Below are positions 1 through 33,650 of a DNA stretch of 33,650 nt, piece after piece. Position 1 is the stretch's first letter. Every line of letters begins with the position of its first letter. The notes beneath the pieces were generated by a model that searched no databases, had not been told where the DNA came from, and was given only the letters and a program-made list of their open reading frames with translations. The DNA is taken from IMG/VR virus record IMGVR_UViG_3300003852_000013, positions 1 through 33,650 of that record. One strand, written 5' to 3'. The position numbers were made by a program, and so were the translations under genes. The DNA is from a virus.

Positions 1-99
1 CCACTCCTGATAGCCGAGGAGGCGATAGAAGGTACGAGCAGCCTCTCTCTGCTCTGCAGTCAGGTTACCGACTAAGATGTAATATGGTTTAGTCTTCAT
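1..99 (-). CDS. Unknown protein, N-terminal 33 residues only (cut by window edge)
   Basis: The minus strand reads an uninterrupted frame from an ATG at 97-99 to the window's first base, starting MKTKPYYILVGNLTAEQ and still open at residue 33. I do not recognise the family. The start is supported by a near-consensus sigma70 promoter directly upstream (TTGACA, 17-bp spacer, TATACT), whose -10 ends only 6 nt before the ATG, so the transcript may be leaderless. No Shine-Dalgarno sequence lies between promoter and start. It diverges from the plus-strand gene array that begins at 527, and its sigma70-type promoter suggests early expression, unlike the TAAATA-type starts of the structural genes. The call that this is a gene is inference from promoter plus open frame. 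Confidence 0.6.
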   Translation of the reverse strand, partial: MKTKPYYILVGNLTAEQREAARTFYRLLGYQEW

Positions 100-105
100 G
101 TGAGT

Positions 106-134
106 AGTATAGAGGCTCTGACGACAACTGTCAA
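106..134 (-). promoter_or_regulatory. Sigma70-type promoter, TTGACA-N17-TATACT
   Basis: On the minus strand the -35 TTGACA is at 134-129, the spacer is 17 bp and the -10 TATACT is at 111-106. The ATG of the leftward gene is at 99-97, six bases past the -10, so a normal start site would fall on the A of the ATG. This is a strong match to the bacterial vegetative consensus and is probably an early phage promoter. Confidence 0.75.
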
Positions 135-146
135 GCTTATTCTTAC

Positions 147-175
147 CTGAGAGTGTCTGAGAGTGTCTGAGAGGT
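147..175. repeat. 10-bp tandem repeat behind the leftward promoter
   Basis: The unit GAGTGTCTGA occurs twice exactly in tandem at 151-170, with a partial copy on each side. The core GTGTCTGAGA is at 153-162 and 163-172 and again at 312-321. The unit is about one helical turn and the array sits just upstream of the -35 at 129-134, so binding sites for a regulator are possible. No regulator can be named from the sequence. Confidence 0.6.
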
Positions 176-309
176 GCTAAGAGGTTTGAATAGGTACACA
201 TTCTATTTCCGTCCTCAAATTTTTATAACATGTTCATCTAGAACACCTTAAAGGAACCCATCGATACACATATGCTAATTATATTAATAGGTCATATGAG
301 AAACACTGA

Positions 310-328
310 CTGTGTCTGAGAAACACAG
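310..328 (+). other. Small hairpin CTGTGT/ACACAG containing a third copy of the repeat core
   Basis: CTGTGT (310-315) pairs with ACACAG (323-328) around a 7-nt loop. The left arm and loop contain the same GTGTCTGAGA core as the tandem repeats at 151-170. It may be a regulatory DNA site rather than an RNA structure; there is no following T-run that would make it a terminator. Confidence 0.35.
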
Positions 329-515
329 GTGGTTTTGCGAGACACGACCGGGGATTAGCCCCCACCACGAAAATAAGACTGGTATAGCGAGAACTTTTTT
401 TTCCACAGAAGGTGCATGGCAACTTTCTTCGTCCAAATTCTCGTCCAAATACTCAAATTTTTTTTGCGCGTTTTTTTATAGAATTTTCTATATGGTTTTT
501 CCGGCGGGGTTCTCG

Positions 516-521
516 TAAATA
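516..521 (+). promoter_or_regulatory. TAAATA late-promoter-like motif before the paralogue array
   Basis: TAAATA lies 5 nt before the ATG at 527 with no Shine-Dalgarno sequence between them. It is the probable entry point for the whole rightward array, because the next four start codons overlap or closely follow the preceding stop, up to the second motif before 2824. Confidence 0.6.
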
Positions 522-526
522 CTAAT

Positions 527-1102
527 ATGGAAAAGTTGAGCGGGTTTAAAACATTTTGTGAGACCTTTAACGTGGGTAATATCATGTTAATAACTTACAT
601 ACTTCCTAATACGGATGATGTAAAATTTACAGGTTCACCATCAGGTACAGTAGGTGATTTCACCGTCATGGATGGTAGCTCTCGTGTAGATGGAAATTTT
701 ATAGAAGATAATGTCATTACATTAAAAGATTATCTGATGATGTGTAAAGAGCGGTTAGCAGCATGGAGACCTGATTTAAGCCGTGACATAATATTCTCTG
801 ATATAGCATATACGTATGATGCTTATGGTCTTCCAGAAAAAACAGAAGCTAAGCTTAATCAATATCGAGGTAATATACAGATCCCTAAACTGCGTGAACT
901 CTGTGCTGATTACAAACTGTGGGGACTGTATATACCACCTGATGGTAGTATATCTATAAACCCACAATTTGTTATACCGCTTGGTGTAGATGTCTCAAAT
1001 GAACAAGCTGTTATAGAACACTTTAAACCTGGCAGTACAATATCGCCAGAATACCAAGCTTTGAAGGATAGGTTTAGCAAACCGCGCCGGCAGAAAACAT
1101 AG
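527..1102 (+). CDS. Tandem-array paralogue 1; candidate packaged internal virion protein
   Basis: 191 aa, no database family recognised. It is the first of seven related proteins in tandem. Residues 7-12 read FKTFCE, resembling the capsid-targeting/prohead-cleavage segment at the start of T4 internal proteins, although the match is weaker than in the next two genes. The family core near the C-terminus is LWGLYIP at 131-137 and FVIPLGVDV at 148-156, followed by a basic tail LKDRFSKPRRQK at 179-190. The start is chosen because a TAAATA motif sits 5 nt upstream and the frame begins there. Its stop is two bases before the next ATG, so translation is probably coupled. A role as a head-packaged protein injected with DNA is inference; it could instead be an unrelated small accessory family. 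Confidence 0.75.
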   Translation: MEKLSGFKTFCETFNVGNIMLITYILPNTDDVKFTGSPSGTVGDFTVMDGSSRVDGNFIEDNVITLKDYLMMCKERLAAWRPDLSRDIIFSDIAYTYDAYGLPEKTEAKLNQYRGNIQIPKLRELCADYKLWGLYIPPDGSISINPQFVIPLGVDVSNEQAVIEHFKPGSTISPEYQALKDRFSKPRRQKT

Positions 1103-1104
1103 AT

Positions 1105-1680
1105 ATGAATTCGTTTAAAACATTTTTAACTGAGTCGTTTAATGTGCCAATAGGTATATACCTCTCATATAATGTACCTTCCAGTTGGAGTCCTAGTCAT
1201 GATAGGGTAGGGTACTTTGGTGCTACGGTAGAGACTGGTCAAATTGAGCATTCCTATGGTTACGGTCTCCAGGTGCCTGTTGACTTTGATCCTGATATGG
1301 TTCAGCCGGTGTCGTGTTATCTCGGACAGTGTCTTGGGAGGTCGCGCCGTATTCTTAACACACCTAGTATACCTGACGAAGCTATTGTGCGTGCGTTTAA
1401 TCATAATAGTTTTGAGAGGTACATCTATCAGAATGTATTGTATTATGCTAGGGAGGCTGGCTTTGAGATTCCTGACCTTTATCAGGCAGTTGAAAATAAA
1501 GAATTGTTTGGTTTGATGATTCCAACTATGTATGCTAAAACTGATCTAGATCGTTTTGTTGACTTTATAATTCCGTTAGGTGTAAACGTGGTAAGTAAAC
1601 AGGCAGTGATAGATCACCTATCTAAGAGAAATAATACTTTACGTGACCGCTTCTCAAAACGGCGCCAGTGGAAAAAATAG
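1105..1680 (+). CDS. Tandem-array paralogue 2 with capsid-targeting-like N-terminus
   Basis: 191 aa. The N-terminus MNSFKTFLTE|S resembles the T4 internal-protein targeting sequence (MKTYQEFIAE, from memory), including an L-x-E site of the kind cut by the T4 gp21 prohead protease after Glu10. Core motifs are LFGLMIP at 134-140 and DFIIPLGVNV at 153-162, and the basic tail LRDRFSKRRQWKK closes the protein at 179-191. The stop TAG is separated from the next ATG by two bases, and the same TAGATATGAA junction precedes this gene and follows it. There is no clear Shine-Dalgarno sequence, so reinitiation from the upstream gene is likely. Function is inferred from the N-terminal tag only. Confidence 0.77.
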   Translation: MNSFKTFLTESFNVPIGIYLSYNVPSSWSPSHDRVGYFGATVETGQIEHSYGYGLQVPVDFDPDMVQPVSCYLGQCLGRSRRILNTPSIPDEAIVRAFNHNSFERYIYQNVLYYAREAGFEIPDLYQAVENKELFGLMIPTMYAKTDLDRFVDFIIPLGVNVVSKQAVIDHLSKRNNTLRDRFSKRRQWKK

Positions 1681-1682
1681 AT

Positions 1683-2252
1683 ATGAAACCCTTTGATACA
1701 TTTATTGCAGAGACTTACAAGCGTGAACCTGGCGCCTTGTGGATGTACCTTGACTTTATAATGACACAGGCCAAAGCTCCATATTTCGAGATTCGTATGA
1801 CAAAAGAGCTTCGAGAGCATCAGCGGGAGTTTGAGAGGGTTAATGGTATAGGTGGGTTTTTATCTAAATGTGATCATGTAGTGCGGACGTGTTACACTGG
1901 TAGATATAGTGATGGCTTCTCGGTTAGAAATCATATATACGATGAACAGCATATAGCTCCTGAGATTAACAAGATAGCTGAGGAGTATGATTTTGAGGAT
2001 TGGAACAGGATGCGCCAGATGAGGGTATTGAATGGTACTATCTACGGCTTTATACAACCTGAGCTCAGACGTATTGAGGGTGGATATTACATCTCATTTC
2101 TGATACCCGCCTCAGAGGATTTTACTAGTTTTGATAGTACTATATATGTCTTAAAAAACATGAAGATGCATGGTACCCAATCAGATGGACCTGCTAAACA
2201 GTTTGTTAAGCAATTCGACAAATATAAACAACCGCGACAATGGAAAAAATGA
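1683..2252 (+). CDS. Tandem-array paralogue 3; closest match to the T4 capsid-targeting sequence
   Basis: 189 aa from the ATG at 1683. An in-frame GTG at 1668 lies inside the preceding gene's tail codons and is less likely. The N-terminus MKPFDTFIAE|T has FIAE at the same positions as in T4 internal proteins (MKTYQEFIAE|A, from memory). The family core is IYGFIQP at 120-126 and ISFLIP at 137-142; the tail FDKYKQPRQWKK (178-189) is a variant of the basic DRF tail. The middle is charged and helical-looking, with REHQREFERV near residue 50. Its stop overlaps the next start as ATGA. If the prohead protease acts here, the mature protein would begin at Thr11. Confidence 0.78.
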   Translation: MKPFDTFIAETYKREPGALWMYLDFIMTQAKAPYFEIRMTKELREHQREFERVNGIGGFLSKCDHVVRTCYTGRYSDGFSVRNHIYDEQHIAPEINKIAEEYDFEDWNRMRQMRVLNGTIYGFIQPELRRIEGGYYISFLIPASEDFTSFDSTIYVLKNMKMHGTQSDGPAKQFVKQFDKYKQPRQWKK

Positions 2253-2812
2253 AAAGTTTTAAACAATATACTGAGTCGGTAGATACTATACACGATGTTG
2301 AACGCTGGGCGATTGTCGAGTGTGGTATTGATGCTAGGTTCCCCTGGAGTGTTGGCTTTGCGTTTCAGACGCAGAGTAGTGCTTTCATCCTTAAACACTT
2401 TTCACAGTTTAGCGTGATTACTCATATGATAGATTACTTTGGTAACTGCGGACGCTTTATCGATAGTTCAATAAATGAGAGACTAGGTAAGAACGAGTAT
2501 ATAGAAGAAGTAGAGTCGGCATTTGATAATGCTGGTGTATTACCAGACATCAAGTCTAATGTATATGCATACGGTACTAATAATTTCACTGACCCTATGC
2601 TAGCTCACAAGCTTAACAATATGGATGTATGGGGATTTCAACAAGAGACTGAAGAAGCTAGTAGTTTTGTATATTCAATAGACTTCCTAATACCTCTAGG
2701 TATCAATTGTACAGAAGAATCAGTAATGAAGCAGCTAGTTGATGTAAATGTACGCAAGAATACTAATCCCCTATATAACAAGTATAGTAAACCACGTGTC
2801 TGGAAGAAGTAA
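2249..2812 (+). CDS. Tandem-array paralogue 4
   Basis: 187 aa from the ATG at 2249, chosen because it forms an ATGA overlap with the previous stop and aligns MKSFKQYTE|S with the other N-termini. An ATG three codons upstream (2240) would add MEK. The core motifs are VWGFQQ at 127-132 and IDFLIPLGI at 144-152, with the tail YNKYSKPRVWKK at 176-187. The putative cleavage site is Y-T-E rather than L/I-x-E, so processing is less certain than for the two preceding genes. Between the tags the sequence is highly diverged from its neighbours, as expected for fast-evolving proteins facing host factors (inference). Confidence 0.75.
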   Translation: MKSFKQYTESVDTIHDVERWAIVECGIDARFPWSVGFAFQTQSSAFILKHFSQFSVITHMIDYFGNCGRFIDSSINERLGKNEYIEEVESAFDNAGVLPDIKSNVYAYGTNNFTDPMLAHKLNNMDVWGFQQETEEASSFVYSIDFLIPLGINCTEESVMKQLVDVNVRKNTNPLYNKYSKPRVWKK

Positions 2813-2818
2813 TAAATA
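2813..2818 (+). promoter_or_regulatory. TAAATA motif before the gene at 2824
   Basis: TAAATA begins immediately after the stop codon of the previous gene and ends 5 nt before the ATG at 2824. It is the only internal motif of this kind in the paralogue array and marks the array's one non-overlapping junction with an 11-bp gap. Confidence 0.5.
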
Positions 2819-2823
2819 ACAAT

Positions 2824-3369
2824 ATGGAATCGTTTAAGATTTTTTTAGAGGGTAGTATGGCGTATACTTATTTTACTATACGCTATAAGATACCTCCGGG
2901 TGCTAAATCTTTTGAAGATTTCGATGATGGTTTTGAAGTAGCAGGTGTAACTCATCCTCTCCCACCGGTTAACGAGCGTCAGATTGTAGATAACTCACAA
3001 TTTATACATAATGTCAGGCAGCATATTGCTAAGGTAGCTCATGTCGATGCCTGGATCGGTGGTAATCAGTTTCATAAGAGATATAAAAATTTTTTCGTCT
3101 CTATAGGTAGAGAGATAGCACGTAATCTTCATGTTGAGGAAAATACAGCTGAGTATGGTAACATAATAAACAATATGGAGTTTGGCAACTTCTATGGTTT
3201 TATGTTACCTATAAAAGAGAATGGTTGGATGGAGTTTGTAGTACCTATGACAGTGCACCCTAATAGCAGACATTCAGTAGCTTTTGCATTAGACTCTACC
3301 CTTGACAAATCAGCTGCTGAGTTCCAATCTAAAGTCGATAAATTTAAGGAGCGAAGGCAATGGAAATAA
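2824..3369 (+). CDS. Tandem-array paralogue 5
   Basis: 181 aa. The N-terminus MESFKIFLE|G fits the array pattern, with a possible cleavage at Glu9. The core is FYGFMLP at 123-129 and MEFVVPM at 136-142, and the basic tail is VDKFKERRQWK at 171-181. It has its own upstream TAAATA motif, so it may be transcribed independently of genes 1-4. The last ten bases overlap the next reading frame, and the codons of its basic tail contain the AAGGAG ribosome site used by that gene. Function unknown; candidate internal head protein by its N-terminus. Confidence 0.75.
   Translation: MESFKIFLEGSMAYTYFTIRYKIPPGAKSFEDFDDGFEVAGVTHPLPPVNERQIVDNSQFIHNVRQHIAKVAHVDAWIGGNQFHKRYKNFFVSIGREIARNLHVEENTAEYGNIINNMEFGNFYGFMLPIKENGWMEFVVPMTVHPNSRHSVAFALDSTLDKSAAEFQSKVDKFKERRQWK
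3346..3351 (+). promoter_or_regulatory. Shine-Dalgarno AAGGAG inside the preceding gene's tail codons
   Basis: AAGGAG ends 8 nt before the ATG at 3360. It is one of only three good ribosome-binding sites in the window, all in this array and all embedded in the codons for the conserved basic C-terminal tail. Confidence 0.6.
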
Positions 3370-3692
3370 CGCATAAAATAAATGATGAAGTAGAGATTGA
3401 ATTACATCGGCACCCGTCAGATGATCTAGATGGTAATGAAGGTCGCGTAGCTTTAATGCGTATAAAGGTAATTGATAGAGCTAATGCGAACGGTATGGTT
3501 TATGTCGGTGGTGATATAATTCGACCACCAGCATTTCTACATGATTATAACTTTGATTTAGCGTGGGCTACAGAAGGTCATTTTGTATATGGTAGATATG
3601 ACGCTATAAAGCAGCCAAATCAAGCTAAACCTGACCCTGCTATGCAGAAATATTTAGATAGGTTTAAAAAGAGACGGGAGTGGAAATCATGA
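3360..3692 (+). CDS. Short array member sharing only the basic C-terminal tail
   Basis: 110 aa. It lacks the MKSFKTF-like N-terminus and the YGF...FLIPL core of its neighbours, beginning MEITHKINDEVEIELH. It nevertheless ends in YLDRFKKRREWKS (98-110), the array's shared tail. It is therefore either a different domain to which the tail has been joined or a truncated paralogue. It starts within the last ten bases of the previous gene behind AAGGAG and ends with an ATGA overlap into the next gene. The N-terminal half is acidic with alternating hydrophobic residues suggesting beta strands. No function can be assigned. Confidence 0.7.
   Translation: MEITHKINDEVEIELHRHPSDDLDGNEGRVALMRIKVIDRANANGMVYVGGDIIRPPAFLHDYNFDLAWATEGHFVYGRYDAIKQPNQAKPDPAMQKYLDRFKKRREWKS
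3676..3680 (+). promoter_or_regulatory. Shine-Dalgarno GGGAG for the gene at 3689
   Basis: GGGAG lies in the codons for the tail residues R-R-E and ends 8 nt before the ATG at 3689. It supports choosing that ATG over the upstream GTG at 3680. Confidence 0.55.
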
Positions 3693-4204
3693 AAAGTTTT
3701 AAAACATTTAACCCCGGACCTCATAAATTTCTCAAGATAAAATTTGCTCTCGTCTGGGATGATGATAATCTAGATACTCGATTAGATTACGGCTTCACCC
3801 GTCAGGTATATTACCCACATCTTACTGAAGACAATGCTAGTAAGGTTGATGCGATAGATACCTATATAGACGCCTGTGAAGAAATGTTAGCTGGTGAGAG
3901 TAAAGAAGAGTCTAACATAGATGTAGAGTATGAAGCAATTGAACGTGCCGTATACAATGAAATACTGTCAAATGCTCATCTGACAAGTGATATGGATAGA
4001 CGTAATTTATATATGAGAGTAATGTCTCATGAGCTGTATGGTTTTATTGAAAAGTCCGGTGAATATTCTCTAAGCTTCTTAATACCACTGGAAGTTGATA
4101 GTACACAAAAAAAAGAAGTAGCACAATTTATTGTACAGCTGCCCAATATGGATCTAACAAAGCTTAAAGATAGATTCGCGAAAAGGAGACATGAAAAGAA
4201 ATAG
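3689..4204 (+). CDS. Tandem-array paralogue 7
   Basis: 171 aa from the ATG at 3689, which makes an ATGA overlap with the previous stop and has a GGGAG ribosome site; the GTG at 3680 is an unlikely alternative. MKSFKTF opens the protein as in its paralogues, but the following NPG has no Glu, so the prohead-protease-type site is missing. The core is intact (LYGFIEK at 116-122, LSFLIPLEV at 128-136) and the tail LKDRFAKRRHEKK (159-171) is typical. The central region is strongly acidic. If N-terminal processing matters in this family, this member would stay uncleaved or be non-packaged. Confidence 0.74.
   Translation: MKSFKTFNPGPHKFLKIKFALVWDDDNLDTRLDYGFTRQVYYPHLTEDNASKVDAIDTYIDACEEMLAGESKEESNIDVEYEAIERAVYNEILSNAHLTSDMDRRNLYMRVMSHELYGFIEKSGEYSLSFLIPLEVDSTQKKEVAQFIVQLPNMDLTKLKDRFAKRRHEKK
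4183..4188 (+). promoter_or_regulatory. Shine-Dalgarno AAGGAG, unusually close to the start at 4191
   Basis: AAGGAG ends only two bases before the ATG at 4191, shorter than the usual 5-9. No other in-frame start lies between it and the conserved YRFDTLVE segment, so the start is still the best choice. The site lies in the tail codons of the previous gene. Confidence 0.45.
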
Positions 4205-4805
4205 ACTATACAGATTTGATACGTTAGTTGAGAATGCTACGACCGGTGGTGATTACAAGCCTTGTATAGTGATGACGAGCAGGTTACCTGATATTATAAA
4301 AAAGACTCATGAAATAGCAGGTGATACTAAGGTTTGTAGGATAGATGTTAGTGTAGATACTGTAGATATTAATAGTATCCATATAGCTGATACAATAAGC
4401 TTTGATGAGTTTATTGAACGGACTAGATTGTTAGCGCAAAAGGATATGGATACACTAGTGTCTTATTCAGATGTCGCAAAGATATTTGATGAGAGAGCGA
4501 AGGATGTGATTGCTCACTATGTATGTGAGTCTCTTAAACTGCAAGGTCATGAAAGAAAAGACATGGAGTGGAATATAGCAGATTATATTAGTGTATATGG
4601 TTGTCTGATTAAACGAGGACCTATATATGATGCAGAGAGCGTGCAAATAATAATACCACTCAATGTTGACATTGGTGATAAGAATTTAGTTGCAAGATCT
4701 ATGGCGAGGTATCAGGGTGTTTATAAGGATCTCAAAGACCGCTTTTCAGCTCGCCGTCAACATAAACCATTAAAACAAGAGAAGAGTACAGAATCAGGAG
4801 TATAA
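4191..4805 (+). CDS. Tandem-array paralogue 8, last of the array, C-terminally extended
   Basis: 204 aa. The N-terminus MKRNRLYRFDTLVE|N carries the array segment displaced by six residues, with an L-V-E site. The core is VYGCLIK at 135-141 and IIIPLNVD at 153-160. The basic tail LKDRFSARRQHK (181-192) is followed by a further 12 residues not present in the other members. The start overlaps the previous gene by 14 bases. Its stop codon forms part of the TATAAATA motif that precedes the next gene. As with the others, a head-packaged role is inferred from the N-terminal tag. Confidence 0.74.
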   Translation: MKRNRLYRFDTLVENATTGGDYKPCIVMTSRLPDIIKKTHEIAGDTKVCRIDVSVDTVDINSIHIADTISFDEFIERTRLLAQKDMDTLVSYSDVAKIFDERAKDVIAHYVCESLKLQGHERKDMEWNIADYISVYGCLIKRGPIYDAESVQIIIPLNVDIGDKNLVARSMARYQGVYKDLKDRFSARRQHKPLKQEKSTESGV

Positions 4806-4808
4806 ATA
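4801..4808 (+). promoter_or_regulatory. TATAAATA, exact T4 late-promoter consensus
   Basis: TATAAATA spans the stop codon of the last array gene and ends 5 nt before the ATG at 4814. This is the window's exact 8-bp match to the T4 late promoter consensus and supports reading the shorter TAAATA motifs as late promoters. Confidence 0.65.
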
Positions 4809-4813
4809 ATTGT

Positions 4814-5245
4814 ATGCTAAGAAGAGAAAAACGTAAAACTGCGACTAATGTTGTCAATAAGACTCACACAACAGATAGGAACATCTATTCACAATATTTG
4901 AAGGTTCAGGAGTCTACTGATGAAGAGGGTATGGGACCTGAGTATCGCAAACGTTCTGACGAAGCACCAACACCCGGTGAACATGATGAATCACATGGAG
5001 GTAGTGAAGGTGAAGTAGAGGTTTACGCTGTACACGTTGTAGGTGATAAGATCGAAGACAGTGCAGAGATCACTGCAGGCGAGTGGTGTCCGGAGTGTTG
5101 TATAAATGCATTACTTGAACACGAAGGTGAAGAGAAGTTAACTGCAGATGATATGGATAGAGAATATACGGTAGCTAGTGATGACCACACGATCTTCATA
5201 ATGAAGAATGATCATGATGTTCATTACATTTTTATTAAACAGTAA
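4814..5245 (+). CDS. Unknown acidic protein with a Cys-rich WCPECC segment
   Basis: 143 aa, family not recognised. The first 20 residues are basic (MLRREKRKTATNVVNK), the middle is Glu/Asp/Gly-rich, and WCPECC near residues 92-97 offers a possible metal or disulphide site. The C-terminal 30 residues alternate hydrophobic and charged residues (HTIFIMKNDHDVHYIFIKQ), suggesting beta strands. The start follows a TATAAATA motif by 5 nt. It lacks the array's N-terminal and C-terminal tags, so it is a separate gene downstream of the family, three bases before the membrane-protein gene and probably cotranscribed with it. Confidence 0.65.
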   Translation: MLRREKRKTATNVVNKTHTTDRNIYSQYLKVQESTDEEGMGPEYRKRSDEAPTPGEHDESHGGSEGEVEVYAVHVVGDKIEDSAEITAGEWCPECCINALLEHEGEEKLTADDMDREYTVASDDHTIFIMKNDHDVHYIFIKQ

Positions 5246-5248
5246 TTT

Positions 5249-5539
5249 ATGAGGTTCTTTAGATTTGTTGCAGCACATTATAGCAGCACAGAGACGAAGT
5301 GGTTGTTGTATATCACTATTGCGTTTCTGATGTCTGTGTATAATGGCTTTGACAAATATAACAGCTTCGCAGAGATACCTCATATTAAACTGTTTACAAT
5401 TCTCCTCTTCTCTGTTCTACAGGCTTTAATCGCCTGGAGAGCATATGTTGATCAATCTATCAATAATCGCAATATGGATAGAGAGATCGCTGCAAGAGTT
5501 GCGCAATCTAATAGCGTACCACCGCTAAGTGGTGTATAG
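5249..5539 (+). CDS. Small membrane protein with two predicted helices
   Basis: 96 aa. Hydrophobic stretches at about 18-32 (WLLYITIAFLMSV) and 46-64 (IKLFTILLFSVLQALIAW) are separated by a short polar loop, and the C-terminal tail is charged. Size and topology would fit a holin or another inner-membrane accessory protein, but there is no lysis gene beside it in the window, so holin is only one possibility. It begins three bases after the preceding stop without a clear ribosome site, suggesting coupling to the acidic-protein gene. Confidence 0.65.
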   Translation: MRFFRFVAAHYSSTETKWLLYITIAFLMSVYNGFDKYNSFAEIPHIKLFTILLFSVLQALIAWRAYVDQSINNRNMDREIAARVAQSNSVPPLSGV

Positions 5540-5566
5540 AGTATATTGATTTATTGTACATCTCAG

Positions 5567-5572
5567 TAAATA
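5567..5572 (+). promoter_or_regulatory. TAAATA motif before the gene at 5579
   Basis: TAAATA ends 6 nt before the ATG, in the 39-bp gap after the membrane-protein gene. The gap contains no hairpin with a T-run, so upstream transcription may also continue through. Confidence 0.55.
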
Positions 5573-5578
5573 CTGTAT

Positions 5579-6190
5579 ATGACATCTCCGATTGAAAACG
5601 ATCTAAACAGCATTGATACTCTTATCGGTGTAGGTTCAAAACAATCAGACTATCTGTTAGATCAAGCAGGTCAAAGATTCTCTCTAGTATCTGCTATAAC
5701 TAGTCACCCTGATTTCACAACAGCAGCTGGTGTATTTGCAGCTGTCATCGATGATAATTGTCGTTATAGGTTTGAAACGTACAGTCAAAACTTCATACGT
5801 AATAACGGTAGCTATTTTGGTAATTCACGAGACTATAGAGGTAACTTAAAAAACTGGACGATTACATGGAATACAACTACCATAACATATGATGGGTTTG
5901 TAAGCAATTATCAACCAACTGGTTTGATACCAATGATTACTGCTCCAAGTGCACCGGTTACATATTTCGAATTATCTACATTTACGTTCATGGCAAATCA
6001 GTTTGCTTTCTTAAATCAGTACCTGTGGGCGGATCCAACAAACCCTTCTTTATCTGCATATGCAACCAGTCCTAATATGAAGTATGGGGTGTATTATAGC
6101 GCAAAGAGTACTACTGGAGCAGCTAGCGCAATACAGATCGATACTGCGTTTTACTTAAACAAGAAAGAATTTCTAACACCATTAGCATGA
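5579..6190 (+). CDS. Unknown protein, possibly structural
   Basis: 203 aa, not recognised. The first 40 residues (MTSPIENDLNSIDTLIGVG and onward) look soluble and helical. The remainder is rich in Asn, Thr, Ser, Tyr and Phe with alternating hydrophobic residues, a composition common in phage beta-rich virion proteins. There is no signal peptide or membrane segment. The start follows TAAATA by 6 nt and the stop overlaps the next start as ATGA, tying it to the secreted-protein gene that follows. A two-gene unit whose products act together is plausible but unproven. Confidence 0.65.
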   Translation: MTSPIENDLNSIDTLIGVGSKQSDYLLDQAGQRFSLVSAITSHPDFTTAAGVFAAVIDDNCRYRFETYSQNFIRNNGSYFGNSRDYRGNLKNWTITWNTTTITYDGFVSNYQPTGLIPMITAPSAPVTYFELSTFTFMANQFAFLNQYLWADPTNPSLSAYATSPNMKYGVYYSAKSTTGAASAIQIDTAFYLNKKEFLTPLA

Positions 6191-6795
6191 GATTATTTCT
6201 ATACATTACATTCTTTGTGATGCTCCATTTAACATCACATTCACAGCCTATAGCATCACCAACTCCACCACCTCAATTCTACAGTAATATACTAACATCT
6301 AGCCAGTCGATTCTCGATATTACTAAGAAGTGGTTAGATACAAATGCTTTAGCAAAAACGTCGAAGAAGTGGATAGTTGTACCGTATATGACGTATGCTC
6401 CAAATGGACCTGCACACGTTGGTGGTGGCCTGTTTTGCATCTATCAAGTATCAGATATTATCGGTATGGGAATTGGTATTGATTATCTAGGACAACTATC
6501 AATGCCTAGTGGACAAGTATCTGTTAAGTTTCCAACTCAACCACTATTAAAGTTTGGTATACCATGGACGTTTACACCGTTTGCTTTTACGGGTGTCGCT
6601 GTACCAGTGTTAGATAAGGTTAACAGGTTTTCTACTTTAGCTGGTAGCGGATTGTCCATTAGAATGCACAAATTTACAATCTTCGGAAAGCAAGCAGAGG
6701 CTGGTGTTGCAGGTGCAGCAGTTAGATGGATGGGCACTAGCGAGTATAGTGGTACGCATTATAGTATCATGCCTGTACTTCACGTTATACTTTAA
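6187..6795 (+). CDS. Secreted or outer-membrane-type protein with signal peptide
   Basis: 202 aa. MRLFLYITFFVMLHLTSHS is a clear export signal: a positively charged start, a hydrophobic core and a small/polar end. The mature protein would begin near QPIASPTPPP. The rest has glycine-rich alternating segments (HVGGGLFCIY, IGMGIGIDYLGQL, FTPFAFTGVAVPV) suggesting beta strands, so a periplasmic or outer-membrane barrel-like protein is possible. It does not end in the aromatic residue typical of outer-membrane barrels, which lowers that call. Translationally coupled to the gene at 5579. Possible roles include altering the cell surface against superinfection or helping lysis; neither is shown by the sequence. 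Confidence 0.65.
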   Translation: MRLFLYITFFVMLHLTSHSQPIASPTPPPQFYSNILTSSQSILDITKKWLDTNALAKTSKKWIVVPYMTYAPNGPAHVGGGLFCIYQVSDIIGMGIGIDYLGQLSMPSGQVSVKFPTQPLLKFGIPWTFTPFAFTGVAVPVLDKVNRFSTLAGSGLSIRMHKFTIFGKQAEAGVAGAAVRWMGTSEYSGTHYSIMPVLHVIL

Positions 6796-6797
6796 TA

Positions 6798-6825
6798 TTG
6801 ATTCTTAAGTTGCTCCGCCTATAAT
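6798..6825 (+). promoter_or_regulatory. Sigma70-like promoter TTGATT-N16-TATAAT
   Basis: TTGATT at 6798-6803 and TATAAT at 6820-6825 are 16 bp apart, and the ATG at 6831 follows the -10 by only 5 nt. This start therefore resembles the leftward promoter at 106-134 rather than the TAAATA class, suggesting the phosphoribosyltransferase may be expressed early. Confidence 0.5.
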
Positions 6826-6830
6826 AGGAT

Positions 6831-7283
6831 ATGCAAAAGATTTACACGTGGGATGATATCACTAGAGACTGTGACGCTCTTGTCGACAAAATTAAACATC
6901 TCCAGTTTACCAGCATTATCGGACTCGGACGTGGTGGTCTTATTCCAGCTACTATTATAGCTAATAAATTGGATGTACAGAAGGTATACAACATTGGAGC
7001 TTGTTCATATACTAGCATGTTCCGACACGAGACGCTTGTTGTATATCAGTATGTACCTAAGGATATATCAGTCGGTAACGACCTAGTTCTGATTATAGAC
7101 GACTTAGTAGACTCAGGTAAAACTTTTAAGGAATTGGCTGAAAACTTTTCTCTTTGTAAGTTCCGGACTGCAACGCTGTATGTAAAACCGAAGACGGTTT
7201 TTTACCCTGACTTTTACGTTTCAACTGTTTCGAATGATGACTGGATTGTCTTCCCTTGGGAGGTCGCACCCTCTTCATCTTAA
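6831..7283 (+). CDS. Phosphoribosyltransferase (xanthine/guanine type)
   Basis: 150 aa. It belongs to the type I phosphoribosyltransferase fold, transferring ribose phosphate from PRPP to a purine base. GLGRGGLIPA at 31-40 matches the pyrophosphate-binding turn region. VLIIDDLVDSGKTF at 86-99 is the PRPP-binding loop with its paired acidic residues. The C-terminal DDWIVFPWE is typical of bacterial xanthine-guanine enzymes (about 150 aa). In a phage it would serve purine salvage or act on modified or free bases; the substrate cannot be fixed from the sequence. It is the last plus-strand gene of the left region, has its own sigma70-like promoter, and its final 158 bases run antisense to the tail of a minus-strand reading frame. 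Confidence 0.88.
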   Translation: MQKIYTWDDITRDCDALVDKIKHLQFTSIIGLGRGGLIPATIIANKLDVQKVYNIGACSYTSMFRHETLVVYQYVPKDISVGNDLVLIIDDLVDSGKTFKELAENFSLCKFRTATLYVKPKTVFYPDFYVSTVSNDDWIVFPWEVAPSSS

Positions 7284-7494
7284 TACCAACCGGTATTACC
7301 TTTGACGTAACTTGACCTGGAAAACCTTGCGGTACAGGTCCTAGAGTATTAACGTTTCTACCTTGAGGAACATAAGAGTAACCAGGTGAAGCATATGAAC
7401 CACAATCACCTTCTACTATATTAGCCTTACTAGTGACTTTAGAATAACAGTCCTTTAGAGTCTTTCGCTTTCTAGTAAATAGATATTCGTTCAT
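7126..7494 (-). CDS. Small protein downstream of the fibre gene; C-terminal third antisense to the phosphoribosyltransferase gene
   Basis: 122 aa, family not recognised. The start ATG lies just after the stop of the fibre-like gene (two bases between), as expected for the last cistron of the structural operon. Residues 1-70 lie in otherwise empty DNA and have a normal composition with Gly/Pro-rich segments (SYASPGYSYVPQGRN, GPVPQGFPGQV). Residues from about 71 onward lie opposite the well-supported phosphoribosyltransferase gene and become very basic (KMKRVRPPKGRQSSHHSKQLKRK). The second part may be a read-on extension created by loss of an earlier stop, or not translated in vivo if the stop is altered in other isolates. 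Confidence 0.55.
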   Translation of the reverse strand: MNEYLFTRKRKTLKDCYSKVTSKANIVEGDCGSYASPGYSYVPQGRNVNTLGPVPQGFPGQVTSKVIPVGIKMKRVRPPKGRQSSHHSKQLKRKSQGKKPSSVLHTALQSGTYKEKSFQPIP

Positions 7495-7496
7495 GA

Positions 7497-8543
7497 TTAA
7501 CGTATGAGACCGTGAGCTGTTAAAGCATCGAGTAGCGAGTTATAAGACGCTATGATATCTGCTGATGTAGAAACCATAGCGGTTAGTCTTGCTGGTGCTG
7601 ATCGACGACCGCTGAGTAGCTGATTCTTATTAGCGTCATATACACTTGAGTTGAATGAGCTTAGAGCTGATACGCTACCAGCAATAGTAACTCTTTTGAT
7701 ATTCCATGTTGGATCCACAACGAAGAATCTATCATTAATTGCTGCTGTGCCATCCCCGGAGCCAACTTCAAACAATGTACCATGTATACGAACAGGTCGA
7801 GTATCAAAAGATGATAACAAAGCAAATACAGCAGTATATGCTGAAAGTACATTAATGTAAGAGCTAACATCTCCAAGATTTAAACCTGCGACTTGTACTA
7901 GGTTATTACTTCCAGCGCTAACAATTGACGACCAGCTACCAAATATACCCCCATTTGCAGCAGTAAGGGTGCTTACATTTATTGTAGATGCTAATATGTC
8001 ACCTTGAACAGAAAGTGACTGTGTTAGAAGCGTATCACCTACAACATGTAGAGCTGTATCTACATTGGGTTCAGAAACATTTATACCAACATTACCACTA
8101 TTCGTTATAACAAAAGTAGTGCTAGTATTATGATTAAACGTAGCAATATTTTTACCATACGTATTGCCTTGCTGTGTAACAGTTAAAACCGTAGCAAGCC
8201 CGTTATTAACAATATTAAGAGCTGATAAGCTTGAGATATTAACAGTGTTACTAATTGCAGTAAGTTCACTATACAGTGATGATGAAATGCTATCAAGAAG
8301 AGTTGTTGTAGGGAACTGTACAGCTGTCAACGGCCAGGTACCTATCGGATCTGATGATAGTTTTGGACCGTAGCAACTATAGAGCAACGGGTAGAGAGAC
8401 GTATCTACATAAAAGTCTTCTGGTAGACCTGTAGAGTCTGACGGTACACCGGAACCGTTGAGCATTGCTGATCCTCGCGGACCAACGCAGAGCGCTTGAA
8501 TTGCTGAGACATTAAGAGTAAAAGTTGCTGTTGCACTTGGCAT
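7497..8543 (-). CDS. Fibre-like virion protein
   Basis: 348 aa. Ser/Thr/Ala/Asn-rich with repeated short hydrophobic strands. It contains GNVGINVSEPNVDTALHVVG near residues 150-170, a segment widely seen in phage tail fibres and fibre-associated proteins (pattern GNVGIGT..P...LHV.G). The C-terminal part from about residue 285 (VTIAGSVSALSSFNSSVYDANKNQLLSG onward in parts) may be a trimerisation or attachment end. It follows the Pro/Thr-linker gene in the baseplate operon, which fits a receptor-binding or whisker-like role, but no receptor domain can be named. The start follows TAAATA by 5 nt. Confidence 0.65.
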   Translation of the reverse strand: MPSATATFTLNVSAIQALCVGPRGSAMLNGSGVPSDSTGLPEDFYVDTSLYPLLYSCYGPKLSSDPIGTWPLTAVQFPTTTLLDSISSSLYSELTAISNTVNISSLSALNIVNNGLATVLTVTQQGNTYGKNIATFNHNTSTTFVITNSGNVGINVSEPNVDTALHVVGDTLLTQSLSVQGDILASTINVSTLTAANGGIFGSWSSIVSAGSNNLVQVAGLNLGDVSSYINVLSAYTAVFALLSSFDTRPVRIHGTLFEVGSGDGTAAINDRFFVVDPTWNIKRVTIAGSVSALSSFNSSVYDANKNQLLSGRRSAPARLTAMVSTSADIIASYNSLLDALTAHGLIR

Positions 8544-8548
8544 AATAG

Positions 8549-8554
8549 TATTTA
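8549..8554 (-). promoter_or_regulatory. TAAATA motif before the fibre-like gene
   Basis: On the minus strand TAAATA is at 8554-8549, 5 nt before the ATG at 8543. The first three bases are the stop codon of the upstream gene, so promoter and stop are nested. Confidence 0.55.
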
Positions 8555-10084
8555 TTGGTATGTTATAGAAATATACTCACTACCTATATAAGGTGCACCT
8601 GAATTAGCTGGGTCATCTATTATAAAGAGCTCAGGTGTACCGGGAACGGAGTTATCATTTGAACCGGTAATCACTTGACCTCTTGACAGTAATGCGGGGT
8701 TAGGGTCGAGACCTATATAATCTGCTGCAGAATAGCTGTATGATAATGTTGCATCGTACGCGTTTATATTGACATTTTGTATAACGACATATGTATTGTC
8801 GTTTAAAATTTCAAAGGCTACATAGACTCTGCAGTATCTAGTTGTTGCAGACTCTAGAGGAACTGTTAGATAATTTGTGAATACGCGATCGGTTGTGTAC
8901 TTACAGTCTACGTATACTGCAGTGCCGAGATTTGCTAGACGAATTCTGGTTCTGTTAGGTGTACCTTGTGCTATATTAAATGGTACAGCGGCAGAGGATA
9001 GATTACCAGTATTCGCAAGTAGTGGGAATCCATTAGCTGCCTGTCCTCTGACGCTTATAGAGTTAGGTTCATATGCAGTTAGTCCACCTGTACCTGTTTC
9101 ATCAGAAGCAAAGCCACCAGAGAAATCTAAGCATACACCTACTTGAGCATCTAAAACACCGCTAGTAACATCACCGCTAGAGTAACCTGCTCCAGCTGCA
9201 GCTGTTTCACCCTCTGGAGCAACTCTATAAAATGGTAAGAAGCCTACTAATATACTACCACTAGGCGATACAGTTAGATTGTTTGAATAAGCGGTGTAAT
9301 CAACCGTAACAACTACATCTTTATGAGCGTCGAACACAGTATCATAAAATAGGACTGGCAGCGCTGGTTCATACGGTGTCGCTGTCGGAGTAGGTGATAT
9401 CGTTGGTGTTGGTGATACCGTTGGTGTTGGTGACGGTGTTGGTGATACCGTTGGTGTTGGTGACGGTGTTGGTGATACCGTTGGTGTTGGTGTTGCTGTT
9501 GGTACCGTTGTAGCTGTTGGTACTGGTGTAGCTGTTGGACCTATCCAGGGTGTAGGTGTAGGTGGTATCGGAGTCGCTGTTGGTACAGGTGTGGGTGTAG
9601 GTGGTATCGGAGTTGCTGTTGGTACAATAGTCGGAGTAGGTACAGGAGTTGCAGTGGGTACAGGTGTCGCTGTTGGTACAGGTGTAGGAGTTGCCGTTGG
9701 TGTCGGCGTCGGTGTCGGAGTCGAAGTTGGTATTGGGGTCGGTGTTGATGTTGGCGATGCTGTTGGTGTTGGTGGTAACGGAGTCGCTGTTGGGGTCGGT
9801 GCAGGTGCATAGTTATGCCAAACCGCTGACCCAGTGCCGCCATTAAAATCGTATGGTATAGTGTCTGGTGGGTTATGAGGAGCATCAGGGAAATTACCTA
9901 GTATTACCTTGCTAGGCGTATATAGAACCCAACCGAATCCACGTCCTATCCATATAAGCCTATAACCTACTCCAGTAGTTCTTATCAACGTATATTGATT
10001 AGCACCGAACTTATCAGAGCTATATGTACCGTCGTAGGTTCCATCCTGTGTACCTGATATAATTGATGTGTATATTGTTGACAT
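8552..10084 (-). CDS. Virion protein with a long Pro/Thr-rich linker (adhesin/fibre-like)
   Basis: 510 aa in three parts. Residues 1-93 form a small globular domain ([20 protein letters not shown]). Residues 94-240 are an almost pure Pro/Thr/Ala/Ser/Val linker of PTPTATP and [10 protein letters not shown] type, broken once by WIG at 180-182. Residues 241-510 are a beta-rich C-terminal domain ([21 protein letters not shown] and onward in parts). Such linkers act as stiff extended spacers between domains, so this looks like a tail-attached protein that holds a binding domain away from the baseplate. The start overlaps the previous stop as TAATG. The repeat tract is the most length-variable sequence in the window and a likely place for strain differences. 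Confidence 0.65.
9365..9805 (-). repeat. Low-complexity tract encoding the Pro/Thr linker, with a 30-bp repeat core
   Basis: The tract encodes residues 94-240 of the linker protein. Within about 9395-9485 a 30-bp unit encoding [10 protein letters not shown] is repeated twice almost exactly, with a third diverged copy. On the plus strand it is a run of GGTGTT/GGTGTA-type triplets, which also creates a meaningless Gly/Val antisense frame. Slippage or recombination could change its length. Confidence 0.8.
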
Positions 10085-12987
10085 TAGTGTATTACAAGTT
10101 GATTGTTGTTAATTGATATCATAGACCCCGGTGCATTCAGATACATAGTTTCTGCAATCGGAGAAAATTGATTACCTTCAAAATTCTCAGAAAACAAATA
10201 CATATCCGGTGTTAAAACAGTAACAGCAAGGTTATATATTGTCTCATAATTATCAATACTGAATGTAGTATCAACATGATAAAACATATTAGATACATCC
10301 TTAACAAGAAACTTCAATGTATATGTATCAACCTCAGGGCAATAATGTAATATTGGTCGCTCTACTAAAACAACAGCAGTAGCAGATAGAGATGTATTAC
10401 CCAATGAGAAAGCTGATAAATCAGACGATATTGTTAGCTTATGTATATTATCAAAGTCATACTTATACATGTCAAAATATATAGTCTTATCATGTAACCA
10501 AGTTTGTGTGTTATCCATGTTAGTAACTGCAACATATATTGCTTGATCACCAACATCGAACCAAATATTAGAAAAGCAACAGAAGTTATGATTGTTGCCT
10601 CGAGCTATATAATTCTGCTCAACTGGATAGTTTAGAAATTGGTACTTACTCTGTACATAATTAATCTTCTCGAATATCATGTAAGACTCGGTTTCTATTA
10701 CCAAGGTATCAAGAATAACGTCTATGTTTTTTGTGTTATTAAACACTTCTTCAGAGACAATACCAGGATACTTTATAAACATTCCACTCAGAGCAGCAGA
10801 TGCTGGCTCGATTATTGAACTGTTGTAGTTACGATAATATAATTCACCGTATACATCGTGCTGAGCATATAGAGAGACATCTGCGCTTAGAGTTCCAACA
10901 GCATCTTGTAATTGAGTTTCCGCATTTACTAGAGTTTCACCTACTAGGTTATTTTGTACTGTAAAATTGTCATTGAACACTGCAGGTAGAGTTAATACAC
11001 CATTAATATAGAACGGACCTGAATCCATATAAACGTGTGGTCTGTCTTGTATATTGAGTGTGAATGGATCTGGCTGACTAAAGTCACCAAGTTCATATAT
11101 ATCTGTACCGGGTGTCGGTATCTCGATAAATGTATAACCATTGTAGTATGTTACTACAAATTCATTAGATGTTTTATACCAATCTAACTCTGGGTATAGA
11201 TCTACACTCTTTAGGATTATATCGAAATTTGTTGCAGTTATACTATCATTTGTATTGAGGGTTACACCAGAGTAATTTAACGCCTCATTTTCTTCAGAGA
11301 AATCGAAGTCATATGCAGATACAGAATCATAAAATACATGACCTCTTAATGTAAGGCATGTTAATGCTTCGCCATTCTCCTTATAGTATAGAGCTTTAGG
11401 ATCGTCAAATTTATAAACCTCTTTATATAAGCTGTATTCGTTATTATAAACATCACTCCTATGTTGGAATAGTACTTTGTTAGTGTTTAGCAGTGTCGCT
11501 TGTCGCTTGTCAATCGGTAGTACCTCTTGAGTATCAGGTGGAAATACATCACTATTAGCCCAATCCAGTCTTTGTGCACCTGTAAAGAAATCGACAGGGT
11601 CTTGTAATCTTGATGGACCTGTTGGATCCCAATTCAGAGATTCCGATCGTGATTGATAACCTTTATACTTCGTTAGAAAATCACTTATAGCTTCACCAAA
11701 TCTATAAGTGTTAGTTAGGTTACATTTTAAACCATCAACACTTTCAGTGAATGTAAACGGTGTTGGGAATTTTGTACGGCTCAGACCTGATATATTACCA
11801 TATATTGTAGGGTCCGGGAACACGTATATAGTGTCAGCTGACAAACTTGTAACAGTGCCATGAACATTAAAACCTAGGAAATTCAAAATACCTAGCTTAT
11901 CAGGTCTAAAAAATCTACCTACATGCTTCTCAGGAACTATCTTATCACTCTGTACCATCGCAACGGTAGGGAATCTACGGTTTAGATAATCGGTAAAGTG
12001 GTCTGCATCAAATAGCTTATCATATGAGAACTTTAGATCAGCGTTAGTAGATAGGTAATAAAAAGTCGAACCACTGAATTGCTGCAAAGCGCTCTTTAAT
12101 GTATTAAGATTTAAGTTAGACGCATCAAGGTTATTAACTAAGTTAATGTAGTCCTGATCCTTTAGATACTGTAAATCATCCGACGTGAAGTTCAGATTCA
12201 CGCTAAAATTATCACCTAACTCTTGGAGGATTACAGGGTATTTTTCTATAGCAGATACCACACTAGTATCAAAATCAACAAACAGGTTCGGATCAAATGG
12301 GTAACTATTCGCAGCAAACATTTCAGCTCTATCACCTGTAGCTTCGTATGCTGAAGCAGGTAGCTGAGAGTTGGTATCGAAGTAGTTGGTTTCCATATCA
12401 TAATGTTCCTCGAACATTATGTTTAACTGTGTCTTGATAGTATCCCTATCGATACCAGCAGCTGTAAACAGTTTATTGATAGTAGGATCAACGAAGCTTA
12501 AAATTAACTCATCATATACTAATCGCTTAATACTATGCTCAGAACCCTTTAGGTTGTAGTCATACACGGCAGCTTTTGTTTTATCTCTTAAGCTAGCATA
12601 GTGTAAGCATACATCCTTAATCTTGCGAACTAACAACGGCAGTACAACCGCTAATTCGGACGGGTTATTTACATCAAGGTTTTGAATGAATCTCCGCTCT
12701 TCTGTGGTTACATAGTTGATTGCTATGTTACGAAAAAGTGAAACGTAGAGCTCACGAATAATATCTTGGTTAGAACTGAAGCTAGAATTAGTAACATCAA
12801 ACCATTTATTAATATACTTCTTATACTCATTTAGTAAGAATACTGGGTCAGATGAAATGTTTGCAAAGTTCTTGACCCAGTCTAAGAATGCTAACGGAGC
12901 ATTTCTATCGATAGCTGACAGGTTCGCTCTATTATACGTAATAGAGCTCTGCAGGGCTAGATCGGTGAATGTGATAGCTGAATCCAT
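10084..12987 (-). CDS. Large baseplate/tail structural protein, family not certain
   Basis: 967 aa from the ATG at 12987; a TTG two codons upstream is possible but the TAAATA spacing favours the ATG. The N-terminal third is helical and charged ([23 protein letters not shown] in parts), resembling parts of long baseplate wedge proteins, while the remainder is beta-rich with many Asn/Asp/Tyr. Its place just after the gp6-like and PKD proteins corresponds to T4 gp7/gp8/gp10 territory, so a wedge or peripheral baseplate role is likely. No motif allows a specific T4 assignment. Its stop overlaps the next start. Confidence 0.65.
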
Positions 12988-12993
12988 TAACAA

Positions 12994-12999
12994 TATTTA
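12994..12999 (-). promoter_or_regulatory. TAAATA motif before the 967-aa gene
   Basis: TAAATA at 12999-12994 on the minus strand contains the stop codon of the PKD-protein gene and ends 6 nt before the ATG at 12987. This supports the ATG over the TTG at 12993, which would lie directly against the motif. Confidence 0.55.
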
Positions 13000-15213
13000 A
13001 TTGTTGTAGGTTATATCAACAGCGCTAGTAAACAACCTTAAACCTTTTGTAATCTCATAGTTTAATAAGTTGTCCATAATACCATCGTCATTAACCCACT
13101 CCGTATAAGAACTAACTGTAAAGTTTAACGTGTTCTTGCTATCATCCCAATTGATAACAGAGTTTGTTATAGGCCACTGAGTTGATTCAAGATACCTATA
13201 AAAGCTGTAAAATTCACCAATATTGGTACCGTTTACATCCTCAGCTGGTACCTCTATTGGTAAACCTAAATTCCAAGAAGCATTATAATCTGATAGATAG
13301 AATGTAGACGACCCTGTATAACCCGATAGAGCCGGTAGCTTTACTACGAAGTGTTTATCATAGAAGCGGTTATAAGCTACCAGAGACTCACTCAAGCTAA
13401 ACGTACCTGTGTTTATATCAATAAGCTCTCCTAGATTTATCTTACCTGGGTTAGCAGTTGCGCCACCGACAGGTCTAAAATTGAGATCATAGTGGTTGTA
13501 TGTTCCAAACAATTTCGACTTTTTGATTGATATCATATCAATAATACGTCTGAGTTGCGGTGGGTATTCCGTATTAACTTCACCAACATCTACACCATAT
13601 TGAGTGCAAAGAGATACCAATGATTGTACAGTAGCTGTATCTACGTCATTAATATTTTCACAGAAGTTCGCTATTCTTTCATATACTGTTTTGCCTAATT
13701 CAAACGGCTGGCTTGAAAGATTACCAGCGATTGAACCAAGGAAGGAGTTAAACAGTACGTCTTTATCTACTAGATATTCAGGAAGTCTTAGAGTATTGTA
13801 AAACCCTTGCATATCAAAGTTTTCATTATTTTTCGCAATAGAATATTTACCTGTTTGTGGGTATATGTTAAACAAGTTACTCGTACCATAAAGCGTTGAT
13901 GTTATTGCAAGTACTACAGTTGAGGTTTGAGAGTCGTAATACGTTGGGTCCTTAGTCGTTACTATAGCAGCTATCTGGCAGTTAGTTGCAGTAACTGGAC
14001 ATACAAAATAACCTTTAAAGTACCCACCAGCATCACTTGGTAGATCGCTATTAAAGTCTTGATAGAAGTCTGCAGATAATACTGTTGAATCCGAGAGTAG
14101 TTGAAAATCAGCTCTAAAATATTCACCAGCACCCGACATATTAACAATATTCGAACTGAGAAGTGGGTAAAATAGTGTTGAATATCCATTATTACTCTTT
14201 AACTTTAGAACAAAGGGTATCTGCGTATTTTGCCAGCTGATAGATGGAATTTCAAACGTGTCGAGTGTTGCATCACCTTGTGTATCTATACCATTAGTAG
14301 AGAACGATAATCTGTTCGCTGGTGAGTATGTTATCCATACTGGTAATACAGCGGATTGTGTATTAATGTACCCTATAGAAGGAGAAAAGTAATCAAAATA
14401 ATTGGTATTATATGTAAATGCATCTTGTAAATGTGATGTATCTAGAGTGCAGAATATTAGCGATGGTATACCGAATGCCGATACACTGACATTCTTTGGT
14501 GTGTTGCTTGTAAAATATACTGTAGCACTTCCAGAGGTACCTATAAAAACAGAACCAGTTTCTGATTGTGAACAGAGTTGATACTCTTTATTACCGTCAA
14601 GCTTAGCGTATAGTAAAATATCATCAGTGTTTACACTTGATATTGGTATGTACTCAGTCACCGCTGCTGTGGAACTCTTTGTAAAAAATATTGATTTACG
14701 ACGTAGATGAGCCCATGCATCGCTATTATATGTTTTTAAATCTACCACAGGGTCATTATTACCAGATAGATATAAATTTACGGTATAGCCAATGGCACTC
14801 AGCGCTGAATAGGTTTGCCAGCTATTTCTACGATTGATATAGAAGGGGGAATAATCTCCTGCAGGTATTACAAACGTATCGCTTAAGTTTGTTGCTTGTA
14901 ATTCACTACCAATTAGATCGTAAACAGACAAAGTATATGTTGTTGTACTATAAAATGCATTGCCTGCAGCATCATACACGACGAGACTTACATTGTAAAC
15001 ACCTGGCCAGTTATAGGTATGGGTAGGTGACAGTTCGTCTGTCCTAGTGCCATCACCAAGATCCCAAGTAACAGACTGTTGAGATATCGGTTTATCTGCA
15101 CCAGTTAAGTTTGCAACGAATGTGAATTCATTACCCGGTAGAGTATAACCTGACAAAGATGTTTCACCTTTGTAGTTATAAACAGCGAACTCAACGTATA
15201 TATTAGGGTTCAT
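12997..15213 (-). CDS. Baseplate wedge-like protein with an N-terminal PKD domain
   Basis: 738 aa. Residues about 20-97 form a PKD (Ig-like) domain: WDLGDG at 50-55 and SPTHTYNWPGVYNVSLVV at 62-79 are its hallmark strands. PKD domains mediate carbohydrate or protein contacts and are common as decorations of phage tail proteins. The middle is beta-rich. A charged helical segment follows around 480-600 (FELGKTVYERIANFCENI, LRRIIDMISIKKSKLFG). The gene directly follows the gp6-like gene, overlapping by one base, as gp7 follows gp6 in T4, so it may fill the gp7 position, although it is shorter (T4 gp7 is about 1030 aa). The specific T4 equivalence is inference. Confidence 0.68.
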   Translation of the reverse strand: MNPNIYVEFAVYNYKGETSLSGYTLPGNEFTFVANLTGADKPISQQSVTWDLGDGTRTDELSPTHTYNWPGVYNVSLVVYDAAGNAFYSTTTYTLSVYDLIGSELQATNLSDTFVIPAGDYSPFYINRRNSWQTYSALSAIGYTVNLYLSGNNDPVVDLKTYNSDAWAHLRRKSIFFTKSSTAAVTEYIPISSVNTDDILLYAKLDGNKEYQLCSQSETGSVFIGTSGSATVYFTSNTPKNVSVSAFGIPSLIFCTLDTSHLQDAFTYNTNYFDYFSPSIGYINTQSAVLPVWITYSPANRLSFSTNGIDTQGDATLDTFEIPSISWQNTQIPFVLKLKSNNGYSTLFYPLLSSNIVNMSGAGEYFRADFQLLSDSTVLSADFYQDFNSDLPSDAGGYFKGYFVCPVTATNCQIAAIVTTKDPTYYDSQTSTVVLAITSTLYGTSNLFNIYPQTGKYSIAKNNENFDMQGFYNTLRLPEYLVDKDVLFNSFLGSIAGNLSSQPFELGKTVYERIANFCENINDVDTATVQSLVSLCTQYGVDVGEVNTEYPPQLRRIIDMISIKKSKLFGTYNHYDLNFRPVGGATANPGKINLGELIDINTGTFSLSESLVAYNRFYDKHFVVKLPALSGYTGSSTFYLSDYNASWNLGLPIEVPAEDVNGTNIGEFYSFYRYLESTQWPITNSVINWDDSKNTLNFTVSSYTEWVNDDGIMDNLLNYEITKGLRLFTSAVDITYNN

Positions 15214-17048
15214 TAAGACGTAGCGGTTATGACTTTAATTTTATTTACAATATTTGCAGAGTCGTTCAATATCGGAAACTTATAATATGGTAATTGCAGA
15301 TTTTGCTGGGATACCGTTATATCATTATCGGGGTATACTGGATTATATGCAATGAAACTTAAACCAGGTAAACTTACCGTGACATTACCAGTAACCCTTA
15401 CAGTCTGTACGTTACTTACCCCAGGGATCTCTAATAGCTGAGTTGATAGATCTGTCAAGTCGATTAACTTACCGAGGTTATTCTTTGACGTATCAAAGTA
15501 TGACTGTAGTATTGTTGCAGCTGACTGCTGAATGTGGCTGAAGTTTTGCTGTTGCTGCTTCGAGGCTACTATCTGCAAGTATGTATCTGTTGATATATCA
15601 GGTGTAGGTGACTCACCAATATTGTTTATACCGAAATCTATTATTGTGTATATTGGATCAACAAAAACAACCTCGCTTGTTATTAGTTTATACGGCTGCA
15701 ATCTTGTTGATAGTAGCTGTTTCTGAGCTGTGCTGAGATAGTTTAGTCTTGTATTTAAACTAGTTGTGTTAGCTAACTCTGGTACACAATAGGCATATAC
15801 ATTGTTGAAATTACTGCTGCTACTAAACTTAACCTGGTTAAGCAGTATTCTTGATTCAATACTAGGCTGCTCGACGCCGAGATCAAAAAAGTATTTTAGA
15901 TGACCATTTACAAAGTCTGAATTGCTTATGCACTTTACAGATGAGATAATATTTCCGAAATTTTTAAGTATGTATGTTTCGAAGTCAGTTGTCGTTATTA
16001 AACGATACTGTGTCTTAAAAGTGTTAAGAGCGTTTGTACGTATACTAGATACGCTTTCAATGTCCTGGAAAGCTGTAGAACCGTTATCGTCATTCGTGAA
16101 TACCAGCATTGCTGCATGCTCAGCAGAAATGATATTAAGACCAGCTGGTGTTATATCTGCATATTGCGGAGAGTTGTAGAAGAGAAGTGAATTGCTATTT
16201 AGTGCATTAGTACCAACTACACCATCTGGACCACTGCTCTGTAAGTAGTAAATGAGAACTTCGTCATTTGTATTAAGCTGTCTACCGTGTATATCATCTC
16301 CGAATTTGACTTCATATACACCACCTTCATTAAGTCTTATTTCGTATACTTTAGCATCACCAGTTTCAAGGAATAGAGACTCTACTGGTGTGTATTGTGT
16401 ATATGTCGGTACAGTTTGTGAATTATCTCTCACATAAACATGCACATTAAAGTGATCAACTAATATACGGCTACCAGTTGTGGTTGTGTTGTTAACAGCA
16501 ACAGTAACTATCTCAAATGGTTCACCGGTAGCGGTGTATTTAGGATACTCTTTAAATGCACCTTGATATAGTAAATTATTACTAGAGACATCTGTTAGAG
16601 TCTCATCAGTATTTTCAACAAGCTTTACAAATGTTACATCTTTGTTAAAAGAGTACGCAACACCGTTTAGTTGAAAATATGAGTATCGAGGTATGGTATG
16701 TGAACCTGTTGGTAGGCTCGCTTGACCTGTACAGTTAAAAGCAAGCGTAGCTGTTTGATAACCGATAGGGTTATAATTTAAAGCCTTTACAATCTTGTTA
16801 ATGTTCTCGTAAAGAGATGCTTGAGTAAATTGACTTTCGGAACCTGCTTGGTTCAAATAAAACATCAGCACGTGATATGAGTAAGCTACGATTTCAATAA
16901 TCGTAGATATATTGCTACCCGTGTAGTTTTGATCAGTGAACACTTGTTGCTGATTCAGACGAGCTATAATAAGATCGCGCAATCCAACAGCGTCGAAGGC
17001 TACATAGCCATCTGTTGGAATTGTAAAATCGACTGTATTTTTTGCCAT
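15213..17048 (-). CDS. 6: Baseplate wedge protein, T4 gp6-like (phage J family)
   Basis: 611 aa, against about 660 for T4 gp6. The N-terminal region (residues about 10-110) has the characteristic layout of the family: FTIPTDGYVAFDAVGLRD, a segment ending STIIEIVAYSYHVLMFYLN, then LYENINKIVKALNYNPIGYQ. Further on, EVKFGDDIHGRQL and ALNTFKTQYRLITTTDFETY are also typical of gp6 and the related gpJ proteins of other contractile tails. Gp6 dimers form the inner baseplate ring that holds the wedges together and works with gp25 and gp53. It lies next to the gp25-like gene with three bases between them, which supports the assignment. No ribosome site is evident, so it is probably translated by coupling. 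Confidence 0.9.
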   Translation of the reverse strand: MAKNTVDFTIPTDGYVAFDAVGLRDLIIARLNQQQVFTDQNYTGSNISTIIEIVAYSYHVLMFYLNQAGSESQFTQASLYENINKIVKALNYNPIGYQTATLAFNCTGQASLPTGSHTIPRYSYFQLNGVAYSFNKDVTFVKLVENTDETLTDVSSNNLLYQGAFKEYPKYTATGEPFEIVTVAVNNTTTTGSRILVDHFNVHVYVRDNSQTVPTYTQYTPVESLFLETGDAKVYEIRLNEGGVYEVKFGDDIHGRQLNTNDEVLIYYLQSSGPDGVVGTNALNSNSLLFYNSPQYADITPAGLNIISAEHAAMLVFTNDDNGSTAFQDIESVSSIRTNALNTFKTQYRLITTTDFETYILKNFGNIISSVKCISNSDFVNGHLKYFFDLGVEQPSIESRILLNQVKFSSSSNFNNVYAYCVPELANTTSLNTRLNYLSTAQKQLLSTRLQPYKLITSEVVFVDPIYTIIDFGINNIGESPTPDISTDTYLQIVASKQQQQNFSHIQQSAATILQSYFDTSKNNLGKLIDLTDLSTQLLEIPGVSNVQTVRVTGNVTVSLPGLSFIAYNPVYPDNDITVSQQNLQLPYYKFPILNDSANIVNKIKVITATS

Positions 17049-17051
17049 AAA

Positions 17052-17528
17052 TTAATTAAGGAACACAAACCCTGAAGTATTTAATGTACCTGGTAATGTT
17101 ACTGTTGCTTTCGATTGACCGCTAGTGTTCAAACCTGTAAGCTCTAGCGTCATGTTTATCTGATATGCATTGTTATCTGCATCGGTTATGATCGTTATAC
17201 CAGATATAGTTACTCTAGGTTCCCAAAGAGCAATACCCGACTTAATTGCATTACCTAATAACAAGGCGTTCTGAGATGTTACTGGAATGAATAGAAATTG
17301 TCTAAGATCTAACCCATATGTTGGTGTAAGGACGCGCTCACCTGGTATCGTATTAAACAAGTTGTTCAGGGAGGTCTTTATAGCGACGTAGTCGAATTCG
17401 GCGACTAAATCTCTCTTGTCAGCTGCCTTTCTAGACTGCGTTAAGTCGAGATGGATGTCCTTATAGGTGTATCCACTCGTGTCGGCAGTAAGTGTCGGTG
17501 CAATAGTTGTTATCTTTATGGATGCCAT
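17052..17528 (-). CDS. 25: Baseplate wedge protein, T4 gp25-like (lysozyme-like wedge/sheath nucleator)
   Basis: 158 aa from the ATG at 17528, slightly longer than T4 gp25 (132). FNTIPGERVLTPTYGLDL (58-75) and WEPRV (102-106) are the conserved core and EPR motif of the gp25/W family found in all contractile injection systems. The protein sits in the wedge core with gp6 and gp53 and offers the first docking point for the sheath. A longer frame reaches 17675, but the TAAATA motif 7 nt upstream and the family length support this start. It is the first gene of the gp25-gp6-wedge transcription unit. Confidence 0.93.
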   Translation of the reverse strand: MASIKITTIAPTLTADTSGYTYKDIHLDLTQSRKAADKRDLVAEFDYVAIKTSLNNLFNTIPGERVLTPTYGLDLRQFLFIPVTSQNALLLGNAIKSGIALWEPRVTISGITIITDADNNAYQINMTLELTGLNTSGQSKATVTLPGTLNTSGFVFLN

Positions 17529-17535
17529 TTCGAAG

Positions 17536-17541
17536 TATTTA
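17536..17541 (-). promoter_or_regulatory. TAAATA motif before the gp25-like gene
   Basis: The motif is at 17541-17536 on the minus strand, 7 nt before the ATG at 17528. It faces the plus-strand motif at 17567-17572, so two promoters diverge within 49 bp. Confidence 0.6.
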
Positions 17542-17566
17542 TCAGTTAAAATTCTAGTCAAAACGA

Positions 17567-17572
17567 TAAATA
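17567..17572 (+). promoter_or_regulatory. TAAATA motif that decides a GTG start at 17578
   Basis: TAAATA ends 5 nt before GTG at 17578, the same spacing as at ATG starts elsewhere. The upstream in-frame ATG at 17518 would overlap the gp25 start and lie upstream of this motif, so the GTG is preferred. Confidence 0.55.
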
Positions 17573-17577
17573 ATTTC

Positions 17578-18177
17578 GTGAAGCGCAAATTTACTAAACT
17601 GATCGAGTCGACTATTGCTAGATTTACATCTGGTGGTGTCTTGGTAGGTGATGTCGTTAAGCTCAAACGTAACATTCTAAGTCACGAGCTTATCAAAGAT
17701 AATGAACAAATGAAGGCGAAGCTTAAGGAGTTGCTTAACAGCGACCTGAACTTGCGCGTAGTAAGCATCAAGAATAAAAATCCGATGCCTTCAAGTGGTA
17801 ACAATGATCAAAATATTGCACCTTTTCGTGAAACGATCGACATCGCGCAGGAAATTGCGCCTAGCAGATTTTATAATTACATCTCGGTACCACTAGATGC
17901 TATTGAAGTTGTTTCAACATATCCTAACTTACCACCTATTCCAGATAGCTGGAAGCATAAGAGCAAGATCACTCTTAAACCTGAACCGGTGAAGAAAGCA
18001 GAACAGAACGACGAATTTGCAATTGGTAATCAGACTCTCAAATCAAATGTTAATGGTAAGAACGTAGTTGGCGATCGTGTTCTTAAGGATAAGAATACTC
18101 CTATCCCAGCATCGCCAGCAGAGGGACACAAGGACCCTGCTAGCTATACTGCCAATTACATGCCGAAAAAGAGTTAA
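17578..18177 (+). CDS. Unknown 199-aa protein, GTG start, targeting-like N-terminus
   Basis: 199 aa if GTG is used. The N-terminus reads MKRKFTKLIE|S, resembling the capsid-targeting/cleavage pattern of the array at 527-4805 with an L-I-E site. It is followed by a small segment GGVLVGDVVKLKRNIL that could be an SH3-like barrel. The second half is Lys/Asn/Pro-rich and probably disordered (residues about 140-199, ending DPASYTANYMPKKS). It is a lone plus-strand gene within the minus-strand tail block and ends in a 4-bp convergent overlap with the clamp-loader gene. Function unknown; a virion-packaged protein is one possibility. Confidence 0.65.
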   Translation: MKRKFTKLIESTIARFTSGGVLVGDVVKLKRNILSHELIKDNEQMKAKLKELLNSDLNLRVVSIKNKNPMPSSGNNDQNIAPFRETIDIAQEIAPSRFYNYISVPLDAIEVVSTYPNLPPIPDSWKHKSKITLKPEPVKKAEQNDEFAIGNQTLKSNVNGKNVVGDRVLKDKNTPIPASPAEGHKDPASYTANYMPKKS

Positions 18178-19091
18178 GAGTTTATAAGCGCGATGCAGCA
18201 AGCATACGTGTTAATCTCTTGATCAACTACAAACGCAGCTCTGTAGAGATGCTCCGCTATAACTAACAGGTAGATCTTCTTCTTGTTCTCGTCTTGTTCA
18301 CACTTGTCGATATGATTGAACAAATTTCGAAGCAATGTAGTATAATCAGCATGTATCTGCTGCTCACCTGATATAATATGCTTGCGAACATCTGTAAAGT
18401 TCTTCATTCGAATCATATCATACAGTGACGTAATAAAACTATCCTGTTGACTATCCGGTATATTGATTAGTTTATTAGCAGTATACTTCTGTATATCATT
18501 GAGACACTTACGAATATCAGGGTAATTATTACGAACCATTTGAGCAAATCTAGGACTTTGCTCAGGTGTTAATGTAATACCCTCACTGCGCAGTACGTGT
18601 AAACACCGCTTTACTACCTGCTCTAGAGGTGGTGTAAGGTCTATCGATATACACCTACTCGCGAGTGGATCAATAATCTTGTAGCGATAGTTACCTGTGA
18701 TAATAAACCTAGCGTAACCAGCGTACTCTTCCATGACGTTACGAAGAGCTCTCTGAGCATCACCAGAAAGAGCATCACCCTCATCAAGAATAACTGCTTT
18801 AATCTTACCGTCAATGCTCTTTGTCTGTGTGAAGCCAATCACTTTGTTACGGATAGTATCAATACCATTTTCATCGCTAGCGTTAATATACAAGTATTGA
18901 CACTTGAGTATATCATTGACTATGATCTTCGCGAGAGATGTTTTACCTACACCTGGTGCGCCGAGAAAGAGAAGATGACTAATCTCGGATTGATTCTTAA
19001 AGCTTTCAACTAGCTTTCTATTATCATCCGTTAAGATGATATCATCTAACGTATGTGGTCGGTATTTTTCTATGAGCAGATTTTCAAACAT
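18174..19091 (-). CDS. 44: Sliding-clamp loader ATPase subunit, T4 gp44-like
   Basis: 305 aa (T4 gp44 is 319). An AAA+ clamp-loader ATPase of the RFC-small-subunit type: Walker A GAPGVGKT at 44-51, Walker B AVILDEGD at 99-106, sensor 1 FIITGN at 129-134, and the clamp-loader SRC motif at 145-147. The N-terminal IEKYRPHTLDDII is the usual opening of the family. With a small partner (gp62 in T4, not seen here) it loads the DNA sliding clamp for replication and, in T4, for late transcription. It follows the 48-aa gene by three bases and is probably cotranscribed with dUTPase. Finding a replication gene inside the tail block is unusual relative to T4. Confidence 0.94.
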   Translation of the reverse strand: MFENLLIEKYRPHTLDDIILTDDNRKLVESFKNQSEISHLLFLGAPGVGKTSLAKIIVNDILKCQYLYINASDENGIDTIRNKVIGFTQTKSIDGKIKAVILDEGDALSGDAQRALRNVMEEYAGYARFIITGNYRYKIIDPLASRCISIDLTPPLEQVVKRCLHVLRSEGITLTPEQSPRFAQMVRNNYPDIRKCLNDIQKYTANKLINIPDSQQDSFITSLYDMIRMKNFTDVRKHIISGEQQIHADYTTLLRNLFNHIDKCEQDENKKKIYLLVIAEHLYRAAFVVDQEINTYACCIALINS

Positions 19092-19094
19092 AAT

Positions 19095-19241
19095 TTATTC
19101 TTTCGTACAGATAGCTTTTCGAAGATCACCTTCAGTCCAATCATGGCCCCAATTTGAGTTTAAGATAACTAGAGCATTCGGATAACCAAATTTGATTAGC
19201 TTGAAGCCTATATTCATTAAAATCTTCTTAATGGTCTTCAT
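19095..19241 (-). CDS. Small 48-aa protein between dUTPase and clamp loader
   Basis: 48 aa from the ATG at 19241, one base after the dUTPase stop; an earlier in-frame ATG at 19310 would overlap dUTPase and is unlikely. The sequence is MKTIKKILMNIGFKLI followed by a short hydrophobic segment (PNALVILNSNWG) and a charged end (WTEGDLRKAICTKE). No family recognised. Its tight fit between two confident genes, with one and three bases on either side, argues that it is real. A TAAATA string overlaps the dUTPase stop, but only two bases before this ATG, so I do not count it as a promoter. Confidence 0.6.
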   Translation of the reverse strand: MKTIKKILMNIGFKLIKFGYPNALVILNSNWGHDWTEGDLRKAICTKE

Positions 19242-19242
19242 A

Positions 19243-19689
19243 TTATTTACCAGAGCTGCCAAAGCCCTTCTCGCCGCGCGCGGAACTCTTAGCTTCTGAG
19301 AGCCATTCAAGATCCAAGTTGAAGTTCATATAGAATACGAACTGTGCACATTTATCACCCTTCTTAACGGTGTACTCAACATCAGAGAAGTTATAAAGCT
19401 TTACACCACAGTCACCACGATACTCGTTATCGATAATACCAGGGTGCGGCATTAGGCTGTGTTTAAACCCGAGACCTGATCGGCCTTCTACCTTAAACCA
19501 GTAACCAGGTGGGATAAATCCAACCTTAATACCAACAGGTACCACAGCGCTACCCCTCGCAGGTATAACTGCATCTTCAACAGCATAGACATCGTAACCA
19601 GTATCGCTCTGGTTGTTTTTTGTCGGGAGCTTAGCATCAGCGTGAACTTTGACGAAGCCAACTTTGGGCATGTAATTTAAATCTTCCAT
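19243..19689 (-). CDS. dut: dUTP diphosphatase (dUTPase)
   Basis: 148 aa, typical for the trimeric dUTPases. It hydrolyses dUTP to dUMP and pyrophosphate, keeping uracil out of DNA and supplying dTMP synthesis. All five family motifs are present: I SDTGYDVYA (28-36), II GRSGLG (69-74), III GIIDNEYRGDCGVKLYN (84-100) with the catalytic Asp, IV GDKCAQFVF (111-119), and V RGEKGFGSSG (138-147), the flexible lid that closes over the nucleotide. Two starts are possible, residue 1 or Met7 (ATG at 19671); family alignment does not decide between them. It heads a three-gene minus-strand unit with the 48-aa and clamp-loader genes and diverges from the gene at 19744. Confidence 0.97.
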   Translation of the reverse strand: MEDLNYMPKVGFVKVHADAKLPTKNNQSDTGYDVYAVEDAVIPARGSAVVPVGIKVGFIPPGYWFKVEGRSGLGFKHSLMPHPGIIDNEYRGDCGVKLYNFSDVEYTVKKGDKCAQFVFYMNFNLDLEWLSEAKSSARGEKGFGSSGK

Positions 19690-19731
19690 TTAATCATTGT
19701 AGATACTGCTTTATTTTTTTCAACACCTTTC

Positions 19732-19737
19732 TAAATA
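19732..19737 (+). promoter_or_regulatory. TAAATA motif before the gene at 19744
   Basis: TAAATA ends 6 nt before the ATG at 19744. The 54-bp gap to the dUTPase start also holds a T-run at 19712-19720. No equivalent motif is seen for the dUTPase start on the other strand. Confidence 0.55.
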
Positions 19738-19743
19738 TATTAG

Positions 19744-20256
19744 ATGAACACACCGAACCAAGAGGTTGATACATTGATTGACCAGTTAAACCGTGCGAAT
19801 ACAACAGCAAAGCAAAATCGCACAGAGGAGGACCCTCTCAAGAAAGAGGAAGTCGAGAAGTTTGTTATTGAAAAATCAGGTGAGTTGATACGCGAGAGTT
19901 TAGATATGATACGCACCATGAAGGACTTTGTTATATCCTCTCCTAACGGTAGAGATGTCGAAGCTTTGGCAGGTCTTATATCTGCAGCATCGTCTGCTAT
20001 AGAGACTCTGAACAAACAGGTCATAATGGATCGCAAAGCTGAAGTTGTTTACAAGTCTAAGGAGATGGATGCTAGAAATAGAAAAGATAGCTTGCTAGCA
20101 GAAACTCAAGCTAAGATTGCAGTTACAAGAGAAGAAATGGTTAAGAGCTTAGCCGAGCAAGCACATATGCGTATGCTAGACACAACTGTAGTAGATATAT
20201 CTTCTACTTCTTGTTCCCCGGATTACACAGAAATAGCTTCTTCGCAAACTCCATAA
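19744..20256 (+). CDS. Probable small terminase subunit, T4 gp16-like
   Basis: 170 aa (T4 gp16 is 164). The layout fits the gp16 family: a variable N-terminus, then a central antiparallel coiled coil at about residues 45-100 (IRESLDMIRTMKDFVISS, then GRDVEALAGLISAASSAIETL and a charged continuation), then a variable tail. The central pattern of a helix, a short turn with a polar residue cluster, and a second helix is what distinguishes this family. Gp16 forms a ring that recognises DNA and regulates the large terminase. Against the call: the sequence match is by pattern only, and the gene is on the opposite strand about 13 kb from the large terminase. It converges on and overlaps the next gene's 3' end by 53 bp. 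Confidence 0.55.
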   Translation: MNTPNQEVDTLIDQLNRANTTAKQNRTEEDPLKKEEVEKFVIEKSGELIRESLDMIRTMKDFVISSPNGRDVEALAGLISAASSAIETLNKQVIMDRKAEVVYKSKEMDARNRKDSLLAETQAKIAVTREEMVKSLAEQAHMRMLDTTVVDISSTSCSPDYTEIASSQTP

Positions 20257-21682
20257 ACAGCTTCTTGAAGTCTGGTATCTTTGGCAGCGGTGGTATGAGA
20301 GATAGCAGCTTCTTTATTAGCATCATTTGAACCTTCATAGCTAGACCTGTGAAGGGGTTTTTGAATTTGAAGTTCTTAAAGAAGTCTGGTAGCTTCGGTA
20401 AAGAGATACTTCCAAGCGCGCTTAGAGAAATTTTCGGTATCTTGAAAGTACAAATGAAGTCTTTTATTGCACTCAATGATGCAATAGGAGATTTCTTTGA
20501 TAGAGCAAATGGCAACCTCGGAAATTCTGGAAGCTTAATCGGTATCTTCTTAAGCAGGTCTGACGGTTTAGAAACGTCGATCTTAGATGCTTTCTTTTTA
20601 ACATCAGCTACCTTTTGAACAGATTGTTTAATCTTTTCTTCTTGTTCCTTAGTCTTTGCGACAGGTTCTGGTAGTTTTTGGTTCGTTATCTTAACCTTCG
20701 ACGTAGCAGTACTATTGAGTGGTGTTGGCTTTGTTGACTGCGATATAATTTGCGTTGGTGTTGCTCCACTGTGAGTTGATGATGCTTGCGTCTGCGTAGC
20801 TACAGAGAGTGGAACAGCAGCTACATCAAGTCGCTGCATTAATGTTATATCCTTACGAGCAGCTACAATACGTTTACCAAGCAAGTCAAGGTCAACCTTT
20901 ACACCTTCTATTGTTTCAGAGAACTTTATGCGTGGTATAGATTGCAGATTAAGCGTTGGATCTTGCGGGTTATAACCGCCATGGTCATGTAAATTAGAGT
21001 AGTATGTAACAACTCCGAATAGTTTATCGAAGTCTGTAATGAGCTTGCTTATGAGAGGAGGTACAATATCCCTCATACGGATATAAGCGTTCAGATCTGT
21101 TATTAAGTTAGAACCGTGAGACTCTGTACTGTTTGCATAAACAAACTGTATGTTAATAATATTGTGGCGGTATAAAGACGTTATGCTCTGGTTCATTTGA
21201 CTCGTCAGAGCTTTTACGTTAGGTGATATTTTATTTACTATTGAAGTAGGGTACGGTTGCGCAATTGTATATATCGTTGCATCTAAGTCGTTTAACGGTA
21301 CAACGCTATCGGTAAGAAGACACATCGTGTTTGTAAGTATACCTATACTATCACTCATCCCGCTGTAGAGACTGTTCTTCTTATTGAGCTTTTGTATCTC
21401 TTCCTTTACTGCGCTAACTGCTTTCTCATACTGTCTAACATAGTACGCAAGAAATTCTATATCATAATTAGTTTTTCTGGTATCCAAGTCATCGAAGAAT
21501 GTTTTGTTAGCTGTTACGAAGTCAGATGAATATTGAATCTCGTTGTAACCAAGGTATGTAACCAACTCATTCTTAAACCCAGACACGAAGTCCATGTATG
21601 TTGTAAATGCATTAAGCAGCGGTATATTACGCGCGTGTTGCACTTCAACTAAAGCTGGAAAGATTGTAGAAGTGTTACCCAT
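20204..21682 (-). CDS. Unknown baseplate-associated protein with a Pro/Lys/Phe-rich C-terminus
   Basis: 492 aa, not recognised. The N-terminal 290 residues are helical and contain heptad-like stretches (YYVRQYEKAVSAVKEEIQKL near 75-95). Residues about 295-350 are Thr/Ser/Gln/Lys-rich linker. From about residue 360 the sequence repeats a KLPxFP/KIPxL pattern (IPIKLPEFPRLPF, FKIPKISLSALGS, ISLPKLPDFFKNF, LIPPLPKIPDFKKLF) and ends in a basic amphipathic helix. It directly follows the hub gene with two bases between, so a hub, needle or injected role is plausible. The repetitive, basic-hydrophobic C-terminus could act at membranes. Its 3' end overlaps the convergent gene at 19744-20256. Confidence 0.6.
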   Translation of the reverse strand: MGNTSTIFPALVEVQHARNIPLLNAFTTYMDFVSGFKNELVTYLGYNEIQYSSDFVTANKTFFDDLDTRKTNYDIEFLAYYVRQYEKAVSAVKEEIQKLNKKNSLYSGMSDSIGILTNTMCLLTDSVVPLNDLDATIYTIAQPYPTSIVNKISPNVKALTSQMNQSITSLYRHNIINIQFVYANSTESHGSNLITDLNAYIRMRDIVPPLISKLITDFDKLFGVVTYYSNLHDHGGYNPQDPTLNLQSIPRIKFSETIEGVKVDLDLLGKRIVAARKDITLMQRLDVAAVPLSVATQTQASSTHSGATPTQIISQSTKPTPLNSTATSKVKITNQKLPEPVAKTKEQEEKIKQSVQKVADVKKKASKIDVSKPSDLLKKIPIKLPEFPRLPFALSKKSPIASLSAIKDFICTFKIPKISLSALGSISLPKLPDFFKNFKFKNPFTGLAMKVQMMLIKKLLSLIPPLPKIPDFKKLFMEFAKKLFLCNPGNKK

Positions 21683-21684
21683 AG

Positions 21685-23196
21685 TTAGATATATTGACCA
21701 GCCTCTCCTGTATCTGCAAAATTATATGTCTTAACGCATATCATATCTGTATAATAGTCACCACCTATGAACGAGTGAGTTACGCTAACAATCAGATAGA
21801 TACCTAGCATCTTACTATCAAATGTCGAATCGGGTAAACTGTTATCACGATCGATACCTATAAACCTACCTGCATCTCTGTAGGTCGCACCTCTTGCTCT
21901 AAAGATTATTGTATTACTATTTAGAACCGCTTGCATGAGAGCTTCACCTCTTCCAACACCTAATCTTTGATTAGGTGTAGATGCTGTCGAGTATACATGC
22001 TCAACATTCTTACATTGATTGCGTAAAAAGTTACCCACTAAGTTAGAAGCTGGTTTGCCGTTGTGGCCCTTCATACTATCTACATAGTTTTGTTTGTACA
22101 CCGTTTGTACAGTATCGAATGTATTATCCTTAGTATCTACGGAGAACATCTTAGAACCTTGATCGTAATTGTGTACTATACGATTATTCACGCGTTGCTG
22201 TGTGATTCGGCCTGCGGGTGGTATAAAGCTGAAGTTGTCAATCGTGTTTGTGTCGGCAAAATAAACGGCTACCTTTGGTGCACGACTTATGATTACTTGA
22301 AGTTTATTAGATGCGGTTACGTCCGAATTACCAGCGATAATAAACTTCTCTAGAAATAATTGACCGCCTGCGTCACCTGCAGCGTCATATGCTTGATCAA
22401 ACAGCGACTTCAAGCTCGTTAGAGACCATGCTTTAGGATAGCGTTCAATCTTGAGAAAGCTTCTATCATAGTTCTCTGCTTGTGATGTTACATGACGCTC
22501 AAGTAGATATTGTATGCAATCCTCTGCTTTATAGTTAGCTGGTGATGTGAAGAATACATTAGTACTGCCAACATCAAAGACAGAAAAGGATGGATTAAAT
22601 CCCTCATCAGCAGGCAGAGCCTTTTTAATTACTTCCTTAATAGCTGTACCTGTCGGAATTCCACGATCCTCATTATTGACATTAGGTTTATACGGTACAC
22701 CTGTTAACGCCTCTGACGTTGAGAACTGAATGTTACGCTCAATCATTATCTGGTGCCACATATCCCAGAGGTGTAATTTGCGATACTTGACGTTAGGCTT
22801 TGCGTCTAAAAGGTCTTCTATATTATGGATCGCAAAATCATACGCAAGAGTGAATACAGATTTAACCTTGTCTGATGTTGCTGCGGTTATGTTATTGTTC
22901 GTTAGCTTAGGAGTAATCTCAACCTTAATATACTCTCTGGAATCACCTCGGAACGCAAACGGCTTTGTTCCGTCACCTGCAGGTCTTTCAAGCACATCAT
23001 AGCTATCATCAATGACAAGATGCCCTGTAGCGTAGTAATTGTTAATAGTGCTGCATATGCTCAGCTCTTTAATCGCTTCTGGTCTGAACACGAAGAATCT
23101 ATTCTCAGGACTGATTAATATAACCCTGAAATCATATTCAGTTTTATTAATCAGTACTGTTGTTACTTTATCATTCTGATTTACGGTCGACATCAT
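21685..23196 (-). CDS. Baseplate hub protein, T4 gp27/gpD-like
   Basis: 503 aa, longer than T4 gp27 (391). The order of features fits a hub protein: an N-terminal barrel-like domain (DFRVILISPENRFFVFRPEAIKEL, read in parts), a domain around 100-280, and a C-terminal barrel-like end (MLGIYLIVSVTHSFIGGDYYTDMICVKTYN in parts) that is characteristic of hub proteins. The trimeric hub connects the tail tube to the spike. The position between gp53-like and downstream spike/needle genes supports this. No separate spike (gp5-like) gene is visible in the window. It overlaps the gp53 stop by four bases. Confidence 0.75.
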   Translation of the reverse strand: MMSTVNQNDKVTTVLINKTEYDFRVILISPENRFFVFRPEAIKELSICSTINNYYATGHLVIDDSYDVLERPAGDGTKPFAFRGDSREYIKVEITPKLTNNNITAATSDKVKSVFTLAYDFAIHNIEDLLDAKPNVKYRKLHLWDMWHQIMIERNIQFSTSEALTGVPYKPNVNNEDRGIPTGTAIKEVIKKALPADEGFNPSFSVFDVGSTNVFFTSPANYKAEDCIQYLLERHVTSQAENYDRSFLKIERYPKAWSLTSLKSLFDQAYDAAGDAGGQLFLEKFIIAGNSDVTASNKLQVIISRAPKVAVYFADTNTIDNFSFIPPAGRITQQRVNNRIVHNYDQGSKMFSVDTKDNTFDTVQTVYKQNYVDSMKGHNGKPASNLVGNFLRNQCKNVEHVYSTASTPNQRLGVGRGEALMQAVLNSNTIIFRARGATYRDAGRFIGIDRDNSLPDSTFDSKMLGIYLIVSVTHSFIGGDYYTDMICVKTYNFADTGEAGQYI

Positions 23197-23558
23197 AACA
23201 GTGAGCGCGATATTTGAGATATAACATCACCAACATAGTTAGGTTTTAAAATCCGTATCTTACCATCTGTTGGGAATGTAAACGGGTTCTTTACACCATT
23301 TGTTAAAGCAATGAGCCACCACAAGTCGATAGTCTTATATGCATTGTAGCTTATAATAGGCCACGGTACAGATTTGCTGAGAGTTATAGTATTGAATAAG
23401 TTCTCATCTGTTTCATTAGGAAACATAACAGTAGTTAATACGTTATAGAAATACTTTCCATCCTTATTCGCATACACCTTGAATATATTTTCATACCTCA
23501 GGTTACCAAGTGTTGGTAATTCAGGTATTGAGTTTTGATATTGTCCTAGATCGCTCAT
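23193..23558 (-). CDS. 53: Baseplate wedge protein, T4 gp53-like (LysM-type)
   Basis: 121 aa, shorter than T4 gp53 (196). The segment VPWPIISYNAYKTIDLWWLI at about 64-83, followed by ALTNGVKNPF and DGKIRILKPNYV, is the LysM-like fold shared by gp53 and related baseplate clamps. Gp53 locks adjacent wedges around the hub. It overlaps the genes on both sides by four bases (gp48-like upstream, hub downstream), so the three are translated as a coupled unit; there is no ribosome site. Confidence 0.86.
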   Translation of the reverse strand: MSDLGQYQNSIPELPTLGNLRYENIFKVYANKDGKYFYNVLTTVMFPNETDENLFNTITLSKSVPWPIISYNAYKTIDLWWLIALTNGVKNPFTFPTDGKIRILKPNYVGDVISQISRSLL

Positions 23559-24820
23559 GATAATATTGTTTGTCCGTTCGAACCACCTAAGCTATTCGGA
23601 AGGTTTAGATTCTGTTGTTGTATATTCTTCAACTGCTGAGCACCGATAGCTTCTGCTGCATTCAGGTTAGGTGTTGTTAATGATGTAACATCAAGGTCTT
23701 TAATATCATATACTGTGATATTATTCGGCTTGGCAGCTGCAGCGTAAAGAAAGTTTTTAGATTCACCTAGAAGCGTACTAAGCGTTATAGTTAACTGATA
23801 TGCTTCTGGTATAATAGTTTGAAATGAAGATTGTCCTTTATCTGTAGGAATGGTTATCTTCATCGTTCTACGAGCACCTCTATACTCTACATCGATATTC
23901 GAAATAAAGCTCAGCGGCATGTATCTAACACCTGGTATCTCCGCTTCATATATTGGAGGTGGGTTAACAATATTGCGTGTAAGCCTCTCAGGTCTATTCT
24001 GGTAGATCAACATATAGATGAATTGCCAGTTGCGGACAACATCATCGTAGGTTGCAGAACCTGTATTAATTAATGGGAATGAAACAGTTATCTGATCTCC
24101 GTTTGTGTCATAGTTATAAAACTTTGGCTTTTCTTGATAACTACCAACGTCAAACGTTGTAGCTATATCACCAAGCAGTTTAGAACCCTCGTCTATCATG
24201 CTCGTATAAGCTCCAAGAACCATTTGACCACCAGATTGTCCAGAGCTATCACCCCAATTGTTAGATGTAGATTGATATTTGTTAGCTGAGATGAACGGTA
24301 GATAATAAATCCACCCGGTTGGCTCTGTTAGATACAGACCTTTGTACGGTCTTAACCAAGGGTCTTTAAGAAACAACGGGTCATCCTGAGCGCTGCTTAT
24401 ACCCTTGACAATCTCTTCAGCAACCGTAGAGGTAGCCGCTGAGATCGTACCGTTGCCAAGAGCTCCAGTTACAGCACTTGATGCACTTTTAACTGCGTTC
24501 TTAGCCTTAGCGAGTAATGCTTCAACATCTTTTAGTGGTGTATCAACTCCAAGAGCTCCTAAGCTATCACCAATTGCACCTGTAGAGTATAAAGCTTGAG
24601 CGACGAACGAGTTGGTCTTAACAGTTCGCTCCTTTAAGATCAGAGTAGGTACCTCTTGTCTTCCACCAGCTTGTGTACCTAGTTTAGAGTTAGTCCAATA
24701 AAATTCGTTTACAACATCTATTGGAGCAGTGAAAGAGGTACCGGTGTTCACTGGTGTAATAACCGGTGTGAGGTCAGCGGCGTTGCTCGATGTTGTAAAT
24801 TGCCATAGGTAATTGGCCAT
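23555..24820 (-). CDS. 48: Baseplate tube-junction protein, T4 gp48-like
   Basis: 421 aa (T4 gp48 is 364). The C-terminal half carries a tail-tube-type fold: IPGVRYMPLSFISNIDVEYRG (in parts), IPTDKG, and IPEAYQLTITLSTLLGESKNFLY (in parts), the last being a signature of gp48-type proteins. Residues about 75-145 are Ala/Ser/Thr-rich and probably helical or disordered. Gp48 sits on the hub and forms the platform on which gp54 and then the gp19 tube polymerise. Its position next to tape measure and gp53 supports this. The start follows a TAAGTA motif by 5 nt. Confidence 0.85.
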   Translation of the reverse strand: MANYLWQFTTSSNAADLTPVITPVNTGTSFTAPIDVVNEFYWTNSKLGTQAGGRQEVPTLILKERTVKTNSFVAQALYSTGAIGDSLGALGVDTPLKDVEALLAKAKNAVKSASSAVTGALGNGTISAATSTVAEEIVKGISSAQDDPLFLKDPWLRPYKGLYLTEPTGWIYYLPFISANKYQSTSNNWGDSSGQSGGQMVLGAYTSMIDEGSKLLGDIATTFDVGSYQEKPKFYNYDTNGDQITVSFPLINTGSATYDDVVRNWQFIYMLIYQNRPERLTRNIVNPPPIYEAEIPGVRYMPLSFISNIDVEYRGARRTMKITIPTDKGQSSFQTIIPEAYQLTITLSTLLGESKNFLYAAAAKPNNITVYDIKDLDVTSLTTPNLNAAEAIGAQQLKNIQQQNLNLPNSLGGSNGQTILS

Positions 24821-24825
24821 ACAGA

Positions 24826-24831
24826 TACTTA
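24826..24831 (-). promoter_or_regulatory. TAAGTA variant motif before the gp48-like gene
   Basis: TAAGTA at 24831-24826 on the minus strand includes the stop codon of the tape-measure gene and ends 5 nt before the ATG at 24820. Confidence 0.45.
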
Positions 24832-26562
24832 AGATGCGGCGTTAGTTCTAAATTTTGTGGGTGCCATTACTCCACCCATAACAAGGTTATTGTTTTGACT
24901 AGATACGACAACTGTTCCACCTTTCTTCTTACCATCAGCGCTCAATACGTTGAGTATATCGTTCAGTAATTTATTGTTGATCTCAAGAAGAGCTGCCTGT
25001 TTTGCAATTGCAGCCGATGTACTCTGACCGATTTGCTGGCTACCCTCTACGGATTTTGCCAACAAGCTTTCAATAGGTCCTCCACTCTTTGCTCCAAATA
25101 CAGTATCCTTGCCGGTGAAGTATAAAGGTTCTTTGCCAGGCCTACTCACAAAGTCTTGAGCAACCTTTTTAGGTTTACCTTCTAAATCTTGCTTACTATA
25201 AACCTCTCCAGTGTCAGGGTCTTTAATACTTCCATCGGATTCAGCTTTCTTTTCTGTTGCTGGAGCTCCTTTTGATTTTTCACCTTTACGCTTCTGCTGC
25301 GCTGCGAGCTTATCCTGCAGAACTTCTTCATTGCTCTTCTCTTCTTTAAAGAATCTACCGATGCCAGGTATATTGCTAAGGAGCTTCTTACCCATCTTAG
25401 GTATGTTAGTTATAAACTCCCAGATACTAACAAACCAATCACTAAGCTTTTCTATAGCTGTATTGAGACCACCAAGAATTTTATCTGAGTCTAAGAAGCC
25501 CAGAGTAAACATTTTTATTAAGCCTACTGCGAGACCTTTAAGCACAGAGGTAAATGATAGACCTTCTTTTTGAACTGTAGATATTAAACCGCTAACAACA
25601 TCCCATGCAGCCATTAAGATTGTCAGTGGTACGAACAGCTTACCTATAACTCTACCAATCATCTTAATACCAGGTAATAGTTTGCAGAGTATCTTACCAA
25701 CACCACCAAAAGCCTTGAATACCATTTTCAAAACCCTCATGATAGTTTTGATTACTGTAGCGCCAGTTTTGAGACCTACCTTAGCACCTTTGGCAAACGC
25801 TCTAAAAATCTTACCAATAGCTTTAAAAATTTTACCTATTACCCCTACCGATTTACTAGACTTAAAACTCTTTACTACCTTCATTATGCTTTTACCAAAC
25901 TTGGTAAAGGCTTCTCCGATAGACTCAAATACTCTCAAAATAAAGCGACCTACTTTACTTTTACCTAGTTGCTTTACAATATTTGTTTTTAATTTCCCGA
26001 AGAAGTTTTTTATTGCCGTTCCAATTTTCTTAAACAGTTCACCAATCTTACCTTCTTTGATAGCTATCCAAGCCTCTTTTATAAGGCCAACTATTTTGTT
26101 AAAACCTGATTTGAGTAACTTAAGAGACCCTTTAATAGCATTCCACGCTAGTTTTAAGTATGGTTGAATTTTTTCTTTGAACAGTGTATATATTCCTAAC
26201 AGAGCTCCTCCAAGAAGTGTTAGGAGTGTTTTTAACCAATTAGTTTTTCCACCGTCTTCAGCAGGTTTCTTCTTTGATTCATCGTGCTTAAAATATTTGT
26301 CAAATAGTTCACTCCAGAACTTTTTAGCATTATCACTATAAGCATCTACTTCAACGAGGGTGTCATGTTTGATAACTTCGCGTGGTTTATCACTCTTTCC
26401 AGGTGCACCTGTTTTTTCTTTTTTATCAGCTGCAAGCTTAGCCTTAAAGGCATCTGCACCTGAAGTTTTAGGTGCTTTCTTTTCAGCAGCAATGGCAGAC
26501 TTAGATATACTGCTAAGCAGTTCGATAACTCTGTCTACTTTTAATATGAGTTCGGCGTCCAT
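24829..26562 (-). CDS. Tape-measure protein (T4 gp29-like role)
   Basis: 577 aa from the ATG at 26562; a TTG one codon upstream is less likely. The centre (residues about 100-400) is a run of amphipathic and hydrophobic helices rich in Lys, Gly, Ile and Phe (for example GKIFKAIGKIFRAFAKGAKV), including two strongly hydrophobic stretches (TLLTLLGGALLGIYTLF; LFVPLTILMAAWDVV). Lys/Ala-rich linkers flank this part. T4 gp29 is 590 aa, so the tail is probably of similar length, about 100 nm, if the same scaling holds. The end VVVSSQNNNL followed by a basic PTKFRT is also typical of these proteins. The position just before gp48 matches T4 tail logic. Confidence 0.78.
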   Translation of the reverse strand: MDAELILKVDRVIELLSSISKSAIAAEKKAPKTSGADAFKAKLAADKKEKTGAPGKSDKPREVIKHDTLVEVDAYSDNAKKFWSELFDKYFKHDESKKKPAEDGGKTNWLKTLLTLLGGALLGIYTLFKEKIQPYLKLAWNAIKGSLKLLKSGFNKIVGLIKEAWIAIKEGKIGELFKKIGTAIKNFFGKLKTNIVKQLGKSKVGRFILRVFESIGEAFTKFGKSIMKVVKSFKSSKSVGVIGKIFKAIGKIFRAFAKGAKVGLKTGATVIKTIMRVLKMVFKAFGGVGKILCKLLPGIKMIGRVIGKLFVPLTILMAAWDVVSGLISTVQKEGLSFTSVLKGLAVGLIKMFTLGFLDSDKILGGLNTAIEKLSDWFVSIWEFITNIPKMGKKLLSNIPGIGRFFKEEKSNEEVLQDKLAAQQKRKGEKSKGAPATEKKAESDGSIKDPDTGEVYSKQDLEGKPKKVAQDFVSRPGKEPLYFTGKDTVFGAKSGGPIESLLAKSVEGSQQIGQSTSAAIAKQAALLEINNKLLNDILNVLSADGKKKGGTVVVSSQNNNLVMGGVMAPTKFRTNAAS

Positions 26563-26568
26563 CAATAA

Positions 26569-26574
26569 TACTTA
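26569..26574 (-). promoter_or_regulatory. TAAGTA variant motif before the tape-measure gene
   Basis: TAAGTA at 26574-26569 ends 6 nt before the ATG at 26562, and this spacing supports the ATG rather than the TTG. Confidence 0.45.
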
Positions 26575-26581
26575 TTAGGTA

Positions 26582-27319
26582 TTATGGTGTAAAGAACCCT
26601 TGGTCAACATCAATGTTGAGAGTAACGTTATCAATCTTAAAGAGACTCTCTTCAGAAGTCTTAACGCTATTTATATAGTCGACAATTTCGTTGTACGCAG
26701 TTGCAGGTAAACTATCTATTAGTTGATACTGCTGATGCATAGAAAGCTCACTCATAGCGACATTTATTTGCAGGCTTGGACACTCAATACGCTCAACGTA
26801 CTTCAGAACTTCGTAGATAAACAGATCACCAAATGTTTCTGCATTATCTTTTTTCTCCGCTGATTGTTTAAGCACTACACCGTTATAGATAGAATCTTGC
26901 TTAAGAGTAGGTACCTTACACTTAATAATAAAATCAGAGACGGTTATAGTCTTTGCCTTGAGATCATCAGCTAGCGGTGTATTATTGTTTTTGAGTGCTA
27001 GCAAATCGTAAGTTACATTGTTATCAACGTACTTCGGAGTTAAAGTTAGTGCTCTAAGCATAACTGTTAGATATTGACGATCTGATACGAGTATAGCGTG
27101 AGGTAGAAGACAATTAGTCGTAAGAATGTTATTGAGCGCATCCTGAAAAGTAATAGCACCTAGGTTTGTATCTACAGCTGTCTTCACCAAGTCTTTCTGC
27201 TGCTTTGCAGTGAGTGGTCTGAACAGAATTTGATTATTAGCCGATGGTACGAATATATTAACGTGTTGGCTGTCTACTGCACCCTTTACAGCGCTCAGTA
27301 TTTTATTAAAATCACTCAT
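26582..27319 (-). CDS. Baseplate hub assembly protein, gp26/gp51-like family, second copy
   Basis: 245 aa. The pattern FRPLTAKQQKDLVKTAVD, followed by a segment with FQDALNNILTTNCL, then a Leu-rich segment around YLTVMLRALTLTPKYV, fits the T4 base-plate assembly family to which T4 gp26 and gp51 belong. These help assemble the central hub. It lies directly upstream of the tape-measure gene and downstream of a second protein of similar layout at 27350-28177, so the two may be an ancient duplicate pair. The specific T4 identity is uncertain. The start follows TAAATA by 6 nt. Confidence 0.65.
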   Translation of the reverse strand: MSDFNKILSAVKGAVDSQHVNIFVPSANNQILFRPLTAKQQKDLVKTAVDTNLGAITFQDALNNILTTNCLLPHAILVSDRQYLTVMLRALTLTPKYVDNNVTYDLLALKNNNTPLADDLKAKTITVSDFIIKCKVPTLKQDSIYNGVVLKQSAEKKDNAETFGDLFIYEVLKYVERIECPSLQINVAMSELSMHQQYQLIDSLPATAYNEIVDYINSVKTSEESLFKIDNVTLNIDVDQGFFTP

Positions 27320-27325
27320 GGAAAT

Positions 27326-27331
27326 TATTTA
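27326..27331 (-). promoter_or_regulatory. TAAATA motif before the gene ending at 27319
   Basis: The motif is at 27331-27326 on the minus strand, in the 30-bp gap between the two hub-assembly-like genes, 6 nt before the ATG. Confidence 0.55.
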
Positions 27332-27349
27332 GGACAGTGTATTTCTTTA

Positions 27350-28177
27350 TCAAGCGTCTGGTGAGCTGCCATGAACTCTTGACGGTATAGGTATACTACC
27401 TGATGAGCTCTGACTATTCTCTTTAGCTTCCTGAGCTTCTATTATACTCATTAGGATATCTACTTCTGCGGGTGGTAAACTATTTACATATTCAGCTTCC
27501 ACTCCAAAGTAGTGAACAGCTTGTAATAGTTTCTTTTGACAGGCTAATATATCATCTTTGTATAGTAGTTTAAGTAGTTCAAACAGTACATCATCCTGCA
27601 AGCTGCAAGCTATGTTGTTATCTACTACTCTAACAAATATCTTGCTGAGAATATTTTCAACAATATCACTATATGATATAAGAGTCTCTAGAGCTGTAGC
27701 TGGCAGCATTTCCATTATTTGTTTTCGCTCGTCGGTAGTTAAGATTGTACATTCACCCTTAACGTCAACGCTGTAGATAAAATCTTCGGTGTCTATGTTA
27801 AACAGTTTTGCTGGTGTCTTTATATTGAAAAATATGTCGTTGTTTATTTGAATTTTTTGCGGTTCTATCTTTATATCAGAGAAGCGTTGTAGAGTATCAA
27901 CCAGTTTTGTTTCGTATTGTATACGATCAGATACCAATTTTAAAGTAGACCCAACTGAAATAATACGCATGAACAACAAAGCAACGAATGCATCTAAGGT
28001 AGTAAAATGCTTTTTGTTTGTATATGTTGTAAGCAGATCTATGAACGCAATTTCAATATGACTGTCTATATTGTTCTGTATGAACTTATTCAACTCATAA
28101 TAAGCCGAGAATGGAACTTGCTGTATTTTGCATACTTCGCCAGTCTCAGGTAATGTTATTTCACTATAAAACTTCAC
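27350..28177 (-). CDS. Baseplate hub assembly protein, gp26/gp51-like family, first copy (GTG start)
   Basis: 275 aa, starting with GTG at 28177. The first 90 residues match the pattern of the T4 base-plate family: LPETGEVCKIQQVPFSAYYELNK in parts, then a helical segment, then FTTLDAFVALLFMRIISVG. The last 20 residues are polar and Ser/Pro-rich. Together with the next gene it probably prepares the hub or tape-measure complex. The upstream region has no clear TAAATA; AATTAATTCTGTG precedes the start. It diverges from the 49-aa gene at 28224 across 46 bp. Confidence 0.65.
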   Translation of the reverse strand: MKFYSEITLPETGEVCKIQQVPFSAYYELNKFIQNNIDSHIEIAFIDLLTTYTNKKHFTTLDAFVALLFMRIISVGSTLKLVSDRIQYETKLVDTLQRFSDIKIEPQKIQINNDIFFNIKTPAKLFNIDTEDFIYSVDVKGECTILTTDERKQIMEMLPATALETLISYSDIVENILSKIFVRVVDNNIACSLQDDVLFELLKLLYKDDILACQKKLLQAVHYFGVEAEYVNSLPPAEVDILMSIIEAQEAKENSQSSSGSIPIPSRVHGSSPDA

Positions 28178-28210
28178 AGAATTAATTATTGCTGGTTTTG
28201 GTTAAGTCAA

Positions 28211-28216
28211 TAAATA
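28211..28216 (+). promoter_or_regulatory. TAAATA motif before the 49-aa plus-strand gene
   Basis: TAAATA ends 7 nt before the ATG at 28224. It is the main support for regarding this short frame as a gene. Confidence 0.5.
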
Positions 28217-28223
28217 CCGGTAT

Positions 28224-28373
28224 ATGAGTGACCCAGGAACAAACCCAGCCAGCTCCCAAGTAAGTGCTCTCGATGGTTTAAATGCTGATGAATCAATGTT
28301 TAACGATAGCGGCTTCAATGATGGTGGTGATATAAACATTGATATACCTGATGAAGGTGGAGAAGGTGATTAG
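28224..28373 (+). CDS. Small acidic 49-aa protein
   Basis: 49 aa, starting MSDPGTNPASSQVSALDG and ending DIPDEGGEGD. It has no basic residue at all and 12 Asp/Glu, with many Gly and Ser, so it is probably disordered. It lies alone on the plus strand between two minus-strand tail genes and fills the gap exactly, ending in a 4-bp convergent overlap with the stop of the tube-initiator-like gene. The upstream TAAATA motif and the fit to the gap argue for a real gene. No function can be assigned; small acidic phage proteins include DNA mimics and assembly chaperones, which is only a suggestion. Confidence 0.6.
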   Translation: MSDPGTNPASSQVSALDGLNADESMFNDSGFNDGGDINIDIPDEGGEGD

Positions 28374-29290
28374 AATAAACCAGCCGGGTTAATACCAGCT
28401 ATACCGCCTGCTTGCTGCAGCGTTGTTATACTTGGTAACTGACCGTTAGATATTCTGTTAATTATATTTGCAAGAGGTAGATACAAATTATTTTCTACTG
28501 TATAGTGTGAATACACCCAGCGTGTTTGGTGAAACGCTCTACCACCTGTAAAGGCCTCAGAATCATACGTTAGAGACTGATCTCCAATATTAATAGGTGC
28601 ACAATTATAAAAGGTCCATATCTTTCGAGGTATCATTGAGACGCGTTGATATGTTCTTGTATATTGTAATATTGTAACGGTTGTTCTTACATTCTTTGAA
28701 GCTTCTACTTTATCCTTTGGGTCACGAGCAACAAAGCCAAAATGTGAACCTGCTATAATCCATGGCCTAATAACGAAATCTGTAAACGATGTATTTGTTT
28801 CCAGGAAGTCCATTGTAAGCTGACCGGGGTTAGCACGCTTAGATGTGATAGGTGCAGGTGTGAAACCTCTGTTGTTCTCAACGTTTACATATTCAACATC
28901 AAACGACTCTGCGGGTAAGTTGACACCTTGAGCAAAAATGCAACCTGTAACCTTCTGTAGAGGGTAAGATGTTAATATACTCTTAGCTTTGTTTAGATCA
29001 AATGCTTTGCTATTGCCTTCCGTACGTTCAAGTCCTTGGAGAATGGAAGTATTAACGCATTTAGGATATGGGTTTATCAATACTATCCACTGTGTTTGAA
29101 GTGGTATTGACGTAAACCAAGACTCCATTTGAGTCAGGAAGTAATCTCGAGAACTGATTAAAGGTACACCTTGAACATTAAAACCAAATAGCTCGGTAAC
29201 TTGTGGAGCGAAAAGAGAGTTCTCCCCTGATTTTATTTTGCCAATATTATTTCCGAGCTCCGATAGCGCAGAAGAGAAGGGGTTGTTCAT
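28370..29290 (-). CDS. Baseplate tail-tube initiator-like protein (T4 gp54 position)
   Basis: 306 aa (T4 gp54 is 320). The central part has tube-fold features: CIFAQGVNLPAESFDVEYV near 120-140 resembles the first strands of tail-tube proteins, and LTMDFLETNTSFTDFVIRPW near 170-190 is a conserved tube-initiator segment. The N-terminal 100 residues are a separate helical extension. It directly follows the tail-tube gene. T4 gp54 caps the baseplate and starts tube polymerisation, and this is the most likely role, though gp48 is assigned separately. The start follows TAAGTA by 5 nt. Confidence 0.7.
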   Translation of the reverse strand: MNNPFSSALSELGNNIGKIKSGENSLFAPQVTELFGFNVQGVPLISSRDYFLTQMESWFTSIPLQTQWIVLINPYPKCVNTSILQGLERTEGNSKAFDLNKAKSILTSYPLQKVTGCIFAQGVNLPAESFDVEYVNVENNRGFTPAPITSKRANPGQLTMDFLETNTSFTDFVIRPWIIAGSHFGFVARDPKDKVEASKNVRTTVTILQYTRTYQRVSMIPRKIWTFYNCAPINIGDQSLTYDSEAFTGGRAFHQTRWVYSHYTVENNLYLPLANIINRISNGQLPSITTLQQAGGIAGINPAGLF

Positions 29291-29295
29291 AGAAA

Positions 29296-29301
29296 TACTT
29301 A
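29296..29301 (-). promoter_or_regulatory. TAAGTA variant motif before the tube-initiator-like gene
   Basis: TAAGTA at 29301-29296 ends 5 nt before the ATG at 29290. It lies in a small inverted repeat AATACT-N5-AGTATT. Confidence 0.45.
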
Positions 29302-29339
29302 TGCAGTATTAATAAAACAGCTACCGGATATCGTACGGA

Positions 29340-29885
29340 TTATTTCCGTGTCCAGTAATGATAGCTGATCTTTGCAGTAAATTCAATTGTAGCACCTGTA
29401 CCGTCTGATATGTTGTATGAAAGAGCTCCAACATCGTTAACGGCGACACCGACTAATTGATATTGTGCAATACGATTATTTTGGAAATCGAGCTGAACCA
29501 TGTCAATCGTTGAATTCTGCTTAGGTGTGAAGTAGTTACCAGTTGAGGTAGCATCGTCAAATATATCACGCTGCCATCTTTCAAATTGCTGGCGAAGTCT
29601 TGATTTAGCATCACAATAAAACTTCAATTCGTAAGATTCACTACCTGGATAAGAAGCGGTACCTGGAATGTTAAACTTCAGTCCCATATACGGAACTGGT
29701 ACGTTTGTAATCGCTCTGCCTGGAAGCGTAGCGGTTTTAATGTAGACAAGGTCGTCTTGATTAAACGTTATTGCTGATGCATCGCCTGGTGTAATAGAAA
29801 GTAGACGAAAGTTAATATCGCGAGCAAAATCGCGATTTTGCGCTACCTTATAAAAATCCGTGATTAGTTGACTTACGTCTGCCAT
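29340..29885 (-). CDS. 19: Tail tube protein, T4 gp19-like
   Basis: 181 aa (T4 gp19 is 163). RDFARDINFRL at 18-28 and IKTATLPGRAI near 49-59 match the first strands and lock loop of gp19. The closing segment, read as YNISDGTGATIEF and then KISYHYW, corresponds to the gp19 end with its final Tyr-Trp. Hexameric rings of this protein stack to form the DNA-conducting tube inside the sheath. The position immediately after the sheath gene is as in T4. The start is preceded by TAAATA at a longer distance (9 nt) than usual in this window. Confidence 0.93.
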   Translation of the reverse strand: MADVSQLITDFYKVAQNRDFARDINFRLLSITPGDASAITFNQDDLVYIKTATLPGRAITNVPVPYMGLKFNIPGTASYPGSESYELKFYCDAKSRLRQQFERWQRDIFDDATSTGNYFTPKQNSTIDMVQLDFQNNRIAQYQLVGVAVNDVGALSYNISDGTGATIEFTAKISYHYWTRK

Positions 29886-29894
29886 ATGTACAAT

Positions 29895-29900
29895 TATTTA
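29895..29900 (-). promoter_or_regulatory. TAAATA motif before the tail-tube gene
   Basis: The motif at 29900-29895 on the minus strand (ATAAATAA in full) lies 9 nt before the ATG at 29885, in the 60-bp gap after the sheath gene. Confidence 0.6.
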
Positions 29901-29945
29901 TGTAGCTGTATCTACTTTTCCTATTTAAATCGCAATTGCAACCTA

Positions 29946-32309
29946 TTAACCACCAATAATTTCTTGGAAGTTAACACCTGTTTGAGTTGCAAAGAAATTT
30001 GCTAGGATAAATTCAGCCGTTCTTACCGGCTTGATATAGATATCAACTATCATTGTGTTCTGATCGATTACAGCCGGTGTATTGTTTCTTTCATCGCAGA
30101 TAATCAGGTAATCGTATACACCCTGTGTGTTCTTCGCATTTTCGAAGATAGGTGTAATAGAGTTGATAACCTGTGTGCGTGTGAACAACGTGTTCGGTTC
30201 GAACACGTAATACTTGAGCGTTTCGCGTGTTGCGATTTCCAAGTTCAAGAACAAGCGGCGGACGTTAATGCGATTAAACGCACTCGGTCTCTTCAACAAC
30301 GTCTTCTGACCGTAGATTACGAAACCTTCGTTTGTAAAGAACGTTACAGGGTTGAAGTTTGAAGTATACAACTGATCGCGTTGCTTCTGACGTGGGTAGT
30401 AAGCAAGATCAGATACACCGGTAACAACACCGCGAGTGAATCCAGCCGGTGCAGACCATGGAGTGTAATATGTATCCATGTTCGCAAGGATCGCTGCCAT
30501 GTAACCAGAGAATGGTACCCAGATTGGATTACCAGTTGCTGCATCGGCAATTCTCACAACCTGTGGGAAGCTGCAAAGGTAGCTGGTATTGTATGGCGCG
30601 TATAGATTCTTAAGCGGCCACAAGATACTCTGCGTGAAGTTAGAGTCGATGTTTTTGATTGTCTTCACCGAGTTAGACTGTACTAATATAGGTGTAAGCG
30701 GATCAAGAATACCAAGCAAATCTCTACGTGCGCTGTTTTCAATAAAACTCTGCAGCGTGTTTACAACTGCCTGATAGTTTGTAACAAGGTCGTTAACTAC
30801 CGGTGTACCGTCAAATGCTGACAGAGCTGATACATCGACATATGCATAATCATCGAATGCTTCAGTTGCGGATGCAGTGGCTGTCTTAGAGCACGCATAT
30901 ACCGTACCTAGACCTGCTTCACAAGCAACATTGAGCTGGTAAAGGTCTACGTTGAGCAGATTGTCTAGAACTGTCTGCAACTTAAGAGGTACATTTCCAA
31001 TTCTCTTATCTGTAATGTCAGCGGAATAATACGAACCTACTGGGTAGATTGCATTTGTGCTACCATTTATATCTATGATTTCAGTTACTACATCCTTGTT
31101 ATCGAAACCAATCATCGTTGAGCGATTCGTAGCATTATTTGCAAACAATGCGCTGTTGTTAAGTGTTGCATTTGCACAGCGAATCTTCACAGCTGGTGTA
31201 CCATCTGGCTGCAGATAAGTTTGACCATTAACAATGCGAGACAAGTAAGGGTTAACCTTAACTATCAGATTTGGGCTAGAGCTATTAACAACCGTCTCAA
31301 TGCTGAAGCTTGTAGCTGGGCTACCGTCTTCAGTGTTAATCTGGCGCTGGCTATCAAGAGAACCAACGTAACCTTCCTCTAAGCTAAACTGCAACTGAAT
31401 GCTCGATGAAGAGCTATTAAACTTAGAGAGTTTGAATAAGCCAACAATAATCGTATCATCAAATTCGCGCCCGCTATAGATATCAAAGCTTGGGATGCTG
31501 CTTTCAAGCTGTTCTGATAAGCTGCCGTCAACACCCATGGATGTAGCAGAAAGTGGGAATGAAATACGCGGAGCTGGGACACCAAGGTAGTTAGTTACAC
31601 CCTGGTTGTGATTTACAACAGTCTTGATGTGTCCAATTGTATCAAAATCACATGCCGGGTTAAGATTGGTATTGTCTGCAATACCAATATAATAACCTTC
31701 ATACATCGAGTTAATAATCGATTGAGATTGATTTGCGACAATAAGAGCTGCAAATCCGAGAGATGAGAGTGAACCGTTAAGTGCTGACTCACCAGATAGA
31801 TAATCTGATGTTGTGCCTGCAGATTGGTATGAGAACAAGCTACCCTGTTTAAATTCGTCAAATTGTTCTCTGGTTAGGTTATAGTGTGCTGGTTTACCTA
31901 GAACATAGGTACCGCCAGTTGCAGCATATGTACAAGAACTTGTTGCTGTAACGGATGCTGCATCTGTAGTATCAACCCAATAACCCGGATAAGCAAGTAA
32001 ACCGATCGTTGAACCTGTAGCAGAAAGTGAAGAATCACCGTAAGGTAAACGAGAAACTACGACACTTGCAGGACTATTCAAAGCAGCCCTAACAGTGTGG
32101 TAGAAGTATCTTTCAGCGCCATTTGTAGGTAGCCCGTATATCTGCTGGAACTCGGTCAAGCCAGAGACCAGGATGGAGTCATTAACCGGTCCCGTTGGTG
32201 CGAAACCAGGGACAAATACAGTAGTCGCGTTATTTAGAACGGGACTCAATGAAAGATCAATTTCAGAGAGCTGAACACCTGGTGATCGAAGTGATGTAAC
32301 TGTTGCCAT
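29946..32309 (-). CDS. 18: Tail sheath protein, T4 gp18-like
   Basis: 787 aa, longer than T4 gp18 (659). The opening LRSPGVQLSEIDLS and FVPGFAPTGPVND, and PASVVVSRLPYG near 78-90, are the standard sheath N-terminus. The C-terminal domain has INVRRLFLNLEIATRETL and IYIKPVRTAEFILANFFATQ, the conserved end that donates strands to neighbouring subunits. The extra length lies in the surface-exposed middle (about residues 100-480), where sheath proteins vary. Contraction of this protein drives the tube into the cell. The start follows a TAAATA motif by 13 nt, the longest spacing in the set. Confidence 0.95.
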   Translation of the reverse strand: MATVTSLRSPGVQLSEIDLSLSPVLNNATTVFVPGFAPTGPVNDSILVSGLTEFQQIYGLPTNGAERYFYHTVRAALNSPASVVVSRLPYGDSSLSATGSTIGLLAYPGYWVDTTDAASVTATSSCTYAATGGTYVLGKPAHYNLTREQFDEFKQGSLFSYQSAGTTSDYLSGESALNGSLSSLGFAALIVANQSQSIINSMYEGYYIGIADNTNLNPACDFDTIGHIKTVVNHNQGVTNYLGVPAPRISFPLSATSMGVDGSLSEQLESSIPSFDIYSGREFDDTIIVGLFKLSKFNSSSSSIQLQFSLEEGYVGSLDSQRQINTEDGSPATSFSIETVVNSSSPNLIVKVNPYLSRIVNGQTYLQPDGTPAVKIRCANATLNNSALFANNATNRSTMIGFDNKDVVTEIIDINGSTNAIYPVGSYYSADITDKRIGNVPLKLQTVLDNLLNVDLYQLNVACEAGLGTVYACSKTATASATEAFDDYAYVDVSALSAFDGTPVVNDLVTNYQAVVNTLQSFIENSARRDLLGILDPLTPILVQSNSVKTIKNIDSNFTQSILWPLKNLYAPYNTSYLCSFPQVVRIADAATGNPIWVPFSGYMAAILANMDTYYTPWSAPAGFTRGVVTGVSDLAYYPRQKQRDQLYTSNFNPVTFFTNEGFVIYGQKTLLKRPSAFNRINVRRLFLNLEIATRETLKYYVFEPNTLFTRTQVINSITPIFENAKNTQGVYDYLIICDERNNTPAVIDQNTMIVDIYIKPVRTAEFILANFFATQTGVNFQEIIGG

Positions 32310-32322
32310 AATATCTGTAAAT

Positions 32323-32328
32323 TATTTA
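32323..32328 (-). promoter_or_regulatory. TAAATA motif before the sheath gene
   Basis: The motif (ATAAATAAT in full) at 32328-32323 ends 13 nt before the ATG at 32309. This and the tube gene are the highest-output structural genes and have the longest leaders predicted in the window. Confidence 0.6.
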
Positions 32329-32329
32329 T

Positions 32330-32349
32330 GCGTTTTAAAAACGCTTTTT
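32330..32349 (+). terminator. Hairpin with T-run between sheath and upstream gene (weak)
   Basis: GCGTTT-TAA-AAACGC at 32330-32344 followed by TTTTT forms a small terminator-like hairpin in plus-strand orientation. On the minus strand, where the genes lie, the T-run is missing after the stem. It could separate the upstream gene from the sheath promoter or terminate antisense transcription. Confidence 0.3.
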
Positions 32350-32356
32350 AAACAAT

Positions 32357-32962
32357 TTACAAACTTTCCACACTCTCAACGAGTTCCGCAGTAAATTGGC
32401 TATAAGCAAATTCAAGTGTAGCTTCTGCTTCGCCTGGATCTCGGTCACTGAAAGTTATGCCACCTAATTTTGTCGGATAGGCAAGATGATATTTAAATTC
32501 GATAACACGCTTGTTATACTCGTCTAAAGCGAAAATAGAGATATTGGTCATGTAATATTGTGACGACACCTCGTTCTTATGTTGTACATCTGTGGTATTC
32601 TTGGTATCGTACTCGCTTTTTTTCTCGTCATTCAATATATTCAACCACTTATAAATAACCCACCAGTTGTTAAACCTGTTGTCAATTGTGAAATTAATAT
32701 TCATCGGTGGATATGCTTCACGAGCAAGAGATGATACACTGTAATGTTGACCAGCATATCCTTGAGTAAGTGGTGGTACAACGATATCAGGTGTAACGCT
32801 ACCATATATAGACATTGTAAGCGCTTCAGGTATAATCTTAGAATTAGCGCGATCGCTTGAACCGCCGACCATCTCTCGCAATCCCTTAGGTACAGGTATC
32901 ACTATAAGATACTTGTCTTTGCGTTGCTTGTTAAGCGGTGCTTGTACAAATTGTTGTGGCAT
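32357..32962 (-). CDS. Tail-tube-fold protein between terminase and sheath
   Basis: 201 aa. The C-terminal half has the tube-fold pattern: INFTIDNRFNNWWVIYKWLN, then ISIFALDEYNKRVIEF, then YHLAYPTKLGGITFSDRD and the closing strand ATLEFAYSQFTAEL. The N-terminus is basic with a possible loop. T4 has no gene between 17 and 18, so this is an extra tube-like protein at that place; it may be a gp54-like or terminator-like protein. It starts two bases after the terminase stop, with the TAAATA motif inside the terminase's last codons. Confidence 0.7.
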   Translation of the reverse strand: MPQQFVQAPLNKQRKDKYLIVIPVPKGLREMVGGSSDRANSKIIPEALTMSIYGSVTPDIVVPPLTQGYAGQHYSVSSLAREAYPPMNINFTIDNRFNNWWVIYKWLNILNDEKKSEYDTKNTTDVQHKNEVSSQYYMTNISIFALDEYNKRVIEFKYHLAYPTKLGGITFSDRDPGEAEATLEFAYSQFTAELVESVESL

Positions 32963-32963
32963 T

Positions 32964-33650
32964 CTAGTAAGTATTTAAAGGTTTCCAGCCGTTTCTATCT
33001 AAATCTTCCTTATCTACTTGAGCGGCAACGTCTTGCTGTCTTGAGAAGACTTCGAGCTCAGAGCTCCCACCAAAATCGTTAAACAGGAAAGGCATCACAC
33101 CTCCTGTATTATCTGTATCCTGACTAACACCTAAAGTTTTTAGTGGGTCTATATATTTGCGAACTGCACCATTATTGAATGCTTCGAGTAATAACGGTTT
33201 TTTATTATCATCTACTTGTACTACATTAAAGTAATTCTCAACTATGTCAGAGTCTAATATCATTAGAGCCCATACAAGGCTCATAACAGTATCATCTAAG
33301 CTATTAGCACCGGGTCTTGCGGACCATGTCCCGTTAGCATGTCTAATAAAACCTCTCAACTCGTTTATAGTATCTACATCACGAAGCTTTACTACCGTTA
33401 ATTCGTTTATGTAATACCTCATATTCATAACACCTTTATATTTGGTGTTTGTATGAGCCATGATACCATTACGATTGTAGCTTGTACCGGCAGCACCAGG
33501 ACCGTAGTTAACAACACTTGGATATTCTAGTGTTGTTTTTAGTTGATCTACGACTTGACCACCACAGTTATTGCGTTCAATTAATACAGGTGGCGATCCC
33601 CAATGTTGTAATATTTCGTGACACTTAGGTATAAATTGTAAGGGGTTTAT
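32964..33650 (-). CDS. 17: Large terminase, C-terminal nuclease domain (partial), T4 gp17-like
   Basis: The minus-strand frame is open to the window's right edge, giving the last 228 residues; the internal ATG at 33461 is not the start. VLIERNNCGGQVVDQL (22-37 of the visible part) matches the gp17 nuclease strand with the catalytic Glu, and NSLDDTVMSLVWAL (117-130) corresponds to the later catalytic Asp and following helix of the RNase-H-like nuclease. The ATPase domain lies outside the window. This subunit powers DNA packaging and cuts the concatemer. It directly precedes the tube-like protein and sheath, as 17 precedes 18 in T4. Confidence 0.92.
   Translation of the reverse strand: MNPLQFIPKCHEILQHWGSPPVLIERNNCGGQVVDQLKTTLEYPSVVNYGPGAAGTSYNRNGIMAHTNTKYKGVMNMRYYINELTVVKLRDVDTINELRGFIRHANGTWSARPGANSLDDTVMSLVWALMILDSDIVENYFNVVQVDDNKKPLLLEAFNNGAVRKYIDPLKTLGVSQDTDNTGGVMPFLFNDFGGSSELEVFSRQQDVAAQVDKEDLDRNGWKPLNTY
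32972..32977 (-). promoter_or_regulatory. TAAATA motif inside the 3' end of the terminase gene
   Basis: TTAAATACTTAC encodes the last residues L-N-T-Y of the terminase and ends 9 nt or less before the ATG at 32962, so a coding sequence doubles as a promoter-like site. Confidence 0.5.

Follow-up and report, generated by a model that had tools for sequence, protein, structure and literature searches.

The internal proteins of phage T4 are injected, block type IV restriction, and have only an N-terminal leader in common (PMC12373910). These proteins and their capsid-targeting sequence have been reviewed previously (PMC9026906, PMC3012670), and mutation of the latter showed that positions 4 and 7 govern targeting, with positions 8 and 10 governing processing (PMC9026906). 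Because only this ten-residue tag is shared, injected proteins outside of the T-even phages are hard to spot. Another comparable system is found in SPN3US and phiKZ, which encode head paralogue families A (PF12699) and B; members of family A share an identical processed N-terminal start, and family B is mostly encoded in a gene row (PMC5694885).

The window analyzed here, i.e., the whole stretch of DNA under consideration, corresponds to positions 1–33,650 of a 52,845-base IMG/VR record (a 52.8-kb fragment), which is identified from its gene content as a fragment of a very divergent T4-superfamily myovirus. The sheath gene shows a ~34% match to T4-like phages, the window includes a T4-type tail module with sheath and gp6-type baseplate wedge, and terminase and gp14-type head closure genes follow where the module continues beyond the window end. 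Sister contigs, connected via the terminase (52–71% identity), are syntenic with most of the remaining record, and a T4-type portal was identified in three of them. Searches of the 52.8-kb fragment and of the sister fragments revealed neither a gp21-type prohead protease nor a gp23-type capsid gene, although the T4 protease used as a control was found, and the main head genes seem to lie outside of the record. Also encoded in the window is a fibre-like protein containing a long repeat rich in Pro and Thr (PTPTATPTP…; 8552–10084, minus strand), and beside the array described below lies an orphan of 202 aa that has a barrel-like sequence and a likely signal peptide (6187–6795).

Between positions 527 and 4805 of the window, seven plus-strand ORFs encoding proteins of 171–204 aa form a single paralogous family, whose members are designated hereafter by their start positions. 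The features of this array are as follows:

514–521, plus strand: late-promoter-like sequence CGTAAATA, 5 nt upstream of the ATG of the first gene.
527–1102, plus strand: family member 1, 191 aa; tag LSGFKTFCE after three extra residues; core LWGL..FVIPLGVDV; tail ALKDRFSKPRRQKT.
1105–1680, plus strand: family member 2, 191 aa; tag MNSFKTFLTE; core LFGL..FIIPLGVNV; tail LRDRFSKRRQWKK; AlphaFold2 pTM 0.66.
1683–2252, plus strand: family member 3, 189 aa; tag MKPFDTFIAE (FIAE as in T4 IPII and IPIII); tail FDKYKQPRQWKK.
2249–2812, plus strand: family member 4, 187 aa; tag MKSFKQYTE; core VWGF..FLIPLGINC; tail YNKYSKPRVWKK.
2811–2818, plus strand: late-promoter-like sequence AATAAATA, 5 nt upstream of the ATG of the fifth gene.
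2824–3369, plus strand: family member 5, 181 aa; tag MESFKIFLE; core FYGF..FVVPMTV; tail VDKFKERRQWK.
3360–3692, plus strand: tail-only gene, 110 aa; neither N-terminal tag nor core; C-terminal end YLDRFKKRREWKS; overlooked in the original prediction.
3689–4204, plus strand: family member 6, 171 aa; tag MKSFKTF, no Glu site; core LYGF..FLIPLEVD; tail LKDRFAKRRHEKK.
4191–4805, plus strand: family member 7, 204 aa, the most divergent; tag RFDTLVE after five extra residues; core VYGC..IIIPLNVD; tail LKDRFSARRQHKP followed by 11 residues.
4801–4808, plus strand: late-promoter motif TATAAATA, exact T4 consensus, 5 nt upstream of an unrelated gene (4814–5245), at the array end.

Family membership was assessed by shuffle tests and leave-one-out HMMs. 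Full-length pair scores exceeded all of 200 shuffles in 17 of the 21 pairs (Z 20.7 for the pair 527/1105, 200 shuffles), and the region that starts at the [YWF]G[FLC] core and stops short of the tail was significant in most pairs. For the middle stretches, significance was never reached (best Z 1.3). Similarly, when searched against a decoy set of 1,667 ORFs, leave-one-out HMMs recovered all seven members with E-values of 2.6e-6 to 1.2e-18 (best decoy, 0.025), and all seven were still detected at E ≤ 0.01 once the first 14 residues and the tail had been trimmed off, while HMMs of the middles alone did not rise above decoys. The ends and the C-terminal core are thus common to the seven members, and the middle has diverged beyond sequence recognition. 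The original prediction had proposed a shared N-terminal tag, core, and basic tail surrounding almost unrelated middles, and alignment, shuffle tests, and HMMs bore this out. It had also described seven consecutive plus-strand genes: all seven are present at the expected positions and sizes, but the row is broken by the 110-aa gene between the fifth and the sixth.

This 110-aa gene matches the family profile through its last 20 residues only (hhalign, E 1.7e-5), so the tail is detachable from the rest of the protein. Tail codons for Asp, Arg, Phe, and Ser vary between copies, including AGC/TCA serines, while the residues stay alike, which indicates that the tail is maintained as protein and not as DNA. 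The DNA of the N-terminal tag is more uniform than that of the tail, with TTTAAAACATTT found in three genes. A ribosome-binding site and overlap with the start codon of the following gene were both rejected as a DNA-level cause of the tail, since its codons show synonymous variation and it is also found at the end of non-overlapping genes. No comparable tail was found on other proteins of the record or of the scanned sister contigs. The bodies of the family members are acidic (pI 4.4–6.2), and the tail alone is basic.

At the other end of these proteins, the tags MNSFKTFLTE and MKPFDTFIAE give a gap-free alignment to MKTYQEFIAE, the capsid-targeting sequence of T4, which extends to positions 4 and 7; the T4 record shows MKTYQEFIAEA as the start of IPII and IPIII and MKTFKEF as that of IPI. 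Five of the seven members (1105, 1683, 2249, 2824, and 3689) have an aromatic residue at position 4 and another at position 7. The register is shifted by three residues in 527 and by five in 4191, in which the second aromatic is replaced by Leu. The processing positions, with position 8 hydrophobic and position 10 a Glu, are exact in two members (1105 and 1683). In 2249 and 2824 the Glu comes one residue sooner, as it does in 527 and 4191 when the shift in register is taken into account, and 3689 has no Glu. A loose tag pattern was detected in 6/7 members compared to 40/748 (~5%) background genes of the clade, non-virion enzymes among them, yet the nominal p-value of 1.6e-7 is not to be taken at face value because this pattern was defined post hoc and paralogues are non-independent. 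Across the clade, the tag was enriched in late genes only to a suggestive degree (p 0.08), and within the family its conservation exceeds that of the middle.

F..F-type starts were also observed in sister phages, on sequence-unrelated proteins encoded in a plus-strand cluster (L094 13529–18519, L102 8–6151, L104 9174–14324, and L124 15842–18680), among them one with GVNE following the tag, a ligase-like protein, and a protein resembling nucleotidylyltransferases that has GRFQPFHxGH. The proteins of this cluster are perhaps also packaged. Separately, a late 104-aa protein is encoded beside gp14 and terminase (L002 2694–3008; 35693–36007 of the record), and its distant homologues retain an F..F start while the residues next to it vary.

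The predicted structure of member 1105, obtained with AlphaFold2 from the seven paralogues as input, is of moderate confidence (pLDDT 67, pTM 0.66), and consists of two strands, helices, a hairpin built by the conserved core, and a C-terminal helix running into the tail. Residues 1–9, which correspond to the tag, lie ahead of the first strand with very low confidence, and this stretch is probably disordered in light of the model. A second model, for member 3689, is of low confidence (pLDDT 45), with an order of elements only loosely consistent with that of 1105. When the 1105 model was compared to known structures, Foldseek gave no hit to PDB or BFVD at E ≤ 0.001 and the best VIA Z was 2.5, which is a weak test at this model confidence. 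The structure prediction proposed originally as a check for a common core lends partial support to one fold through the model of 1105, that of 3689 being too poor to carry much weight. The simplest reading of these sequences and models would be a single fold with a diverged middle rather than different payload domains. The suggestion that the middles represent different payloads is accordingly not supported, as the homologous C-terminal core and the moderate-confidence strand-strand-helices-hairpin-helix model point to one fold. The middles were also considered as separate known domains, which was rejected as they had no Pfam, PHROG, or PADLOC match.

No relatives of the family were found in PHROGs, Pfam, PDB, annotated phages, IMG/VR, or the sister contigs. 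IMG/VR scans with members 527, 1105, 2249, and 3689 and with the C-terminal core alignment returned nothing, as did a genome scan with the same core alignment and a scan with a 203-aa neighbour protein. A scan with the phosphoribosyltransferase neighbour retrieved only distant homologues (≤40%), and covers these homologues themselves. In annotated phages, tblastn yielded no relative, with chance hits only (E 0.9 or worse), and the family HMM matched only its own record when searched against 43 sister contigs, many of them short. No member matched Pfam, PF12699 included, apart from one irrelevant hit (E 0.19); one member had a PADLOC hit to HEC-01B (E 0.0025), and a weak profile hit to McrA (E 1.1) was dismissed as chance. 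The profile search initially suggested as a way to find viral relatives was hence negative across these libraries, in all of which the absence of any described family with this combination of features held. Judging from sequence, the array would correspond to no described family, with no relative in the libraries searched, and may represent a T4-like internal-protein set derived from tandem duplication, with a second conserved end.

The T4 late-promoter consensus TATAAATA is located at −13 to −6 (PMC1524935). In the record, TAAATA motifs with a 5–6-nt gap were found upstream of 13 of the 19 motif-bearing genes, compared to 23 of 29 in G006, and many genes in each sister phage have the motif at this distance. 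The motif also precedes the tube and sheath genes, at gaps of 9–13 nt, as well as several other virion-region genes, and was not found close upstream of the clamp loader, clamp, helicase, single-strand-binding, UvsX, and primase genes. Given the motifs at genes 527 and 2824 and none at replication genes, late expression of the array is likely. Expression at early times only, which would have contradicted the original prediction, is argued against by these T4-type motifs upstream of the array. Short-gap late-promoter motifs were observed clade-wide (window positions 514–521, 2811–2818, 4801–4808, and 5565–5572, and genes across L002 and L091–L120), mostly without an evident ribosome-binding site, whereas the T4 gap is mostly 24–28 nt with a ribosome-binding site. 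With the T4 box at −13 to −6, a 5–6-nt gap would place the transcript start at the start codon, which implies that late mRNAs of this clade are leaderless, as predicted from the motif positions.

Compared to the T4 internal proteins, the family is likewise found in a T4-superfamily phage and includes small proteins (171–204 aa, vs. 95–193 aa in T4) with a conserved tag and diverging bodies, the tag being ~10 residues long with aromatics at positions 4 and 7, and with hydrophobic-8/Glu-10 in two members. Unlike T4 internal proteins, however, all proteins of this family have a basic tail in common as well as a homologous C-terminal core, and seven are encoded in one array. Their bodies are acidic (pI 4.4–6.2) whereas T4 internal proteins are basic (pI 8.9–9.5), and late-promoter motifs precede the array while no TAAATA was found within 60 nt upstream of the T4 ip genes. 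An hhalign comparison of the family to T4 IPIII aligned six tag residues only, which was not significant, with no match to the IPIII body. On these features, we would not file the family as T4 internal proteins; the claim, drawn by analogy, is that it may work like them. As for the SPN3US and phiKZ families, these are similarly large paralogous sets, with a processed shared start (family A) and a gene row (family B, mostly), but there is no PF12699 match here, the phage is T4-type and not phiKZ-type, and a ~10-residue tag contrasts with a propeptide of ~125 residues.

Overall, we consider it somewhat probable, by analogy to T4, that the seven genes represent a lineage-specific and late-made family that is packaged in the head, enters the host with the DNA, and works like the T4 internal proteins. 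The array would be transcribed late from the two late promoters, for which motif and spacing are observed, and the first ~10 residues would act as a capsid-targeting sequence docking each protein on the prohead scaffold. Most members could then be clipped after a Glu by the prohead protease, a processing machinery that is assumed here since neither this protease nor a gp23-type capsid was found. The basic tail may let an acidic protein sit among packaged DNA, or may represent a second packaging signal. After injection, each member would bind a host target via the common fold with its diverged middle, and the likeliest targets, again by analogy to T4, would be restriction or other defence enzymes. 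The packaged set suggested in the original prediction is partly supported by indirect evidence, namely the T4-superfamily affiliation of the phage, the tag match at the positions defined by mutation in T4, and the late-promoter motifs. The F..F-type starts in sister phages and the probable disorder of the tag also speak for packaging. Acidic bodies, exact positions 8 and 10 in only two of the seven tags, the lack of Glu in 3689, the post hoc tag pattern with its weak enrichment, and the T4 ip genes having no TAAATA of their own within 60 nt count against it. A more specific version of this proposal, which we hold as tentative and rather doubtful, is a two-ended delivery, in which an N-terminal capsid-targeting tag and a detachable basic tail, the latter also carried by the unrelated 110-aa protein, would load an expanding one-fold family with target-facing, fast-diverging middles into a T4-type head. 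This would result in an injected multi-copy counter-defence set, in contrast to T4, whose internal proteins are unrelated.

Three other explanations were considered. These proteins could be non-injected structural or assembly proteins of the particle that are made late, such as decoration, neck, or fibre-assembly factors, and whose shared ends are conserved structural elements. This would fit the late-promoter motifs and the location of the array a few kb from tail-fibre genes, and in sister phages the place beyond the baseplate genes holds fibre proteins, with the array family absent. Yet small, acidic proteins with an apparently disordered N-terminal tag and no fibre or coat repeats are not what this role predicts, seven diverged paralogues would be unusual for it, and the T4-like tag positions speak against it as well, so that we regard it as rather unlikely. 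Alternatively, the family could consist of late intracellular proteins acting on phage DNA or on the host and never packaged, with the likeness to the T4 tag due to chance or to a general feature of gene starts in the clade. The loose tag pattern does occur in ~5% of clade genes, non-virion enzymes included, one member lacks a processing site, and the bodies are acidic; nevertheless, six of the seven members fit a pattern found in 5% of genes, both aromatics are exactly at the T4 positions in five members, and conservation is higher in the tag than in the middle, making this explanation unlikely.

Finally, delivery may be real with the C-terminal tail as the packaging or DNA-binding signal, and the N-terminal tag a leftover or a protease site only. 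An otherwise unrelated 110-aa array gene carrying the tail without the N-terminal tag is consistent with this idea, as is a tail varying far more in synonymous codons than in residues. However, the tail was found on no other protein of the record or scanned sister contigs, and the N-terminal tag alone suffices in T4, and we consider this explanation quite improbable.

A family of seven members that have the core and both ends in common would allow the tag, tail, and variable region to be tested separately. It would also provide a handle for finding injected proteins in the many environmental T4-like phages without a cultured member.
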